Program-made: the position numbers and the translations under genes
Source: Rhodospirillum centenum SW
Lineage (GTDB): Bacteria; Pseudomonadota; Alphaproteobacteria; Azospirillales; Azospirillaceae
Length of the DNA: 64,000 nucleotides
Assembly (NCBI RefSeq): GCF_000016185.1
Contig: NC_011420.2
Span: 1,012,501 to 1,076,500 of the forward strand
Direction of reading: 5' to 3'
The notes under the pieces: generated by a model
Seen by the model: the letters and a program-made list of their open reading frames with translations, nothing else
What the model was told of the DNA's origin: nothing
The model's database searches: none
Shown here: positions 1-64,000 of the stretch, one piece after another
Position numbering within the stretch: position 1 is the first letter of the stretch
Layout of the letters: each line of letters opens with the position of its first letter

Positions 1-183
1 TCTGCTGCGGCGGGCGGCGGAGTATAATGACCCCCGCCGGCAGAGGGTGAGCAAATTGCGTACCTTTGTTGCGTGCGGCACCATGGGCGGGACTGGAAAC
101 GTCCGGTGCATGCGCGTAGAAAGGCGGGCGCGATGACAGGACTGGCAGCGTCGTCCGGCGCGCGGTCCGGGAAGAGGTGTGAG

Positions 184-1593
184 ATGGCGACGGAGACTGC
201 GATGGGCACGGGTGGACGCTGGACGCCGGAGAGCTGGCGCGCGAAGCCGGCCATGCAGATGCCCACCTATCCCGATCCGGCGAAGCTTCAGGCCGCCGCG
301 GCGCGGCTCGCCGGGTATCCGCCGCTGGTCTTCGCCGGCGAGGCGCGCAGCCTCAAGGAATGCCTGGGCCGTGCCACGCAGGGGCAGGCCTTCCTGCTCC
401 AGGGCGGCGACTGTGCCGAGAGCTTCTCGGAGTTCCACCCGAACAACATCCGCGACACCTTCCGGGTGCTGTTGCAGATGGCGATCGTTCTGACCTTCGG
501 CGGCGCCACGCCGGTGGTGAAGGTCGGCCGCATGGCCGGGCAGTTCGCCAAGCCCCGCTCCGCCGACATGGAGGTGGTGGACGGGGTGGAGCTGCCGGCC
601 TACCGCGGCGACATCATCAACGGCTTCGACTTCACGCCCGAGGCGCGGGTCCCCGATCCCGACCGCATGGTGCAGGCCTACAACCAGTCGGCCGCGACCC
701 TGAACCTGCTGCGGGCCTTCGCCCAGGGCGGCTATGCCGATCTGCACAAGGTCCACCAGTGGACCCTGGGGTTCGTGGAGAAGAGCCCGCAGGGCGAGCG
801 TTACCGCGATCTGGCCGGCCGGCTGGACGAGGCGCTGGCCTTCATGGCCGCCTGCGGCATCACCGGCGCCACCACGCCGCAGATCCGCGAGACGGAGTTC
901 TTCACCAGCCATGAGGCGCTGCTGCTGCCTTATGAGCAGGCGCTGACCCGGATCGACAGCACGACGGGCGACTGGTACGCCGTCTCGGCCCACATGCTCT
1001 GGGTCGGCGACCGCACCCGCCAGCCGGACGGCGCGCACATCGAATATCTGCGCGGCATCCGCAACCCGCTGGGGCTGAAGTGCGGCCCGTCGCTGGACCC
1101 GGACGAACTGATCCGGCTGATCGACCTGCTGAACCCGGCGGATGAGCCCGGCCGCCTGACCCTGATCTGCCGCATGGGGCACGACAAGGTGGAGGACAAG
1201 CTGCCCGCCCTGGTCCGCAAGGTGAAGCGGGAAGGGCGCACGGTGGTCTGGTCCTGCGATCCCATGCACGGCAATACGATCAAGTCCTCCACCGGCTTCA
1301 AGACGCGCCCCTTCGACCGCGTGCTGGCCGAGGTGCGGGGCTTCTTCGAGGTCTGCCGCACCGAGGACGTGCATCCCGGCGGCGTGCATTTCGAGATGAC
1401 GGGCCAGGACGTCACCGAATGCACCGGCGGCGCCCAGGCGATCACGGAGCATTCGCTGGCCCTGCGCTATCACACGGCCTGCGACCCGCGCCTGAACGCC
1501 AGCCAGTCCCTGGAACTGGCCTTCCTGGTGGCGGAAGAACTGAAGCGGACGCGCCGGGGACTGAAACTGTCGCAGCAGGCCGCGGCCGAATAA
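184..1593 (+). CDS. class II 3-deoxy-7-phosphoheptulonate (DAHP) synthase
   Basis: First step of the shikimate pathway: condenses phosphoenolpyruvate and erythrose 4-phosphate in the cytoplasm. The 469-residue product has the class II (plant/mycobacterial type) signatures in order: GGDCAESF with the metal-binding cysteine near the N-terminus, the [14 protein letters not shown] loop, CDPMHGNT with the metal histidine, [15 protein letters not shown] with the metal glutamate, and ACDPRLN with the metal aspartate. The reading frame is open upstream to 73, but ATG 184 is chosen because GAAGAGG precedes it by a normal distance and class II enzymes begin shortly before the 'W-x-P-x-S-W' stretch seen here. 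It stands alone; the next gene starts 92 bp later on the same strand. Confidence 0.95.
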
Positions 1594-1685
1594 GAAAACG
1601 AATAAGAGCGCACATCCAATAGCTTGACCTGTACCCCTCCGGATCGGAAGCTCGCTCCCGGGTCCCATCTGCGAGCGAGTCTTCC

Positions 1686-3035
1686 ATGCCTTCCGCTTGT
1701 CCGCCCGGCAGTCCCGCCGGCCTGCTTCCGTCTGTCCTGCGCGGTCTGACCGCTGCCCTCCTTCTGACCGGGGGCGTCCTTGCCGGGGCTGCCCTGTCCG
1801 GCGCCGCGCCGGCAACGGCGGAGACCGTCTACATCACCGCCGACCGCCTGCTGGACGTGCGCTCCGGCAGCATGGTCGCCCGCCCGGCCGTGCTGGTGGA
1901 GGACGGCCGCGTCGCCAGGGTCGGCACGGTTTCGGATCTGCCGGCACCGCAGGGGGCGACACGGATCGACCTGCCGGGGCTGACCCTGCTGCCCGGCCTG
2001 ATCGACATGCATGTCCACCTGACCAGCCGGCACGACCTGCACGGCTACCGGCGGCTGACCCGCAACGCGACGGATCTGGCGATCGATGGTGTCGTGAACG
2101 CCCGGACGACGCTGGAAGCGGGCTTCACGACCGTCCGCAATCTCGGTGCCGGCAGCTTCGCCGACGTGGCCGTGAAGCGGGCGGTGGAGGAGGGGCGGGT
2201 GCCCGGCCCGCGCCTGATCGTCTCCGGTCCGCCGCTCTCCGCCCTTGGCGGACATGGCGACGCCAACCTGCTGCCCTACGATCTCCAGCGCGAGGCCGAG
2301 GGCGTCGCCACCGGCCCCTGGGCCCTGGCGGAAAAGGTCCGCTACAACAGGAAGTTCGGGGCGGACGTCATCAAGATCATGGCGACCGGCGGCGTGCTGT
2401 CGAAGGGCACGGAGGTGGGCGCCCAGCAGCTCACCGAGGAGGAGATGGCCGCCATCGTCAAGGAAGCCCACATGCTGGGCATGAAGGTCGCCGCCCATGC
2501 CCACGGCAATGCCGGGATCAAGGCGGCGATCCGCGCCGGCGTGGACACGGTGGAGCACGCCAGCTTCCTGGACGCCGAGGCCATCGCGCTGGCGAAGAAG
2601 AACGGCACCGTGCTCTCGATGGATGTCTACAACACCGAGTTCATCCTGGGCGAAGGCGAGAAGGCCGGCATCCTTCCTGAGTCCCTGGCGAAGGAGCGGA
2701 CGGTCGGGCAGACGCAGCGGACCAGCTTCGGCGAAGCGGTCAAGGCCGGCGTGAAGCTGACCTTCGGCAGCGATGCGGGGGTCTACCCGCACGGCTGGAA
2801 CGGCAAGCAGTTCTCCCGCATGGTGAAGTTCGGCATGACGCCGCTGCAGGCGATCCAGGCGGCGACCGTCGTCGCGGCCGACGCCCTGGGCATGGCGGAG
2901 GAGGTGGGCAGCATCGCCCCCGGCCGCTATGCGGACATGGTGGCGGTCGCCGCCGATCCGCTGGCCGACATCTCGACCCTGGAGGCGATCCCGGTCGTCA
3001 TCAAGGGCGGTGCGGTGGTCAAGGACGCGCGCTGA
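1686..3035 (+). CDS. exported metal-dependent amidohydrolase (imidazolonepropionase/Xaa-Pro dipeptidase-like)
   Basis: A 449-residue amidohydrolase-superfamily enzyme. Residues 1-47 hold a hydrophobic signal-peptide-like stretch ending near APATA, so the enzyme probably acts in the periplasm. The TIM-barrel metal ligands are visible: DMHVHL, the putative carboxylated lysine in DVIKIMATGG, AAHAHG, DTVEHAS and TFGSDAG. A C-terminal GSIAPGRYADMVAV segment is the usual return to the beta-sandwich domain. Relatives are peptidases of the Xaa-Pro/Xaa-Arg type or imidazolonepropionase-like enzymes; the substrate cannot be read from sequence. No strong ribosome site precedes ATG 1686, so the start is less sure than the family. 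Confidence 0.85.
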   Translation: MPSACPPGSPAGLLPSVLRGLTAALLLTGGVLAGAALSGAAPATAETVYITADRLLDVRSGSMVARPAVLVEDGRVARVGTVSDLPAPQGATRIDLPGLTLLPGLIDMHVHLTSRHDLHGYRRLTRNATDLAIDGVVNARTTLEAGFTTVRNLGAGSFADVAVKRAVEEGRVPGPRLIVSGPPLSALGGHGDANLLPYDLQREAEGVATGPWALAEKVRYNRKFGADVIKIMATGGVLSKGTEVGAQQLTEEEMAAIVKEAHMLGMKVAAHAHGNAGIKAAIRAGVDTVEHASFLDAEAIALAKKNGTVLSMDVYNTEFILGEGEKAGILPESLAKERTVGQTQRTSFGEAVKAGVKLTFGSDAGVYPHGWNGKQFSRMVKFGMTPLQAIQAATVVAADALGMAEEVGSIAPGRYADMVAVAADPLADISTLEAIPVVIKGGAVVKDAR

Positions 3036-3061
3036 GGGGCGCTCCCTGCGTTCCTCCCGCA

Positions 3062-3081
3062 GCCCCCGGTCCGCCGGGGGC
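3062..3081 (+). terminator. hairpin after the amidohydrolase gene
   Basis: Perfect 8-bp arms GCCCCCGG (3062-3069) and CCGGGGGC (3074-3081) around a TCCG loop, 26 bp after the stop codon. There is no T run, so the terminator role is inferred from position and stability. Confidence 0.5.
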
Positions 3082-3094
3082 CTGCGGGCAGGCA

Positions 3095-3131
3095 GGGGCT
3101 TGGCAGGCCGGGGCTTGGCAGGCCGGGGCTT
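3095..3131. repeat. short tandem repeat, 15-bp unit
   Basis: The unit GGGGCTTGGCAGGCC starts at 3095 and 3110, and a partial third copy (GGGGCTT) starts at 3125. It is non-coding, between the convergent amidohydrolase and cheZ genes. Two and a half copies; probably simple slippage. Confidence 0.7.
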
Positions 3132-3170
3132 GAAAGTCCGGTCAGGACAGGTCGGGCCAGGAAAAGGCGA

Positions 3171-4004
3171 TCAGGGGAACAGGTCGTCCACGGCCGACTG
3201 TGACAGCGGCCCGACGGTGGGCTTGCCCTCATCCGCGGGCGTCTGGGTATCCGACTTCCCGGCGTCCGGTGCCGCCGGGGCGGCAGGAGCCGCCGCTGCC
3301 GCCGCCTGCTGTCCGGAAAGCAGGGCATCGACCACGTCCTGGTTGATGCCGCCGTGCAGGGCCGGACCGTTCAGCAGATGTGCGTCGGGGCGCTTGTCGG
3401 CCGGCTCGTCCGCGGCCGGGGCATCCGACCCGTCCAGCCCGCCCCAGATCTCGATCATCGCGTTCACCCGGCGCTCGATGTAGCGCATGGTGTTGACCAC
3501 CTTGGTCATGCGCTGGCCGGTGATGTCCTGGAAGGAGCAGGCGGTCATGATGCCCATGACCTCGTTGTCGAGCTGCCCGGCCAGTTCCCCGTCGGGGTCG
3601 CGCAGCCTGTCCGCAACCGCCTGGATGCGTTCCGCCCCGTTCAGGATCTCCGTCGTCGCGTGCTCGGTCGCCTGGAGGATGGCGTCAAGCTCCTCCGTCG
3701 CCAGCATGATGCGGTTCGCGGACGGATCGTCCGGCCGCAGGGCGGCGATCTCCCGCCGGGTCTGCGCGATGTGGGAGGAGAGTTCCTGAAGCTCGCGGCG
3801 CAGAATGCGGATATGCGACTGCGGATCGGCCTCAGGCGCCGTGCGCTGACCGAGCAGTCGGCGCACATCCTCTACGGCGACGACGCGGCTGCGCCGGTCC
3901 CGCATGCGCAGGAAGGCACGGCCGCGCGGGCTGGAGAGGAGATCGTCCTCGAAGCGGTCGTAGTCCGCGGCGTCCAGATCGAGGGGGCGGTCGTCGGCTG
4001 CCAT
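3171..4004 (-). CDS. cheZ: CheZ-type chemotaxis protein phosphatase
   Basis: Dephosphorylates CheY~P to terminate the chemotaxis signal. The 277-residue product is largely helical with the CheZ active-site motif CSFQDITGQR, in which Asp and Gln are the residues that act on CheY~P. The last residues, SQSAVDDLFP, match the CheZ C-terminal CheY-binding peptide. A second similar motif, NQDVVDALLSG, lies near residue 221, separated from the end by an Ala/Pro-rich linker. It lies 8 bp downstream of cheY on the same strand, so the two are almost certainly one operon. The start is ATG 4004. Confidence 0.9.
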   Translation of the reverse strand: MAADDRPLDLDAADYDRFEDDLLSSPRGRAFLRMRDRRSRVVAVEDVRRLLGQRTAPEADPQSHIRILRRELQELSSHIAQTRREIAALRPDDPSANRIMLATEELDAILQATEHATTEILNGAERIQAVADRLRDPDGELAGQLDNEVMGIMTACSFQDITGQRMTKVVNTMRYIERRVNAMIEIWGGLDGSDAPAADEPADKRPDAHLLNGPALHGGINQDVVDALLSGQQAAAAAAPAAPAAPDAGKSDTQTPADEGKPTVGPLSQSAVDDLFP

Positions 4005-4012
4005 CGGGTCGC

Positions 4013-4399
4013 TCAGCCGATCGCGCCGATGACGCTCTCGATCTTCTTCTTCAGAGTATCGGCGTTGAAGGGCTTGACGATGTAATTGTTCACACCGGCT
4101 TCCTTCGCCGCGATCACGTTCTCCGTCTTCGATTCGGCCGTGACCATGATGAAGGGCATGCTCTTCAGCCGGATGTCCGCGCGGACCTCCTTGAGGAGCT
4201 GGAGGCCGGTCATCGGCTCCATGTTCCAGTCGGAAATCACCAGCCCGAAGGTGCCGCCGCGCAGCTTCGCCAGCGCTTCCGCACCGTCGGCGGCTTCCTC
4301 GATGCGAGTGAAGCCGATCTGCGTCAGCAGGTTCCTGATGATGCGCCGCATCGTCGCGTAATCATCGACGACCAGCACCTGCAGGTTGGTGTTGGACAC
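4013..4399 (-). CDS. cheY: CheY chemotaxis response regulator
   Basis: Single-domain receiver that carries the phosphoryl signal to the flagellar switch. The 128-residue product shows the acidic pair in LVVDDY, the phospho-acceptor Asp in VISDWNM, the switch Thr in IMVTAES and the conserved Lys in NYIVKPF. The frame is open further to a GTG at 4447. The GTG at 4399 is preferred because it gives the usual short lead-in before the first beta strand (SNTNLQVLVVDD) and follows a GGGGG tract. Operon with cheZ. Confidence 0.9.
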   Translation of the reverse strand: MSNTNLQVLVVDDYATMRRIIRNLLTQIGFTRIEEAADGAEALAKLRGGTFGLVISDWNMEPMTGLQLLKEVRADIRLKSMPFIMVTAESKTENVIAAKEAGVNNYIVKPFNADTLKKKIESVIGAIG

Positions 4400-4728
4400 G
4401 CGCAGACCCCCAATACCAGACGTGTTGCCGTACGGTTCGACCGCCACCCGGTCGCCCCATCCACCGTACCGGCGGAGGGTTAAGGTCTGGTTCCCAAGAA
4501 TCCAACCCTCCCTCCCGATCGGAGATGAGGCGGCACTTTGGTGCCCGCTCTCTTCCTTGTCAAGACAGGGTACTAATACGTTCGTCCAAAGGTCATCGCC
4601 CTCCCTTCGTGCAGGCGCATCCGGGGGGATGAGAGAGACACGACGCGAGCGGTTGCGGGCGGCTGTCCGTTTGTTTATCCCGGAAGATTAGAGGTAGATT
4701 GAGCAACCGTCGGCGATGAGAGGCCCCT
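4400..4728. promoter_or_regulatory. divergent intergenic region between cheY and the GGDEF-EAL gene
   Basis: About 330 bp without a supported gene; it must hold the promoters for cheY-cheZ (minus) and the GGDEF-EAL gene (plus). An inverted repeat with perfect 8-bp arms, GGAGGGTT at 4474-4481 and AACCCTCC at 4504-4511, lies about 75-110 nt upstream of the cheY start. On the minus strand a TTGACA hexamer is present around 4555, but no convincing -10 follows. No tRNA or small RNA was recognised. Confidence 0.4.
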
Positions 4729-6990
4729 TTGGCCATAGCGCCCCCAGGTCTGAGCGCAGGGATGCGCAGCAGCAGCCGCGCGCTCGGGCATCTGGCCCGG
4801 AGCGGGCCGTTCCTGAAGCGTGATCTCCCGGGCTGTCTGCGGGCGGTCACGGAGACGGCCGCCGCCGTCCTCGCTGTCGGGCGCGTGTCCGTCTGGTTCT
4901 TCAGTGATGACGCCCGCTCGCTGCGGGCCGGTGACATCTTCGAGACGGCGAGCGGGCGTCACGCCGCCGGCCCCCTCCTCGCCATCGGCTGCAACGAGGG
5001 CTACCGCGCGGCATTGGAAACCGAACGGCCGCTGCGGGTCGATGATGTCGGCCGCAGCGCCGTCATGGCGGATCTCCGCGACTCCCTCCTGATCCCGGAA
5101 GGGAACAGCGCGCGGCTGGACGCGCCGGTCATCCACCAGGGAAGCCTTGTCGGAGTCGTCTGCTGCGAGCATGCCGGGGGACCGCGCTCCTGGACGGACG
5201 AGGAAGCTGCCTTCGCGGCCTCGCTCGCGGACTTCGTCGCCCTTGCCCTGGCCGCAGACGAGGCACGCCGGGCGGAGGAACGGGCGCGCGAAGCCGACCG
5301 GCGCTGGCGCGACCTGTTCGAGAACGCGGTCGAGGGCGTCTTCCGGATGGACCTCGCCGGCCGTCTGCGGGCGGTGAATCCGGCGCTTGTGGACATCCTG
5401 GGCTACGGCACGGCCGATGCGCTGATGGCCGCGGTGCCGGACGGTCGTGCGCTTGTCGCCGTGCCGGCCGACCGGGCCGAACTGCGCTCCCGCCTGCGCG
5501 GGGCGGGTATCGTCCGCGGCTTCGAGACCATGGTGCAGCGCGCCGACGGCGACCTGATCTGGGTATCCCTCAACCTGCGCCGTCACCTCGGTGCCGGAGG
5601 CGAGACGTCGGGCTATGAAGGCACGCTGGAGGACATCAGCCACCGCCGCCGCATGGAGCAGGAGGCGGCCCACGTCGCCCTGCATGACGGGCTGACCGGG
5701 CTGCCGAACCGGACGCTGCTGGTGGACCGGCTGGCCCAGGCGCTGCGGCGCCGGCGGGCCGGGCAGTCGCCCGGATTCGGCGTCTTCCTCATCGACTGCG
5801 ACAACTTCCGCATGGTGAACAACACGCTGGGCCATGCGCTGGGCGACCGCATGCTGGCGGAGATCGCGCGCCGGCTGTCCCGACTGCTGGGGGCGGGCGA
5901 CACGCTGGCCCGGCTGGGCAGCGACGATTTCGCCGTGCTCTGCGAACAGTCCTGGACTCCGGACCTCGCCCTGCGCCGGGCCGAGGAGATGCGCCTCGCC
6001 GTCATGGCGCCGATGGAGGTGCCCGGCCACCACGACCTGTTCCCCTCCGTCAGCGTCGCCGTGGTGCTCGACCATGGCGAGCGCGAGACGCCGGACGAGG
6101 TGCTGCGCGACCTCGGCATCGCGGTGCATTATGCCAAGGCCCGCGGCCGCGCCCGCTGCATCAGCTTCGAACCGGCGATGCGGACGGCCCCCTTGCAGGC
6201 GCTGCGCCTTCAGACGGAGCTGCGCCGGGCGCTGGAGCGGGACGAGATCGGGCTGGCGCTGCAACCCGTCGTGGACCTGCCCGGTCGCCGCCTGATCGGG
6301 TTCGAGGCGCTGGCGCGCTGGGCCCATCCCGGCCGGGGCAGTGTTTCCCCGACCGAGTTCATCCCCATCGCGGAGGAGAGCGGGCTGATCGTGGCCCTGG
6401 GGGAGACGGTGCTGCGCAAGGCCTGCGCCCTCCTGCGGTCCTGGCAGCCGCGTCTGAACGGGACCCCGCTGACGGTCAGTGTCAACGTGTCTCCGGTCCA
6501 GCTCGCCCGCCCGGATCTGTTCGAACTGGTGGACGGGGTGATCGCGGCCACCGGCGTCGATGTCCGCCGGCTGAAGCTGGAGGTGACGGAGACGGCGCTG
6601 GCGCAGGATCTGGACATCGTCTCCAGCCGGCTGGACGGGCTGCGTCAGCGGGGCTTCCGTATCCTGATCGACGATTTCGGGACCGGCTACTCCTCGCTCT
6701 CCCGCCTGCACCGGCTGCCCTTCGACGGGCTGAAGGTTGACCAGAGCTTCGTCCGGCCCATGCTGCACGACGAGGACTGCCGCAACATCGTCCGCACCGT
6801 GGTCGCCCTCGGCCATGCGTTGGGCGTGGACATCGTGGCCGAGGGGGTGGAGGACCCGGAGACCGGGCGCGAACTGGCCCGGATGGGCTGCACCAGTGCC
6901 CAGGGTTACCATTTCGGCCGGCCGCTGTCGCCCGCGGACGCCGACCGTCTGGTCGGGCGCCTGTCCGGCGGGCCGCTGTTCCTGCCGTAG
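4729..6990 (+). CDS. GAF-PAS-GGDEF-EAL cyclic-di-GMP protein
   Basis: A 753-residue cytoplasmic c-di-GMP protein. Order: GAF-like domain (about 30-180), a short helical linker, PAS (about 190-300), GGDEF (about 315-475) and EAL (about 490-745). The GGDEF signature is degenerate (RLGSDDFAVL), so cyclase activity is doubtful. The EAL domain keeps FEALARW, NVSP, EVTET, the DDFGTGYSSLSRL loop, KVDQSFV and EGVED, so it is probably an active phosphodiesterase. The start is TTG 4729 (AGAGG five bases upstream); ATG 4762 is the alternative. Divergent from cheY-cheZ, which suggests, but does not show, a role in motility. Confidence 0.88.
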   Translation: MAIAPPGLSAGMRSSSRALGHLARSGPFLKRDLPGCLRAVTETAAAVLAVGRVSVWFFSDDARSLRAGDIFETASGRHAAGPLLAIGCNEGYRAALETERPLRVDDVGRSAVMADLRDSLLIPEGNSARLDAPVIHQGSLVGVVCCEHAGGPRSWTDEEAAFAASLADFVALALAADEARRAEERAREADRRWRDLFENAVEGVFRMDLAGRLRAVNPALVDILGYGTADALMAAVPDGRALVAVPADRAELRSRLRGAGIVRGFETMVQRADGDLIWVSLNLRRHLGAGGETSGYEGTLEDISHRRRMEQEAAHVALHDGLTGLPNRTLLVDRLAQALRRRRAGQSPGFGVFLIDCDNFRMVNNTLGHALGDRMLAEIARRLSRLLGAGDTLARLGSDDFAVLCEQSWTPDLALRRAEEMRLAVMAPMEVPGHHDLFPSVSVAVVLDHGERETPDEVLRDLGIAVHYAKARGRARCISFEPAMRTAPLQALRLQTELRRALERDEIGLALQPVVDLPGRRLIGFEALARWAHPGRGSVSPTEFIPIAEESGLIVALGETVLRKACALLRSWQPRLNGTPLTVSVNVSPVQLARPDLFELVDGVIAATGVDVRRLKLEVTETALAQDLDIVSSRLDGLRQRGFRILIDDFGTGYSSLSRLHRLPFDGLKVDQSFVRPMLHDEDCRNIVRTVVALGHALGVDIVAEGVEDPETGRELARMGCTSAQGYHFGRPLSPADADRLVGRLSGGPLFLP

Positions 6991-7054
6991 GAGCGGGGCC
7001 GCAGAACCAGCGAGGTGCGTCCGGATCAGGTTCCCGGGCGCAGGCCCCTCCCGG

Positions 7055-8734
7055 TCAGGAATTCCCGCCGTCTTCGACCAGGCTGACGAAACCGCTGGTG
7101 ATCGGATAGCGGCGGTCCTTGCCGAAGCTGCGGCTGGTGACCTTCACGCCCGGGGGGGCCTGCCGGCGCTTGTATTCGGCCCGGTCCAGCATGCGCCAGA
7201 CGCGGCTCACCGTTTCCCGGTCGTGGCCGCGGGCCACGATCGCGGCCAGCCCGAGGTCCTTCTCCACCAGACACTCCAGGATGTCGTCCAGTATCTCGTA
7301 GGGCGGCAGCGTGTCCTGGTCCGTCTGGTCCGGCTTCAGTTCGGCCGTGGGGGCCTTGGTGATGATCCGCTCCGGGATGACGCGGCCGGCGGGGCCGTGC
7401 GCCTGCCGAGGCAGGGTCCGGTTGCGCCAGTGCGACAGGCGGTAGACGGTCGTCTTGTAGACATCCTTCAGGACGGAATAGCCGCCGCACATGTCGCCGT
7501 AGAGCGTGGCGTAGCCCACCGACATCTCCGACTTGTTGCCGGTGGACAGCACCATTCCGCCGAACTTGTTGGACAGCGCCATCAGGGTGACGCCGCGGGC
7601 GCGGGATTGCAGGTTCTCCTCGGTGATGTCCGGCTCGCGGTCGGCGAAGGCCGGTTCCAGCATGTGCTCGAACGCCTTCATGGCCGGTTCGATGGAGATC
7701 GTGTCGATCCGGCAGCCCAGCAGCTCGGCGCACTCGGCGGCATCCTCCAGGCTCTCGCGGGAGGTGTAGGGGGACGGCATCATCACGCAATGGACCCGGT
7801 CGGCTCCCAGTGCGTCCACCGCAACGGCCGCGGACAGGGCGCTGTCGATGCCGCCGGACAGGCCCAGGATGACGCCGGGGAAGCGGTTCTTCCGCACATA
7901 GTCGCGCAGCCCCAGCACCATCGCCCGGTAGATCGCCTCCAGCCCTTCGGCGGGCGCCGTCATCTCGGTGGAGGTGCAGGTCCAGCCGCCGTCGCCGCGG
8001 GTCCAGTGGGTGATGGCGACGTGCTCCTCGAAGGAGGGAAGCTGGGCCGCCAGCCCCCGGTCGGCGTTCAGGACGAAGGAACCGCCGTCGAAGACCAGCT
8101 CGTCCTGGCCGCCGACCTGGTTGACATAGGCCAGCGGCAGCCCCGTCTCCGTCACCCGGGCGACGGCCAGGGACAGGCGGCGGTCCGCCTTGTCCGTCTC
8201 GAACGGGCTGCCGTTGGGCACGATCAGGATCTCGGCCCCCGTCTCGGCCAGCGTCTCGGCCACGTCCGGGGTCCACATGTCCTCGCAGATGACGATGCCC
8301 AGCCGCACGCCGCGGAAGCTGACCGGGCCGGGCAGCGGGCCGGGATCGAACACCCGCTTCTCGTCGAACGGGCCGTAGTTGGGCAGATCGTGCTTGAAGC
8401 GGACCGCCGCCACCCGGCCGCCGTCCAGCAGCAGGGCGGCATTGTGGGTGCGGCCGGCCTCGCGCCAGGGGGCGCCCAGCAGCAGGCCGGGGCCGCCGTC
8501 GCCGGTGTCGGCCGCCAGTTCCTCCACGGCCTGCTGCACCGTGTCCAGGAAGAAGGGCTTCAGCACCAGATCCTCCGGCGGGTAGCCGGAGACGACCAGT
8601 TCGGAGAGCACCACCAGATCGGCGCCGCGGGCCGCGGCCTCCGCCCGCGCCGTCCTGATCCTGTCGAGGTTCGCGCGCAGGGCCCCCACCGTCGGGTTGA
8701 TCTGGGCGAGGGCGATGGTCAGGCTGTCGGTCAT
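7055..8734 (-). CDS. nadE: glutamine-dependent NAD+ synthase
   Basis: Last step of NAD synthesis: amidates nicotinic-acid adenine dinucleotide, using ammonia released from glutamine. The 559-residue product has an N-terminal nitrilase-like amidase domain (Glu in LSELVVSGYPPEDL, the FKHDLPNYG lysine region, Cys in GIVICEDMW). The C-terminal ATP-pyrophosphatase domain has the P-loop LGLSGGIDSALS. Length fits the two-domain bacterial enzyme. The product starts at ATG 8734 (MTDSLTIALAQ), and a nicotinate phosphoribosyltransferase gene lies 5 kb away. Divergent from the FAD/Rieske gene. Confidence 0.95.
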   Translation of the reverse strand: MTDSLTIALAQINPTVGALRANLDRIRTARAEAAARGADLVVLSELVVSGYPPEDLVLKPFFLDTVQQAVEELAADTGDGGPGLLLGAPWREAGRTHNAALLLDGGRVAAVRFKHDLPNYGPFDEKRVFDPGPLPGPVSFRGVRLGIVICEDMWTPDVAETLAETGAEILIVPNGSPFETDKADRRLSLAVARVTETGLPLAYVNQVGGQDELVFDGGSFVLNADRGLAAQLPSFEEHVAITHWTRGDGGWTCTSTEMTAPAEGLEAIYRAMVLGLRDYVRKNRFPGVILGLSGGIDSALSAAVAVDALGADRVHCVMMPSPYTSRESLEDAAECAELLGCRIDTISIEPAMKAFEHMLEPAFADREPDITEENLQSRARGVTLMALSNKFGGMVLSTGNKSEMSVGYATLYGDMCGGYSVLKDVYKTTVYRLSHWRNRTLPRQAHGPAGRVIPERIITKAPTAELKPDQTDQDTLPPYEILDDILECLVEKDLGLAAIVARGHDRETVSRVWRMLDRAEYKRRQAPPGVKVTSRSFGKDRRYPITSGFVSLVEDGGNS

Positions 8735-8926
8735 GGGGAGCGCCGGGATGCGGAAGGATGCAGCACCCTAGCAACCCGCCCGCGGCACCTCAATCACCGC
8801 ACCATGCACTCTCCGCCCGGGTCCTTTCCCTCCCACGCCCGATGCCGGCCGGCCGCAACGTCCGGAGGACCGGGCTGTTGCCGGAAGACCGATCCCGACG
8901 GTGCAGACGGTGCAGGAGGCTTGGCG

Positions 8927-10554
8927 ATGCGTGGCAGTGGCATGACGAAATCGCTCTGGATGGACACGGCGCCCTTTCCGGAGACGGACACGGCGCTGCC
9001 CCACCCGGGGCAGCCGTCCCACGAGTCCGACCTGGACATGCCGTCGGCCCTGGCCTTCGCGCCCTATACCCTGATCAACCGCGATCCGCCGGCCGACGTG
9101 GTGGTCATCGGCGCGGGCATCGCCGGGATGACCACGGCCTGTCTGCTGGCCCGCGAGGGACGGCAGGTCCTGGTGGTGGACAAGGGACCCGTCGGCGGCG
9201 GGGAGACCAGCCGGACCACGGCCCATCTCTCCAACGCCATCGACGACCGCTACAGCTTCCTGGAGCAGCAGGTCGGGGAGTCCGGCGCCCGGCTGGCGGC
9301 GGAGAGCCATACCGCCGCCATCGAGATGATCGGCCGGATCGCGGAGCAGGAGGGCATCGACTGCGACTTCCGCCGTGTGGACGGCTGGCTGTTCCTGTCG
9401 CCGGAGCACCGGCGCGACCATCTGGAGGAGGAGCTTGCCGCGGCGCATCGCGCCGGACTCGCCGATGTCGAGCTGGTCGAGGATTTCTCCCTGGGCGACT
9501 ACCGCGGCCCGGCGCTGCGCTTTCCCCGTCAGGCCCAGTTCGACCCCATGAAGTATGTCCGGGGGCTGGCACCGCCCTGCGGGCGCACGGGGGCCATATC
9601 GTCACCGGCCACCGCATCGTCGAGGTCGAGGGCGGGGAGGTGGCGACCATCCATGCCGACGACGGCCGCGTCCTGCGGGCGCAGGCCTGCGTCGTCGCCA
9701 CGAACACGCCCTTCCTGGACCGCGTCGCCATCCATACCAAGCAGGCGCCCTACCGCAGCTATGTCGTCGGGCTGGCCGTGCCGCGCGATGCGATCGTCCC
9801 GGCGCTGTGGTGGGACACCCGCGAGGACTACCATTATGTCCGTCTCCAGGCCGGGACCGGCGGGGACGGCCGCGACGTGCTGATCGTCGGGGGCGAGGAT
9901 CACAAGACCGGCGAGGCGCATGACACGGGGCAGCGCTTCACCCGGCTGGAGCACTGGGCTCGCCGCCACTTCCCGATGGCGGGAGAGGTGGTCTACCGCT
10001 GGTCCGGCCAGGTGATGGAGCCGTTCGACGGGCTGGGCTTCATCGGGCGCAATCCGGCGGACACGGCGAACATCCTGATCGCCACGGGCGACAGCGGCAT
10101 GGGCATGACCCACGGCACCATCGCCGGGATGCTGCTGACCGACATGCTCCAGGGGCGGGACAATGCCTGGGCCGGTCTCTACGACCCCGACCGCAAGCCG
10201 AAGCGGAACCTGCGGGAATACGTGAAGGAGAACCTGGACGTCGCCCGCGAGTTCGCCCGCGGGCACCTGAGTCCCGCCGAGCTGTCGAGCGAGGCGGCCA
10301 TCGCGCCGGGCCAGGGAGCCGTGCTGCGGGAGGGCGTCGCCAAGGTCGCCGTCTACCGGGCCGAGGACGGCACCGTCACCCGTGTCTCGGCGATCTGCCC
10401 CCATCTGGGCTGCACGGTGCGCTGGAACGATCTGGAACGGAGCTGGGACTGTCCCTGCCATGGCAGCCGCTTCACCCCCGAGGGAGGCGTGATCGGGGGA
10501 CCGGCCGTGCGGCCGCTCGCCCCGATGGGGGAGGAGCGCCAGGCGGACTTGTAG
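8927..10554 (+). pseudogene. FAD-dependent oxidoreductase with C-terminal Rieske domain, interrupted by a frameshift
   Basis: Glycine oxidase/DadA-like FAD enzyme fused to a Rieske [2Fe-2S] domain. ATG 8927 has AGGAGG at 8914-8919, an ideal ribosome site. The first part carries the dinucleotide fold VVVIGAGIAGMTTA and runs to QFDPMKYVRGLA. The same homologous protein then continues in the next frame from ALRAHGGHIVTG to the stop at 10554, with the Rieske ligands in CPHLGCTV and CPCHGSRF. One missing base near 9570-9571 (ggcacc where ggccacc would restore frame) explains the break: adding one base makes 1629 nt, 543 codons. The cause could be a real recent mutation or a sequencing error, since both halves look otherwise intact. 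Confidence 0.85.
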
Positions 10555-10590
10555 GGCGGGTATCCGAAGGCTACCGTCGGATAACCGCCC
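10554..10590 (+). terminator. long hairpin after the FAD/Rieske gene
   Basis: 14-bp arms (10554-10567 and 10577-10590) with one mismatch around a 9-nt loop; the arms begin in the stop codon itself. No T tract follows, so termination is inferred. Confidence 0.6.
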
Positions 10591-10613
10591 CGCAGCCTGC
10601 CGCCGGTCCCGCC

Positions 10614-11258
10614 ATGATCCGCCGATCCCTTCTCTCCGCTGCCCGCAGCCTTGCCGCGGGCTTGCTCTGTCTGACGGCTGCCGGTGCCGCCCTCGCCGAC
10701 AGCCTGCCGCCGCCGACGGCGGAGTACAGCGCCCGCCAGCGGATGACGGCCGCGGGCGACATGATCGAGGCCCGGCTCTTTCACTCCAAGGGGAGCGAAC
10801 GGCGCGAGTTCGTCATCGACGGGGTGCGCAGCATCCTGATCCGGACACCGGAGCGCATCCTCCAGATCCAGCCGGAGCTGGGGATGGCCCTGGAGATGCA
10901 GCCGGGCGAGGGGCCGGAGGCCGGTCCCGATCCGGGCAACCTCAGCACCCTGGATGCCGAGGCCGAGGGACAGGAGACGGTCGCGGGCCTCGGGACGACG
11001 CGCTACCGGGTCAGGCGCGGCGAGGCGTCGGGTGGTTTCGAGGGACGGGTCTGGTCCACCCCGGACGGCATCTATGTCCGGGTCGACGGCACGGTCGAGG
11101 AGGAGGGACGGTCGGTGCCGGTGACGATGGAACTGGCGGATGTCGAGCGGGGGCCGCAGGATCCGACCTTGTTCCAGGTGCCTGCCGGGATGCGGACCAT
11201 GACGTTGGGACCGCTCCAGGGACGGGTGCCGGAGGCGTTCCGGACGGACCGGAAATAG
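10614..11258 (+). CDS. exported protein of unknown function (LolA/DUF4412-like character)
   Basis: A 214-residue protein with a clear signal peptide (MIRRSLL, a hydrophobic core, then a cut near AALADS). The remainder is a run of short beta-like segments (REFVIDGVRSILIRTPERIL, TTRYRVRRG) resembling the LolA-like/DUF4412 half-barrel of periplasmic proteins. It contains no cysteine lipobox and no catalytic motif. I do not recognise a specific family with confidence. It follows the hairpin of the Rieske gene and lies 75 bp before the peptide-binding protein gene on the same strand. Confidence 0.7.
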   Translation: MIRRSLLSAARSLAAGLLCLTAAGAALADSLPPPTAEYSARQRMTAAGDMIEARLFHSKGSERREFVIDGVRSILIRTPERILQIQPELGMALEMQPGEGPEAGPDPGNLSTLDAEAEGQETVAGLGTTRYRVRRGEASGGFEGRVWSTPDGIYVRVDGTVEEEGRSVPVTMELADVERGPQDPTLFQVPAGMRTMTLGPLQGRVPEAFRTDRK

Positions 11259-11333
11259 AGTTGCCCAGCCTTCGCCGCAGGAAGCGCGCGACGGCTCTTT
11301 ATTTCGCCGGGACTTTTCAGCGATCATGCACGG

Positions 11334-13055
11334 ATGATCTCTCGACCGTTCCTCGCTGCGGTTGCCGTCATCCTGGTGGCACTCCTTCCATCGTCAGCCC
11401 GCCCCCTGATGGCGACTGTCCCGACACCGGATGGAGAGGGGGGCGCTCCCGCCTCCCGGACGCTGACCATCGGTGTCAACGACTTCCCCGGGAACTTCAA
11501 TCCGCTGATCGAGAGCCAGGGCATCCGCGACTACGTGGTCTGGATGGCGCAGCGGCCCCTGACTGCCTTCACGCCGGACTGGGAACTGACCTGCGTTCTC
11601 TGCACCGAGCTGCCCACCGTCCGCAACGGCCGCATCCAGGAGGAGAGACTGCCCGACGGCGATACCGGCGTCGCCGTCCGCTATACCCTGCTGCCGGATC
11701 TCAGGTGGGGGGACGGTACGCCCGTGACCACGCGCGACGTGGTCTTCACCTGGCAGGTCGGACGCCATCCCGACATCGGCAGCAATGCCTATGACGTCTT
11801 CGCCCGGGACATCCGGTCGGTCGAGGTGGTGGACGACCGAACCTTCATCGTCCATCGCCGGCACCGGAGCTGTGCCGCGGCGCAGTTGAACGAGATGGTG
11901 CTGCTGCCGGCGCACCTGGAGCGCAAGGCGTTCGAGTCGGACCCCGCCACCTACCGGATCAACAGCCGGTACGAAGCCGACGTGACCGACCCCGGCCTCT
12001 GGCTCGGCCCCTACCGGCTGGCCGCGGTCGAAACGGGCAAGACGATCCAGCTCGAACGCAATCCTCACTGGAACGGCCGGCAGCCCTATTTCGACCGTAT
12101 CGTCGTGCGCACCCTGGACAGGTCCGCCGAGCTTGAACGGGCGCTGCTGGCCGGAGAGGTGGACTACGTCTCCGGCGAGCATGGCTTCAGCGTGCATCAG
12201 TCGTCGCAGTTCGAACGCCACTACGGCTTCCGCTTCGCCGTCTTCTGGATGCAGGGGCTGGGATACCGGCACCTGGATGTCAACCACGACAACCCGATCC
12301 TGGCGGATGTGCGCGTCCGCCGGGCGCTGCTGCTGGGTCTGGACCGGGACACCATGAACGAGCGGCTCTACTACGGCCGCAACGTCATCGCCGACACGGA
12401 CACAAACCCGCTCGACGGCATCCGCGATCCGGACGTCCGCCGGCACGCCTACGATCCTGCCGGGGCGATGCGGCTGCTGGAAGAGGCGGGCTGGCGTCCC
12501 GGTCCGGACGGCATCCGGGTGGATGCCGCCGGGCATCCCCTTGAGGTCGATCTCTGGGCGGGCAAAGGCGACCGCACGGTCGATCTGGAACTCCAGATCA
12601 TCCAGGAGAACTGGCGCCGCATCGGCGTCCGCATGGTGCCGCGGCAGACGGTGGCCCGCGTCCTCTTCGGGGAGATCCTGCCGCAGCGCCGCTTCTCCGG
12701 CCTCGCCCTGTTCAGTTGGATCACCGCGCCGCGGGAGATTCCCCGCAGCGTGCTGCATTCCAGCCAGATACCGTCGGCCGAGAACGGCTGGAGCGGGCTG
12801 AACTACGGCGGTTACCGCAACCCCGGGCTGGACCGGGTGCTGGACGATCTGGAACGGGTCTGCGAGCCGGAAGCGAACCGGGCGCTGTGGTCGCGGTTGC
12901 AGCACCTTTACGCCGATGACCTGCCCGCACTGCCGATCTTCCACATGGCGAATGCCTACTTCTTCCCCCCGTGGCTGAAGGGCGTCGTTCCCACCGGGCA
13001 CCAGTTCGCCAGCTCCATGGCCGTGGAGAACTGGTACCGCGAAGACGTGCCCTGA
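11334..13055 (+). CDS. ABC transporter substrate-binding protein, peptide/nickel family (SBP_bac_5)
   Basis: A 573-residue periplasmic oligopeptide-binding-type protein. It has an N-terminal signal peptide (MISRPFLAAVAVILVALL), then the DppA/OppA architecture: RTLTIGVNDFPGNFNPL start, TLLPDLRWGDGTPVTTRDVVFTW, GPYRLAAVETGKTIQLERNP, and the VRRALLLGLDRDTMNE helix. Soluble receptors of this family deliver peptides, nickel or opines to an inner-membrane permease. No permease or ATPase gene is adjacent, so it is an orphan receptor in this window and its ligand is unknown. Confidence 0.88.
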   Translation: MISRPFLAAVAVILVALLPSSARPLMATVPTPDGEGGAPASRTLTIGVNDFPGNFNPLIESQGIRDYVVWMAQRPLTAFTPDWELTCVLCTELPTVRNGRIQEERLPDGDTGVAVRYTLLPDLRWGDGTPVTTRDVVFTWQVGRHPDIGSNAYDVFARDIRSVEVVDDRTFIVHRRHRSCAAAQLNEMVLLPAHLERKAFESDPATYRINSRYEADVTDPGLWLGPYRLAAVETGKTIQLERNPHWNGRQPYFDRIVVRTLDRSAELERALLAGEVDYVSGEHGFSVHQSSQFERHYGFRFAVFWMQGLGYRHLDVNHDNPILADVRVRRALLLGLDRDTMNERLYYGRNVIADTDTNPLDGIRDPDVRRHAYDPAGAMRLLEEAGWRPGPDGIRVDAAGHPLEVDLWAGKGDRTVDLELQIIQENWRRIGVRMVPRQTVARVLFGEILPQRRFSGLALFSWITAPREIPRSVLHSSQIPSAENGWSGLNYGGYRNPGLDRVLDDLERVCEPEANRALWSRLQHLYADDLPALPIFHMANAYFFPPWLKGVVPTGHQFASSMAVENWYREDVP

Positions 13056-13162
13056 GGGCGTCGACGCACCCGGGGACCGTCACGCCGCGTCCGCGCGCAT
13101 GGTTGACGGGGACCGCGGGAGGCCGTACCGAGCGGTGACCCAAGCCTGGAGGATTGTCAGCC

Positions 13163-13693
13163 ATGACCTTGCGCCGTTCCGTCGCCCTTCTCGCCTTCGC
13201 GGCCCTGCTGGCCGGCCCGGCGGCCGCCCAGCAGTCCGCGTCGCCGTCCGACGACACGCCGATCCGTGCCGAGAAGCCCGACCCCCAGAAGCAGTTCCTG
13301 ATCGAGAACGCCAAGCGCCCGGGCTGGAAGACGACGCCCAGCGGTCTCCAGTACAAGGCGGTCAAGCCGGTCACGAACCCCGCCGCCCCGTCGCCGCTGG
13401 CGACCGATGCGGTGCTCGTGAACTACGAGGGCCGGCTGATCGACGGCACCGTCTTCGACAGCTCCTACGAGCGGGGCGAACCCATCAGCTTCCCCCTGAA
13501 CCGGGTCATCGCCGGCTGGACCGAGGGCGTGCAGCTCATGAAGGTGGGCGAGACCTACGAGTTCGCCATTCCCGGCCGGCTGGCCTATGGCGCCCGTGGT
13601 GTTCCGCAGGCCGGCATCGGTCCGAACGCCACGCTGCTGTTCAAGGTCGAGCTGCTGGAGATCCTGCCGCCCGGCGCCATGCCGCCGCGCTGA
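13163..13693 (+). CDS. exported FKBP-type peptidyl-prolyl cis-trans isomerase
   Basis: A 176-residue periplasmic folding enzyme. A signal peptide (about residues 1-24, ending AAAQ) is followed by a short spacer and one FKBP domain with VLVNYEGRLIDGTVFDSSYERG, FPLNRVIAGWTEG, AIPGRLAYGARG and a TLLFKVELLEI end. ATG 13163 is chosen over the upstream TTG at 13154 because GGAGGA (13148-13153) sits nine bases before it. Convergent with the nicotinate phosphoribosyltransferase gene across a strong hairpin. Confidence 0.92.
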   Translation: MTLRRSVALLAFAALLAGPAAAQQSASPSDDTPIRAEKPDPQKQFLIENAKRPGWKTTPSGLQYKAVKPVTNPAAPSPLATDAVLVNYEGRLIDGTVFDSSYERGEPISFPLNRVIAGWTEGVQLMKVGETYEFAIPGRLAYGARGVPQAGIGPNATLLFKVELLEILPPGAMPPR

Positions 13694-13706
13694 CGATCCC
13701 GCTTCC

Positions 13707-13735
13707 GCGCCCCGGCCGGCAGAGGGCCGGGGCGC
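13707..13735. terminator. bidirectional hairpin between convergent genes
   Basis: Perfect 11-bp arms GCGCCCCGGCC (13707-13717) and GGCCGGGGCGC (13725-13735). Placed between the FKBP gene and the convergent nicotinate phosphoribosyltransferase gene, so it can serve both. Confidence 0.65.
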
Positions 13736-13754
13736 TGGTCCGGACCGGGGAGGG

Positions 13755-14906
13755 TCAGCGGCGCAGCAGGAACTCGCGCCCGACCTTCACCCGCTTCACC
13801 CCGTCATACTCCACGATATCGGCGGTGGCGTAGGTCTCCGACCATGCCTCGGGCAGGTAGGAGCCGGTGCCGATCACGTCGATGGGGGCGGCGGCGTCCG
13901 CCATCAGCCGGCACTTGGCCGGACTGAAGCCGGAGGAGGCGACAATCTTCACCCGGTCGAACCCGGCCTCGTCCAGCCGCTCGCGCACCCAGTGGATGGC
14001 GGCGGCGGAGACGCCGGGCCCCACGAGATAGCGCAGCTCCGTCTCGTCGCGGTAGCCGCGGATCGCGTGCGGCACGCGGCGGTCCAGCACGGCGTAGGAC
14101 TGCGGCGGGTCCAGCCCTTCGCAGAAGCGCCCGCCGGGCGTGTCCAGCCGGATGGCGAGCTTCCCGGCCGCGGCCAGATCGGGGAAGCGCCGGCAGACCT
14201 CCAGGCTGTCGGACACCTCACGCCCGAAATAGTCCACCAGCACCGTCATCGGCTGGTCGGGAAAGGTCTCCCGGTACATCTCCGCCGCCCGCACCGTGGA
14301 GCCGGCATAGCCGATCAGGGCGTGCGGCATGGTGCCGAGGCCGCGGTCGCGGCCGAACCAGTGCGCGGTCGCGTCCGTGGCGTTGCCGACGAAGCCGACG
14401 GCGCCGGCCTTGCGCTTCGCCCGCTCCGACCCGACGGAGGCGGCATAGGCCATGATCTCCGCCATCTCCGTTCCGGCACAGTGCCGCGCATCCATCGCCA
14501 GGAAGGCGACCCTGGGCAGGCCGGCGCACATGGTCCAGGCGTTGTAGGCCGCCACGCAGGCCGGCCCGAGCTTCATCAGGAACAGGGTCTCCAGCTCCAC
14601 CAGCCCGGTGAAGGGCCCGGTGATCCAGAGCATGGGCTCGCCCGCACCGACCCACTTGCCCTCCGGGTAGTTGATCTCGACCTCGATGTCGAACCCCCGG
14701 GCCGTCGCCATGGCCCGCAGCCAGTCCAGCGCCAGCCGGTGCGCCGCCACCACCGGGCGGCGCATGAACACGGCATAGGTGACGCGCCGGTCGCCGAACC
14801 GCTCGACGACCTGCCGGGTGCGCTGGAAATAGGCGTCCGTCCAGCGCGGCACATCCTCGGCGGCCGGGGGCGTGGGGGTGGCGGTCGGTCGGTCGGGGTC
14901 GGCCAT
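13755..14906 (-). CDS. pncB: nicotinate phosphoribosyltransferase
   Basis: Salvages nicotinate to nicotinate mononucleotide for NAD synthesis. The 383-residue product has the family layout: YFQRTRQVVE near the N-terminus, PEGKWVGAGEPMLWITGPF, the HCAGTEMAEIMAYAAS segment, GTMPHALIGY, the phosphate-binding region around RLDTPGGRFCEG, and a C-terminal VIGTGSYLPE. The frame is open to 15140, but ATG 14906 (MADPDRP) begins the conserved part and the upstream extension is low-complexity. It is on the short side for the family. nadE, in the same pathway, is 5 kb upstream but not in an operon. Confidence 0.85.
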   Translation of the reverse strand: MADPDRPTATPTPPAAEDVPRWTDAYFQRTRQVVERFGDRRVTYAVFMRRPVVAAHRLALDWLRAMATARGFDIEVEINYPEGKWVGAGEPMLWITGPFTGLVELETLFLMKLGPACVAAYNAWTMCAGLPRVAFLAMDARHCAGTEMAEIMAYAASVGSERAKRKAGAVGFVGNATDATAHWFGRDRGLGTMPHALIGYAGSTVRAAEMYRETFPDQPMTVLVDYFGREVSDSLEVCRRFPDLAAAGKLAIRLDTPGGRFCEGLDPPQSYAVLDRRVPHAIRGYRDETELRYLVGPGVSAAAIHWVRERLDEAGFDRVKIVASSGFSPAKCRLMADAAAPIDVIGTGSYLPEAWSETYATADIVEYDGVKRVKVGREFLLRR

Positions 14907-15090
14907 GGCTGCGGGGTTCCGGACAGTTGATCGCGCGAACATAGCGGGTGACCGCGGGAACATAGCGGCGCTTCCGACGCCGGGCGAGAGCCGATGCAAC
15001 GGACAGCGCCGCGGCCTGTTCTCCCCGGGGCCGGATGGCGGGCCGTCGCGCCCGCCCCGGTGAACGAGAAGACCGAAGGAGCACGCACCC

Positions 15091-15591
15091 ATGGCCACGA
15101 AGACCATGCAGGACCTTCTGCTGGAGGAACTGCGCGACATCTACGATGCCGAGAAGCAGGCCCTGAAGGCCTACAACAAGCTGATCAAGGCCGTCAGCCA
15201 CGACAAGCTGAAGCAGGCCTTCCAGACGCACAAGGAACAGACGGAAGGCCAGATCGAGCGGCTGAAGCAGGCGTTCGAGCTGCTCGACCAGCGCCCCCGC
15301 GGCAAGCACTGCGACGCCATGGAAGGGCTGATCCAGGAGGCGCAGTCGCTTCTGGACGAGGGGCTGCCCTCCGAGCTTCTGGACGTGGCCATCATCGCCG
15401 CCGCCCAGAAGATGGAGCACTACGAGATCGCGGCCTACGGCTCCGTCCACGCCTATGCGCAGGGCCTCGGCAACGAGGAGCTGGCCTCCCTGCTGGAGGA
15501 GACGCTGAACGAGGAGAAGGAGACGGACAAGCTCCTCAACGACATCGCCGTCAAGGACGTGAACCGGCGGGCGATGCAGCAGGCCGCCTGA
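15091..15591 (+). CDS. ferritin-like DUF892 protein (YciE/YciF family)
   Basis: A 166-residue four-helix-bundle protein of the YciE/YciF stress family. It starts MATKTMQDLLLEELRDIYDAEKQALKAY, in which Glu/Asp residues of the first helix, and later KMEHYEIAAYG and EEKETDKLL, are the carboxylate/His positions expected of a ferritin-like metal site. AAGGAG at 15076-15081 supports the ATG at 15091. Relatives are induced by osmotic or oxidative stress; the function is not settled. A strong hairpin follows. Confidence 0.88.
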   Translation: MATKTMQDLLLEELRDIYDAEKQALKAYNKLIKAVSHDKLKQAFQTHKEQTEGQIERLKQAFELLDQRPRGKHCDAMEGLIQEAQSLLDEGLPSELLDVAIIAAAQKMEHYEIAAYGSVHAYAQGLGNEELASLLEETLNEEKETDKLLNDIAVKDVNRRAMQQAA

Positions 15592-15622
15592 CGGCGGCGT
15601 CTGCCGCGGACGGAAGAAGGAT

Positions 15623-15654
15623 ACGGCCCCATCCCCGGGCGGGGGTGGGGCCGT
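15623..15654. terminator. bidirectional hairpin between convergent genes
   Basis: 14-bp arms (15623-15636 and 15641-15654) with one G-T wobble around a GGGC loop. It lies between the DUF892 gene and the end of the sigma-factor operon. Confidence 0.65.
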
Positions 15655-15660
15655 TCGCCG

Positions 15661-16266
15661 TCAGCGGCCGCCCTCGGGCTCCGGCCCGCCGGGGGCCGGT
15701 CTGGCGGGCCCAGGCCCGTCGGGGCCGGGTCTGTCGGGTCCAGGCCGGTCAGGGCCGGGTCTGTCCGGGCCGTGACGCTCGGGTCCTCCCCTGTCGCGGT
15801 CGGGCCGCTCCCGGCCGGAGGAGCGGCGCTCCTTCGGCGGCGGGGGCGGGGGCAGGGTGCCGCGGGCCTGTTCCTCGGCCATGGTCCGGACCACCGCCTC
15901 CTGCAGCCGCTGCTGCATCGCGGCCGTCGCCTGCCGGACGGAGGTGAAGGCCGCGTCAGCCGCCGCCGGATCGAACGGGCGGGCGGCGAGGGCCGAGCGG
16001 ACCTCCTCGCGCGCCTTGCGAATCTCCGAGAAGAAATGGCCACGGTCGCCGGCACTCTCCCGCCGCAGCCGTGCCAGGACGTTGCCGGCGGTCTCCTCCG
16101 GAATCAGGGTCGCACCCGGCCCCATGAACTGGAGCACCGACGGGCCGTCCCAGCCGGGACGGTCGTCGCGGCCGACCGCGTGGCCGATGGCAATGCCGGC
16201 GATCAGCAGATTGATGCAGAGAGAGACCGCCAACAGGATGGAGAGGATCAGGGTCGTGCGGGTCAT
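15661..16266 (-). CDS. periplasmic heavy-metal-sensor-like protein (Metal_resist/CnrX-like)
   Basis: A 201-residue membrane-anchored protein. An N-terminal helix (about 4-30, LILSILLAVSLCINLLIAG) anchors a periplasmic helical hairpin rich in Arg/Glu (GHFFSEIRKAREEVRSAL, AAFTSVRQATAAMQQRLQEAV), typical of the CnrX/ZraP/Metal_resist group. The C-terminus is a low-complexity tail of repeated GPDRP pentapeptides. It is the last gene of the overlapped operon: ATG 16266 overlaps the anti-sigma stop as ATGA. Such proteins often sense metals or envelope stress together with an ECF sigma factor. No His/Cys-rich site is obvious, so the metal, if any, is unknown. Confidence 0.75.
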   Translation of the reverse strand: MTRTTLILSILLAVSLCINLLIAGIAIGHAVGRDDRPGWDGPSVLQFMGPGATLIPEETAGNVLARLRRESAGDRGHFFSEIRKAREEVRSALAARPFDPAAADAAFTSVRQATAAMQQRLQEAVVRTMAEEQARGTLPPPPPPKERRSSGRERPDRDRGGPERHGPDRPGPDRPGPDRPGPDGPGPARPAPGGPEPEGGR

Positions 16267-16727
16267 GGCCAACTGTCCAGGTCAGGAAGATCCGTCGTCA
16301 GGACCGCGACAAGCGCCGTATCGGCGGTCTGTTCGGTGTCCGGCGTGACGCCGGGAATGGCGGCATGCCCGCTGTAGCCGAGCATGAAGCCGACGAGACC
16401 GCAGGCGACGGCGCTGCCGAGCCCGGCGGTCCATTGTCTCCAGGGGACGGCGAAGGCCGAGTCCAGCCAGGCCGCGAGGCCCCGCGGGGCCACCATGCGC
16501 GGGTGCTCCAGCGGCAGCGCCAGGACCGCGCTGCGCAGCGACGGGCTCGCGTCCACCCGGGGCAGGTCCGGCAGGATGTCGGCCAGCAGTGTCGCCGCTT
16601 CCAGGTCCCGGCGCGCCGCCTCCGAGCTGTCCAGCAGGGCCAGGGCGGCGTCGCGCTCACGGTCGGGCCAGGTGTCCAGGCAGGGACCCAGCCGGTCGAG
16701 CAGGTCCGCGAATCGGCTCGGGGTCAT
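16263..16727 (-). CDS. putative membrane anti-sigma factor
   Basis: A 154-residue protein with a soluble helical N-terminus (MTPSRFADLLDRLGPCLDTW, ERDAALALLDSSEAARRDL) and one transmembrane segment about residues 98-118 (GLGSAVACGLVGFMLGYS). This layout, directly after an ECF sigma gene with ATGA overlap at 16724-16727, is the usual form of a transmembrane anti-sigma factor. There is no zinc-binding HxxxCxxC motif. The role is inferred from context and general shape. Confidence 0.7.
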   Translation of the reverse strand: MTPSRFADLLDRLGPCLDTWPDRERDAALALLDSSEAARRDLEAATLLADILPDLPRVDASPSLRSAVLALPLEHPRMVAPRGLAAWLDSAFAVPWRQWTAGLGSAVACGLVGFMLGYSGHAAIPGVTPDTEQTADTALVAVLTTDLPDLDSWP

Positions 16728-17407
16728 GTCCGCCCTCCTTCAGTTCCATCCGTGCCGGCCTCTCCGCCGCCGGTCAGGCGCTCGCGCAGGGCGCGGCGGG
16801 CGCGCACGAGCAGGGCCTCGAACGCCTTCACGCCGATGCCCAGGGATGTCGCGGCCTCGGCGTTGCTGAGGCCGAGATCGTAGGTCAGGGACACCGCCGC
16901 CCGCTGGCGCTCCGGCAGGTCCCGGACGGCGCGGGCCAGGGCCTCGGCCGTCTGCCGCCGCTCAATCCGGGTGACGGCATCCTCCGCCGGGTCCGCCGGT
17001 TCGCCTGCCGCCTCCAGGTCGTCATGGACCGGACGGCGGCGGGCGTCCAGGCAGAGATTGACGGTGATCCGGTAGAACCAGGTGGAGAAGCGGGCCGCCT
17101 CCGGGCGGAAGCGGTCCGCGTTCTGCCACAGGCGCAGGAACGCTTCCTGCGCCACGTCCTCGGCGGCCGCGCGGCTGCCCAGCACACGGACGGCCACGGT
17201 CACGGTGCGGTCGAGATGGCGGGCGACCAGTTCCGCATAGGCGGTGCGGTCGCCGGCGGCGACGCGGCCCACCAGGGCCTCGTCGCTCTCCGTTTCCGTC
17301 GTGTACTCGGGCGTGCTGCTCACCTGTGCCACCGTCAGGACCGGCTGGCCCCGGTGCCGGCCGGGGTCCCCGGTGGACAGGGTACGCACGGCCGCCGGCG
17401 ATTTCAT
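16724..17407 (-). CDS. ECF-type RNA polymerase sigma factor
   Basis: A 227-residue sigma-70-family ECF factor. Region 2 runs from ALVGRVAAGDRTAYAELV through AAEDVAQEAFLRLWQ and FSTWFYRITVNLCLDARR. Region 4 has LPERQRAAVSLTYDLGLSNAEAATSLGIGVKAFEALLVRARRAL in adjoining segments. The first 45 residues before region 2 are unusual, and an internal GTG start is possible. ATG 17407 is kept because it overlaps the EF-hand stop codon as ATGA. It probably drives its own operon; no promoter was identified. Confidence 0.88.
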   Translation of the reverse strand: MKSPAAVRTLSTGDPGRHRGQPVLTVAQVSSTPEYTTETESDEALVGRVAAGDRTAYAELVARHLDRTVTVAVRVLGSRAAAEDVAQEAFLRLWQNADRFRPEAARFSTWFYRITVNLCLDARRRPVHDDLEAAGEPADPAEDAVTRIERRQTAEALARAVRDLPERQRAAVSLTYDLGLSNAEAATSLGIGVKAFEALLVRARRALRERLTGGGEAGTDGTEGGRT

Positions 17408-17877
17408 CGGTCCTTCCAGCGCTCGCCGCGGTCGCCGCGGCTGGGCCGGTCGTTCTTGTCGATCTTGCCGTCGCCGTTGCGGTCCCAGCGGCCGAAGGCC
17501 TCGTCGTTGCGGGCGGCGTATTCCTCCTTGGTGACGATGCCGTCCTTGTTCGTGTCCAGGGCATCGAACAGGCGGCCGGCCATGGCCTCCCGGCGCTCCT
17601 CCCGCCGTTCCTCGCGGGCCTTCTCCATCAGATCGGGGAATTCCTCGCGGTTGATGCGGCCCGTCCCCTTCGGATCGAGCGCCTTGAACTGGGCCTCGCG
17701 GAACGCCTTGAACTCGTCCCGGTCGATCACGCCGTTCTTGTCGGCGTCGAAGGCCGTCATCGCGGGGCCGCCGAAGAACCCGTCGGGTCCGGGAGCGCCC
17801 GGGCCGGGGCCGGGCTGGGCCATCGCCGGCAGGGCGAGCAACGCGGTCAGGGAGGCCGACAGCAGCAGGGTCTTCAT
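17404..17877 (-). CDS. exported EF-hand calcium-binding protein
   Basis: A 157-residue protein with a signal peptide (MKTLLLSASLTALLALPAMA) and four EF-hand loops: DADKNGVIDRDE, DPKGTGRINREE, DTNKDGIVTKEE and DRNGDGKIDKND. Loops 1, 3 and 4 have the Asp/Asn positions and 12th-position acid (Asp in the last) needed for calcium; loop 2 is weaker (Pro and Gly at ligand positions). It is the first gene of an operon whose four genes overlap by 4 bp at each junction. Its location before a sigma factor suggests a periplasmic calcium- or metal-responsive input, but that is inference. Confidence 0.9.
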   Translation of the reverse strand: MKTLLLSASLTALLALPAMAQPGPGPGAPGPDGFFGGPAMTAFDADKNGVIDRDEFKAFREAQFKALDPKGTGRINREEFPDLMEKAREERREERREAMAGRLFDALDTNKDGIVTKEEYAARNDEAFGRWDRNGDGKIDKNDRPSRGDRGERWKDR

Positions 17878-18009
17878 CTCAACACCTCGTCAGGGGTTCC
17901 GGCGGGGATCCGTCCCGCCGTCATCCCTTGTACGGACGGGGCGGCGGAACCCTGCGCGGGTCCGGAAAGAGGGGCGCGGGGGGATGCGCGATCCTGTCCG
18001 GATGTGGTA

Positions 18010-18025
18010 AATCCGTTTGCGGATT
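18010..18025. promoter_or_regulatory. inverted repeat in a divergent promoter region
   Basis: AATCCG (18010-18015) and CGGATT (18020-18025) form perfect 6-bp arms with a 4-bp spacer. It lies between the start of the EF-hand/sigma operon (minus) and the unknown gene at 18074 (plus), so it could be an operator for either. No binding protein can be named. Confidence 0.35.
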
Positions 18026-18073
18026 CGTCGTAACGGGCGGTGCCGGAGGGGGCGCCGGAGGGATCGGGGGCGG

Positions 18074-18931
18074 ATGTCGTTCGTCGGGGGCGAGCAGAAG
18101 ACGCGCGGCGTGATCTATGGCCGGAGCCTGGATCAGCGTCCGTTGCCCCCCGCTGCCGAGGTCCTGCCCAACGGCATCCGGGTGCCGGACATGGACGCCG
18201 TCTCCCTGCCGCAGAAGACATGGCGGGACCAGCTCCGCCTGTTCCTCCAGGCCAGCGGCCTGATCACCGTCCCCGGCGTGGTCCGGCTGCGCTGGCAGGC
18301 GCACGATGTCATCGACTGGCTCCAGGGATCGCTGCTGGGCAAGGGGCGGGGCCGGCGGGCCAGCATCACCCATCCGCTCCAGCTCATGCCGGCCATCGAG
18401 TTCATGATGGGCACGCCCGCGGAACTGGAGGTGGAGCGGCGGATGATGCAGGCCCTGCTGGGGCGGGGGCTGATGGAATACCGCCGGCGGCTGAGCCAGG
18501 CGCGCGAGCGGCCGCTGATCTTCGCCCGGGAGGCATCGGCCTGCTTCATGGCGGGATTCAAGGAGCAGCAGCTTGTCGGCCGCATCTCCAGTCCGGCGGA
18601 GCATTTCCAGGCGGTGCAGCGGATCTACCGCAGCTACTATTTCTTCCGGGCACACTACATCTTCTCGATCATCGCGCGCGAACCGCCGGAGTCGGGCAGC
18701 AAGCTCTTCTCCAAGTTCATGCGGGTGAGCTTCTTCCTCTCCACCATCCAGGACGACGGCACCATCGCCGCCAAACCCTCCTACCGGCTGCTGCCGCCGA
18801 AGGAGCATGTGGTCTTCCTCGCCAAGCGGGATGCGGGGCTCCAGGCCAAGCTGCGGGAGGACGAACAGCTCCGGGCGGAGTTGCAGCAGGTGCTGAAGTA
18901 CTTCCGCCCCCTGCGCCAGGGTCCGCTGTGA
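18074..18931 (+). CDS. conserved-looking protein of unknown function
   Basis: A 285-residue soluble protein that I do not recognise. It has no signal peptide or membrane span. It is rich in aromatic and basic residues in the middle (QRIYRSYYFFRAHYIFSII) and has amphipathic helices at the end (KLREDEQLRAELQQVLKYF). ATG 18074 (MSFVGGEQ) is preferred over the open frame from 18017 because the upstream stretch is Arg-only low complexity. Codon use matches its neighbours, and it is 85 bp before the crotonase gene on the same strand. Confidence 0.7.
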   Translation: MSFVGGEQKTRGVIYGRSLDQRPLPPAAEVLPNGIRVPDMDAVSLPQKTWRDQLRLFLQASGLITVPGVVRLRWQAHDVIDWLQGSLLGKGRGRRASITHPLQLMPAIEFMMGTPAELEVERRMMQALLGRGLMEYRRRLSQARERPLIFAREASACFMAGFKEQQLVGRISSPAEHFQAVQRIYRSYYFFRAHYIFSIIAREPPESGSKLFSKFMRVSFFLSTIQDDGTIAAKPSYRLLPPKEHVVFLAKRDAGLQAKLREDEQLRAELQQVLKYFRPLRQGPL

Positions 18932-19016
18932 GGATTCTGCCCAGCTTTGCGTGGCGGGACCTCTGCCCGGATGCTAGACAGCGCCCCGTTCCCGCCTGCG
19001 TTTCCGGACCGGACCG

Positions 19017-19808
19017 ATGACGGATCACCCCGACCCGCTGCTGCTGCACCGTGACGGCGCCATCGCCCGGCTGGTGCTGAACCGCCCCGACAAGCACAAC
19101 GCCATCACGCTGGAGATGTGGCGGACGCTGCCCCGTCTCGTGGCGGCGGTCGAGGCCGATCCCGACATCAAGGTCGTCATCGTCTGCGGGGCCGGCGGGC
19201 GGGCTTTCTCCGCCGGAGCCGACATCTCGGAGTTCGCGGAGGTCTACGCCACCCCGGAAAGCTCGCGCGCCTACAACGAGGCGGTGCGGGCCGGATTCCA
19301 CGCTGTCGAGCGGCTGTCCCGTCCGGTCCTTGCCAGCATCGGCGGCATCTGCGTCGGCGGCGGCTGCGGTCTGGCGCTGGCCTGCGACCTGCGCTTTGCC
19401 GCCGAAGGGTCCCGCTTCGGGATCACGCCGGCGAAGCTGGGGCTGGTCTACGGCTATGCCGACACCCGCCGGCTGGTGGAGACGGTGGGACCGGCCCGGG
19501 CCAAGGACATCCTGTTTTCCGGCCGGCTGGTGGAGGCGGAGGAGGCGCTGCGCATCGGGCTGGTGGACCGCGTCGTGCCCGTGGACCGGCTGGAGGCGGA
19601 GACGCTGGCCTATGTCGCGGAGCTGTGCGAGCGCTCGCAGTACACGATCCGGGCCAGCAAGCGCATGGTGCAGGACATCATGGACGGCTTCGACACCGAG
19701 ACGCCGGACTCCCGCGCCCTGTTCGCGGCCGGCTTCGAGGGGCCGGACTTCCGGGAGGGCTACGGCGCCTTCGTCGCCAAGCGCCGTCCCCGCTTCACCT
19801 GGGGTTGA
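19017..19808 (+). CDS. enoyl-CoA hydratase/isomerase-family (crotonase) protein
   Basis: A 263-residue crotonase fold: NRPDKHNAIT, the oxyanion-hole segment GRAFSAGADISEF, GGICVGGGCGLALACDLRFAAE, ITPAKLGLVYGYADTRRL and FSGRLVEAEEALRIGLVD. The two glutamates used by classical hydratases are absent: the residue after GGGC is Gly, and the second position lies in TPAKLG, without Glu. The TP-x-x-LG-x-x-Y pattern is closer to decarboxylase-like or uncharacterised crotonases. The substrate is presumably an acyl-CoA; the reaction is uncertain. Confidence 0.85.
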   Translation: MTDHPDPLLLHRDGAIARLVLNRPDKHNAITLEMWRTLPRLVAAVEADPDIKVVIVCGAGGRAFSAGADISEFAEVYATPESSRAYNEAVRAGFHAVERLSRPVLASIGGICVGGGCGLALACDLRFAAEGSRFGITPAKLGLVYGYADTRRLVETVGPARAKDILFSGRLVEAEEALRIGLVDRVVPVDRLEAETLAYVAELCERSQYTIRASKRMVQDIMDGFDTETPDSRALFAAGFEGPDFREGYGAFVAKRRPRFTWG

Positions 19809-19936
19809 GACGGTCGCGCAGTCGCCACCGTTCCGCTTGCGCCGCGGATCGCGGAGCCGCAGACTGTTCCTGCCGGAACGAGGGCGAAAGCGATGGCATC
19901 CGGGACCAGGGCGGTGGCAGCGGCGATGGAGACGGC

Positions 19937-20767
19937 ATGAACTCCGACGTGCCCGGGACGGACGGAAGCTGGCTCTACTACGACAGTGACTATCCCGCGC
20001 CGGAGGAGATCGGTGACGACCCGGCACTGCGGGCCATGGTCGCGCGCCAGGGCGTCCTGCACGATGCCGCCTTCTACCGGGCGCTGGCCGAACGCAGCCC
20101 GGGGCCGGTGCTGGAACTGGGCTGCGGCAGCGGCCGCATCACCCGGTCGCTTGCCGCATACGCGCCCGTGACGGCGGTGGACATCGCCGCCCCCATGCTG
20201 GACCGGCTGCGCGCCCGCCTGGAGCGGGAGCCGGAGGCGGTGCGGGCGCGCGTCACGCCCGTCCGGGCCGATGCCGCCACCCTGGATCTGCCGCGCAAGG
20301 ACCACACCCTGGTGGTCTGGGCCTTCAACGGCCTCAACCTCGTGCCGGATGCGGGGCGGCAACTCTCCGCCCTGGTCGCGGCGGTCCGCCATCTCGCTCC
20401 GGGGGGGCGGCTGGCGCTGGACGTCGTCAACCCGCTGGTGATGCCCCTGAACGGGCAGGCGGTGCCCGAAGTCTCCTTCACCCGCACCCGCCGCGACACC
20501 GGCAATCCCTACAGCAAGATCGCCCTGGTCGATCCGATGGATGCGGCCCAGGTGCAGCGCATCCATGGCTGGTACGATGAGGTGCTGCCCGACGCCAGCG
20601 TGCGCCGGGTCCCCTATGGCTTCGACTGGCGGCTGGTCTTCCGCTTCGAGCTGGGCCTGATGCTCTCGCTGGCCGGCCTGAGGCTGGAGCTGGTCGCGGG
20701 CGGCTTCCGGGGCGAGCCGTTCGAGCCGCACAGCCCGAAGATCGTCATGGTGGCGGTCAGAGGTTGA
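19937..20767 (+). CDS. class I SAM-dependent methyltransferase
   Basis: A 276-residue protein with the SAM-binding motif VLELGCGSGRIT, the acidic end of strand 2 in VTAVDIAAPMLDRL, and VRADAATLDL. The C-terminal half (FTRTRRDTGNPYSKI, VRRVPYGFDWRLVF) is typical of small-molecule methyltransferases; the acceptor is unknown. ATG 19937 has GGAG five bases upstream. A 15-codon open frame (19893-19940) ends over this start as ATGA and might couple translation. Confidence 0.85.
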   Translation: MNSDVPGTDGSWLYYDSDYPAPEEIGDDPALRAMVARQGVLHDAAFYRALAERSPGPVLELGCGSGRITRSLAAYAPVTAVDIAAPMLDRLRARLEREPEAVRARVTPVRADAATLDLPRKDHTLVVWAFNGLNLVPDAGRQLSALVAAVRHLAPGGRLALDVVNPLVMPLNGQAVPEVSFTRTRRDTGNPYSKIALVDPMDAAQVQRIHGWYDEVLPDASVRRVPYGFDWRLVFRFELGLMLSLAGLRLELVAGGFRGEPFEPHSPKIVMVAVRG

Positions 20768-20882
20768 AGAAGCCGGGCGGCTTGCTGCCGCGCCCGGAAG
20801 ATTCCCCGATCGCGCCCTGGATTCGCCGGCGCCGTCGGCTCAGCTTCGGATCGGGTCGTTTCCGTCTCACCGGAGTTCCGCC

Positions 20883-21080
20883 TTGAGAATCCGTGCCGCC
20901 CTGTCGCTGGCCGCCCTGGTCGTCCTGGCCGCCTGCGCCAGCCCCTGCGACCGCGTCCGCGACGACATGCGCCAGCTCAATGCCGATACCGTCCGCGATC
21001 CGGCGATGCTCACGGACGGGCGTTATCTCAAGCGCTTCCAGGACCTGACGGCCGAGGGGATCGAGCACAGTTGCTTCTGA
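20883..21080 (+). CDS. small lipoprotein of unknown function
   Basis: A 65-residue protein starting at TTG 20883, with GGAG at 20872-20875. It has a short basic start, a hydrophobic core and the lipobox LAAC at about residues 15-18, so it should be lipidated and exported. The mature part is about 47 residues with two further cysteines (PCDRVRDD and the C-terminal HSCF), which could form a disulphide. No family recognised. Confidence 0.65.
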   Translation: MRIRAALSLAALVVLAACASPCDRVRDDMRQLNADTVRDPAMLTDGRYLKRFQDLTAEGIEHSCF

Positions 21081-21237
21081 CCGGGCGCTCCCGCCGCGTG
21101 GCTTCGGCGGCGGTCGCGTCCGGACGGATGGGACCGGCCGCATCGGATGAGCATGGCCGTCCCGAACCGCAGTTGCGTCGCGCCACGGCAGCGTCAACTC
21201 TGTTAGCAGGCCCACCGCGCTGTTCCGGACCCTGCCC

Positions 21238-22419
21238 TTGAGCGAGCCAGCCCCCGCCTCCCGCCTGTCCTCCTTCCGGGACTGGCTGCTGCACGCCGGC
21301 ACCGATCCCTGCGACCTGGATGCGCTGCTGCCCCGGATCTGCTCGCGGCTGTGCGGGCTGGGGCTGCCGCTGGACCGGGTCTCCCTGAACCTGGAGATGC
21401 TGCATCCCGAGATCGGCGGGCATGGCCGCGTCTGGCTCAGCGAGGGAGGGGGGCGGGTCAGCCTGTACCGCGCCCCGCGGGGTCTGGAGATGAGCGAGGA
21501 CTATCTCGCCAGCCCTGTCCGCATCGTGGATGAGACGGACCGCCCGTTCCGGCAGCATCTGGAGACGGGGGACGCCGGCATGCCGCTGTTGCGGCGCCTG
21601 CGCAAGGAGGGCTTCACCGATTATTTCATCGCCCCCTTTCCGTTCCAGGAGAGGGAGCGGACGGCCGCCATGTCCTTCGCCACCACCCGGCCGGGCGGGT
21701 TCACCCCGGCCGATCTGGCGGACCTGGAGACGGTTGCGCGGATGCTCTGTCCCCATGTCGAGGCCCGCGTGGTGGCGGAGATCGCCCGCGACCTGATGAC
21801 GACCTATCTCGGCCGTGGTCCCGGCGAGCGGGTGTTCCGCGGCCAGATCCGGCGGGGCGACTGCACCAGCATCTTTGCCGCCATCTGCTTCTGCGATCTG
21901 AGGGGATTCACCGCCTTCACCCAGGAGAACGCCTCCGACCGGGTGATCCAGCGCCTGAACTGCTGGTTCGACCTGGCCGTGGAGGCGGTGGAGGGGCAGG
22001 GCGGCGAGGTGCTGAAGTTCATGGGCGACGGGCTTCTGGCCATCTTCCCGGCGGAGGAGCTGAACCCGCGGGAAGCCTGCCATCGGGCGCTGGAGGCGGC
22101 GGACCGGCTGTCGCGCGGGGTGGACGGGTTCAACGCCGCTCCGCCCGACGGCATGCCCCCGCTCGATTACGGCCTGTCGCTGCATCTCGGCTATGTCGCC
22201 TTCGGCAACATCGGCGGCCCGCGGCGGCTGGATTTCACGGTGGTCGGGCCGGCGGTCAACCTCGCCAGCCGCCTGCTGGACGTGGCGAAGGGGGTGGAGC
22301 GCCGGGTCGTCGTCTCCGCCGAGTTCGCCGGCTGTTCCGGCCGCAACGACCTGCACGATCTGGGCAGCCACGCCCTGCGCGGGCTCGACCGGCCGGTCAG
22401 CGTGTACGGGCTGCCATGA
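21238..22419 (+). CDS. class III adenylate cyclase with N-terminal sensory region
   Basis: A 393-residue protein; TTG 21238 is the likely start. About 200 N-terminal residues resemble a GAF-like sensor but are not confidently assignable. The catalytic domain has both metal aspartates ([12 protein letters not shown] and [10 protein letters not shown]). The purine-specifying Lys in EVLKFMGDG and Asp in RLDFTVVG indicate ATP, and the transition-state Asn/Arg pair is in VNLASRL. It should therefore make cAMP. It is soluble and stands alone 77 bp upstream of gltX. Confidence 0.88.
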
Positions 22420-22495
22420 CCGCGGCGGGCCGGCGGAGTTGGCGTCGCCGCCCCTGCGTGCTATCGGTCGCCGCCCCTTCGACCCGAGCCGTCCC

Positions 22496-23851
22496 ATGAC
22501 CGTCGCCGTCCGCTTCGCCCCCAGCCCGACCGGGCTCCTGCACATCGGCAACCTGCGCGCCGCCCTGACGAACTGGCTGTTCGCGCGCAAGGCCGGGGGC
22601 AGCTTCCTCTTCCGCCTGGACGACACCGACGAGGAACGCTCCACGCCCGAATTCGCCGCCGCCATCGAAGAGGATCTGCGCTGGCTCGGCCTGGACTGGG
22701 ACCGCTTCGCGCGGGAGAGCGACCGCTATGGCCGCTACGATGCGGCGGTCGCGGCCCTGAAGCGGGCGGGCCGGCTCTATCCCTGCTACGAGACGGCGGA
22801 GGAACTGGCGCTGAAGCGCGCGGCCCTGCTGTCCCAGGGGCGGCCGCCGATCTACGACCGCGCCGCCCTGAGGCTGGGCGACGCCGACCGCGCCCGGCTG
22901 GAGGCGGAGGGCCGCCGGCCGCATTGGCGCTTCCGGCTGGAGCCGGGGGAGATCGTCTGGGACGACCTGATCCAGGGGCACAAGAGCTTCCAGGCAGCCG
23001 ACCTGTCCGACCCGGTGCTGATCCGGGAGGACGGCCGGCCGCTCTACACCCTGACCTCCGTCGTGGACGATCAGGACTTCGCCATCACCCACATCATCCG
23101 CGGCGAGGACCATGTCACCAACACGGCCGTGCAGGTCCAGCTCTTCCAGGCGCTGGCCGAGGCGGAAGGGCAGGGTGGCGTGCCGGTCTTTGCGCACTTC
23201 CCCCTGATCGCCGGGGCGGAAGGCGAGGGGCTGTCGAAGCGGCTGGGCTCCTTCAGCCTGCGCTCGCTGCGGGAGCAGGGGGTGGAGCCGCTGGCGCTCT
23301 GCTCCTACATGGCGAAGCTCGGCACCTCCGACGCCATCGAGGCGCGGCTCTCGCTGGCCGAGCTGGCGGCGGAATTCGACCTCGCCAGGATGGGCCGCGG
23401 CACGCCCCGCTTCGATCCGGAGGAGCTGGCCCGGCTGAACGCGCAGGTGCTGCACGCCCAGCCCTTCGCGGCGGTGCAGGAGCGGCTGCGGGCGCTGGGC
23501 CTGGACGGTGCCGACGACGCCTTCTGGCTGGCCGTGCGGCCGAACCTGACCCGGCTTGCCGATGCCCTGGACTGGTGGCAGGTGGCGCACGCGCCGCTGA
23601 CCCCGGTGATCGGGGATACGGCCTTCGCCGCCGCCGCGGCGGAGCTGCTGCCGTCGGAACCGTGGGGACCGGAGACCTGGGGCGCCTGGACCGCCGCCGT
23701 CAAGGAGCGCACGGGGGCGAAGGGCAAGGCGCTGTTCCTGCCGCTGCGGCTGGCGCTGACCGCGCGCGAGCATGGACCGGAGCTGAAAACGCTGTTACCA
23801 CTCATCGGCCGGGAGCGGGCGCTGAAGCGCCTGTCCGGCCGGACCGCCTGA
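22496..23851 (+). CDS. gltX: glutamyl-tRNA synthetase
   Basis: Charges tRNA with glutamate. The 451-residue class I synthetase has [19 protein letters not shown] (HIGH variant HIGN), [11 protein letters not shown] and the KMSKS-type loop [11 protein letters not shown]. Its length and short C-terminus resemble the second-type GluRS common in alphaproteobacteria, which often carry two copies and whose copies can differ in tRNA(Glu)/tRNA(Gln) preference. ATG 22496 begins the conserved [12 protein letters not shown]; the open frame upstream is overlap with the cyclase gene in another frame. Confidence 0.94.
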
Positions 23852-24046
23852 GGGCGGTTCCTCCCGTTTTCCATCGGCAGCCGACCACGATGACCGTCTT
23901 CACGCCAGCAGATCCGGCCGCGACCCGTGCGGCCCGTTCCGGGGAGGGCCGGGGGGCCGGCCCCTGTCGCTGTCCGCACGGCTGAGCCTTTTCCCCTTCA
24001 CCAGGCCCGCCTCACTCCAGGCCCGCGACGTCCGGAATTCCCTGCC

Positions 24047-25417
24047 ATGGCGCTGACGCTCTACAACACGCTGACCCGGTCCGAGGAAGCGTTCACCCCG
24101 ATCGACCCGTCGAACGTCCGCCTCTATGTCTGCGGTCCGACGGTCTACGACTATGCCCATGTCGGCAACGCCCGCACCTTCAGCGCCTTCGACCTGCTGG
24201 CCCGGCTGCTGAAGCACCTCTATCCGCGCGTCACCTACGCGCGGAACATCACCGACGTGGACGACAAGATCATCGACCGCTCGCAGCGGTCGGGCGAGCC
24301 GATCGACGGCGTCACCGCCCGGACCACGGCCCAGTTCCATGCCGACATGGACGCGCTGGGCCTGCTGCGCCCGGACATCGAGCCGCGGGCGACGACGCAC
24401 ATCCCGCAGATGATCGCCATGATCGGGCGGCTGGTGGAGCAGGGCTTCGCCTATGCGGCGGAAGGGCATGTGCTGTTCCATGTGCCGGCCATGCCCGACT
24501 ACGGTCGGCTGTCCCGCCGCAGCCAGGACGAGCTGATCGCCGGCGCGCGGGTGGAGGTGGCGCCCTACAAGCGCAGCCCGGCGGATTTCGTGCTGTGGAA
24601 GCCGGCGAAGCCGGGCGAGCCCGGCTGGGACAGCCCCTGGGGCACCGGCCGGCCGGGCTGGCACATCGAATGCAGTGCGATGACGGCCGCGCATCTGGGC
24701 GCGGTGTTCGACATCCACGGCGGCGGGCTGGACCTGATCTTCCCGCACCATGAGAACGAGATCGCGCAGAGCCGCTGCGCCCACGGCACGGCCGTGATGG
24801 CGAATGTCTGGATGCATTCCGGCTTCCTGACCATCGCCGGCGACAAGATGTCGAAGTCGCTGGGCAACTTCTACACGGTGCGCGAGCTGTTGGACGAGTT
24901 TCCCGGTGAGGCGATCCGGCTGGCGCTGCTGTCCGCCCACTACCGTCAGCCGTTGGACTTCACCAAGGAGAAGATCGCCCAGGCGAAGCAGGCCCTGGAC
25001 CGCTGGTACGGCGTGCTGCGCGGGCTGGAGGAGGTGCGGGCCGCCGAGGTGCCGTTCGACGTGCTGGCGGCGCTGGAGGACGATCTGAACACCCCCCTGG
25101 CGATCAGCCACCTGCACGAGCTGGCCACCGCCTTCCACAAGGCGGACGCGGCGGCGCGGCCTGGACTGGCGGGGCGGCTGAAGGCCGCGGCGGGGCTCCT
25201 CGGCTTCCTGCGTCAGGACCCCGACGCTTGGTTCCGCGGCACGCCCAAGGGAACCGATGGCCTGGACGAGGCGGCGATCGAGGCGGCCATCCAGGCCCGC
25301 AAGGAAGCCCGCAAGGCGAAGGACTTCGCCGAGGCCGACCGCATCCGGGCCGCGCTGCTGGAGCAGGGCATCGTGCTGGAGGACGGTCCCCAGGGCACGA
25401 GCTGGAAGCGGGCCTGA
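24047..25417 (+). CDS. cysS: cysteinyl-tRNA synthetase
   Basis: A 456-residue class I synthetase: YVCGPTVYDYAHVGNAR (zinc cysteine and HIGH variant HVGN), NITDVDDKII, GWHIECSAM and HHENEIAQS (further zinc ligands), and KMSKSLGNF. The C-terminal helical domain ends with KEARKAKDFAEADRIRAALLE and the EDGPQGTSWK finish typical of CysRS. ATG 24047 begins the conserved LTLYNTLTR. It is followed by a very strong hairpin before cimA. Confidence 0.95.
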   Translation: MALTLYNTLTRSEEAFTPIDPSNVRLYVCGPTVYDYAHVGNARTFSAFDLLARLLKHLYPRVTYARNITDVDDKIIDRSQRSGEPIDGVTARTTAQFHADMDALGLLRPDIEPRATTHIPQMIAMIGRLVEQGFAYAAEGHVLFHVPAMPDYGRLSRRSQDELIAGARVEVAPYKRSPADFVLWKPAKPGEPGWDSPWGTGRPGWHIECSAMTAAHLGAVFDIHGGGLDLIFPHHENEIAQSRCAHGTAVMANVWMHSGFLTIAGDKMSKSLGNFYTVRELLDEFPGEAIRLALLSAHYRQPLDFTKEKIAQAKQALDRWYGVLRGLEEVRAAEVPFDVLAALEDDLNTPLAISHLHELATAFHKADAAARPGLAGRLKAAAGLLGFLRQDPDAWFRGTPKGTDGLDEAAIEAAIQARKEARKAKDFAEADRIRAALLEQGIVLEDGPQGTSWKRA

Positions 25418-25423
25418 CCTTCC

Positions 25424-25471
25424 GCGTCTCCCGGGACCGGGCGGCAGAAGCCCGTTGATCCCGGGAGACGC
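25424..25471 (+). terminator. long perfect-arm hairpin between cysS and cimA
   Basis: 13-bp perfect arms (25424-25436 and 25459-25471). The loop contains a second small stem, CGGGC (25438-25442) with GCCCG (25450-25454), so nearly the whole 48 nt can fold. It begins 7 bp after the cysS stop codon, and TT follows the right arm. Likely a terminator or processing site. Confidence 0.65.
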
Positions 25472-25513
25472 TTCCGGCATTCTCGCAATTCCGTTGCGCC
25501 TGGATTGCCGGTA

Positions 25514-27157
25514 ATGAACGAAACGAACCGCGTCTATCTCTATGACACGACACTGCGCGACGGCGCGCAGACGTCCGGGGTGGATTTCGGCGTCGCGGAC
25601 AAGATCGCCATCGCGCGCGAGCTGGATGCGCTGGGCATCGACTATGTGGAGGGCGGCTGGCCCGGCGCGAATCCGACGGACGACGCCTTCTTCGCCGCTC
25701 CGCCGGCGCTGGCCCGCGCCACCTTCACCGCCTTCGGCATGACCCGCCGGCCGGGCCGCAGCGCCGCCAACGACGGCGGGCTGGCGGCGCTGCTGAACAG
25801 CGGGGCGCCGGCCGTCTGCATCGTCGGCAAGAGCTGGGACTTCCATGTGGACGTGGCGCTCGGCATCTCGCGGACGGAGAACCTGGAGCTGATCCGCGAC
25901 AGCGTCGCCGCCATCGTCGCCCGCGGGCGGGAGGCGCTGTTCGATGCCGAGCACTTCTTCGACGGCTACAGGCGCAATCCGGAGTTCGCGCTCTCCTGCG
26001 TCCAGGCCGCGCATGAGGCCGGGGCACGCTGGATCGTGCTGTGCGACACCAACGGCGGCACCCTGCCGCACGAGATCGAGCGCATCGTGGCGGAGGTGGC
26101 GCGCAGCATCCCCGGCGGACGGCTGGGCATCCATTGCCACAACGACACGGAGAACGCCGTCGCCAACAGTCTGGCGGCGGTGCGCGCCGGCGCGCGCATG
26201 ATCCAGGGCACGCTGAACGGGCTGGGGGAACGCTGCGGCAACGCCAACCTCGTCTCCTTGCTGCCGACGCTGATGCTGAAGCTGGGCTATGAGACCGGCG
26301 TGGCGCGGGCGGACCTGAAGCGGCTGGTCCATGTCAGCCGCATGCTGGACGAGCGCATGAACCGCGCCCCCAACCGCCACGCGCCCTATGTCGGCGAATC
26401 CGCCTTCGCCCACAAGGGCGGGCTGCATGTCTCGGCCGTGGAGAAGGACCCGGCCTGCTACGAGCACATCGACCCCGACCTCGTGGGCAACCGCCGGCAC
26501 ATCCTCGTCTCCGATCAGGCGGGGCGGTCGAACGTGCTGGCCCGGCTGCGCGAGGTCGGGCTGGAGGTCGATCCCGGCGATGGCCGCATCGGCCAGCTTG
26601 TCGAGGCGGTGAAGCGGCGGGAGTACGAGGGCTATGCCTATGACGGGGCGGAGGCCAGCTTCGAGCTGCTGGCCCGGCGCGCGCTGGGGCAGGTGCCGGA
26701 CTTTTTCCGGCTGGTCAGTTTCCGGGTACTGGACGAACGGCGCTGGAACGCGCGGAACGAGCTGGTGACGCTGTCCGAGGCGACGGTGAAGGTGGAGGTG
26801 CCGCCCTTCGCCCAGGTCGGAACCGCGCCCGGCCAGCCGGTCATGACGGTGGCCGAGGGCAACGGCCCGGTGAACGCGCTGGACCAGGCCCTGCGCAAGG
26901 CGCTGCGCGACGTCTACCCGCAGCTCGAAGGCATGCGGCTGGTGGACTACAAGGTCCGCATCCTGACCCCGAACGACGGCACCAAGGCCGTGACCCGCGT
27001 CATGATCGAGACGCAGGACCGAAGCGGCGACCGCTGGTCCACGGTCGGCGTCTCCGCCAACATCATCGACGCCTCCTTCAATGCCCTGTTCGACAGCATC
27101 ACCTATTGCCTTTACCGCTCGGGCGCGGGTAGGGAGGCGCACGCCCCCGCGGCGTGA
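25514..27157 (+). CDS. cimA: citramalate synthase (2-isopropylmalate synthase family)
   Basis: Condenses pyruvate with acetyl-CoA to (R)-citramalate, feeding isoleucine synthesis without threonine. The 547-residue product has the HMGL-like TIM barrel starting [32 protein letters not shown], the metal site [13 protein letters not shown] and [14 protein letters not shown]. The [18 protein letters not shown] region and a LeuA-type dimerisation/allosteric domain follow. The residues after TTLRDG and the GWPGANP signature fit the CimA/LeuA_2 subgroup rather than classical LeuA. ATG 25514 is preferred to TTG 25505. Confidence 0.9.
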
Positions 27158-27184
27158 GGCTCCCACCACCGTCCCCGGAACAGA

Positions 27185-27985
27185 ATGAGCAGCGGCACCA
27201 ACCGTCCGGAACTGGCCAAATCCCAGGCCGCCCTGAATGCCCAGGGCGGCCCCGTCGTGATCCTGGTCGAGCCCCAGATGGGGGAGAACATCGGCGCCTG
27301 CGCCCGCGCCATGCTGAACTGCGGCCTGACGGAGCTGCGCCTTGTCAATCCGCGCGACGGCTGGCCGAACGAGAAGGCGGTCGCCGCCTCGGCCGGCGCG
27401 ACGGAGGTGCTGGACCGCGCCCGGGTCTTCACCGGCACGCGCGAGGCCATCGCCGACCTGCACAAGGTCTATGCGACCGCGGCGCGGGTACGCGACATGG
27501 TGAAGGACATCGTCACCCCGCGCCGGGCGGCGCGCGACCTGCACGCCCATGTCGCCGCCGGGCGCCGGGTCGGCATCCTGTTCGGGCCGGAGCGCACGGG
27601 CCTCGTCAACGACGACATCGTGCTGTCGGACACGATGATTTCCGTCCCGCTGAACCCCGGCTTCTCCTCCCTCAACCTCGCCCAGGCCGTGCTGCTGGTG
27701 GCCTACGAATGGTGGATGGAGGCCGCGCAGGCGGAAGAGTTCTACACCCACACCGGCCAGAGCCCCCCGGCGACGAAGGAAGAACTGCACAACCTGTTCG
27801 ACCATCTGGAGGGGGAACTGGACCAGACCGGCTTCTACACCCATCCGGACAAGAAGCCGTCCATGGTGCGCAACGTGCGCAACACGTTGCAGCGCGCGCA
27901 CATGACCGAGCAGGAAGTCCGCACCTTCCACGGCATCATCGCCGCCCTGGTCGGGCGCAAGAAGCAGCGCGCGCGGACCGAGTAG
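27185..27985 (+). CDS. trmJ: SpoU-family RNA 2'-O-methyltransferase, TrmJ type
   Basis: A 266-residue SPOUT enzyme, probably tRNA (Cm32/Um32) 2'-O-methyltransferase. Motifs: VILVEPQMGENIGACARAM, LRLVNPRDGWPNEKA, the SAM-knot motifs GILFGPERTGLVNDDI and ISVPLNPGFSSLNLAQAVLLVAYE. The helical C-terminal extension (NVRNTLQRAHMTEQEVRTFHG) is the TrmJ-specific tail. It lies 27 bp after cimA on the same strand. Confidence 0.88.
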   Translation: MSSGTNRPELAKSQAALNAQGGPVVILVEPQMGENIGACARAMLNCGLTELRLVNPRDGWPNEKAVAASAGATEVLDRARVFTGTREAIADLHKVYATAARVRDMVKDIVTPRRAARDLHAHVAAGRRVGILFGPERTGLVNDDIVLSDTMISVPLNPGFSSLNLAQAVLLVAYEWWMEAAQAEEFYTHTGQSPPATKEELHNLFDHLEGELDQTGFYTHPDKKPSMVRNVRNTLQRAHMTEQEVRTFHGIIAALVGRKKQRARTE

Positions 27986-28074
27986 ATCCGCCGCAAGGAG
28001 TGCCCCGGAGTTGCCAAGGGGCGGTTCCGGTGTCACCCTGAAGGCCGGATCAGAACCGGGCGCGGGGCAAAGCC

Positions 28075-29016
28075 ATGCGTGTGGACGCCAGAACGGCACT
28101 TCCGACCAGTACATCCCGCCCGACCGGCCCGGCCCTTGCCGGAAGCGGTAACGGGGCGGGAAGCGGAAAACAGGCCGATGCCGCGGCAGCGAGCGGAACC
28201 GCGGCCAAGGAGGACGGAGCCCGGACGGCGCTGGAGACGCTGAAGCGCATCCGCGAGGACATTCCCCGCGCGCTCAGCCAGACCAGCAGCGTCGTCAAAG
28301 AGGCGAAAGCCCGCCGGCGGAGCGTGCTGCAGTCCGAGTTGCAGCGCCTGATCGCCCAGGCGCGGTCCATGGCCTCCTTCCTGGAGCCGAAGGCCGCCGC
28401 CGCGGCGGCCGCACGCCTCGCCAAACAGATCGCTGCCGTGGCGAAGCAACTCGCCGGTCTTGCCGATACCGGCGGCGGTGCCCTGTCGTCCGCGGCCGTT
28501 GTCGCTGCCATGCCGCAGGGAACCGCTGCCGCTGCCGGGGCTGGCTCTGACGGAGAGGCGGAGACGGGCGAGGGGGGCGACGCCGAAGCCGAGGCGAAGG
28601 CCGCCGAGGCACAGGCGGCACAGGCCGAGGCCGCGGCGGCCGATGCCGAGCGTACGGCCGGTGAGGCTGCGGGCGAGGCGGATACTGCCGGCCGTGACGC
28701 CTCCACCACGGCGGACGATGCTGCGCGCGACGCTGCCGCGGAGACACCAGGCGCCCCCTCCGGCTCGACGGACCGCAACGGGACCGACGAACGGCGCGAC
28801 GATGACGGTGTCCGCGACACGCTGAAGGAAGCGGTGAAGGCCCTGCGCCTGCTTCAGGCGGTGGTGCGCCGCGCGACAGTCGCGCATGGGACCGGCACCC
28901 CGCGGGAAGAGGAAGACTTCGCCCGCATGGAGGCGGAGATCGCGCGGCAGGTGCGGACGGTGGACACCCTGGCCGCCTCCCTGCCGGTCACGACGGGAGT
29001 GGACATCCGCGTCTGA
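28075..29016 (+). CDS. alanine-rich protein of unknown function
   Basis: A 313-residue low-complexity protein. Residues 1-45 are Ala/Gly/Thr-rich. A helical block (about 46-125, with LETLKRIREDIPRALSQTSS and LQRLIAQARSMASFL) is followed by an Ala/Glu/Asp-rich acidic linker (about 155-240) and a second helical block (DTLKEAVKALRLLQAVVRRA). There is no signal peptide or transmembrane span. The structured ends and the third-position GC pattern favour a real gene, but the function is unknown. A small hairpin follows, then the rpsD promoter. Confidence 0.6.
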   Translation: MRVDARTALPTSTSRPTGPALAGSGNGAGSGKQADAAAASGTAAKEDGARTALETLKRIREDIPRALSQTSSVVKEAKARRRSVLQSELQRLIAQARSMASFLEPKAAAAAAARLAKQIAAVAKQLAGLADTGGGALSSAAVVAAMPQGTAAAAGAGSDGEAETGEGGDAEAEAKAAEAQAAQAEAAAADAERTAGEAAGEADTAGRDASTTADDAARDAAAETPGAPSGSTDRNGTDERRDDDGVRDTLKEAVKALRLLQAVVRRATVAHGTGTPREEEDFARMEAEIARQVRTVDTLAASLPVTTGVDIRV

Positions 29017-29019
29017 GAC

Positions 29020-29036
29020 GGCTCCGTTCGGGAGCC
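29020..29036 (+). terminator. small hairpin after the Ala-rich gene
   Basis: GGCTCC (29020-29025) and GGAGCC (29031-29036) around a GTTCG loop, four bases after the stop codon region. Weak: 6-bp stem and no T tract. Confidence 0.4.
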
Positions 29037-29066
29037 TGCCTCGCGTCGGAACGCAGCCCGCCGGAT

Positions 29067-29095
29067 TTGACAGGTTCACCGGAATCCCCTATATC
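29067..29095 (+). promoter_or_regulatory. sigma-70 promoter for rpsD
   Basis: TTGACA (29067-29072), 17-bp spacer, TATATC (29090-29095). A perfect -35 with a near-consensus -10 at optimal spacing, unusual in this GC-rich background. It would give a leader of about 160 nt before rpsD. Confidence 0.8.
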
Positions 29096-29265
29096 CGCGA
29101 CCCTATTCCCGGGAAGGCGGGTGCCGAGCGGTTCGGCGCCCCGTCACCGGCTTTGCCCGTTCCGGTCCGCCTTGGCGGCCGGCAGGGGGAAAGACGGAGG
29201 AACTACCGGGACAACAAGGTGCACAGGCACCGCCTGATCAGGGCGCACGCGCCCGCGGAGTGAAG

Positions 29266-29880
29266 ATGAGCAAGCGTCAAGAAGCCAAGTACAAGATTGA
29301 CCGCCGCCTCGGTGTGAACCTCTGGGGTCGCGCCAAGTCCCCGGTGAACAAGCGCGAGTACGGTCCGGGTCAGCACGGCCAGCGCCGCAAGAAGCCGTCC
29401 GACTACGGCATGCAGCTCATGGCGAAGCAGAAGCTGAAGGGCTACTACGGCAACATCGGCGAGAAGCAGTTCCGCCGGCTGTACCAGGAGGCCGTGCGCC
29501 GCAAGGGCGACAGCGGCGAGAACCTGATCCAGCTCCTGGAGCGCCGCCTGGACGCCGTCGTCTACCGCATGAAGTTCGCGGCCACCCCGTTCGCTTCGCG
29601 CCAGCTCATCAACCACGGCCACATCCTGGTGAACGGCCGCCGCGTGAACATCCCGTCCTACACGGTGAAGGACGGTGACAGCATCGAGGTGCGCTCCAAG
29701 GCGAAGCAGTTCGCCTTCGTCATGGAGGCTGCCGCTTCCGGCGAGCGCGACATCCCCGACTACCTGTCGGTGGACTCGCAGGCGCTGAAGGGCACCTATG
29801 TCCGCGCCCCGGGGCTGGCCGACGTGCCGTACCCGGTCCAGATGGAACCGAACCTGGTCATCGAGTTCTACTCGCGCTGA
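29266..29880 (+). CDS. rpsD: 30S ribosomal protein S4
   Basis: Primary 16S rRNA-binding protein that nucleates assembly of the 30S body. The 204-residue product has the S4 N-terminal domain ([35 protein letters not shown]) and the S4 RNA-binding fold ([34 protein letters not shown]), ending [13 protein letters not shown] 29266 follows GGAG at 29257-29260. Monocistronic, with a strong sigma-70 promoter; its downstream terminator hairpin was the target of an IS insertion. Confidence 0.97.
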
Positions 29881-29907
29881 TCCCGGCGCGACGGATTTCG
29901 ACGTGGA

Positions 29908-29929
29908 AGGCCACCCCTCGGGGTGGCCT
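29908..29929 (+). repeat. 22-bp target duplication (left copy): rpsD terminator hairpin
   Basis: Arms AGGCCACCCC and GGGGTGGCCT around a TC centre. The same 22 bp stand at 31458-31479 on the other side of the IS. This copy is the hairpin of the original rpsD terminator, now cut off from its T tract by the element. Confidence 0.9.
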
Positions 29930-29941
29930 CAGACCGATGAC

Positions 29942-29967
29942 AAACCCCGTCGTTTTCGGCGGGGTTT
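29942..29967 (+). terminator. IS-borne terminator at the transposase 3' end
   Basis: AAACCCCG (29942-29949) and CGGGGTTT (29960-29967), continuing into TTTTCATTTTT. Read in the rpsD direction it is a strong intrinsic terminator only 12 bp inside the element. In the transposase direction it also folds. The same structure occurs at 34015-34040 in copy 2. Confidence 0.8.
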
Positions 29968-30033
29968 TCATTTTTGGGGATTGCGGCTGTCGAAACTGGT
30001 TGGGTGGATCGGGCAGACAGGGAGGTTTCTGTC

Positions 30034-31404
30034 TCAGGCTGGCCGGAGGGCTGCCTTCGGGGCGATTGCGAGGGCGATTTTCTTGATGTTCTGGGCGGCG
30101 GCGGCGAGCAGGCACTGCCAGGTGACGCCGAGGAGGCCGCGGAAGCGTGCGTAGCGGTGCCCGAAGAGCTGTTTGGCGTCGGCAAAGGAGCGTTCGACCG
30201 TCTCTTTTCGTCGCTTGTAGATGGCCTTGCCCCAGGGGGTCTTGCGGTGGGCGTCGGTGCGCTCGCGGATGTCGGCCCAGAGGTGGCGGGTGATGGTGCG
30301 GACGGCCTTGGGGTTGCGGGTGCACGACGCGAGCAGCGGGCAGGCGAAGCAGAGGGCCGGATCGCTCCTGTAGTGGCGGTAGCCGTTGCGGTCGGTGGTG
30401 GCGTAGGCGAGGGCCTGTCCGCCGGGGCATGACCAGGTGTCGGTCCCGGGCTCGTAGGTGAAGGCGCTCTTGGGCATCATCCCCGGGGCCGGGGGTGTCG
30501 GTCGGTTGTAGCCGGTGACGCCGAGGATGGCGCGGTCCTCCAGCCCCTTTGCGATCCCGGCCGTGGCATAGCCGGCGTCCAGCCCGACGGCCTTGACGTC
30601 GAGCGCGAAGCGGGCGCGCTGGCGGTCGAGCCGGCCGAGATAGACGATGCTGTCGTGCACGTTGGCGGGGGTGGCGAAGCTGTCGGTGATGATGCCATGG
30701 CGCCCATCCACGGTGCGGTGATCAAGGTAGAAGAAGCCGGTGGGCTTGCCATCGCGCACCATGTAGCCGCTCTCCGGATCGGTGCGGCTGATCTTGGTCT
30801 CCTTCTCGGGCGGCTGCCGGTCCTTGGGCTTGAGGGGCTTCTTGCCGTGGGTGGCGCGGTCCGCCTCCACCGCCCGGTCCAGATCGTCCCAGTAATCCGC
30901 CCGCGACTTGGCGACCACCGCCTTGTCGTAGCGGTTCTTGTTGGCGTTGGCCTTGAGGTGGGTGCTGTCGGTGTAGAGCACGGTGCCGTCCACCAGCCCG
31001 TGGCCGATCGCCTGCTCCACCACATGGTCGAAGATGTCCTGCGCCACGGAGGTGTCCCGGTAACGCCGGCGCCGGTTCTGGCTCAGCGTCGAGGCGTCGA
31101 ACACCGGATCGGTCAGGCGCAGACCCAGAAACCAGCGATACGCCACGTTCACCTGGATCTCGCGCACCAGCTGGCGTTCGGAGCGGATGCCGAACAGGTA
31201 GCCGATGAACAGCGCCTTGAACATGACAACCGGATCAAGGGCCGGACGGCCGTTGTCCGGACAGTAAAGCCCGGACACGCGATCATGGATGAAGGAGAAG
31301 TCGATCACCGCGTCGATCTTGCGAAGCAGGTGATCGGGCGGAACCAGACCGTCGAGCGTCACCATCTCGATTTCAGTCTGCTGCGCCGTCGGTTTCCTCA
31401 GCAT
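30034..31404 (-). CDS. IS1182-family transposase (copy 1)
   Basis: Cut-and-paste DDE transposase, 456 residues from ATG 31404 (MLRKPTAQQTEIEM); a GTG at 31434 would add ten residues. The N-terminal DUF772-type domain (LVPPDHLLRKIDAVIDFSF) is followed by the DDE core: Asp in LYTDSTHLKANANKN, Asp in GLDAGYATAGI and Glu in ETVERSFADAKQLFG. A cysteine cluster (CFACPLLASC) lies between them. The frame is intact, so the element may be active. Protein identical to that of copy 2. Confidence 0.93.
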   Translation of the reverse strand: MLRKPTAQQTEIEMVTLDGLVPPDHLLRKIDAVIDFSFIHDRVSGLYCPDNGRPALDPVVMFKALFIGYLFGIRSERQLVREIQVNVAYRWFLGLRLTDPVFDASTLSQNRRRRYRDTSVAQDIFDHVVEQAIGHGLVDGTVLYTDSTHLKANANKNRYDKAVVAKSRADYWDDLDRAVEADRATHGKKPLKPKDRQPPEKETKISRTDPESGYMVRDGKPTGFFYLDHRTVDGRHGIITDSFATPANVHDSIVYLGRLDRQRARFALDVKAVGLDAGYATAGIAKGLEDRAILGVTGYNRPTPPAPGMMPKSAFTYEPGTDTWSCPGGQALAYATTDRNGYRHYRSDPALCFACPLLASCTRNPKAVRTITRHLWADIRERTDAHRKTPWGKAIYKRRKETVERSFADAKQLFGHRYARFRGLLGVTWQCLLAAAAQNIKKIALAIAPKAALRPA

Positions 31405-31457
31405 GACCAATCGAATCACAAAGGCCCGGCTCACGCCAGGCCTTTGTCAGCAGTCTG

Positions 31458-31479
31458 AGGCCACCCCTCGGGGTGGCCT
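31458..31479 (+). repeat. 22-bp target duplication (right copy) with the original T tract
   Basis: Same 22 bp as 29908-29929, here followed by TTTGCG, so hairpin plus T tract (31458-31483) still forms the original rpsD terminator, but on the far side of the IS. Confidence 0.9.
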
Positions 31480-31611
31480 TTTGCGTTGGGGGCGGCCAGC
31501 ACGGCGTTGCCGGCACCGGAGCGCGGGCAGGTCGGGACAGGGGGCTGGCCTGCGCTGGCCGTCCGGGCGACCATGGGCCATGTCCGACATTCCCGTGGAA
31601 AGGCCCGCGCG

Positions 31612-32493
31612 ATGATCCGTCCGTTTCTCGTCCTGCTCCTGCTGCTCTTCTCGTCGGCCCTGGCACCGCCGGCCGGGGCCGCCTTCAAGAGCGACCGCAT
31701 CAGCGTCAGCGTCCGCGGCAGCGGTCCCGACGTGGTGCTGATCCCGGGCCTCAGCTCCTCCCCCGAGGTCTGGGAGGGGACGGTCGAGGCCATCCCCGGC
31801 TACCGCTATCATCTGATCCAGGTCGCCGGCTTCGCCGGTGCGCCGGTGGGAGCGAACGCCGAGGGACCCGTGGTCGCCCCGGTGGCGGAGGAGATCGCCC
31901 GCTACATCACCGAGAGCGGACTGGACCGCCCGGCCCTGATCGGGCATTCGCTCGGCGGGCTCTGGGCCATGATGGTGGCGGCACGCCATCCGGAGACGGC
32001 GTCGCGGGTCATGGTCGTGGACATGCTGCCCTATCTCGGCGCGCTCTATGCGCCGCCGGGCACCCCGCCGGAGGGCGTTCAGGCCATCGCCGCCCAGATC
32101 CGCGAGGGGCTGCTGAAATCCAGCGATGCCGACCGGAAGGCCAGGATCGAGGCTACCATCGCCACCATGGTGCGGGAGGAGGGGATGCGTGCCCGGCCCG
32201 TTGCCCATTCGCTGGCGAGCGACCGGGCCGTCTCGGCCCAGGCCATGTACGAGCTGATCGTTACCGACCTGCGGCCGGAGCTGCCGGCCATCCAGGGGCC
32301 GCTGACGGTGCTCTGGGTACGGGCGCCGAACTCGCCGCTGACGGAGGAGCAACTGGCCGGCGCCTACCGGGCGCTCTACGCCACGGCACCGGCGGTGACG
32401 CTGACGCGCATCCCCGATGCCTACCACTTCATCATGTTCGACCAGCCCGGGACCTTCCAGCGTGAAGTCCGGGCCTTTCTCAAGGGCGAGTAG
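31612..32493 (+). CDS. exported alpha/beta hydrolase
   Basis: A 293-residue alpha/beta-hydrolase. The signal peptide (MIRPFLVLLLLLFSSALAPPAGA) points to the periplasm. The nucleophile elbow is ALIGHSLGGLWAMMVA, the oxyanion region is VVLIPGLSSSPEVW, and the catalytic His is probably in IPDAYHFIMFDQP near the end. ATG 31612 has GGAAAGG about nine bases upstream. The substrate is unknown. It lies between two oppositely oriented IS1182 copies, but each copy has its own target repeat, so the gene looks native rather than carried by a composite transposon. Confidence 0.85.
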   Translation: MIRPFLVLLLLLFSSALAPPAGAAFKSDRISVSVRGSGPDVVLIPGLSSSPEVWEGTVEAIPGYRYHLIQVAGFAGAPVGANAEGPVVAPVAEEIARYITESGLDRPALIGHSLGGLWAMMVAARHPETASRVMVVDMLPYLGALYAPPGTPPEGVQAIAAQIREGLLKSSDADRKARIEATIATMVREEGMRARPVAHSLASDRAVSAQAMYELIVTDLRPELPAIQGPLTVLWVRAPNSPLTEEQLAGAYRALYATAPAVTLTRIPDAYHFIMFDQPGTFQREVRAFLKGE

Positions 32494-32504
32494 GAAGGGG
32501 GGAC

Positions 32505-32524
32505 GGGGCCGGGTGACCGGCCCC
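32505..32524 (+). repeat. 20-bp target duplication (left copy): hydrolase terminator hairpin
   Basis: GGGGCCGG-GTGA-CCGGCCCC, a perfect 8-bp stem with a 4-nt loop, 11 bp after the hydrolase stop. Repeated exactly at 34053-34072. Confidence 0.9.
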
Positions 32525-34052
32525 CAGACTGCTGACAAAGGCCTGGCGTGAGCCGGGCCTTTGTGATTCGATTGGTCATGCTGAGGAAACCGACGGCGCA
32601 GCAGACTGAAATCGAGATGGTGACGCTCGACGGTCTGGTTCCGCCCGATCACCTGCTTCGCAAGATCGACGCGGTGATCGACTTCTCCTTCATCCATGAT
32701 CGCGTGTCCGGGCTTTACTGTCCGGACAACGGCCGTCCGGCCCTTGATCCGGTTGTCATGTTCAAGGCGCTGTTCATCGGCTACCTGTTCGGCATCCGCT
32801 CCGAACGCCAGCTGGTGCGCGAGATCCAGGTGAACGTGGCGTATCGCTGGTTTCTGGGTCTGCGCCTGACCGATCCGGTGTTCGACGCCTCGACGCTGAG
32901 CCAGAACCGGCGCCGGCGTTACCGGGACACCTCCGTGGCGCAGGACATCTTCGACCATGTGGTGGAGCAGGCGATCGGCCACGGGCTGGTGGACGGCACC
33001 GTGCTCTACACCGACAGCACCCACCTCAAGGCCAACGCCAACAAGAACCGCTACGACAAGGCGGTGGTCGCCAAGTCGCGGGCGGATTACTGGGACGATC
33101 TGGACCGGGCGGTGGAGGCGGACCGCGCCACCCACGGCAAGAAGCCCCTCAAGCCCAAGGACCGGCAGCCGCCCGAGAAGGAGACCAAGATCAGCCGCAC
33201 CGATCCGGAGAGCGGCTACATGGTGCGCGATGGCAAGCCCACCGGCTTCTTCTACCTTGATCACCGCACCGTGGATGGGCGCCATGGCATCATCACCGAC
33301 AGCTTCGCCACCCCCGCCAACGTGCACGACAGCATCGTCTATCTCGGCCGGCTCGACCGCCAGCGCGCCCGCTTCGCGCTCGACGTCAAGGCCGTCGGGC
33401 TGGACGCCGGCTATGCCACGGCCGGGATCGCAAAGGGGCTGGAGGACCGCGCCATCCTCGGCGTCACCGGCTACAACCGACCGACACCCCCGGCCCCGGG
33501 GATGATGCCCAAGAGCGCCTTCACCTACGAGCCCGGGACCGACACCTGGTCATGCCCCGGCGGACAGGCCCTCGCCTACGCCACCACCGACCGCAACGGC
33601 TACCGCCACTACAGGAGCGATCCGGCCCTCTGCTTCGCCTGCCCGCTGCTCGCGTCGTGCACCCGCAACCCCAAGGCCGTCCGCACCATCACCCGCCACC
33701 TCTGGGCCGACATCCGCGAGCGCACCGACGCCCACCGCAAGACCCCCTGGGGCAAGGCCATCTACAAGCGACGAAAAGAGACGGTCGAACGCTCCTTTGC
33801 CGACGCCAAACAGCTCTTCGGGCACCGCTACGCACGCTTCCGCGGCCTCCTCGGCGTCACCTGGCAGTGCCTGCTCGCCGCCGCCGCCCAGAACATCAAG
33901 AAAATCGCCCTCGCAATCGCCCCGAAGGCAGCCCTCCGGCCAGCCTGAGACAGAAACCTCCCTGTCTGCCCGATCCACCCAACCAGTTTCGACAGCCGCA
34001 ATCCCCAAAAATGAAAACCCCGCCGAAAACGACGGGGTTTGTCATCGGTCTG
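32525..34052 (+). mobile_element. IS1182-family insertion sequence, copy 2
   Basis: 1528 bp, same ends and same transposase as copy 1 but in the opposite orientation. It starts CAGACTGCTGACAAAGGCC and ends at GGTCTG (34052). A 20-bp direct repeat borders it. Close to the left end, ACAAAGGCC (32535-32543) and GGCCTTTGT (32556-32564) make a 9-bp hairpin whose loop contains the upstream GTG candidate start. Such a hairpin can block translation from read-through mRNA, as known for other IS families. Confidence 0.93.
32578..33948 (+). CDS. IS1182-family transposase (copy 2)
   Basis: Protein identical to copy 1 (456 residues from ATG 32578), with the same DDE motifs. GTG 32548 is an alternative start lying inside the loop of the end-proximal hairpin. 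ATG 32578 is preferred because family members usually begin MLRKP. Intact. Confidence 0.93.
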   Translation: MLRKPTAQQTEIEMVTLDGLVPPDHLLRKIDAVIDFSFIHDRVSGLYCPDNGRPALDPVVMFKALFIGYLFGIRSERQLVREIQVNVAYRWFLGLRLTDPVFDASTLSQNRRRRYRDTSVAQDIFDHVVEQAIGHGLVDGTVLYTDSTHLKANANKNRYDKAVVAKSRADYWDDLDRAVEADRATHGKKPLKPKDRQPPEKETKISRTDPESGYMVRDGKPTGFFYLDHRTVDGRHGIITDSFATPANVHDSIVYLGRLDRQRARFALDVKAVGLDAGYATAGIAKGLEDRAILGVTGYNRPTPPAPGMMPKSAFTYEPGTDTWSCPGGQALAYATTDRNGYRHYRSDPALCFACPLLASCTRNPKAVRTITRHLWADIRERTDAHRKTPWGKAIYKRRKETVERSFADAKQLFGHRYARFRGLLGVTWQCLLAAAAQNIKKIALAIAPKAALRPA

Positions 34053-34072
34053 GGGGCCGGGTGACCGGCCCC
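34053..34072 (+). repeat. 20-bp target duplication (right copy)
   Basis: Exact copy of 32505-32524. It is now the hairpin between the IS and the end of the convergent transporter gene. Confidence 0.9.
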
Positions 34073-34123
34073 GTCCGCTGCCGACACGGGCGCTCCCGAT
34101 AAGGCGGTGCCTCAGGGTGGCGC

Positions 34124-35638
34124 TCAACCCGCCTTGTAGTGGATGCCCGTCCCGTCGGGGCCGAGCGGCAGGTCCAGGAGATACCAGCCGATGGTCAGCG
34201 CCGTGGAGCCGATGCCGAAGGCCAGCGAATAGGGCAGCATCAAGGAGATCAGGCTGCCGATGCCGAATCCCTTCATGTGGCGGCTGGCGAACACCACCAC
34301 CAGCGGGAAGTAGGCCATCAGCGGGGTGATGACGTTGGTGAAGGCATCGCCCATGCGGTAGACGGCCTGACTGAACTCCGGCGACAGGCCCAGCAGCATG
34401 AAGATCGGCACGAAGGTCGGCGCCAGCAGCGCCCACTTGGCCGAAGCACTGCCGATCAGCAGGTTGATCAGGCCGGCCAGCAGGATGAAGCCGACGATCA
34501 GGGGCGAGCCGGTGATGTGCATCGCCTCAAGCCAGGCCGCCCCGTGGACCGCCAGCCAGGGGCCGAAGTTGGACCAGGAGAACAGGGTGGTGAACTGGCT
34601 CATCGCCAGGACCAGGATGATGTAATAGCCCAGATCCGCCATGCTGGCCGTGGTCATCCGCACCACGTCCTTGTCCGAGCGCACGGCGCCGACCGTGATG
34701 CCGTAGACGATGCCGCAGATCAGGAAGGTCAGCGACAGGATGGCGACCATCCCCTTCAGGAAGGGACGCAGCGAGCCCTCGGCGTCGCGCAGGATCGCCC
34801 CTTCCGGCACCGTCATCAGAACCAGTCCGATGCTGATGCCCAGGAAGGCCAGCCCGGCGTTGCGCAGGCCCCGGCGCTTCTCCTCCGTCAGGGCATGCTC
34901 GTCGGCATCGTCGCTGACGCCGCCCTGCCAGGGCCCCAGCCGCGGCTCGATGATCCGCTCGGAGACGAAGGCGCCGATGAGGGTGAACAGCGGCACCAGC
35001 GCCGCCATGATGAAGTAGTTGGAGGTGATCATCACCTCGTAGCCCGGCGCGATAAGCCGGGCCGCCTCCTGCGTCAGGCCGGCGAGCTGCGCGTCCAGCG
35101 GTGTCGGGAACAGGTTGGCGGAGAAACCGGCGGAGACACCGGCAAAGGCCGCCGTCAGGCCTGCGATCGGGTGTCGGCCGGCATTGGCGAAGACGACGGC
35201 CGCCAGCGGGATCAGCACCACGTAGCCGGCATCGACCGCCAGACTGGACATGACGCCGGCGAAGACGATGGCGACGGTCAGCAGGCGCTGCGGCATCTTC
35301 CGCACGAAGCCCGCAAGGGCCGCGCCGATCAGGCCGACCTTCTCGGCGAAGCCGACGCCGACCATGGCCAGCAGGACCGTGCCCAGGGGGGCGAAGCCGG
35401 TGAAGGTGTGCGGCATCTCCGCCAGCCAGCGGGAGATGATGGCCGGTTGCAGCAGGTTGACGATGGCGATGGGCTCGCGGGTGGTCGGATGCGGCACCGA
35501 GGCGCCGGCCAGACCGGCGGCCACCGAGGCCACCACGAGGATCAGCATCATCCAGAGGAACAGGGTGACGGCGTCCGGCAAACGGTTACCGGCGCGTTCG
35601 ATGACATCAAGGAAACGGTCGGTGAAAGTCTTCGGCAT
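34124..35638 (-). CDS. AbgT-family transporter
   Basis: A 504-residue polytopic inner-membrane protein with about a dozen hydrophobic segments. It begins with a cytoplasmic stretch (RFLDVIERAGNRLPDAVTLF), the standard AbgT opening. The family signatures GVGFAEKVGLIGA, FAGVMSSLAVDAGYVVLIPL and AGVSAGFSANLFPTPLDAQLAGLTQ (in adjoining segments) are present. AbgT members import p-aminobenzoyl-glutamate or export sulphonamides by proton coupling; which applies here is unknown. It stands alone on the minus strand. Confidence 0.9.
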   Translation of the reverse strand: MPKTFTDRFLDVIERAGNRLPDAVTLFLWMMLILVVASVAAGLAGASVPHPTTREPIAIVNLLQPAIISRWLAEMPHTFTGFAPLGTVLLAMVGVGFAEKVGLIGAALAGFVRKMPQRLLTVAIVFAGVMSSLAVDAGYVVLIPLAAVVFANAGRHPIAGLTAAFAGVSAGFSANLFPTPLDAQLAGLTQEAARLIAPGYEVMITSNYFIMAALVPLFTLIGAFVSERIIEPRLGPWQGGVSDDADEHALTEEKRRGLRNAGLAFLGISIGLVLMTVPEGAILRDAEGSLRPFLKGMVAILSLTFLICGIVYGITVGAVRSDKDVVRMTTASMADLGYYIILVLAMSQFTTLFSWSNFGPWLAVHGAAWLEAMHITGSPLIVGFILLAGLINLLIGSASAKWALLAPTFVPIFMLLGLSPEFSQAVYRMGDAFTNVITPLMAYFPLVVVFASRHMKGFGIGSLISLMLPYSLAFGIGSTALTIGWYLLDLPLGPDGTGIHYKAG

Positions 35639-35787
35639 GGAGCCTCCCGGCTAAGTCAGCCGAGGACGATGCCGACTCCGGAGGGCTTCGGCAACCGCCG
35701 TTACAACCGTCCGGGTTCCGTCCGCGGGGTGGTCGTGCAGACGCGCGGACGGGCGTTCCATGGGCACAGGCCGGCCCCTGAAACGCA

Positions 35788-35817
35788 CGAAGGCCGCGCC
35801 CGGAGGCACGGCCTTCG
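35788..35817 (-). terminator. terminator of the pur-bolA-grxD genes
   Basis: Perfect 9-bp arms CGAAGGCCG (35788-35796) and CGGCCTTCG (35809-35817). In the minus direction GTGCGTTTC follows. It begins 24 bp after the grxD stop. Confidence 0.65.
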
Positions 35818-35841
35818 TCACAGAGACCTTGCAGTGCAGGG

Positions 35842-36180
35842 TCAGACGTTCTCGGGAACCTCGACGCCCTTCTCCTTGAAGAAGGGAACCAGTTCACCCG
35901 ATTCGAACATGTCGCGGACGATGTCGCAGCCACCGACGAACTCGCCCTTCACGTAGAGCTGCGGGATCGTCGGCCAGTTGGTGAACTCCTTGATGCCCTG
36001 GCGCAGGGCCGGGTCCACCAGCACGTCGATGCCCTTGAACTTGACGCCGATATGGCTCAGCACCTGAACGACGGCGGCGGAGAACCCGCACTGCGGGAAG
36101 ACCGGCGTGCCCTTCATGTACAGGACGACATCGTTGTCGGTGATGTCCCGGCGGATACGCTCGTGAACGGTCTGGTCCAT
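35842..36180 (-). CDS. grxD: monothiol glutaredoxin (Grx4/Grx5 type)
   Basis: A 112-residue class II glutaredoxin. It has the CGFS active site in FPQCGFSAAVVQVL and the glutathione-binding TIPQLYVKGEFVGGCDIV. These proteins bind a [2Fe-2S] cluster and work with BolA in iron-sulphur trafficking and iron sensing. The bolA gene immediately upstream on the same strand supports that role. Confidence 0.95.
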   Translation of the reverse strand: MDQTVHERIRRDITDNDVVLYMKGTPVFPQCGFSAAVVQVLSHIGVKFKGIDVLVDPALRQGIKEFTNWPTIPQLYVKGEFVGGCDIVRDMFESGELVPFFKEKGVEVPENV

Positions 36181-36298
36181 CTGTCTGGTTTCCTTCGTGT
36201 CCGTCGGTGTCCGGCCCTCTTCCGCCCGACCCGACCTGCGATCGTTCTGGTCCGTCCTGTTCCCGGGGGCGCAACCGATGCGGCGCCGCCCGGAACCG

Positions 36299-36535
36299 TC
36301 ACGCCTTGGGCACGACGGTGGTCAGGGCAAGGGCGTGCAGCTCGTTCCCCATCTGGCCGCGCAAGGCGGCGTAGACCATCTGATGCTGCTGCACCCGGGT
36401 CTTGCCCGCGAAAGCGGGTGATTCGACGTAGGCGGCGTAATGGTCGCCGTCGCCGCGCAGATCGTCGATGCGGACCACCGCATCGGGGATTCCGTCGCGG
36501 ATCAGCCGCTCGATCTCTCCCGCATCCATGGCCAT
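36299..36535 (-). CDS. bolA: BolA-family protein
   Basis: A 78-residue BolA/IbaG-like protein: IERLIRDGIPDAVVRIDDL, DGDHYAAYVESPAFAG and RVQQHQMVYAALRGQMG, with the conserved His that co-ligates a cluster with a CGFS glutaredoxin. The short length and the position between purL and grxD are the usual alphaproteobacterial arrangement. Confidence 0.92.
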   Translation of the reverse strand: MAMDAGEIERLIRDGIPDAVVRIDDLRGDGDHYAAYVESPAFAGKTRVQQHQMVYAALRGQMGNELHALALTTVVPKA

Positions 36536-36584
36536 GTTTCGTCCCGCCCTCTTGTTCTTGGTCGATTATTGCGGCCTGACCGGG

Positions 36585-38813
36585 TCACGCCTTGGCGTCG
36601 CCTGCCATGTAGGCCGGCAGCCAGCTCTCGTTGGCCCGCTTCAGGTCCGCGACCGATATGATCATGCCGGCGTCACCTGTCAACGCATCGCCGCCCGTGG
36701 TGCCCAGGGCGGCGACGGGCACGCCGGCCGCAGCAGCCCGTTCCCTGACCAGAGAGGCCTGCTGCGGTGCCACGGTCAGGATGTAGCGCGCCTGATCCTC
36801 GCCGAACAGGAAGCCGGCATCCAGTTCCTCAAGCCCGATCACATGGCAGCCGATGCCCGATGCCATCGCCATCTCCGCCAGGGCGATCAACAGCCCGCCA
36901 TCGGAGATGTCGTGGCAGGCCGTGACCAGCCCGTCCGCGATCAGGGTGCGGACGAAATCGCCGTTGCGCCGCTCCACCTCCAGATCGACCGGCGGCGGCG
37001 GACCGTCCTCGCGGCCCAGCACCTCGCGCAGATAGAGGCTGCGGCCCAGATGGCCGGCGCCATCGCCCACCAGCAGGATGCTCTGCCCCGCAGCCTGGAA
37101 GGCCAGCGGCACTGCCGTTTCCACATCCTTCAGCAGGCCGACGCCGCCGACCGTGGGGGTCGGCAGGATAGCCTCGCCGTTGGTCTCGTTGTAGAGGCTG
37201 ACATTGCCCGACACGACGGGGAAGTCCAGCAGGCGGCAGGCCTCGGCCATCCCCTCCACGCAGTCCGCGAACTGGCCCATGATCCGCGGCTTCTCGGGAT
37301 TGCCGAAGTTCATGTTGTCGGTGATGGCCAGCGGCTGCGCCCCCGTGGCGGTCAGGTTGCGCCACGCCTCGGCCACCGCCTGCTTGCCGCCCTCGAAGGG
37401 ATCGGCGTGGCAGTAGCGCGGCGTCACGTCGGAGGTGATCGCCAGCCCCTTGGCCGTGCCGTGGACGCGCACGACGGCCGCATCGGCCTGACCCGACATG
37501 AACTTCGTGTCGGCCATGACCTGGCTGTCGTACTGCTCCCAGATCCAGCGCTTGGAGGCGAGGTCGGGGCAGGCGACGAGCGTCAGCAGTGCGTCCTTCA
37601 CCGCGGCACCACGGACCAGCGCCTCCGGCGGCAGAGCCAGCGGGGCCGGCTTCGGCGTCGGCTCGGTCGGGCGGGTATAGAGCGGCGCCTCGTCGAACAG
37701 CGGGGCCAGTTCAAGGTCGCACCACGTCCGGCCGTGCATGCGGATGACGAAGCGTCCGGTATCGGTCAGGCGGCCGATGACGGCGAAGTCCAGGTCCCAC
37801 TTCTCGAAGATCCGGCGCGCCTCATCCTCGCGGCCGGGCTTCAGGACCATGAGCATGCGCTCCTGCGATTCGGAGAGCATGATCTCATAGGGGGTCATGC
37901 CCGTCTCGCGCTGGGGCACGTCGTCCAGGTCCAGCACGATGCCCAGGCCGCCCTTGCCGGCCATCTCCACCGACGAGCTGGTGAGGCCGGCGGCCCCCAT
38001 GTCCTGGATGGAGACGATGGCGTCCGTCGCCATCAGCTCCAGGCACGCCTCGATCAGCAGCTTTTCCGTGAAGGGATCGCCGACCTGCACGGTCGGGCGC
38101 TTCTCCTCGGTATCCTCGCTGAACTCCGCCGACGACATGGTGGCGCCGTGGATGCCGTCGCGGCCCGTCTTGGAGCCGACATAGACCACCGGGTTCCCCA
38201 CGCCCGCCGCCTTCGAATAGAAGATGCGGTCGACGGGGGCGATGCCCACGGTCATGGCGTTGACGAGGCAGTTGCCGTTGTACGCCTTGTCGAAATTGGT
38301 CTCGCCACCCACCGTCGGCACGCCGACGCAGTTACCGTAGTGGCCGATGCCGGCCACGACTCCGGCTACCAGCGAGCGGGTCTTCGCATGCCCCGGCTCC
38401 CCGAAACGCAGCGCGTTCAGGTTGGCGACGGGGCGCGCACCCATCGTGAAGACGTCGCGCAGGATGCCGCCGACGCCGGTCGCCGCCCCCTGGAACGGCT
38501 CGATGTAGGACGGGTGGTTGTGGCTCTCCATCTTGAAGATGGCGGTCAGCCCGTCGCCGATGTCGATGACGCCCGCATTCTCGCCCGGGCCGCAGATCAC
38601 CCAGGGCGCCTTGGTGGGGAACTTGCGCAGCCAGACGCGCGATGACTTGTAAGAGCAGTGCTCCGACCACATCACCGAATAGATGCCCAGCTCGGTGAAG
38701 GTCGGGGTGCGGCCGAGGATGTCCAGCAGGCGCCTGTACTCGTCCGGCTTGAAGCCGTGTTCCAGGGCGAGGGCTTCGGTGACCTCGGGTTCCTTGGGAA
38801 GCGACACGGTCAC
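36585..38813 (-). CDS. purL: phosphoribosylformylglycinamidine synthase, large subunit
   Basis: ATP-dependent synthetase subunit of the fourth purine step. The 742-residue (small-type) PurL has [15 protein letters not shown], the ATP site region [31 protein letters not shown] in adjoining segments, and a duplicated AIRS-like C-terminal half. The small type needs PurQ as glutaminase and PurS as scaffold. purQ overlaps its start by 4 bp (38810-38813); purS is not in the window. Confidence 0.96.
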
Positions 38814-39499
38814 GACAGGCTCTCCACCAGGCTATCGAACAGGGCGCGGCCATCGGTATTGCCGTGCAGCGGCTCGAAGGCGCGCTCCGGGTGCGGCATC
38901 ATGCCGAGCACCGTGCGGGTTTCGTTGTAGATGCCGGCGATGTTGCGGGCGGCGCCGTTGGGGTTGCCCTCCGCATCGGTGGAACCGGCGACCCCGACAT
39001 AGCGGAAGGCCACCAGCCCCTCTCCCTCCAGCCGGTCCAGCGTCGGGGCATCGGCGACATAGTTGCCTTCGCCATGGCCGATGGGAATCCGGATCGTCTG
39101 GCCCTCGGTGTAGCGTCCCGTGAAGGCGCTGTCCGTCCGCTCGACCCGCAGGGCGACGGTCTTGCAGACATACTTCAGGGTCCGGTTCCGGATCAGCGCA
39201 CCGGGCAGCAGCCCGGCTTCGGTCAGGATCTGGAAGCCGTTGCAGACGCCGATGACGCGGACGCCCCTGGCCGCCCGCTCACGCACCACCCGCATGATGG
39301 GGGAGTGTGCCGCCATCGCCCCGCAGCGCAGATAGTCGCCGTAGGAGAAGCCGCCAGGGATGCCGATGACATCCACTTCCGGCAGTTCCGTGTCCTTGTG
39401 GAAGACGATGTGCGGCTTGCGACCGGAGGCCTTCTCGAACGCCACGGCGATGTCGCGGTCGCAGTTCGATCCGGGGAAGACGATGACGGCGGATTTCAT
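38810..39499 (-). CDS. purQ: phosphoribosylformylglycinamidine synthase, glutaminase subunit
   Basis: A 229-residue class I glutamine amidotransferase that supplies ammonia to PurL. It has the nucleophile Cys in [11 protein letters not shown], His/Glu in [11 protein letters not shown] and the opening [16 protein letters not shown] 39499 ([10 protein letters not shown]) starts the conserved part; the frame is open further but without similarity. Overlaps purL by ATGA. Confidence 0.96.
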
Positions 39500-39670
39500 G
39501 CCGCGGCACCACACTTTCTGAAGGGAAGCGCAGCCCGGAACGTCCGGCACACGCCGGTCCGGATTTGGCCGCGAAGCTAATGCCTGCACGGTGCGAATGC
39601 AAGGAACCCTGTCCGGTCCGCCCGCGCGTCAACGCGATGGCTGGCCCGCGCACCGACCGGCCGGGACAGG

Positions 39671-42406
39671 TCACGCACCGTCCGCCAGGACGGGGGCGGC
39701 GGCCTGCCGGACGGCGGCGGGAATGCGGAAGCGGAAGGTGGCGCCGGCGCCGGGCGTGCTCTCCACCCAGATGCGGCCGCCCATGCCGTCCACCAGTCGG
39801 CGGCAGATGGCAAGACCCAGCCCGGTGCCCTGGGGTTTGCCGGTCTTGGCCGAGCCGACCTGCCGGAACTTCTCGAAGACGGCCTCGTGATACTCGGGGG
39901 CGATGCCGGGGCCGTTGTCGTCCACCGCCACCTCCAGCGCGTGCGGCGCCGGTCGCAGCGAGAGACGCACACGGCCGCCCTCGGCCGGGGCGAACTTCAC
40001 GGCATTCGACAAGAGGTTCACCATCACCTGGATCAGGCGGTCGCTGTCGCCGAGTGCGGGGGGCAGGTTGCCCTCCGGCAGATCAAGCTCCAGCGCCACA
40101 CCCTTGTCGCGGAAGAGCTGGCGGGTCGAGTCCGCCGCCTCGCGCGCCAGCGCGGCGATGTCCAGCGAGGCGATGTGCCAGTCGATCTCCCCGGCCTCGA
40201 TCTTCGCCATGTCCAGCACCTGGTTGATCAGGCGGGTCAGGCGCTCGCTCTCCTTGATGATGGTGGCGAGGAACTTCTGGCGCTGCTCCTCCGGCAGCTC
40301 GGGCGTGTCGTAGAGGATTTCCGACAGGGCGCGGACGGAGGTGAGCGGCGTGCGCAGCTCGTGCGTCACGGTGGAAAGGAAGTCGTCCTTCATCCGGTCC
40401 AGCTCCATCAGCCGGACATTGGCGGCGGACAGGGCCTCCGTCGCGCGTTCCAGCTCGGCGGACTTCTGCTCCAGCCGGCGGCTGTACTCGATGACATGGC
40501 TGGTCTCGTCCAGCATGCGCAGCAGTTCGGGCTGCCCGACTTCCGCCCGGCCGACGGCGGATGCCAGCGCCACGCGGGCGCTGGCCGCCCCGATGGCGCC
40601 GGCCAGCAGCCGCTCCGCCCGCCGGATCAGGTCGGCGTCGGCCAGCGCGCCGGCGGACAGGGGCTGCTGCCGCCCGGCTGCCATCTCCTGGAACGCCTGT
40701 TCGGACCGTTCCGGGCCGAGGAAGCGGGCCAGCAGGGTCTGGAGTTCCCCCACCGTCGCCTGTCCGCGCCAGATGCCGGCGGGCTCCTCCTGCTGGAAGA
40801 CCTCGACGAAGGCCGTCGCCTGCGCCCGTTCGCCCCGGTCGGGCCGGTCCAGGACGGAGACGCCGACATAGAGCCCGATGTTCGCCACCATGCTCCAGAA
40901 CAGGCTGTGCGCCAGCGGCACCATCCCCTGCAGTCCGAACAGTTCATACGGGTTCAGCCAGTCCAGCCCGAACGGCGCCTCCAGGAACTCGACCGGCAGC
41001 CAGCCGGAGCGGGCGAAGGAGGGCAGCAGCAGGGTGTAGAGCCAGACCAGCGTGCCGCCGCCCAGACCCGCCAGCGCACCGCGGCGCGTGCCCCCGGCCC
41101 AGAACAGGCCGCCGATCAGCGCCGGGGCGAACTGGGCGACGGCGGCGAAGGAGATCAGGCCGATGGAGACCAGCGCATAGGCGCTGCCGGCCGCCCGGAA
41201 GTAGAGATAGCCCAGCAGCAGCAGCACGACGATGGCGACACGCCGGACCGCCAGCATCAGCCGGCCCAGATCCTGTACGCGGGACAGCGACTGCTGCCGC
41301 CAGCGCAGCAGCAGCGGCAGCACCAGATCGTTGGAAACCATGGTGGCCAGTGCCACCGTCTCCACGATGATCATGCCGGTGGCGGCGGACAGGCCGCCGA
41401 TGAAGGCCGCCATCGCCAGCACCTCCCACCCCGCGGCCAGCGGCAGGGAGAGCACCATCATGTCCGGGTCCATGCCGATCCGCGGCAGGGTCAGCAGCCC
41501 CGCCAGCGCGATCGGCACGACGAACAGGTTGATCAGCAGCAGATAGAGCGGGAAGACCCAGAGCGCGCGGGTGAGGTGCCGCTCGTCGGTGTTCTCCACC
41601 ACCATGACCTGGAACTGCCGCGGCAGGCAGATGGCCGCGGCCATGGACAGCAGCATCGCCGCGATCCAGTTGCCGCCGCCGAAGGCCGGTTCGATCGTGA
41701 ACAGCCGCGCCGTCTCCGGATCGGACAGGGCGCGCTCCACCATGTCGGCCGGCCCCTCGAAGACGCCCCAGACGACGGCGATACCCACGGCCACGAAGGC
41801 CAGCAGCTTCACCAGGCTTTCAAAGGCGACGGCGGTGACAAGGCCCGGATGGTGCTCCGAGGCGTCGATGGAGCGGGTCCCGAACATGATGGCGAAGGCC
41901 GCCATGATCAGCGCGACCCAGAGGCCGGTATCCGCCAGGACCGAGGGGGCCGCCTGCGCCGGCCCGCCGGTCAGGACCTGGAAGCTGACGGAGATGGCCT
42001 TGAGCTGGAGCGCGATGTAGGGGGTGATCCCCACCACCGCCACCAGCGCCACCAGCCCGCCGAGGAGCTGGCTGCGGCCGTAGCGGGCGGCGATGAAGTC
42101 GGCGATGGAGGTGGAGCGCTGCCGGTGCGCGATGCGCAGGATCTTGGTCAGAAGCACCAGTCCCAGCGTCATCACCAGGGTCGGGCCGAGATAGATCGGC
42201 AGGAAGCCGACCCCGTCCGTCGCCGTCCGTCCGACACTGCCGTAGAAGGTCCAGCTCGTGCAGAACACGGCCAGCGACAGGGCATAGACATAGGGGCCTG
42301 AGATCGGTCCCCCCGCCGCGGCCCGCCGGTCCGCGCCATAGGCGATGGCGAACAGCAACAGGATGTAGACAAGGCCGACGGCGATGACGACGGGGGCGGG
42401 GATCAT
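39671..42406 (-). CDS. sodium:solute-symporter/sensor histidine kinase fusion (CbrA/CrbS-like)
   Basis: A 911-residue inner-membrane protein. The first ~500 residues form a 12-13 helix SLC5-type symporter domain (VYALSLAVFCTSWTFYGSVG, STSIADFIAARYGRS). A linker follows, with coiled-coil character before the kinase (EYSRRLEQKSAELERATEAL). The kinase core has the H box FLSTVTHELRTPL near residue 690, the N box VNLLSNAVKF, and G boxes DNGPGIAP and GTGLGLAICRRL. There is no receiver domain. Relatives (CbrA, CrbS/MxtR) sense carbon sources such as histidine or acetate; the ligand here is unknown. Its start overlaps the small membrane gene by 4 bp. Confidence 0.92.
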   Translation of the reverse strand: MIPAPVVIAVGLVYILLLFAIAYGADRRAAAGGPISGPYVYALSLAVFCTSWTFYGSVGRTATDGVGFLPIYLGPTLVMTLGLVLLTKILRIAHRQRSTSIADFIAARYGRSQLLGGLVALVAVVGITPYIALQLKAISVSFQVLTGGPAQAAPSVLADTGLWVALIMAAFAIMFGTRSIDASEHHPGLVTAVAFESLVKLLAFVAVGIAVVWGVFEGPADMVERALSDPETARLFTIEPAFGGGNWIAAMLLSMAAAICLPRQFQVMVVENTDERHLTRALWVFPLYLLLINLFVVPIALAGLLTLPRIGMDPDMMVLSLPLAAGWEVLAMAAFIGGLSAATGMIIVETVALATMVSNDLVLPLLLRWRQQSLSRVQDLGRLMLAVRRVAIVVLLLLGYLYFRAAGSAYALVSIGLISFAAVAQFAPALIGGLFWAGGTRRGALAGLGGGTLVWLYTLLLPSFARSGWLPVEFLEAPFGLDWLNPYELFGLQGMVPLAHSLFWSMVANIGLYVGVSVLDRPDRGERAQATAFVEVFQQEEPAGIWRGQATVGELQTLLARFLGPERSEQAFQEMAAGRQQPLSAGALADADLIRRAERLLAGAIGAASARVALASAVGRAEVGQPELLRMLDETSHVIEYSRRLEQKSAELERATEALSAANVRLMELDRMKDDFLSTVTHELRTPLTSVRALSEILYDTPELPEEQRQKFLATIIKESERLTRLINQVLDMAKIEAGEIDWHIASLDIAALAREAADSTRQLFRDKGVALELDLPEGNLPPALGDSDRLIQVMVNLLSNAVKFAPAEGGRVRLSLRPAPHALEVAVDDNGPGIAPEYHEAVFEKFRQVGSAKTGKPQGTGLGLAICRRLVDGMGGRIWVESTPGAGATFRFRIPAAVRQAAAPVLADGA

Positions 42407-42669
42407 CCGCGCCCCCCGGCGCCGTCGTCGGGCCGGCTGTCAGAGCCGGTGCCGGCGCTGTCGCGGTCCACCGTCAAGGCGACCAGCAGGATCAGCAGAG
42501 CCCAGGCCCCGAAGATCCAGAGCAGCAGGACGGACAGCCCGAAGACCGTCGTCGGTCTGTCGAAAGCGGTCAGCAGCGGCGGGTTGAAGGCCAGCAGGCC
42601 GAAGCCGAACAGCGCCGCCATCCGGGCCAGACGGGGCTTCTCCTCCCGCGGCGGACGCTCCCCGGCCAT
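42403..42669 (-). CDS. small two-helix membrane protein preceding the symporter-kinase
   Basis: An 88-residue protein with a basic cytoplasmic start and two hydrophobic segments (about 17-37 and 42-67: TTVFGLSVLLLWIFGAWALL), then a hydrophilic tail. Small membrane proteins (DUF4212, DUF485 or CbrX type) commonly precede SSS transporters or symporter-kinases and may assist them. Exact family membership is not clear. It overlaps the exonuclease gene by 1 bp (TGATG) and the kinase gene by 4 bp, so it is translationally coupled to both. Confidence 0.75.
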   Translation of the reverse strand: MAGERPPREEKPRLARMAALFGFGLLAFNPPLLTAFDRPTTVFGLSVLLLWIFGAWALLILLVALTVDRDSAGTGSDSRPDDGAGGRG

Positions 42670-44768
42670 CAGAAGGCCCGCTCCCGGGCGACCAGCTCGA
42701 CCGCCATGTTGGAGCGGCGGATCGCATCGTCCAGGGTGCGGATGCCCTGGGTCTCCAGCATGTCCATGAGGCGGAGGAAGATGGCGGCCGTCATCAGGCT
42801 GTCGCCCATGGCCGAGTGCCGGTCCACCAGTCCGATGCCCAGGCGGGCGGCCAGCCCGTCCAGGGAGTGCTCGCCGTGGTCGCCCTGGATCTGGCGGGAC
42901 AGGATCATGGTGTCCAGCACCGGCCCGTCGAAACGGACGCCGGCAGCGCGCTGTTTCAGGCGCAGGAACTTGAGGTCGAAGGCGGCGTTGTGCGCGACCA
43001 GCACGGCGTCACCGACGAAGGCGCGGAACGGCGGCAGCACCGCCTCCGCCCGCGGCGCCTCCGCCACCATGGCATCGGTGATGCCGTGGATGGCGGCCGA
43101 CGCCGCCGGGATCGCGCGGCCGGGGTTGATCAGGGTCTGGAAGGTCTCGCCGGTCAGGATGCGGCCGTTGACGATGCGGACCCCGGCGAGCGCGACCATC
43201 TCGTCCCCCTGGCTGGGGTTCAGGCCGGTCGTCTCCGTGTCGAACACGACGTAGGACAGGCTGCGCAGCGGCTGCCGGGCGAAGGAGCCTTCGGGCAGCG
43301 GCTGGTGCAGCAGGTCGAAGTCGAAGAACTCCGGCCGCGGCGCCGGGCCGTCGTTGCGACGTCCATGCGCCTCCTGCGGGCGGGGCAGGGGCAGCCGCAG
43401 CTTGGCGCAGCCCTCCTTGTGCCGGACGCACCAGAGGTCGCTGCGGTGCAGCTCCAGGATGTCGCCGACCGTCAGGCCGGCCAGCGCCTCCGGCAACGGA
43501 TCGGCACGCCACTGGTTCAGCCGGGCGGCTCCCAGCGGCTCGCCGGTCCAGGTCAGGTCGGCGAAGACGAAGCGCCGCTCCGGATCGGCCTCCACCGACA
43601 GGTCCAACTGGCGCCGGCCCGTCGCCTCCGCCACCCGCCCGGCCAGATGGGAGAGCAGCAGGACAAGGCTGTAGCTGTCGCCATGCAACCAGTCCGGCAG
43701 GCCAGTGAGGGTCAGCTCCGGCCCGTCGTTCCCCGGGCCGCGCTCCGCCACCAGGGCGAACAGGTTGCCCGAATGGATGTCCTCCATGGGCCAGGACGCG
43801 GTGATGCCGGCGCGGTATTCGTGGGTGATCCGTTCCAGGGTCCGGTTCAGGGCCTGGGAGGATTCCGCGATGATCCGGTCGAACGGCGCCCGCTCCTCGG
43901 CGGCAAGGTCGGGATGGTCCGCCAACGCGCCCACGGCGGCGCCGAGATTGGCCAGCGGCTGGCGCACATCCTCCGTCGCCGAGCGCAGCAGGGCGTCGCG
44001 GCGGGCGAGGGAGGCCAGTTCCAGCGTGGCATCCCCGACGGTGACGACATAGCCCGTCACCTCGTCGTCCACGCCCAGGATTGCCGCCATCCGGCAATGC
44101 AGCAGGCGGCCGTCCGCCGTCGCGGCGACGAAGCCGGCCGTGCTGCCGTCGGCATGGTCGCGGTGGCGGCCGTCGCGGATACGGCGGACCAGCCGTTCCA
44201 GCGTGTGCTGGACCGGCTGCCGGCTGACGAGGTGCAGCAGCGACCGCCCGAGCCCGAGGTCGGCGGTCGCCGGCAGCATGGCCCGCACCGCCTCGTTGTA
44301 GAGCAGGATCTGGTGGCGGAGATTGCAGACCAGCACCCCTTCGTGCAGGTCGCGCAGCAGGGCGGCCAGCCGGTCCGACAGGTCCGCCGCCCGTCGGGTC
44401 GCCTCGGCCACGGCCCGCTCCCGGTCGGCCCGCACGGCTGCCAGCCGGCCGGAGAGGTCGGCGATGGCGGAGGCCAGCGGCGACAGCGCCGCGAATCCCG
44501 TTTCCGTCAGGGAGACCTCACCGCTTGCCTGCGCCAGCATCCGGACCTCTGCCTCCAGCCGGCGGGCCGGGGTGAGGAACTGGCGCTGCATCACAAGCCA
44601 GAGCAGACCCAGGAACAGGGCGGTGCCTAAGGCCGCCGCGACGCCGATGGCTGCCGCGGGCGCGTCCGTTCCTTCGTCGAGAAGCAGCAGGGGCAGGGTG
44701 AAGGCGAAGACGACGGCCGCCGCCGCGATGCCGAAGAACAGCGCGCCGGGGCCGGGGCCGCGCTTCAT
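42669..44768 (-). CDS. membrane histidine-kinase-like/DnaQ 3'-5' exonuclease fusion
   Basis: A 699-residue fusion. Two N-terminal helices (about 8-30 and 38-60) anchor it. A HAMP/coiled-coil, a PAS-like region (LLRDLHEGVLVCNLRHQILL) and a kinase-like DHp segment follow, in which the expected H-E-L-R-x-P is EDVRQPL, so the phospho-acceptor His is missing. The last ~200 residues are a DEDDh exonuclease (RNase T/DnaQ): Asp and Glu in VVFDTETTGL, Asp in AHNAAFDLKFL, His and Asp in HSAMGDSLM, so catalysis looks intact. It sits in an operon between a receiver protein and a symporter-kinase. It is not a normal Pol III epsilon subunit; the role is probably signal-linked nucleic acid or nucleotide turnover. 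Confidence 0.85.
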   Translation of the reverse strand: MKRGPGPGALFFGIAAAAVVFAFTLPLLLLDEGTDAPAAAIGVAAALGTALFLGLLWLVMQRQFLTPARRLEAEVRMLAQASGEVSLTETGFAALSPLASAIADLSGRLAAVRADRERAVAEATRRAADLSDRLAALLRDLHEGVLVCNLRHQILLYNEAVRAMLPATADLGLGRSLLHLVSRQPVQHTLERLVRRIRDGRHRDHADGSTAGFVAATADGRLLHCRMAAILGVDDEVTGYVVTVGDATLELASLARRDALLRSATEDVRQPLANLGAAVGALADHPDLAAEERAPFDRIIAESSQALNRTLERITHEYRAGITASWPMEDIHSGNLFALVAERGPGNDGPELTLTGLPDWLHGDSYSLVLLLSHLAGRVAEATGRRQLDLSVEADPERRFVFADLTWTGEPLGAARLNQWRADPLPEALAGLTVGDILELHRSDLWCVRHKEGCAKLRLPLPRPQEAHGRRNDGPAPRPEFFDFDLLHQPLPEGSFARQPLRSLSYVVFDTETTGLNPSQGDEMVALAGVRIVNGRILTGETFQTLINPGRAIPAASAAIHGITDAMVAEAPRAEAVLPPFRAFVGDAVLVAHNAAFDLKFLRLKQRAAGVRFDGPVLDTMILSRQIQGDHGEHSLDGLAARLGIGLVDRHSAMGDSLMTAAIFLRLMDMLETQGIRTLDDAIRRSNMAVELVARERAF

Positions 44769-45190
44769 GCGGCCGAGCCCGTGGTGTCGGCGGCATCCAG
44801 GTGCCGCCGCACGGTTTCCACCAGTTCGCGGGTGGAGAAGGGCTTGGTCACATAGTCGCTGGCGCCCAGGGCCAGTCCCTTCTGACGCTCCACCTCGCGG
44901 CTCCGGGCCGTGAGCATGATCACCGGGATGGCGGACCAGGCGGGGTTCGAGCGGATCTCCTGGCAGACGTCATAGCCGTCGCGCTCCGGCATCATCGCGT
45001 CCAGCAGGACGAGGTCCGGCGTCTCCTCCGTCATGGCAGGAAGCACCGCCCCCCCGGTCGTGACGACGCGGACACGGAAGCCGGCCTTCTTCAGGATGAA
45101 TTCGAGCGACAGCACGATGCTGGGTTCGTCGTCCGCCACCAGGATGCTGCGGACGGACGGAGCATGGCTGTCGGGCGCACGGGTCGTCAT
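44765..45190 (-). CDS. single-domain response regulator
   Basis: A 141-residue receiver with no output domain: SILVADDEPSIV acidic pair, phospho-acceptor Asp in LVLLDAMMPERDGY, Thr in MLTARS and Lys in DYVTKPFS. It is the first gene of the four-gene overlapped operon (ATGA overlap at 44765-44768) and so the likely target of the symporter-kinase at its end. How it passes on the signal is not visible. Confidence 0.9.
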   Translation of the reverse strand: MTTRAPDSHAPSVRSILVADDEPSIVLSLEFILKKAGFRVRVVTTGGAVLPAMTEETPDLVLLDAMMPERDGYDVCQEIRSNPAWSAIPVIMLTARSREVERQKGLALGASDYVTKPFSTRELVETVRRHLDAADTTGSAA

Positions 45191-45325
45191 GTCTGGGCCT
45201 GTTCCTCCAGCCGCCGTCCTCTGCCGGGAATGCCGGCCCGGGTTGTTCCCGGGTGGGAAGTCGGCCTGTCACTGCCACTCTAGGCTGGGCTTCCCGTGCC
45301 GATCAATACTTCAGCGGGGGAAAGC

Positions 45326-45910
45326 CTAACCGAGCAGCCGCTCCAGCACCTCGGCCAGGATCAGAAGGGCGACCAGCAGGCCGGCGAAGGAAATCGCCAT
45401 GGACAGGACGGCACAGACATAGCCGACCAGAAGTGCGGCTCCGTCCTGCTCCATCAGTGCCACGGCGATGACCGCGATGGCGATGGCGGGGAACAGGTTT
45501 CCCAGCGGGATCGGCAGGATCAGGATGAAGGCCAGCAGGAACACCACGAACCCGGCCGCCCGCTCCGCCCAGCCGGTGACAAGGGCGGGCAGGCGGGGGC
45601 GGGACAGGCGTTCCAGACGCCGGAGCCAGGGATCGGCGCGGCGGACGACGCCCAGCAGGTCGGCCCGGGAGAAGGAGCGGTCCCGCAGCGACCGGGGCAG
45701 CCAGGGCCTGTCACCCCCGATCAGAAGCTGTAACGCGAACAGCAGAATCGGCAGACCCGTGATGGTGCTGACCCCGGGCGGACCCGGAATGCAGTTGGGC
45801 AGCGAGCAGAGCAGGATAAGCACGCCGAAGGCGCGGTCGCCCAGGCAGTCGATAAGCTCCCCGATGCTGACACGGTCCGGGCCGCCCGACGACAGAAGCG
45901 CCGTGAGCAT
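45326..45910 (-). CDS. ExoD-family membrane protein
   Basis: A 194-residue inner-membrane protein of the exopolysaccharide-synthesis ExoD family. Signatures: a soluble helical start (VSIGELIDCLGDRAFGVLILLCSLPN), IPGPPGVSTITGLPILLFALQ, RLERLSRPRL and a C-terminal pair of hydrophobic segments (FILILPIPLGNLFPAIAIAVI). ExoD affects polysaccharide production and alkali tolerance in rhizobia; the biochemical role is unknown. Confidence 0.88.
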   Translation of the reverse strand: MLTALLSSGGPDRVSIGELIDCLGDRAFGVLILLCSLPNCIPGPPGVSTITGLPILLFALQLLIGGDRPWLPRSLRDRSFSRADLLGVVRRADPWLRRLERLSRPRLPALVTGWAERAAGFVVFLLAFILILPIPLGNLFPAIAIAVIAVALMEQDGAALLVGYVCAVLSMAISFAGLLVALLILAEVLERLLG

Positions 45911-46064
45911 GTCGGAGGTGCGTTGCTGCGGTTCGATGGTATCCCCGATGCGGCCCCTGGCCGCCGACTGCCGCGATAAGGGTCGAAGATAGCGGAAGCC
46001 GGTCAGACTCCAAGGGCCGCCGCAGCCCCCTATCCGGAAGTCGCGCCCGTGGAAGGACGGCGGG

Positions 46065-47000
46065 TCAGGCTGCGCCGGCAGTCTGGCCCTGTTTCACCGA
46101 TTCGCCGCCGCGCCGGATCGCCGGCAGGTAGAGCAGGATCGAAGCAGCGACGTAGATCGAGGAGAAGGTGCCCACCAGGATGCCCCAGAACAGGGCCAGG
46201 GTGAAGTTGTGCAGGGCGCTGCCGCCGAACAGCAGCAGCGGGAGGATCGCCAGAAGTGTCGTGCCGCTGGTCAGGATCGTGCGGCCCAGCGTCTGGTTCA
46301 CCGACATGTTGATGATCGTCTTCAGGTCGGCGGACTTGTGCTTGCGCATCTGCTCGCGCATCCGGTCGAAGACGACGACGGTGTCGTTGATCGAATAGCC
46401 GGCCAGGGTCAGCAGAGCTGCCACCGCGGTGAGATCGAACTCCAGTTGCAGAACGATGAACAGGCCGAGCGTCACGAACACGTCGTGGAAGGTGGCGATC
46501 AGGGCTGACACGCCGAACTGCCATTCGAAGCGGAACGCGACATAGGCAGCGATCGCCATGATCGCCAGCACCGTGGCGATCGCTCCCTGGCGCATCAGCT
46601 CCCCACCGACGCGCGGGCCGACCAGTTCGACCCGGCGGTATTCGTAAGAGTCGCCCAGCGCGGTCCTGACTTTCTGCACCGCTTCGTTCTGGGCGGCATC
46701 GCCGCCCTCCTGCTGCTGCACGCGGATCAGAACGTCGTTCGGACCGCCGAACTGCTGAAGCTGCACCTCGCCCAGACCCAGGCTGCCGAGCTGCTGGCGC
46801 AGGGCGGCGGAATCAATGGTCTGCTGCGCCCGCGCCTCGATCAGGATGCCGCCGCGGAAGTCGATGCCCAGGTTCAGCCCCGTCGAGAACAGGCCGCCGA
46901 TGGTGATGAGCACCAGGATCAGGGAGATGCCGAACCCGAAGAAACGCCATTTCACGAAATCGATGGCGGTATTGTCGGGAACCAAACGAAGCGGCTTCAT
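46065..47000 (-). CDS. secF: protein translocase subunit SecF (first copy, complete)
   Basis: With SecD, uses the proton-motive force to complete export through SecYEG. The 311-residue product has the N-terminal TM, the periplasmic P1 domain opening GLNLGIDFRGGILIE, and five further TMs with GYSINDTVVVFDRMREQMR and TLGRTILTSGTTLLA. ATG 47000 (MKPLRLVPDN) is the start; the open frame to 47423 is intergenic. No secD lies beside it: hemA is upstream and exoD downstream. A different secF is at the end of the window. Confidence 0.93.
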   Translation of the reverse strand: MKPLRLVPDNTAIDFVKWRFFGFGISLILVLITIGGLFSTGLNLGIDFRGGILIEARAQQTIDSAALRQQLGSLGLGEVQLQQFGGPNDVLIRVQQQEGGDAAQNEAVQKVRTALGDSYEYRRVELVGPRVGGELMRQGAIATVLAIMAIAAYVAFRFEWQFGVSALIATFHDVFVTLGLFIVLQLEFDLTAVAALLTLAGYSINDTVVVFDRMREQMRKHKSADLKTIINMSVNQTLGRTILTSGTTLLAILPLLLFGGSALHNFTLALFWGILVGTFSSIYVAASILLYLPAIRRGGESVKQGQTAGAA

Positions 47001-47168
47001 GGTCTGCTGACGATCCTGGTCGCGGGAACGGGAGCGGTCGCGGCGCACTATAGCGACGCGCCACTTCCGGCGCGACGCCTTTCGCATGTCGGACCAGCGG
47101 GCGCAAGGGGGATGCGGCGGTGGGTCCAGCCGTCGCCCTTTCACGAGGCAGAACCGCACAGCGCAAAC

Positions 47169-47202
47169 GGTCAGGGCCGCCCCGGACGGGACGGCCCTGA
47201 CC
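47169..47202 (-). terminator. hemA terminator
   Basis: Perfect 11-bp arms GGTCAGGGCCG (47169-47179) and CGGCCCTGACC (47192-47202). In the minus direction GTTTGCG follows. It lies 26 bp after the hemA stop. Confidence 0.7.
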
Positions 47203-47227
47203 TGCGAACCGGAGCGGTGCCGACGGA

Positions 47228-48445
47228 TCAGGCGGCCCGGCGGATCTCCAGGCGGCTCCAGACGTCCAGCAGCGCGTCCACGAAGTGGTCCATCTTGGCG
47301 TCGTCGTGGAACGGCGTCGGCGTGATGCGCAGCCGCTCCGTCCCGCGGGGGACGGTCGGGTAGTTGATCGGCTGCACATAGATGCTGTGGAGCCGCAGCA
47401 GGTCGTCGCTGGCCTGCTTGCACAGGCGCGCATCGCCGACCAGCACCGGAACGATGTGGCTGACCGACGGCAGCACCGGCAGCCCGGCCTGGGAGAGCCG
47501 GCGCTTCAGGGTCGCCGCGCGCTCCTGGTGCCTCTCGCGCAGCTCGTTGTGCTCCTTCAGGAAGCGCACGCTGGCGGCGGCACCGGCGGCGAGCACCGGG
47601 GCGAGCGAGGTGGTGAAGATGAAGCTGGAGGCGAAGCTGCGGACACAGTCCACCAGGGCACTGGAGCCCGTGATGTAGCCGCCCATGACGCCGATCGCCT
47701 TGCCCAGCGTGCCTTCGATGACCGTCAGGCGATGCATCACGCCGTCACGCTCGGCCACGCCGGCACCACGCTGGCCGTACATGCCCACCGCGTGGACCTC
47801 GTCCAGGTAGGTCATGGCGCCGTGCTTTTCGGCCACATCGCAGATCTCGGCGATCGGGGCGATGTCGCCGTCCATGGAGTACACGGACTCGAACGCCACC
47901 AGCTTCGGCCGCTCTTTCGGGTAACGGGCCAGGAGCTGGTCGAGGTGCTCGGGGTCGTTGTGCCGGAAGATGTGCTTCTCGGCGCCGCTGTGCCGGATGC
48001 CCTCGATCATCGAGGCATGGTTCAGGGCGTCGGAGAAGATCACGCAGTCCGGCAGCAGGCGCGGCAGGGTGCTCAGCGTCGCCTCGTTGCTGATATAGCC
48101 CGAGGTGAAGAGCAGCGCGCTCTCCTTGCCGTGCAGGTCGGCGAGTTCCTGCTCCAGCAGCACATGGTAGTGGTTCGTGCCGGAGATATTGCGGGTGCCG
48201 CCGGCACCGGCGCCGCACTTGTGCAGCGCGTCGATCATGGACCCGATCACCACCGGGTGCTGGCCCATGCCGAGATAGTCGTTGGAGCACCAGACGGTCA
48301 CGTCACGCGGAGTCGCCTCGGGCTCGGGGAAGAACGAGGCGACCGGGAATTCGCCGACACGTCGCTCAAGATCGGCGAAGACGCGGTAGCGCCCCTCCCG
48401 CTTGAGGCCGTCGATCTGGCTCTTGAAGAAGCTCTCGTAATCCAT
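47228..48445 (-). CDS. hemA: 5-aminolevulinate synthase
   Basis: Condenses glycine and succinyl-CoA to 5-aminolevulinate, the alphaproteobacterial entry to haem and bacteriochlorophyll. The 405-residue PLP enzyme starts [20 protein letters not shown] and has [37 protein letters not shown] and the PLP lysine in [14 protein letters not shown]. Probably monocistronic, with a terminator downstream and an FNR-like palindrome upstream. Confidence 0.97.
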
Positions 48446-48592
48446 GGGCCTTGCGTCCTAATGGCCATCGATTTCCACTCCGGCCAGAGCTGCCCGTTCA
48501 CGCCTGATCAGCGGCGGGCATTCCATTCGCCGGAGGTCGCGCGGCCTCGCGTCGCGCTCGATCAACATGATCCCTCGGGAAACCAGGGAGCG

Positions 48593-48606
48593 TTGATGTC
48601 GGTCAA
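48593..48606. promoter_or_regulatory. FNR/FixK-type palindrome upstream of hemA
   Basis: TTGATGTCGGTCAA fits TTGA-N6-TCAA, the core of FNR/FnrL/FixK sites, centred about 154 bp upstream of the hemA start. A second small inverted repeat, GATCA-ACA-TGATC (48560-48572), lies 20 bp closer. Oxygen control of hemA by FnrL is known in purple bacteria; here it is inferred from the motif only. Confidence 0.5.
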
Positions 48607-48668
48607 TTCTTTGGTCCGTCGGCGGGGCCTGCGCAAGTCCGCAATGCCCCGCCGAGCGCGGCGGTTGG

Positions 48669-50072
48669 TCACGCCGGACGGAAGCGGTGCTCGTGCTCCA
48701 GCCATGCGGTGGTGTCGTCGAGCGCCCGGCCGAAGCGGGCGACCAGCTCGTCCACCTCCTCCGGCGTGATGATCAGCGGCGGGGAGAAGCCCAGCGTGTC
48801 CCCGATCGGGCGCAGGATGGCGCCATGGCCCTGGGCGAACCCGGCCAGCCGCGCAGCGACGCCCAGCTTCGGGTCAAAGGGCTGCCGCGTCGCCTTGTCC
48901 GCCACCAGCTCGACACCGGCGATCAGGCCGACGCCGCGCACCTCGCCCACCAGCGGGTGGGAGCGGTAGCGGGCCAGCCCCTCCTGCAAGCGCGCGCCGA
49001 CGGCGCGGGTATGGGCGACAATGTCCCGTTCCTCGTAGATCTTCAGCGTCTCCAGGGCGACGGCGCAGCTCACCGGATGGCCGGAATAGGTGTAGCCGTG
49101 GCCGAACACGCCGATCTTCTCGGACTCCGCGACGCAGGCCCGGTAGATCGGCTCGCTGACCAGCACGGCCGACAGCGGCATGTAGGCCGAGGTGAGCGCC
49201 TTCGCCATGGTCATGATGTCGGGCTTGAGGCCGAAGGTCTCGCTGCCGAACATGGCCCCGGTCCGGCCGAAGCCGCAGATCACCTCGTCCGCGATCAGCA
49301 GCACGTCGTGCTTCCGCAGGACGGCCTGGATCTTCTCGAAATAGGTGCGCGGCGGCACGATGACGCCGCCGGCCCCCATCACCGGCTCGGCGATGAAGGC
49401 CGCCACCGTCTCCGGCCCCTCGCGCTGGATCAGCGCCTCCAGGCTGGCGGCGAGGCGGCTGGCGAACGCCTCCTCGTCCTCTCCCTCCTCGTGGAAGCGG
49501 TACCAGTGCGGGCAGTCGGTGTGCAGGATGCGGTCGATCGGCAGGTCGAAGTCGCGGTGGTTGTTCGGCAGCCCGGTCAGGCTGGCCGAGGCGACGGTGA
49601 CCCCGTGATAGGCCTTGATTCGGCCGATGATCTTCTTCTTCTGCGGCCGGCCCAGGGCGTTGTTGTAGTACCAGACCAGCTTGACGGCGGTGTCGTTCGC
49701 CTCTGACCCGGAGCAGGCGAAGAAGGCCTTGCTCATCGGCACCGGAGCCAGGGCGACCAGCTTCTCCGCCAGCTCGATCCCGGGTTCGTGCGACTTGTGG
49801 GCGAAGGCATGGTAGAAGGGCAGGGTGCGGAGCTGACGCACCGCCGCCTCCACCAGCCGGGGCTCGTCGAAGCCCAGCGAGGTGCACCAGAGGCCGGCCA
49901 CGCCCTCGATATACTCCCGCCCGGCATCGTCCACGACGGTGACGCCGCGGCCCCCGGTGATGACCATGGGGCCGACCGACTCGTGCGCCTTCAGGTTCGT
50001 GTAGGGATGCAGCAGGGAGGCGATATCCCGGCTGGCGATGGAATTGCCGAGATGGGGGGCAGTGGAGGGCAT
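48669..50072 (-). CDS. class III (omega-amino acid) aminotransferase
   Basis: A 467-residue PLP enzyme of the omega-amino-acid:pyruvate/putrescine/GABA aminotransferase group. Motifs: GVAGLWCTSLGF, FFACSGSEANDTAVKLVWYYN, YHGVTVASASLTG, LIADEVICGFGRTGAMFGS and the PLP Lys in MTMAKALTSAYMPLSAV. The substrate is not determinable, though SpuC-like polyamine or GABA enzymes look closest. Upstream lie an ISAs1 element and then a MocR regulator on the same strand. Confidence 0.92.
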   Translation of the reverse strand: MPSTAPHLGNSIASRDIASLLHPYTNLKAHESVGPMVITGGRGVTVVDDAGREYIEGVAGLWCTSLGFDEPRLVEAAVRQLRTLPFYHAFAHKSHEPGIELAEKLVALAPVPMSKAFFACSGSEANDTAVKLVWYYNNALGRPQKKKIIGRIKAYHGVTVASASLTGLPNNHRDFDLPIDRILHTDCPHWYRFHEEGEDEEAFASRLAASLEALIQREGPETVAAFIAEPVMGAGGVIVPPRTYFEKIQAVLRKHDVLLIADEVICGFGRTGAMFGSETFGLKPDIMTMAKALTSAYMPLSAVLVSEPIYRACVAESEKIGVFGHGYTYSGHPVSCAVALETLKIYEERDIVAHTRAVGARLQEGLARYRSHPLVGEVRGVGLIAGVELVADKATRQPFDPKLGVAARLAGFAQGHGAILRPIGDTLGFSPPLIITPEEVDELVARFGRALDDTTAWLEHEHRFRPA

Positions 50073-50147
50073 GATGGGTTCCGTCCCGTTCAGTCGAGAG
50101 AACGGGCGGAATGGTGCGACGCCGGGTGCGCTTTGTCACGCCTCCGG

Positions 50148-50157
50148 AAGGGACGGC
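50148..50157 (+). repeat. 10-bp ISAs1 target duplication (left)
   Basis: AAGGGACGGC, repeated exactly at 51425-51434. Confidence 0.92.
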
Positions 50158-51424
50158 CAGGGCACTGAACTCATGTGACAGCGGGTGACAGATTGCGGAA
50201 CTGCTGATTCTGTGGGCCGGTGTTATCGGACGGCACGGGATCGGCGTCATGGACGAGGACGATTGGGGTTCGAAGTCGCGGCTTCGGGTGCTTTTGGAGC
50301 ATTTCAGCCGGATAGAGGACCCGCGGGATGAGCGGCGGATCCTGCATCCGCTGCCGGAGATCCTGCTTTTGGTGGTGTGCGGCACGATGGCGGACTGCGA
50401 CGACTACGAGAACATCGCGGCCTGGGGTGCGGCGCACCTGCCGTTCCTGCGTCGGCATCTGCCCTACGCGCACGGCGTTCCCGGCGAGCGGTGGCTGACG
50501 ATCCTGATGAACCGGATCGATCCGGCGCTGTTCTCGGCCGCCTTCACCGCGTGGGTACGTGCGACCTTTCCGGGGCGGGCCGACTTCGTCGCCATCGACG
50601 GCAAGACCTCGCGGCGTAGCCACGACCGCCGCGCCGGGACCGCGCCGATCCACCTCGTATCCGCCTTCGCGACGACCTCCCGCCTGGTGCTCGCCCAGGA
50701 GGCGGTCCCCGACAAGGCCAACGAGCTTGCGGCGATTCCGGTGCTGCTCGACCGGCTCGGCGAGAACGGCGGGTTGGCCGGCGCCCTCGTCTCCATCGAC
50801 GCCATCGCCACCAACCCGACCATCGCCGCCGCGATCCGGGGCCAGGGCGCCGACTACCTCCTCGCCGTCAAGGCCAACCAGCCCACGCTGCGCGCGGAGC
50901 TCGAGGTGGCGTTCGCCGTCGGCGACGGCGCCGACCACCACCACGACCTCGACAAGGGGCACGGCCGGGTCGAAGAACGCCACGTGAGCGTGATCCGTGA
51001 GGTCGACTGGCTCTCCGGCACGCGCCGGTTTCCTGGGGAGATGCGCCTGCCCGACGTCGCCGCCATCGTCCGCGTCCACACCACAGCCCACATCGGCGAC
51101 CGGACGCGGACCGACACCCGCTACTTCATCTCCTCCGCCCCGCTCACCGCCGAACGCGCCGCCGACGCCGTCCGCGGGCACTGGGGCATCGAGAACAGGC
51201 TGCACTGGGTGCTCGACGTCCTCTTCAAGGACGATCTCTCGCGCTTGCGAACCGGCCACGGTGCCAAAAACATGGCCGTCGTCCGCCACTTCGCCCTCAA
51301 CCTCATCCGCGCAGCCAACGACCGAAAGTCGCTCAAGACGCGCCGAAAAATGGCAGGATGGTCGGACGACTACCTCGCCTCTCTCCTCAACCCCGCCATC
51401 CCTTAACTTGGATTCGAAGCCCTG
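50158..51424 (+). mobile_element. ISAs1-family insertion sequence
   Basis: A 1267-bp element. The ends are CAGGGCACTGAACTCATGTGA and, inverted, CAGGGCTTCGAATCCAAG: the first six bases are identical, with partial matches after. A 10-bp direct repeat flanks it. One intact transposase gene. End sequence, size and repeat length are those known for ISAs1. Confidence 0.93.
50249..51406 (+). CDS. ISAs1-family transposase
   Basis: A 385-residue DDE transposase: N-terminal associated domain (LLEHFSRIEDPRDERRILH, LVVCGTMADCDDYENIAAW), then the catalytic Asp in FVAIDGKTSRRS, Asp in VSIDAIATNP, the Y-L-L-A-V-K-A-N-Q segment and Glu in HWGIENRLHWVLDV. The frame is intact and full length, so the element may be functional. 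Confidence 0.94.
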   Translation: MDEDDWGSKSRLRVLLEHFSRIEDPRDERRILHPLPEILLLVVCGTMADCDDYENIAAWGAAHLPFLRRHLPYAHGVPGERWLTILMNRIDPALFSAAFTAWVRATFPGRADFVAIDGKTSRRSHDRRAGTAPIHLVSAFATTSRLVLAQEAVPDKANELAAIPVLLDRLGENGGLAGALVSIDAIATNPTIAAAIRGQGADYLLAVKANQPTLRAELEVAFAVGDGADHHHDLDKGHGRVEERHVSVIREVDWLSGTRRFPGEMRLPDVAAIVRVHTTAHIGDRTRTDTRYFISSAPLTAERAADAVRGHWGIENRLHWVLDVLFKDDLSRLRTGHGAKNMAVVRHFALNLIRAANDRKSLKTRRKMAGWSDDYLASLLNPAIP

Positions 51425-51434
51425 AAGGGACGGC
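51425..51434 (+). repeat. 10-bp ISAs1 target duplication (right)
   Basis: Exact copy of 50148-50157. Ends 10 bp before the MocR stop codon. Confidence 0.92.
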
Positions 51435-51444
51435 GGAGCTGCGG

Positions 51445-52905
51445 TCATCCCGCGACCGCCCGTCGTCCGGCCGAGGCGGGCAGGATCTGGCCGAGGCGGG
51501 CAACGGCGCGCTCGATCCGCTCCGGCGGCTGTGCCGCGAAGCCGAGCACCAGGCCGCCGCGTTCGGCCGGACCGGCGTAGAAGTCGGAGAGCGCCGCCAG
51601 TTCGATCCCCGCAGCGGCGGCGCGGGCCTGGAGCGCCCGGTCGCCCGCGCCCGGCCGGCCGTCCAGCCTGCCGAGCAGATGCAGGCCGGCCGGGGCCGGC
51701 GCCACCTCGATGCCGCCGGCCCAGTGCCGCCGGGCGGCGTCCAGCAGGGCCTGCTGGCGCTCCTCGGCGGCGCAGCGGGCCCGCCGCAGATGGGCGGCCA
51801 GCCGCCCCTCGGCGATGAAGTCGTGCAGCGCCATCTGCTCGGCCACCGGCACGGACAGGTCCAGCAGCGCCCGCAGCCGTGCCGCCTCCGCCGCCAGGGC
51901 GCCGGGCACGACCAGCCAGGCGACGCGCAGGGCCGGGGCGACCATGCGCTCCAGCGTGCCGAGGTGCAGCACCCGCCCGGCCTCGTCCAGCCCGGCCAGG
52001 GACAGCAGCGGCCGGCCCTCATAGCGGTAGCCGCCGTCGCTGTCGTCCTCCAGCAGCCACGCCCCGGACCGCTGCGTCCAGGCCAGCAGCGCCAGCCGGC
52101 GCCGCAGCGGCATGGTGCCGCCCAGCGGGAACTGCCAAGCCGGGGAGACGACGGCCAGCCGCGGCTCCGCCAGCAGCCGGCGGCCGCGCTCAGGATCCAG
52201 GCCGTCGGCATCCACCGGGACGGCGACCGGGCGGAGGCCGCGCCCCTCCATCACCGCCCGCAGCCTGGGGCAGCCCGGCTCCTCCAGCCAGACCGGATCG
52301 CCGGGGCGCAGCAGCAGGGCCGCGGCCAGGGTCGCGGCCGCGGTGCGGCCGGGAAGCACGAGGATCTGGTCGGCCTCGCAGCGGATGCCGCGCGAGGCCT
52401 GGAGATGCGCCGCCAGGACGCGGCGCAGCGGCAGCCAGCCGCCGGCCCCGTCGCGCTCCTGCATGGCGGCGCCGGAGGCGCGCCAGCGCTTCGCCAGCAG
52501 CTTCTGCCAGCCGTCGGCATCGAACAGGTCCCCCGGCGGCAGGCCGGGGCGGAAGGGCTGCACCGTCTCGGCCGCGGCGGCGCGCGACGCGGCGGCCCGT
52601 CCGGCCGTATCGGCCAGCCGCAGGGCGGGCGTCATCATCTCGTCGGGCAGGACGCGGGCGACATAGGTGCCGGACCCGACCCGCGCCTCCAGATAGCCCT
52701 CGGCGGCCAGCCGGTCGATGGCGGCCACCACCGTGTTGCGGGAGACGTCCAGGTCCCGGGCCAGGGTCCGCGTCGAGGGCAGGCGCTCGCCGGGCCGCAG
52801 GGCGCCCCCGACGATCGCTTCGCGCAGCCGCTCGAACAGGCGGTGCTGGAGGGGGCCTTGGCCGTCGTCGAACAGGGCGAGAAGGGGACCTTGCGAGACC
52901 TTCAT
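51445..52905 (-). CDS. MocR/GntR-family regulator with degenerate aminotransferase domain
   Basis: A 486-residue regulator. The N-terminal winged helix (LFERLREAIVGGALRPGERLPSTR, DLDVSRNTVVAAIDRL) binds DNA. The rest is a fold-type I aminotransferase-like domain (EEPGCPRLRAVM, WQFPLGGTMPLRRRLALL, LEDDSDGGYRYEGRP). The usual Schiff-base lysine motif SKT is replaced by ERM in HLGTLERMVAPALRVAW, so covalent PLP binding is unlikely. ATG 52905 (MKVSQGPL) starts the conserved part; the open frame upstream is Pro/Arg-rich non-coding. Probably regulates the aminotransferase gene that followed it before the ISAs1 insertion. Confidence 0.86.
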   Translation of the reverse strand: MKVSQGPLLALFDDGQGPLQHRLFERLREAIVGGALRPGERLPSTRTLARDLDVSRNTVVAAIDRLAAEGYLEARVGSGTYVARVLPDEMMTPALRLADTAGRAAASRAAAAETVQPFRPGLPPGDLFDADGWQKLLAKRWRASGAAMQERDGAGGWLPLRRVLAAHLQASRGIRCEADQILVLPGRTAAATLAAALLLRPGDPVWLEEPGCPRLRAVMEGRGLRPVAVPVDADGLDPERGRRLLAEPRLAVVSPAWQFPLGGTMPLRRRLALLAWTQRSGAWLLEDDSDGGYRYEGRPLLSLAGLDEAGRVLHLGTLERMVAPALRVAWLVVPGALAAEAARLRALLDLSVPVAEQMALHDFIAEGRLAAHLRRARCAAEERQQALLDAARRHWAGGIEVAPAPAGLHLLGRLDGRPGAGDRALQARAAAAGIELAALSDFYAGPAERGGLVLGFAAQPPERIERAVARLGQILPASAGRRAVAG

Positions 52906-53298
52906 GCGGGTGCGGCTCCGGGTCTTGGCGCCGGCGGGCGGGCTTCCGGAACGGAGGCCCGGGGCGGGAACCCGTCGGGGCGGGTCGATACCGGCGGGCG
53001 GCCATGCGGGAGGGGCCGCCCGCCGGATCGGGGTGAGGGGCGGCCGGCTGACCGGGGTTGGCCGCCCCCCGTCTCCGCCGGACGGGGCAGTCCGGCGGAA
53101 GCTCTGGCACGGCGGCCGCTCCCGGGTGGGGAAGGGAGGGCGGTCACCGTGACAGGGAAAGCTAAGCACCCGGGCTTTGCTGGTGTTTGTCGGGCGGTGG
53201 CGGGATTTGAAACAGTTCGTTTCCCGGACGGCCCGGCGTTACGCTGTGGTAACAACTCGTCTGTCGGCACCCCTTCGGCGCGGCGGTACTATCGGGCC
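52906..53298. promoter_or_regulatory. divergent intergenic region (MocR regulator / OmpR-type regulator)
   Basis: About 390 bp without a supported gene; open frames there are GC artefacts. It holds two small inverted repeats near the plus-strand gene: GAAAC-N5-GTTTC (53209-53223) and GTTAC-N6-GTAAC (53238-53253). Both are AT-richer than the surroundings and well placed as operators or promoter elements. No -35/-10 pair is convincing. Confidence 0.4.
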
Positions 53299-54015
53299 AT
53301 GACGGAATCCCTGCATCTTCTCATCGTGGATGACGACCGCGAGATCCGCGATCTCCTGACCCGGTATCTGGCCCGGCACGGTTACCGTGTCACCGCGGCC
53401 AAGGACGGGCAGGAGATGCGCCGGTATCTCGCGGACCGGAACATCGACCTGGTCGTGCTGGACCTGATGCTGCCGGGCGAGGACGGACTGTCGCTCTGCC
53501 GCGCCATCCGCGCCGACGGCGGTCCGCCGGTGGTCATGCTCTCCGCCATGGGGGAGGATGCGGACCGCATCCTGGGGCTGGAGATCGGCGCCGACGACTA
53601 CCTGCCCAAGCCCTTCAACCCGCGCGAACTGGTGGCCCGCATCAAGGCGGTGCTGCGCCGGGTGCAGACGCCCGGCGCAACGCCCGTCAACGGCGCCGGG
53701 GCGCTGGCCTTCTGCGGCTACGTGCTGGATCAGGCGCAGCGCCGGCTGACCGACCCGCAGGGGGCGGAGGTGACGCTGACCGCCGGCGAATACGAGCTGC
53801 TGGTGGCACTGGCGACGCGGCCGCGCCGGGTGCTCTCCCGCGATGACCTGCTGGAGATCACCCGCGGGCGCTCGGCCGGACCGTTCGACCGCTCCATCGA
53901 CGTGCAGATCAGCCGGCTGCGGCGGAAGATCGAGCCCGATCCCGCCGACCCGGCCATCATCAAGACCGTCCGTTCCGGCGGCTACATCTTCTCGCCCGAG
54001 GTGACCCAGCAATGA
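53299..54015 (+). CDS. OmpR-family response regulator
   Basis: A 238-residue two-domain regulator. The receiver (about 1-120) has LIVDDDREIRD, Asp in VVLDLMLPGEDGL, S in VMLSAMGE and Lys in DYLPKPFNPREL. The winged-helix output domain has LTAGEYELLVAL, RVLSRDDLLEITRGR, DRSIDVQISRLRRKIE and IKTVRSGGYIF. It overlaps the kinase gene by 4 bp (ATGA). The sequence style is that of the OmpR/EnvZ branch of alphaproteobacteria. Confidence 0.94.
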   Translation: MTESLHLLIVDDDREIRDLLTRYLARHGYRVTAAKDGQEMRRYLADRNIDLVVLDLMLPGEDGLSLCRAIRADGGPPVVMLSAMGEDADRILGLEIGADDYLPKPFNPRELVARIKAVLRRVQTPGATPVNGAGALAFCGYVLDQAQRRLTDPQGAEVTLTAGEYELLVALATRPRRVLSRDDLLEITRGRSAGPFDRSIDVQISRLRRKIEPDPADPAIIKTVRSGGYIFSPEVTQQ

Positions 54016-55325
54016 GAGCGCTGACGGATCGGATGTCCTATTCGATCTTCGCCGTGCTGGTCGGCGGCATCCTGCTGTCGCAGGCCATCGCGCTCGGCCT
54101 CTACCGCACGGACAGGGCCGAGGCCGTGGCCGACGCGGAAGGGGGGCAGCTCGCCAACTGCCTGGACGGCATGGTCGGCGCCATCGAGGAGCAGCCGCCC
54201 GAGGTGCGCTCGATGATCCTGCGCAACCTCAAGGAACGGCAGGTGACGATCCGCACCAACGCCGGTCACGAGGTGGTGCTGGACGTCTACGAGCGCAGCA
54301 GCCTGCCCAAGCGGGACATTTCCCCGGCCATCTCCGTGCCGCCGTTCGGGCTGGTCACGACCCCGCCGCCGGAGCCGAAGACGATCCAGGTCAGCCGCCA
54401 GATGAAGGACGGCACCTGGATGAAGTTCTACGCCCCGGTGACGGCGACGGACGCCCTGCGCGAACCGGGCTTCCTGGCGTCGCTGGCCGGCAGCGCCGCC
54501 GTCGCCATCCTGCTCTCGGCCTGGGTTCTGGGCTTCACGACGCGGCCGTTGCGCCGCTTCGCCGCCGCCGCCGACCGGCTGGGCGTGGACATGAATGCGC
54601 CGTCGCTGGACGAGGCCGGCCCGCGCGAGGTGCGGCTCGCCGCCAGCGCCTTCAACAAGATGCAGCGACGGCTCAAGGCCTTCGTGGAGGACCGTACGCG
54701 CATGCTGGCGGCGATCAGCCACGATCTGCGCACGCCGCTGACCCGCATGCGCCTGCGCGCCGAGTTCATCGACGACGACACGGTGCGCGAGAAGATGCTG
54801 GAGGACCTCCAGGAGATGGAGGCCATGATCGGCGCCACGCTGGCCTTCGCCCGCGAAGAGGCGAGCCAGGAGGCGATCGAGCCGCTGGATCTCGGTTCAC
54901 TGGTGGCCAAGCTGGCCGAGTCCGCCCGTGAGGCCGGGCACCCCGTCGGCCTGCTCCCGCCCGCCCGCCCGGTGCGGATCATGGGCCGGCGCACCGCGCT
55001 GAAACGCGCCCTGGGCAACCTGATGGACAACGCCGTGAAGTACGGCGGTGCCGCGGAGGTCGCCCTGACCTGCACGGGGGAGAGCGTCGTCGTCACCATC
55101 GACGATCACGGTCCGGGCATTCCGGAGGCGGAGATGGAGAACGTGTTCCGTCCGTTCTACCGGCTGGAGGCGTCGCGCTCCCGCGATACCGGCGGGACCG
55201 GGCTGGGCCTGTCCGTCGCCAACGACGTGGTCCGCGCCCATGGCGGGGAGATCCGGCTGTCGAACCGGCCGGAAGGGGGGCTGCGGGTCGCCGTCGTGCT
55301 GCCGCTGGAGACGGCGGGGCGTTGA
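54012..55325 (+). CDS. EnvZ-type sensor histidine kinase
   Basis: A 437-residue membrane kinase. TM1 is about 9-31; a periplasmic domain of about 120 residues and TM2 (about 157-178, GSAAVAILLSAWVLGF) follow, then HAMP (TTRPLRRFAAAADRLG). The H box is LAAISHDLRTPLTRMRLRAE, the N box NLMDNAVKYGG, and the G boxes DDHGPGIPE and GGTGLGLSVANDVV. Partner of the response regulator whose stop overlaps its start. The stimulus is unknown. Confidence 0.94.
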   Translation: MRALTDRMSYSIFAVLVGGILLSQAIALGLYRTDRAEAVADAEGGQLANCLDGMVGAIEEQPPEVRSMILRNLKERQVTIRTNAGHEVVLDVYERSSLPKRDISPAISVPPFGLVTTPPPEPKTIQVSRQMKDGTWMKFYAPVTATDALREPGFLASLAGSAAVAILLSAWVLGFTTRPLRRFAAAADRLGVDMNAPSLDEAGPREVRLAASAFNKMQRRLKAFVEDRTRMLAAISHDLRTPLTRMRLRAEFIDDDTVREKMLEDLQEMEAMIGATLAFAREEASQEAIEPLDLGSLVAKLAESAREAGHPVGLLPPARPVRIMGRRTALKRALGNLMDNAVKYGGAAEVALTCTGESVVVTIDDHGPGIPEAEMENVFRPFYRLEASRSRDTGGTGLGLSVANDVVRAHGGEIRLSNRPEGGLRVAVVLPLETAGR

Positions 55326-55445
55326 GACAGGCCGGCCGTGACAGGCCGGATTCCCTCCGGTTTTCGCCTGCTGGCGGGTAGTGTGGCGGCGTACCATCTG
55401 ATAGGGTGCGCGCTTCTGTCCGCGAGGCCCCAGGAACCGATCCCG

Positions 55446-56642
55446 ATGCCGATCCTGAACCGCATTGCCGAGTTCCATGACGAGATGACCGCGTGGCGCC
55501 GGGACTTCCACGCCCATCCGGAAATCGCCTTCGAGGAACACCGGACCTCGGCCACCGTCGCCGCGAAGCTGGAGGAATGGGGGATCGAGGTCCACCGCGG
55601 CATCGCGGGTACCGGCGTCGTCGGCGTCCTGCATGGTGCCGGCGGACCCACCGGGCGCTCGATCGGGCTGCGCGCCGACATGGATGCCCTGCCGATGGAG
55701 GAGGGCAACGGCTTCGCCCACCGCTCCACCGTGCCGGGCAAGATGCATGGCTGCGGTCACGACGGCCACACCACCATGCTGCTGGGGGCCGCAAAGTATC
55801 TGGCCGAGACGCGGCGGTTCGACGGCACCGTGCATTTCATCTTCCAGCCGGCGGAGGAAGGGGCCGGCGGCGGCAAGCGCATGGTGGAGGAGGGGCTGTT
55901 CCGGCGCTTCCCGTGCGACATGGTCTTCGGCCTGCACAACTGGCCGGAGCTGGAACCGGGACGCATGGCGGTCCGCAGCGGCCCGGTGATGGCCGGCGCC
56001 GACAAGTTCGAGATCACGGTCACGGGGCACGGCGGCCACGCCGCCCTGCCGCACCATACCGTGGACCCCGTCGTGGTCGCGGCCCAGATGGTGCTGGCGA
56101 TCCAGACCCTGGTCAGCCGCAATGTCAGCCCCACGGAAGCCGGTGTCGTCTCCGTCACCCAGATCCAGGCGGGCAGCGCCTTCAACGTCATCCCGGGCGA
56201 GGTGGTGCTGCGCGGCACCGTCCGCGCCCTGACCAACGAGGTCCGCACCCTGCTGGAGTCCGGCCTGCGCCGGATCGTGGACACGCTGCCGGCCGCCTTC
56301 GGCGCCGAGGCGTCGCTGAACTACATCGCCGGCTATCCGCCCACCATCAACGCCGCCGATCCCAGCGAGCTGTCCGCCGCGGTGGCGGCGACGCTGCTGG
56401 GGACCGAGCGGGTGCTGCGCGATGTCGGACCCAGCATGGGGGCGGAGGATTTCGCCTTCATGCTGAACGAACGGCCGGGCAGCTATGCCTGGATCGGCCA
56501 GGGCGGCTCGGCGCTCGGCTGCATGCTTCACAATGCGCGCTATGACTTCAACGACGAGATCCTGCCCATCGGTGCCAGCTACTGGGCGCTCCTGGTGGAG
56601 ACGGCCCTGCCGCGGGAAGATGCGCGTGCCGCTGCGGAATGA
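55446..56642 (+). CDS. M20-family amidohydrolase (hippurate hydrolase-like)
   Basis: A 398-residue zinc/manganese aminoacylase. Metal-site motifs: RDFHAHPEIAFEEHRTS, LRADMDALPMEE, MHGCGHDGHTTMLLG, FQPAEEGAGGGKRMVEEG and, near the end, GPSMGAEDFAFML. The cysteine in HGCGHDGH is a metal ligand in this subgroup. It cleaves N-acyl amino acids or hippurate-like amides; the substrate is unspecified. ATG 55446 (MPILNRIAEF) starts the conserved domain. Confidence 0.92.
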   Translation: MPILNRIAEFHDEMTAWRRDFHAHPEIAFEEHRTSATVAAKLEEWGIEVHRGIAGTGVVGVLHGAGGPTGRSIGLRADMDALPMEEGNGFAHRSTVPGKMHGCGHDGHTTMLLGAAKYLAETRRFDGTVHFIFQPAEEGAGGGKRMVEEGLFRRFPCDMVFGLHNWPELEPGRMAVRSGPVMAGADKFEITVTGHGGHAALPHHTVDPVVVAAQMVLAIQTLVSRNVSPTEAGVVSVTQIQAGSAFNVIPGEVVLRGTVRALTNEVRTLLESGLRRIVDTLPAAFGAEASLNYIAGYPPTINAADPSELSAAVAATLLGTERVLRDVGPSMGAEDFAFMLNERPGSYAWIGQGGSALGCMLHNARYDFNDEILPIGASYWALLVETALPREDARAAAE

Positions 56643-57150
56643 GGGCCGGCGGGCGCCGCTGCCGGCGCTCTGCCTGCTGCTGACCGGAAGCCTGACCGGG
56701 TGCGCCTCGGCCACCAACTGGCTGGCCGGCGAGCCTCCCCCGGCGGTGATGGCGGAGATGCGGGACATCGCCTCTCCCGGTCTGGTCGGCCGCGGCTCCT
56801 GGACGGGAGCCGTCAGCAACGCCCAGAGCGCCGGCTTCCTGGTCGCCCGGACGGAGGCCGAGTGGCGGGCGCTCTGGGATCTGGTCGGCCAGCCGGCCCC
56901 GGCGAAGCTGCCGGACCGGCTGATGGCATTGGCGGTCTTCCTCGGCACGCGGACGACCACGGGCTACGGGGTGGAGATCGTCGATGTCCGGCTGGAGCGC
57001 CGGCCGGGGCAGCGCGACCGCCTGCTGGTGCGCTACCGCGAGACGGAGCCGCCGCCCGGCGGCGCCCGGGCGCAGATGCTGACCTCGCCCTACACCATCG
57101 TCATGGTCGATCGCAGCGAGGCCGCGGCCCGCTATTCCCGCGTGCCGTGA
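56620..57150 (+). CDS. PrcB-domain lipoprotein
   Basis: A 176-residue lipoprotein from ATG 56620, overlapping the M20 gene by 23 bp. The signal segment ends in the lipobox LTGC. The C-terminal half matches the PrcB C-terminal domain pattern: [47 protein letters not shown]. In treponemes the namesake forms part of a chymotrypsin-like protease complex; in proteobacteria the role is unknown. The overlap suggests co-translation with the hydrolase. Confidence 0.78.
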
Positions 57151-57151
57151 G

Positions 57152-57175
57152 GGGCGGCGGCCCGCGCCGCCGCCC
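57152..57175. terminator. bidirectional hairpin between convergent genes
   Basis: GGGCGGCGG (57152-57160) and CCGCCGCCC (57167-57175), a perfect 9-bp stem with a 6-nt loop, between the PrcB-domain lipoprotein and DUF885 genes. Confidence 0.6.
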
Positions 57176-57181
57176 GACGGT

Positions 57182-59002
57182 TCACGCCTTGGTCGCGGCG
57201 ATCCAGTCGTCCACGATCTCTTCCAGGATCGCCAGCGGCACCGCCCCGTTCCGCAGCACCGTGTCGTGGAAGGCGCGGATGTCGAAGCGCCCGCCCAGCG
57301 CGGTCCGGGCCTTCTCCCGCAGGTCCAGGATCTTCAGCATTCCGATCATGTAGGCGCAGGCCTGGCCGGGAATGGCGATGTAGCGGTCCACCTCGCGCGC
57401 GGCCGTCTCCCGCGCGAAGGAGGAGTTGGCGACGAAGTAGTCGGTCGCCTGCTCCCGCGTCCAGCGCCGGGCATGGATGCCGGTGTCCACGACCAGCCGG
57501 ATCGCCCGCCACAGCTCGAAGGAGAGGCGGCCGAAATCGGCGTAGGGGTCCTTGTAGAAGCCCAGTTCCTTCGGCAGCCGCTCGCTGTAGAGGCCCCAGC
57601 CCTCGACATAGGCGGTGGGGGAGGCGAAGCGGCGGAAGGCCGGCAGATCGGTCAGCTCCTGCGCGATGGAGATCTGGAGGTGGTGACCCGGGATCGCCTC
57701 GTGGAAGGCCAGCACTTCGAGCTGGTAGAGGGGCATCTCCTTCATGTTGGAGAAGTTGACGTAGTAGATGCCGGGGCGCGAACCGTCCGGCGTTCCCGGC
57801 CCGTACTGGGCGATGGCACGGCTGCCTTCCAGGTACGGGTCGAAGCGCTGCACGCTCACGCGGGCCTTCGGCTTGATCCCGAACTGTCCGTCCAGCGCCG
57901 CCTCCACCTCGGTCAGCACCCGCCGCGCCTCCGCGAGATAGGCGTCGTGCCCCTCCGGCGTGCCGGGCAGGTAGAAGCGCGGGTCGTCGCGCAGGAACCG
58001 GAAGAAGTCCTGGAGGCTGCCGGTGAAGCCGGTCTGCGCCATGATGGCGTGCATGTCGCGGTGGATGCGCGCCACCTCGCGCAGGCCGGTCTCGTGCACC
58101 TCGTCCGGGGACAGGTCCAGCGTGGTGTGCCGCTTCAGGCAGGCGCGGTAGTAGGCGTCGCCCTCCGGCAGTTTCCAGACGCCGTCATTCTCGTCCGCCC
58201 GGCCGTGCAGGGCCTCCACATAGTCGGCCAGCCGGCGGTAGGCCGGGCCGAAGGACTCCGCCAGCGCCGTCCTGGCCGCCGCCAGGAGGGTGTCCTTCTC
58301 CGCCGGGGGCAGGTCCAGGGCGGCGATGTCCTTGCGGATGTCCGCCAGCAGCGACGAGTCCGTGGCGCTGCCGTCGAAGGGCGCGCCCTCCAGCGTTCCC
58401 AGGATGGCGCCCAGCGACTTCAGGACGGAGAATTTCGGCGGGATGGCGCCCAGGGCCGCCCGTGTCTCCGCCATGGCGATGGTCTGGTCCACGGCCGCGG
58501 GCAGGGCGCGCACCCGCGCCATCCAGGCGTCCACGTCGGCCCGGTTCCGGATCGGCTGGATGTCCGTCAGCATGGCCGGGAAGGACAGGTGGCGGCCGTA
58601 GAAATGCTCCAGCGGATAGTCGTGCAGCCGCCAGCGGTGGTCCTCCAGCGCCTGCCGGGCGGCATGGTCGTAGAGCCGCACGTTCAGCCGGTCGGCCGGG
58701 GACAGGTCCGCGGACCCGGCCAGCGCCCGGAGCTGCTCCAGCCGGGTCCGGACCAGGGCCGCGGATTCGTCGGCCACGGCGTCGGAGACGTCATCCCAGC
58801 GGTCGTTGCCCGCGCCGGGCCAGCGCAGATAGGTCTGGCTCTCCGGGCTGCGGGCCATCTGCTCGGCCCAGGTCTCCTCGAAGAAGGCGGCGAGCCGGGG
58901 ATCGTCCGCCGCGCGCGCTCGCCCGGGCAGGCCGGTGGCGGCGGTCAGTGCGACGGCGGCGGTGCCGCGCAGGAAGCTGCGGCGGGTGAGGTCGAGAGGC
59001 AT
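57182..59002 (-). CDS. exported DUF885-family metallopeptidase
   Basis: A 606-residue protein with a Tat-type signal ([19 protein letters not shown]), so folded export is likely. The DUF885 zinc motif is HEAIPGHH (within [19 protein letters not shown]), with the downstream glutamate probably in [12 protein letters not shown]. Conserved GIYYVNFSN precedes the zinc motif. DUF885 proteins are believed to be periplasmic peptidases. ATG 59002 is supported by the signal peptide; the frame is open upstream without one. Confidence 0.9.
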
Positions 59003-59210
59003 GCCCGTTGGTCCCTGGTCCGGTCGCCGGTCACGCTGCCGGCCTGCCGCCGAGGCTAGACGGGCGGAGCGCCGCCGGGCAAGGGCAGGGACGCCACAGG
59101 ACCCCGGCCATGAGATGCCGGTGGTCCGGCGCCTTCCTGGTCGGAACCATCCGGAGGACCAGGCGTTCGCCGGAGGAGCCCCGACGCGGGTCCCCCGGAA
59201 GGAGAGCATG

Positions 59211-59549
59211 ATGAGCGAGATGCCGTCCCTGATCGAACCGCTGTTCGGCGGTGCGCCGAACCTGTCGTTCGGCGAGCGGGCCCTGTACGTCGTCGGTGGC
59301 CTGGGACTGGCCGCTGCGGCGACGAAGCCCCGGCCGAACCCGCTGCTGAACGTGCTGGCGCTCGCCGGCGGCGCCTACCTGACCCTGGGCGGCTATTACG
59401 GCCGCTGCCCGGTGCGCAGCGCCCTGTCCGGCGATCCGGATGGCCGTCCCTCCCTGGGGCACCAGCGCGGCACAGACCGCGACAGCGGCGACGGCGGGGC
59501 GCGATCGTACCGGGAGTACGGCCGCTCCCCGGCCATGGCGGAGGACTGA
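59211..59549 (+). CDS. DUF2892-type small membrane protein
   Basis: A 112-residue protein. AAGGAG at 59199-59204 fits ATG 59211 better than the adjacent ATG 59208. Two hydrophobic segments (ALYVVGGLGLAAAAT and NVLALAGGAYLTLGGYYG) end in GRCPV, the DUF2892 pattern (ER-start, two helices, G-x-CP). The hydrophilic tail is Asp/Gly/Arg-rich. The function is unknown; family members are often fused to rhodaneses. Confidence 0.78.
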   Translation: MSEMPSLIEPLFGGAPNLSFGERALYVVGGLGLAAAATKPRPNPLLNVLALAGGAYLTLGGYYGRCPVRSALSGDPDGRPSLGHQRGTDRDSGDGGARSYREYGRSPAMAED

Positions 59550-59617
59550 CGGGCCGGAACCCGGCGGCCGGGAACGATCCCGACCGTCGGGTGCCCGTCT
59601 CCTGCGGGAGCGGCCGG

Positions 59618-60259
59618 TCAGATATCGTCGAAGCCGCTGTCGTCGAAGCCGCCGTCATCCCAGCCCGCCTCGTCGGCGGCCGGTTCCTCGGGCGGGGTGT
59701 CCTCCGCCGGCGGGAGAACCTCGTTCACGGCCTCCTGCGCCATGGCCTCGCCGCCGGAGAAGGCGCTCGCCAGCGCGTTGCCCAGCAGCATGCCGCCGGC
59801 GACGCCCATGGCCGTCTGCAAGGCCCCCGCCATGAAGCCGCCGCCCGGGCGGCCCATCGCGGTGGCGCCCATGGCATTGGGGTTGGCATAGGCGGCGACG
59901 CGCGGATCGCCGTAGGAAGGCGTGGCGGGCTGGCCCCAGGGCGAGCCGGCCTGACGCTGCGGCACGGGTGCCGGCGGCGGCTTCGGCCCGCCCCCGAACA
60001 GGCCGCCGAAGATGCCGCCCGTGCTGGCGGGGCGCTCGCGGAGCTGGCGCTCCAGTTCCTCCGTGCGGGTCTGCGCCGTCGCCAGCGCCTGTTCCAGCAT
60101 CACGATGGCCTGTGCCATCAGGTACGGGGCGGCCGGCTGGCGCGCGATCTGGTCGCGGATATGCGCCTCGGCTTCGGCGTCGCGGGGACCGGACTGCGCC
60201 TCGGCCTGGCGCAGCTTGGTGAACAGCTCGTCGATGATCTGGCGTTCGGTATGGTCCAT
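59618..60259 (-). CDS. DUF2076 protein
   Basis: A 213-residue protein. The helical N-terminus (MDHTERQIIDELFTKLRQAE, AAPYLMAQAIVMLEQAL) is followed by a Pro/Gly/Ala-rich middle containing GGGFMAGALQTAMGVAGGMLLGNAL and an acidic C-terminus with repeated GFDDSGFDD. This is the DUF2076 layout seen across proteobacteria; some members are described as periplasmic ligand-binding-like, but there is no signal peptide here and no established function. ATG 60259 is the start. Confidence 0.85.
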   Translation of the reverse strand: MDHTERQIIDELFTKLRQAEAQSGPRDAEAEAHIRDQIARQPAAPYLMAQAIVMLEQALATAQTRTEELERQLRERPASTGGIFGGLFGGGPKPPPAPVPQRQAGSPWGQPATPSYGDPRVAAYANPNAMGATAMGRPGGGFMAGALQTAMGVAGGMLLGNALASAFSGGEAMAQEAVNEVLPPAEDTPPEEPAADEAGWDDGGFDDSGFDDI

Positions 60260-60611
60260 GGATGTCTCCAGAGAAGGCCCGCAGAACGTCTGTCCGGGGC
60301 ACACGGCGCAGGCCGGTGCCGGACGGGCGGCGGACGAAGATCAGGTCAGGGGAAGGGGCGTCCGGAGGCGGTGCCGCGAACGGCGCCGGGGCTCAGGGTC
60401 TGCGGGTGCCGGGCGGAAACGCCATCAAGTCCCTCCAGGTGCAGTCGCGCCCGTCGGCGCAAGGCAGGTGAAGGGATCCGACATCACGACCACGTCTAAG
60501 TCGCCAGAGGGGCCCGGATCCTGACAGACGGCCTAGATGGGAAGGCTCCCCGATGCCGTCAAGAAGCGATGGCGAAGAAGCCCTCGGCCCTCTGTGGGGA
60601 TGTCCGCCCGA
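60260..60611. other. intergenic region without a recognisable gene
   Basis: About 350 bp between the DUF2076 start and the MotB-like stop, both on the minus strand, so it should contain the DUF2076 promoter and the end of the stator operon. Open frames across it are shadows of GC-rich sequence with no protein-like composition. No tRNA, strong hairpin with T tract or repeat was seen. Confidence 0.5.
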
Positions 60612-61541
60612 TCAGGGGGTGGTGGTGTCCCCGGAAGCCGGCGCGCCGTCGATGACGATCTCCACCCGGCGGTTCATCGCCCAGCGGGCCGGGTCGGTGG
60701 TGAGCGGCCGGCTGTCGGCAAGGCCGGTGGCGCGCAGGCGCTGCGCCGGCACGCCCGCCGCGACAAGGTGGCGGACCACGGCGGCGGCGCGGGCGGCGGA
60801 CAGTTCCCAGTTCGACGGGAAGCGGGTGGTGGCGATGGCGACGGGGTCGGTGTGCCCCTCCACCGTGATCGTCCCCGGCATCCGCGCCAGCATGGGCACC
60901 AGCCGGTCCAGCACCGCCGTGCCCGCCGTCTCCAGTGCGGCGGAGCCGGAGCGGAACAGCACGCGGTCGCGCAGTTCGATGGCGATCCGCCGGTCCTCCA
61001 CCGTGAAGCCGACATCCGGCGGCAGCCCGGCCGCCTCCAGCGCCTGGAGCCACGCCCGGGCCGCGGGCGACAGGGGCGGCGGGGGCGGCCCGTCCGGCGT
61101 CGCCGGTGCCGCGCTCGTCTCCTCGCCCGCCGTTCCCGTCTCGGGGAAGCCGGCCATCGGCACCGTGGGCGCGGGGCCGGGCAGGCTGGGGGCCAGGGTG
61201 ACCGGGGCCGGGGCGAGCGCCGCCGGGGCCGTCTGGTCGGCCAGCACGGTGCGGGCCGGCGGCGGCACGGGCTCTGCCGCCTGGGCCGCCGTCTGGGCTT
61301 CGCCCCCGGCCGTCTCCGGTCCCGGTTCGGGCGGGGCGAGGCGGCCCTGCATGCCCAGGATGGCGATCATGCCCAGGAACACGGTCATCAGCAGGGTGAC
61401 CATGTCCATGTAGCTGATCACCCACTCCTCCGACTCCTCCTGCGCCGCCGGAGCCGCCGGCGGCGGGGTGGTGCGCAGGCCGCGGCCGCGGCGGTTCTCC
61501 CGCCGCGACCCGCGCCGGGGCTCGTCGGTCTCAGACGGCAC
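60612..61541 (-). CDS. motB: MotB/OmpA-domain stator protein
   Basis: A 309-residue stator B subunit. A cytoplasmic basic N-terminus leads to one TM (about 41-65) with the proton-channel aspartate in EWVISYMDMVTLLMTVFLG. A long Pro/Ala-rich periplasmic linker is followed by an OmpA-type peptidoglycan-binding domain (VEGHTDPVAI, NWELSAARAAAVVRHL, NRRVEIVI). GTG 61541 starts within the end of the motA gene (11-bp overlap). Could power flagella or another envelope machine. Confidence 0.88.
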   Translation of the reverse strand: MPSETDEPRRGSRRENRRGRGLRTTPPPAAPAAQEESEEWVISYMDMVTLLMTVFLGMIAILGMQGRLAPPEPGPETAGGEAQTAAQAAEPVPPPARTVLADQTAPAALAPAPVTLAPSLPGPAPTVPMAGFPETGTAGEETSAAPATPDGPPPPPLSPAARAWLQALEAAGLPPDVGFTVEDRRIAIELRDRVLFRSGSAALETAGTAVLDRLVPMLARMPGTITVEGHTDPVAIATTRFPSNWELSAARAAAVVRHLVAAGVPAQRLRATGLADSRPLTTDPARWAMNRRVEIVIDGAPASGDTTTP

Positions 61542-62340
61542 GATGGACCCCGTCGCCGTCGCGGAGATAGGTGCGCAGCAGGTCCTCGATCACCAGGGGC
61601 GAGCGGCCCAGCCGGGTCAGCACCACGCCGTCCATCAGCACGTTCATCATCGCCACCCGCCGGGCGGAGCGCTGTTCCAGCTTGATGGCGATGGGCTTGA
61701 ACACGAGGTTCGCCAGGATCAGCCCGTAGAGCGTGGCCAGCATGGCGACGGCCATGCTGTTGCCGATCAGGCCGATGTCGCCGGACCCGAGCTGCTTGAG
61801 CATGCCGACCATGCCGGCCAGCGTGCCCAAGAGGCCGAAGGCCGGCGCGAAGGAGGCCAGGACACGGAAGACGCGCGACTGCGCCGCGTCCAGTTCCGAC
61901 TGTTTCTGGATGCGCCAGGTCAGGACATGCATCAGATCGTCCAGGTCGGTGTCGTCCACGACGAGCTGGAGGCCCAGGCGCAGGAACGGGTTGCGCACCG
62001 TGCGCACGCGCTCCTCCGCCAGCTTCACCCGCTTCTCGTGCAGCATCCGGGCGACGTCCAGCAGCTCCGCCACGTCGGCGTCGATGGAGACATGTTCCCG
62101 CACGACCGAGGCCAGGGCGCCCAGCGCGTGCCAGATCTCGTCGCCGCGGAAGGCCAGCAGCGCCACGCAGGCGACGCCGCCGACCACGATGACCAGCCCC
62201 TCCTCATTGTAGAAGAAGACGGCGCTGCCGCCGGTGCCGACCACGAACCAGAGCAGCGCCGCCGTCGCCAGCACGCCCAGCACCGTCGTCGCCAGGAATC
62301 CGCCCGTCCGTCCGCCCTTCTTCGCTGCCGCCTGGGGCAC
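61531..62340 (-). CDS. motA: MotA-type stator protein
   Basis: A 269-residue proton-channel subunit with four hydrophobic segments. Signatures: LVIVVGGVACVALLAFRG, FRVLASFAPAFGLLGTLAGMVGMLKQLG, then GNSMAVAMLATLYGLILANLVFKPIAIKL in adjoining segments, which is the MotA/PomA TM3-TM4 pattern. GTG 62340 has GGAGG six bases upstream. Together with the MotB-like gene it forms a two-gene stator operon; no other flagellar gene is nearby. Confidence 0.88.
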   Translation of the reverse strand: MPQAAAKKGGRTGGFLATTVLGVLATAALLWFVVGTGGSAVFFYNEEGLVIVVGGVACVALLAFRGDEIWHALGALASVVREHVSIDADVAELLDVARMLHEKRVKLAEERVRTVRNPFLRLGLQLVVDDTDLDDLMHVLTWRIQKQSELDAAQSRVFRVLASFAPAFGLLGTLAGMVGMLKQLGSGDIGLIGNSMAVAMLATLYGLILANLVFKPIAIKLEQRSARRVAMMNVLMDGVVLTRLGRSPLVIEDLLRTYLRDGDGVHRAV

Positions 62341-62544
62341 GCCGTCCTCCGCAGAAACCCCGCCCTACCCATTTCGGACGTAAGGCAACCGTCCGCCCTG
62401 CGCCGGGAATTCCCAATGATCTGGGTCAAGGGCGGCCCGGTCCGCCGGAACCGCGCGCGGCGGACGCCCCTGCGGCGCGCGATTTACCATTGTGTGGCGT
62501 GCGCCGGACAGGCAGGGTTGCGCCGCAATGCGACCTCTGGGGGC

Positions 62545-63135
62545 ATGTTGTCCGTGATCCGCCCGCTCTATGACTGGACGATGCGTCTGGCCGCCCATCC
62601 TCATGCCCTCTGGGCCCTGGCTGCGGTCAGCTTCGCCGAAAGCTCCTTCTTCCCGATCCCGCCCGACGTGATGCTGATTCCGCTGGTACTCGCCTGCCGG
62701 GAGCGGGCGTTCCTGCTCGCCGGGGTCTGCACTCTGGCGTCCGTCGTCGGCGGCTACTTCGGCTACGCCATCGGCTATTTCCTGTTCGACGGGGTCGGCC
62801 GCCACGTCTTCGACGCCTACGGCCTGATGCCAGCCTACGAGGGCCTCAAGGGCTATTTCGACCAGTACGGCGCCTGGGTCATCATGATCAAGGGCATGAC
62901 GCCGATCCCCTACAAGCTGCTGACCATCGCCAGCGGCGCCCTGCACTTCGACCTGCTGGAGTTCACCACCGCGTCCATAATCTCCCGCAGCGTCCGGTTC
63001 TTCCTGGTCGCGGCATTGCTGTGGAAGTTCGGCGAACCGATCCGGGCCTTCGTCGAGACGCGGCTGACCCTGGTCACGACCCTGTTCGTCATCCTGCTGG
63101 TGGGCGGCTTCCTGGCCGTGGCCCTGATCCGCTGA
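62545..63135 (+). CDS. DedA-family membrane protein (YqaA type)
   Basis: A 196-residue polytopic protein of the DedA/SNARE-associated superfamily. Signatures: WALAAVSFAESSFFPIPPDVMLIPL, GGYFGYAIGYFLF, the KGMTPIPYKLLTIASGALHFD segment and ISRSVRFFLVAALLW. These are the conserved acidic, proline and arginine positions. Family members act in membrane homeostasis and probably lipid flipping. ATG 62545 is chosen; the frame is open far upstream but overlaps the stator genes. Confidence 0.88.
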   Translation: MLSVIRPLYDWTMRLAAHPHALWALAAVSFAESSFFPIPPDVMLIPLVLACRERAFLLAGVCTLASVVGGYFGYAIGYFLFDGVGRHVFDAYGLMPAYEGLKGYFDQYGAWVIMIKGMTPIPYKLLTIASGALHFDLLEFTTASIISRSVRFFLVAALLWKFGEPIRAFVETRLTLVTTLFVILLVGGFLAVALIR

Positions 63136-63212
63136 CGACACCCCCGGCGGCATCCCCTGCGCGGCGCGACCGGCGGCGCGGCGATGCCCGCGCCGGTCGC
63201 GCCGGGGCGCTG

Positions 63213-63395
63213 TCACGCCTGGGGCGGGGTCTGGGACGGCCCCGGCAGGGTCTCGTCGTCCTTGGAGAGCTCGCGCTTGAAGGCCTTCATGCCCTTCGCA
63301 AGGTCACCCATGGCGCGCGGCAGCTTCCCGGCGCCGAAGACGACCAGGACGACGCCCAGCACCACCACCCAGTGCAGCCAACTGAAACCGCCCAT
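63213..63395 (-). CDS. tatA: Sec-independent translocase subunit TatA
   Basis: A 60-residue TatA/E protein. One TM helix ([21 protein letters not shown]) has the hinge [21 protein letters not shown], and an amphipathic helix and an acidic/Pro-rich tail follow. It forms the channel of the twin-arginine export system. tatB and tatC are not adjacent in the window. Confidence 0.93.
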
Positions 63396-63527
63396 CTCTC
63401 AACCTCCATGCATGGAGCGCGGAGCATACACCCGCGTGAAGTCGCGGGAAATCTCCGGCTCTCCTGTCTCTCCTAATGGTCATCCCCGGACCGGCCGCCG
63501 TCCCGGGCCGGCCTCCCGGATGAAGGA

Positions 63528-63558
63528 CGCCCGCGGGAGCAGGGCGCTCCCGCGGGCG
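63528..63558 (-). terminator. terminator of the second secF
   Basis: Perfect 13-bp arms CGCCCGCGGGAGC (63528-63540) and GCTCCCGCGGGCG (63546-63558) with a 5-nt loop. In the minus direction TCCTTCATC follows. It starts 28 bp after the secF stop. Confidence 0.7.
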
Positions 63559-63586
63559 GTTCTTCGGTCAGGGCAAGGCGCGGGGC

Positions 63587-64000
63587 TCAGCCCGCCGACT
63601 TCGCCCCGTCCGCGACCTGGGTGCCGCCCGCATCCTCGGCCGGACCCCGGCGCAGCCGCTTCTCGCCGAGATACAGCAGGATCGGCGCCGCGATGAAGAT
63701 GGACGACGAGGTCGCCAGCACCACGCCGAACAGCAGCACCCAGGCAAACTCCCGCAGCCCCTCGCCGGCGAACAGGGCCAGCGGAAGCGTGGCGAGGAAG
63801 ATGGCGATGCTGGTCGAGATGGTGCGCCCCATCGTCTCGTTGATGCTGCGGTCGATCAGCTCGCGCAGCGGCATCTTGCGGTAGAGCCGCAGGTTCTCGC
63901 GCACACGGTCATAGACGACGACCTTGTCGTTGATCGAGTAACCCATGATCGTCAGGATCGCCGCGATGGCCGTCAGGTTGAACTGGATTCCGGTCAGCGC
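63587..64000 (-). CDS. secF: protein translocase subunit SecF (second copy, 5' part outside window)
   Basis: The last 138 codons of a SecF open to the window edge. It has the TM4-5 motif MGYSINDKVVVYDRVRENLR, MGRTISTSIAIFLATLPLALF and ILLYLGEKRLRR, then a polar tail. It differs clearly from the complete SecF at 46065-47000 (SINDK-VVVYDR against SINDT-VVVFDR, and different loops), so it is a paralogue rather than a duplicate. It looks like the usual alphaproteobacterial SecF, and secD is probably just outside the window. Confidence 0.92.
   Translation of the reverse strand, partial: ALTGIQFNLTAIAAILTIMGYSINDKVVVYDRVRENLRLYRKMPLRELIDRSINETMGRTISTSIAIFLATLPLALFAGEGLREFAWVLLFGVVLATSSSIFIAAPILLYLGEKRLRRGPAEDAGGTQVADGAKSAG

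Follow-up and report, generated by a model that had tools for sequence, protein, structure and literature searches.

A symporter-type sensor kinase, a lone receiver and a pseudokinase-exonuclease fusion encoded together in Rhodospirillum centenum suggest a receiver-controlled nuclease

The CbrA, CrbS/MxtR and RpuS sensor kinases join an SLC5/SSS symporter, a STAC domain, a DHp domain and a CA domain in a single protein. Known SLC5/STAC kinases act via DNA-binding regulators, as described in excerpts of PMC9100948, PMC5715377 and PMC7918813. In Pseudomonas putida, PP_0353 (an RNase_T protein) and PP_0354 (a CBS-domain protein) belong to the MxtR/ErdR regulon, and deletion of PP_0353 results in poor growth on pyruvate, a role that the authors called unclear (excerpts of PMC9927547). 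Another precedent is the pseudokinase DivL, which binds the phosphorylated single-domain receiver DivK~P (excerpts of PMC5361649). The text available from the open-licence PMC literature held no recognisable account of the operon described here, of a pseudokinase-exonuclease fusion or of DHp-bearing ScfRs, and the main text of an Azospirillum two-component survey (PMC4618731), as available, gave no match for exonuclease or symporter.

We analyzed a 64,000-nt window of the Rhodospirillum centenum SW genome (NC_011420.2, 1,012,501-1,076,500, forward strand), and all coordinates are positions in this window. The four overlapping genes reported in an initial annotation were all found on the minus strand, with overlaps of 4, 1 and 4 bp, and are referred to as REC, FUS, TM2 and SSK. 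In a promoter and terminator scan, nothing exceeded the shuffled sequences. The genes and their domains are as follows.

44765..45190, minus strand: REC, stand-alone receiver, 141 aa, no output domain (Pfam Response_reg 9.8e-30)
42669..44768, minus strand: FUS, 699-aa membrane-anchored pseudo-histidine kinase with a DEDDh 3'-5' exonuclease
44394..44750, minus strand: FUS residues 7-125, N-terminal helices (putative membrane anchor) and probable HAMP-like/coiled-coil linker (AlphaFold2)
44031..44372, minus strand: FUS PAS domain, residues 133-246 (Pfam PAS 9.9e-08; model strands)
43797..44027, minus strand: FUS pseudo-DHp hairpin, residues 248-324, proposed REC docking site
43383..43784, minus strand: FUS degenerate CA (HATPase-like) domain, residues 329-462 (AlphaFold2 and structural match)
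42750..43256, minus strand: FUS DEDDh exonuclease domain, residues 505-673 (Pfam RNase_T 7.8e-37)
42403..42669, minus strand: TM2, 88-aa small membrane protein, CbrX-like putative partner of the symporter domain
39671..42406, minus strand: SSK, SLC5/SSS symporter-STAC-HisKA-HATPase sensor kinase, 911 aa
40877..42388, minus strand: SSK symporter domain, about residues 7-510 (profile A7 to CbrA 10ed)
40526..40828, minus strand: SSK STAC region, about residues 527-627 (approximate), LGP motif at 563-565
40190..40393, minus strand: SSK DHp (HisKA) domain, phospho-acceptor H682 (Pfam 1.9e-20)
39716..40051, minus strand: SSK HATPase (CA) domain (Pfam HATPase_c 5.3e-32)

SSK proved to be a symporter-kinase of the CbrA/CrbS type, as first annotated, with the symporter-STAC-DHp-CA order and intact residues. 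Profile A7 matched the CbrA structure 10ed at E 9.8e-100 over chain residues 10-589, the alignment running on through the STAC part; the Pfam SSF model gave no SSK match at E<=1, though the symporter domain is clear against 10ed. Among 97 aligned rows, the G of the LGPx(x)A motif of the STAC domain (LGP motif described in excerpts of PMC4834066) is present in 96, and H682 is a histidine in 96, with a gap in the remaining row. TM2 had no Pfam match above the cut-off; it shows two hydrophobic stretches by eye, and the sole PDB match of its profile A8 at E<=10 was 10ed_X (CbrX), a weak one (E 0.35). Its gene lies directly upstream of SSK and overlaps it, the position and overlap seen for cbrX-cbrA (excerpts of PMC6591292 and PMC13022988). 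From gene arrangement and sequence, TM2 and SSK look like a symporter/STAC kinase pair of the CbrX-CbrA type, with the TM2 side of the match weak. However, unlike CbrA-type kinases, SSK has no PAS between STAC and DHp that Pfam could find; unlike MxtR, which has a C-terminal REC, it carries no fused receiver. Moreover, the operon differs from CbrA/CrbS-type systems in having no DNA-binding response regulator, the co-encoded output being the lone REC and the nuclease fusion.

REC fits its first description as a receiver without an output domain: Pfam matches Response_reg in it, and it has the acidic pair D20/D21, the phospho-acceptor D64, T94 and K116. Across 97 distinct rows, D64 is kept in 95, K116 in 97, and T or S at position 94 in 96. 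No natural REC-FUS or REC-SSK single-protein fusions occurred among the ORFs of the examined loci.

The description of FUS as a membrane-bound pseudo-kinase ending in a DEDDh exonuclease is borne out by Pfam, the AlphaFold2 model and the conserved catalytic residues, with the membrane anchor deduced from the N-terminal helices. The HAMP domain originally assigned has no Pfam match, but the model places long helices there (7-30, 36-80 and 93-140). The pseudo-DHp is formed by helices 248-284 and 290-324, with E266 where the phospho-acceptor His would stand and only a weak Pfam HisKA match (0.057). Pfam found no HATPase domain in FUS; in the model, residues 329-462 match kinase CA domains, with a best Z of 14.6. 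A working histidine kinase was rejected, because no His was found at positions 264-268 in any of the 133 full-length FUS copies. Separately, a His occurs at position 271 in 8 of 141 copies, where it lies five residues further along and aligns with the H-box Pro.

The exonuclease domain shares the fold (Z 25.5 to the PolC exonuclease) and catalytic residues (D510, E512, D598, H651 and D656, all present) of DEDDh exonucleases such as PolC exo, Pol III epsilon, RNase T and DinG, from which it differs in being fused to a membrane-anchored pseudo-histidine kinase. These residues are intact in 102 of 105 non-redundant copies, which argues for catalysis. The suggestion of a nanoRNase found no specific support: its nearest relatives are of the PolC/DnaQ/RNase T/DinG types, and the Orn/NrnC family is absent among the best 25 of 36 NCBIfam matches to FUS, where PolC/DnaQ types rank high. 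The substrate may be DNA or RNA, which sequence cannot tell apart. In three genomes of genus g4 the exonuclease site is damaged, yet REC-FUS-TM2 is kept.

The pseudo-DHp is by sequence nearest to the DHp of SSK kinases. In its own genome, the best non-self match of the pseudo-kinase profile was the SSK of the operon, at 57 bits, against 33 and 30 for the next two. Over the examined loci, 92 SSK kinases scored a median of 51.6 bits and 42 other-kinase ORFs a median of 0; a generic HisKA remnant was therefore rejected, as the profiles match SSK kinases specifically and other kinases far lower.

We consider it fairly probable that SSK phosphorylates REC, which then docks on the FUS hairpin and switches the exonuclease. 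TM2 and SSK would form a CbrXA-type nutrient "transceptor" kinase with the stand-alone REC as output. SSK would sense or carry a small organic solute, probably acetate, pyruvate or similar by analogy, autophosphorylate on H682 and phosphorylate D64 of REC. REC~P, rather than acting on DNA, would dock on the His-less hairpin, which would serve it as a grafted receptor in the way that DivL serves DivK~P, and a conformational change through the PAS/DHp/CA-like scaffold would switch the membrane-tethered C-terminal exonuclease. We infer here the phosphotransfer, the docking, the direction of control, the nuclease substrate and the physiological signal. As FUS carries a dead copy of the kinase's receiver-docking domain, REC probably switches the nuclease directly. 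DivK-DivL and REC-FUS both pair a stand-alone receiver with a His-less kinase fold preceded by a PAS, and DivL (4q20) is among the structural matches of FUS. However, DivL acts on another kinase (CckA) and FUS ends in an exonuclease, FUS is co-encoded with receiver and kinase, and receiver binding is demonstrated for DivL (excerpts of PMC5361649) but predicted for FUS. If true, a nutrient transporter-kinase would control a nuclease by protein contact, without a transcription step. This may help to explain why an RNase_T-family gene below an SSS/STAC kinase is needed for normal pyruvate growth in P. putida (excerpts of PMC9927547). There too an RNase_T-family protein is linked to such a kinase, but the link is transcriptional, via ErdR, and PP_0353 and PP_0354 are likened to FUS and DUF294 by description only.

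The initial annotation had made its proposal depend on conservation beyond this genome, and REC adjoins FUS in 87 of 105 non-redundant loci. SSK is present in 66 of the 105, and 64 of these also have REC adjoining FUS. A genome-contig profile scan, with a 10-sequence alignment as query, was also carried out. Among 82 genomes of the family, 61 have FUS and 59 have an SSK ortholog, which is full in 58 and truncated by a contig end in one. The SSK-bearing genomes all fall within the 61 FUS-positive ones, so that the association is not attributable to chance, and the two genes are jointly present or jointly missing in 80 of the 82. REC does not adjoin FUS in 18 of the 105 loci, and in 14 of these the hairpin is complete or almost complete. 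Nine such genomes were searched; seven have SSK elsewhere, and in four of the seven another FUS copy lies at TM2-SSK.

In a second cluster (DUF294-TM172), a pseudo-DHp was detectable in 43 exonucleases, of which 42 have REC alongside, and not in another 49, of which 2 have REC (42/1/2/47 over 92 loci). This tracking covers loci where the hairpin is shortened while the nuclease and the CA-like part remain. The correlation reflects few independent events: 2-3 independent pairs are supported, most of them pointing the way expected, and the sign test is not significant; the Fisher values (1.3e-22) are phylogenetically naive and are not used as probabilities. Exceptions were L275, L253 and L280 (hairpin length kept, REC absent), L233 (REC present, hairpin shortened) and L271 (REC present, hairpin invisible to the HMM). 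At what we take to be the canonical receiver-DHp docking positions, REC-FUS covariation was not enriched, with 592 and 680 of 5000 random sets as high, at effective sequence numbers of 33-62. This test probably had no power, because the presumed REC-SSK pair likewise showed no enrichment there (1931 of 5000 random sets as high). Altogether, the proposed control of the fusion by the receiver draws comparative support from conservation, an intact REC, a His-less SSK-like pseudo-DHp and the tracking of that hairpin by REC, the control itself being a prediction.

The absence of a transcription output, also part of the first description, fits this operon, but many relatives differ. SSK loci without FUS keep the REC-TM2-SSK triad (REC in 39 of 40, TM2 in 40 of 40), which there often lies next to a ScfR-type transcription factor bearing an SSK-like DHp. 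Such a ScfR adjoins the triad in 9 of the first 20 loci examined and in 18 of 20 later ones, mostly picked because a ScfR was known nearby, and a DHp-bearing effector was found in 49 of 52 sampled SSK genomes. These neighbours of about 500 aa were considered as pseudo-kinases, a candidate rejected as Pfam assigns ScfR; HTH and ScfRs domains were found in all seven scanned (L084, L323, L333, L334, L335, L336 and L339). The ScfR-DHp profile scored 48-74 bits against SSK kinases and at most 7.5 against 41 other kinase ORFs. The His is not always kept, being F in L345-L348, Y in L351, and Q in L357 and L361. These effectors share HTH, M78-like and ScfRs domains with ScfR/RamB, but bear an inserted DHp that is missing from the two ScfRs of the window's own genome. 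The available excerpts of PMC10370305 mention a protein of the ScfR network whose gene accompanies a two-component system, and name no DHp.

As a general wiring rule, which we regard as about evenly balanced between true and false, this SLC5/STAC kinase branch would signal via a lone receiver to effectors with grafted DHp copies. The graft would give otherwise unrelated outputs an input module for receiver binding, whether the output is a DEDDh exonuclease bound to the membrane or a metabolic transcription factor of the ScfR type. New outputs would be gained through domain grafting, with no new receiver having to evolve. If so, nutrient uptake would gate nucleic-acid turnover directly, and signalling would evolve by grafting a kinase's docking domain onto effectors. 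Moreover, stand-alone receivers, whose partners are often unknown, would gain a predictable one, to be sought among proteins whose DHp resembles the DHp of the cognate kinase.

The DHp is a dimerisation domain, and an unlikely alternative is that the grafted copy pairs with the DHp of SSK, making FUS or ScfR a kinase heterodimer partner and REC a side branch, e.g., a phosphate sink. The specific resemblance of the grafts to the SSK DHp would agree with this, as would L379, where a DHp-bearing ScfR, TM2 and SSK occur together and REC is missing. However, for the pseudo-DHp exonucleases of the DUF294-TM172 cluster, 42 of 43 of which adjoin REC, SSK lies within the examined stretch only for L218, although it may lie elsewhere, as most stretches examined were about 5 kb. 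In addition, duplicated RECs go one per effector: in L148 and L154, one adjoins ScfR/SSK and the second adjoins FUS.

It seems equally improbable that REC serves SSK only and relays phosphate, in the manner of CrbS/CrbR, to a DNA-binding regulator encoded at a distance, with FUS a separate nuclease that shares the operon and is PAS- or membrane-regulated. The known SLC5/STAC kinases set this precedent, and REC-TM2-SSK does occur without FUS. Nevertheless, in 23 of the 105 FUS loci REC adjoins FUS with no SSK in the locus (a contig end truncates 6 of the 23), REC tracks the pseudo-DHp, and triads without FUS often have another DHp-bearing protein adjoining REC. Least probable is a DEDDh domain acting mainly as scaffold or nucleotide sensor, its output being recruitment to the membrane or the control of a nucleotidyltransferase-like DUF294-CBS protein; DUF294-type genes in 56 of 105 FUS loci and the g4 genomes with a broken catalytic site favour it, against catalytic residues retained in 102 of 105 copies.

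Individual loci also bear on the preferred reading of REC as a switch for the effector. Against it, REC is missing upstream of FUS-TM2-SSK in L142, and the ScfR-like gene that accompanies REC in L380 showed no detectable DHp. In its favour, in L100 and L184 the symporter domain is lost and REC-FUS-soluble kinase remains. Gene order is shuffled in L215, L216 and L218 (TM2-SSK-REC-FUS), with the four genes still together.

The initial annotation had described the operon as a set of four coupled genes, and this holds, with overlaps of 4, 1 and 4 bp at the REC/FUS, FUS/TM2 and TM2/SSK junctions, respectively.

Genes of the operon
45190-44765, minus strand: stand-alone receiver (REC), 141 aa
44768-42669, minus strand: PAS/pseudo-DHp/pseudo-CA protein ending in a DEDDh exonuclease (FUS), 699 aa
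42669-42403, minus strand: small protein (TM2), two-TM by eye, weakly CbrX-like, 88 aa
42406-39671, minus strand: symporter-STAC-DHp-CA sensor kinase (SSK), 911 aa

The four genes form a genuine unit, each part belonging to a known kind; their combination was not found in the literature searchable here. An ExoD-family gene lies upstream (window 45326-45910), and purL/purQ-like genes were recognized by eye downstream (window 36585-39589).

Of 82 genomes in the window's family, 61 have FUS. An SSK ortholog occurs in 59 of these 61, called above 1000 bits in 58 and truncated by a contig end in one, and in no genome lacking FUS; two (G022 and G054) carry FUS only, and 21 have neither gene. At least 466 relatives of the pseudo-kinase part of FUS were found in public genomes, and among the best 80 loci, which were retained, record titles include Azospirillum, Skermanella, Defluviicoccus and Roseococcus, together with gammaproteobacterial records (e.g., Competibacteraceae, Thiodiazotropha, Halorhodospira). 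The circuit first proposed for the operon had been made to depend on conservation beyond this genome, and the four-gene unit is indeed conserved over two classes, gammaproteobacterial records included. Among 105 non-redundant full-length FUS loci (the window among them; 15 cut short on one side), a same-strand REC adjoins FUS in 87, SSK occurs in 66, REC and SSK both in 64, and a DUF294-type gene in 56. Gene order shuffles, to TM2-SSK-REC-FUS (L215, L216, L218) or TM2-SSK-FUS-REC (L149, L163), yet the four-gene set remains together. In G022 (locus L100) and L184, which have lost the symporter part and are left with REC-FUS-soluble kinase, FUS retains the kinase rather than the transporter.

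A profile of 15 SSK relatives aligned to residues 10 to 589 of the CbrA chain 10ed, which comprise the symporter and STAC (E 9.8e-100), while the sole PDB match at E<=10 for a 14-protein TM2 profile was CbrX (10ed_X), a weak one (E 0.35). The cbrX and cbrA genes are reported to overlap and to be translationally coupled (PMC6591292), and a cryo-EM structure is reported to show CbrX bound to the SLC5 domain (PMC13022988). Because of these matches, and of the coupling and binding in CbrXA, TM2-SSK looks by its sequence like a CbrXA-type transceptor, being a small protein plus a symporter/STAC kinase from overlapping genes, as in cbrX-cbrA. In a 97-row SSK alignment the STAC LGPxxA motif, as defined in PMC4834066, is visible, and the phospho-acceptor His is found in 96 rows, the remaining row being a gap. 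SSK has no fused receiver, REC being its own protein.

Pfam detects PAS, HisKA (weakly) and RNase_T in FUS, and an AlphaFold2 model (68 sequences; mean pLDDT 86.7, pTM 0.54) gives the following arrangement.

Parts of FUS
Start of protein: N-terminal helices (AlphaFold2 model)
Between N-terminal helices and hairpin: PAS (Pfam and AlphaFold2 model)
Residues 248-284 and 290-324: two-helix hairpin (AlphaFold2 model)
Residues 329-462: CA-like sandwich (AlphaFold2 model)
Between CA-like part and exonuclease: low-confidence linker (AlphaFold2 model)
C-terminal, after linker: exonuclease (AlphaFold2 model, Pfam RNase_T)

Modelled separately, the pseudo-kinase part reached a pLDDT of 88.9, and its structural matches are histidine kinases, including DivL (best Z 14.6, for the CA part only). 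None of 133 full-length copies, a few of them without the hairpin, has a His at positions 264-268, and Glu is commonest at position 266 (71/105 non-redundant copies). Of the non-redundant copies, 102/105 retain every one of D510, E512, D598, H651 and D656, and the nearest types to the exonuclease domain are PolC, Pol III epsilon, DinG and RNase T. In genus g4 the exonuclease site is damaged in three of four inspected genomes (L071, L072 and L073, from G048, G050 and G047; L074 is intact); in this genus SSK is encoded apart from FUS, and in three genomes it is beside chemotaxis-like genes (by eye).

When 92 candidates of the same genome were scored with a pseudo-DHp/CA profile, FUS itself came first and the operon's SSK next (57.4 bits), followed by two other loci (33.4 and 30.0 bits). 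Across retrieved loci, 92 SSK kinases scored a median of 51.6 bits (range 36.4-68.1) and 42 ORFs classed as other kinases a median of 0; the top one of the latter, at 52.1 bits, is a frameshifted SSK piece in L121, and the next scored 25.5.

We consider a DivK-DivL-like readout the most likely mechanism, with moderate confidence: the lone receiver REC would be read out by the grafted pseudo-DHp of FUS, which would in turn control the exonuclease, and FUS would more generally belong to a family of DHp-grafted effectors. A second cluster, DUF4212-SSS-DUF294-TM172-[REC]-exonuclease, bears on this pairing. Its exonuclease occurs in 111/248 genomes of family f23, from which 80 neighbourhoods were taken (long forms first, then part of the short forms); adding 13 earlier loci and removing L283, a split gene, gave 92 loci. 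REC adjoins the exonuclease in 42/43 loci with a detectable pseudo-DHp versus 2/49 without and, among the 56 retaining the CA-like part, in 42/43 versus 2/13. It is absent from all nine loci with PAS, CA-like part and nuclease but a shortened hairpin region, L233 being the exception with a shortened hairpin and REC. Scoring the hairpin by length instead of HMM gave a table of 43/3/1/45. The 92 loci are related by descent: on the tree the hairpin must have changed at least 5 times (by length) or 8 times (by HMM) and REC at least 7 times, and the supported branches yield only 2 to 3 independent pairs. In 200 random pairings, REC moved the same way as the hairpin in means of 1.6/2 and 2.7/3, numbers of pairs with which a sign test cannot reach significance. 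DUF294-type genes are present in nearly all these loci. The window's own genome has a DUF4212-SSS-DUF294-TM172 cluster (L098, 3,309,000-3,323,000) without the exonuclease that ends it elsewhere.

FUS lacks an adjacent REC in 18/105 loci, 14 of which retain the hairpin completely or almost completely. SSK is encoded elsewhere in 7/9 searched genomes of this kind, and in four of these seven (L393, L395, L397, L403) TM2-SSK is directly preceded by an additional FUS copy, the REC-less copy being beside DUF294; some REC-less copies are therefore probably paralogs. L142 has FUS-TM2-SSK with no REC upstream.

The REC-TM2-SSK triad also occurs with another output. REC and TM2 are present in every one of the first 20 SSK loci lacking a neighbouring FUS, and in nine of them REC is adjoined by an ScfR-type transcription factor with an SSK-like DHp hairpin. 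A second 20 gave REC in 19, TM2 in 20 and an adjacent DHp-bearing ScfR in 18; as these were chosen mostly for a known nearby ScfR, the pooled 27/40 is a biased rate and 9/20 is nearer unbiased. DHp-bearing ScfRs near the triad (near TM2-SSK only in L379) are found in L323, L332-L339, L372-L379, L381-L390, L077, L084, L088, L148 and L154. In the seven scanned, Pfam reported HTH, M78-like and ScfRs domains and no HATPase. A profile of 27 ScfR hairpins scored 48-74 bits on 93 SSK kinases (the L121 piece counted in) and at most 7.5 bits on 41 other kinase ORFs.

Direct pairing of the DHp graft with the kinase would fit L379, where a DHp-bearing ScfR stands directly beside TM2-SSK and REC is absent. 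Conversely, L380 has REC with an ScfR-like gene in which DHp is undetectable. Receiver readout, the mechanism favored here, would suit L148 and L154, whose order ScfR-REC-TM2-SSK-DUF294-REC-FUS provides one REC per DHp-bearing effector. Phosphotransfer onto the ScfR His, often kept, is ruled out as a general mechanism, since Phe, Tyr or Gln replaces it in 7/27 hairpins.

In a class sample of 385 genomes, SSK (E<=1e-200) occurs in 52, of which 41 carry a DHp-bearing ScfR (30 by a contiguous match, 11 more at the SSK locus; DHp scores of 16.6 to 80.3 bits), 10 a full-length FUS and two both, leaving G136, G409 and G447 as the only ones without a DHp-bearing effector (49/52 with). A contiguous match was found in 0/28 SSK-less genomes, a weak control because an ScfR of any kind occurs in only four and many of the genomes are small. 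The two ScfRs of the window's own genome have no graft. In L084 and L088, REC-TM2-SSK lies near a hairpin-less exonuclease, with a DHp-bearing ScfR next door. An ScfR-network protein of Paracoccus denitrificans, whose gene is reported to accompany a two-component system (PMC10370305), may be a DHp-bearing ScfR.

As for function, the SSS/STAC kinase and response regulator MxtR/ErdR of Pseudomonas putida are reported to control an operon of PP_0354 (a CBS-domain protein) and PP_0353 (an RNase_T protein), deletion of the latter impairing growth on pyruvate (PMC9927547). This phenotype, the DUF294 neighbours and an acetyl-CoA synthetase adjoining the triad in L324 point, by analogy, to short-chain organic acid metabolism. 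Separately, L091:6950-8470 encodes a fusion of an EamA-like transporter with a DEDDh-type (RNase_T) exonuclease, adjoined by a CBS/DUF294-like gene (by eye), and L092 looks similar.
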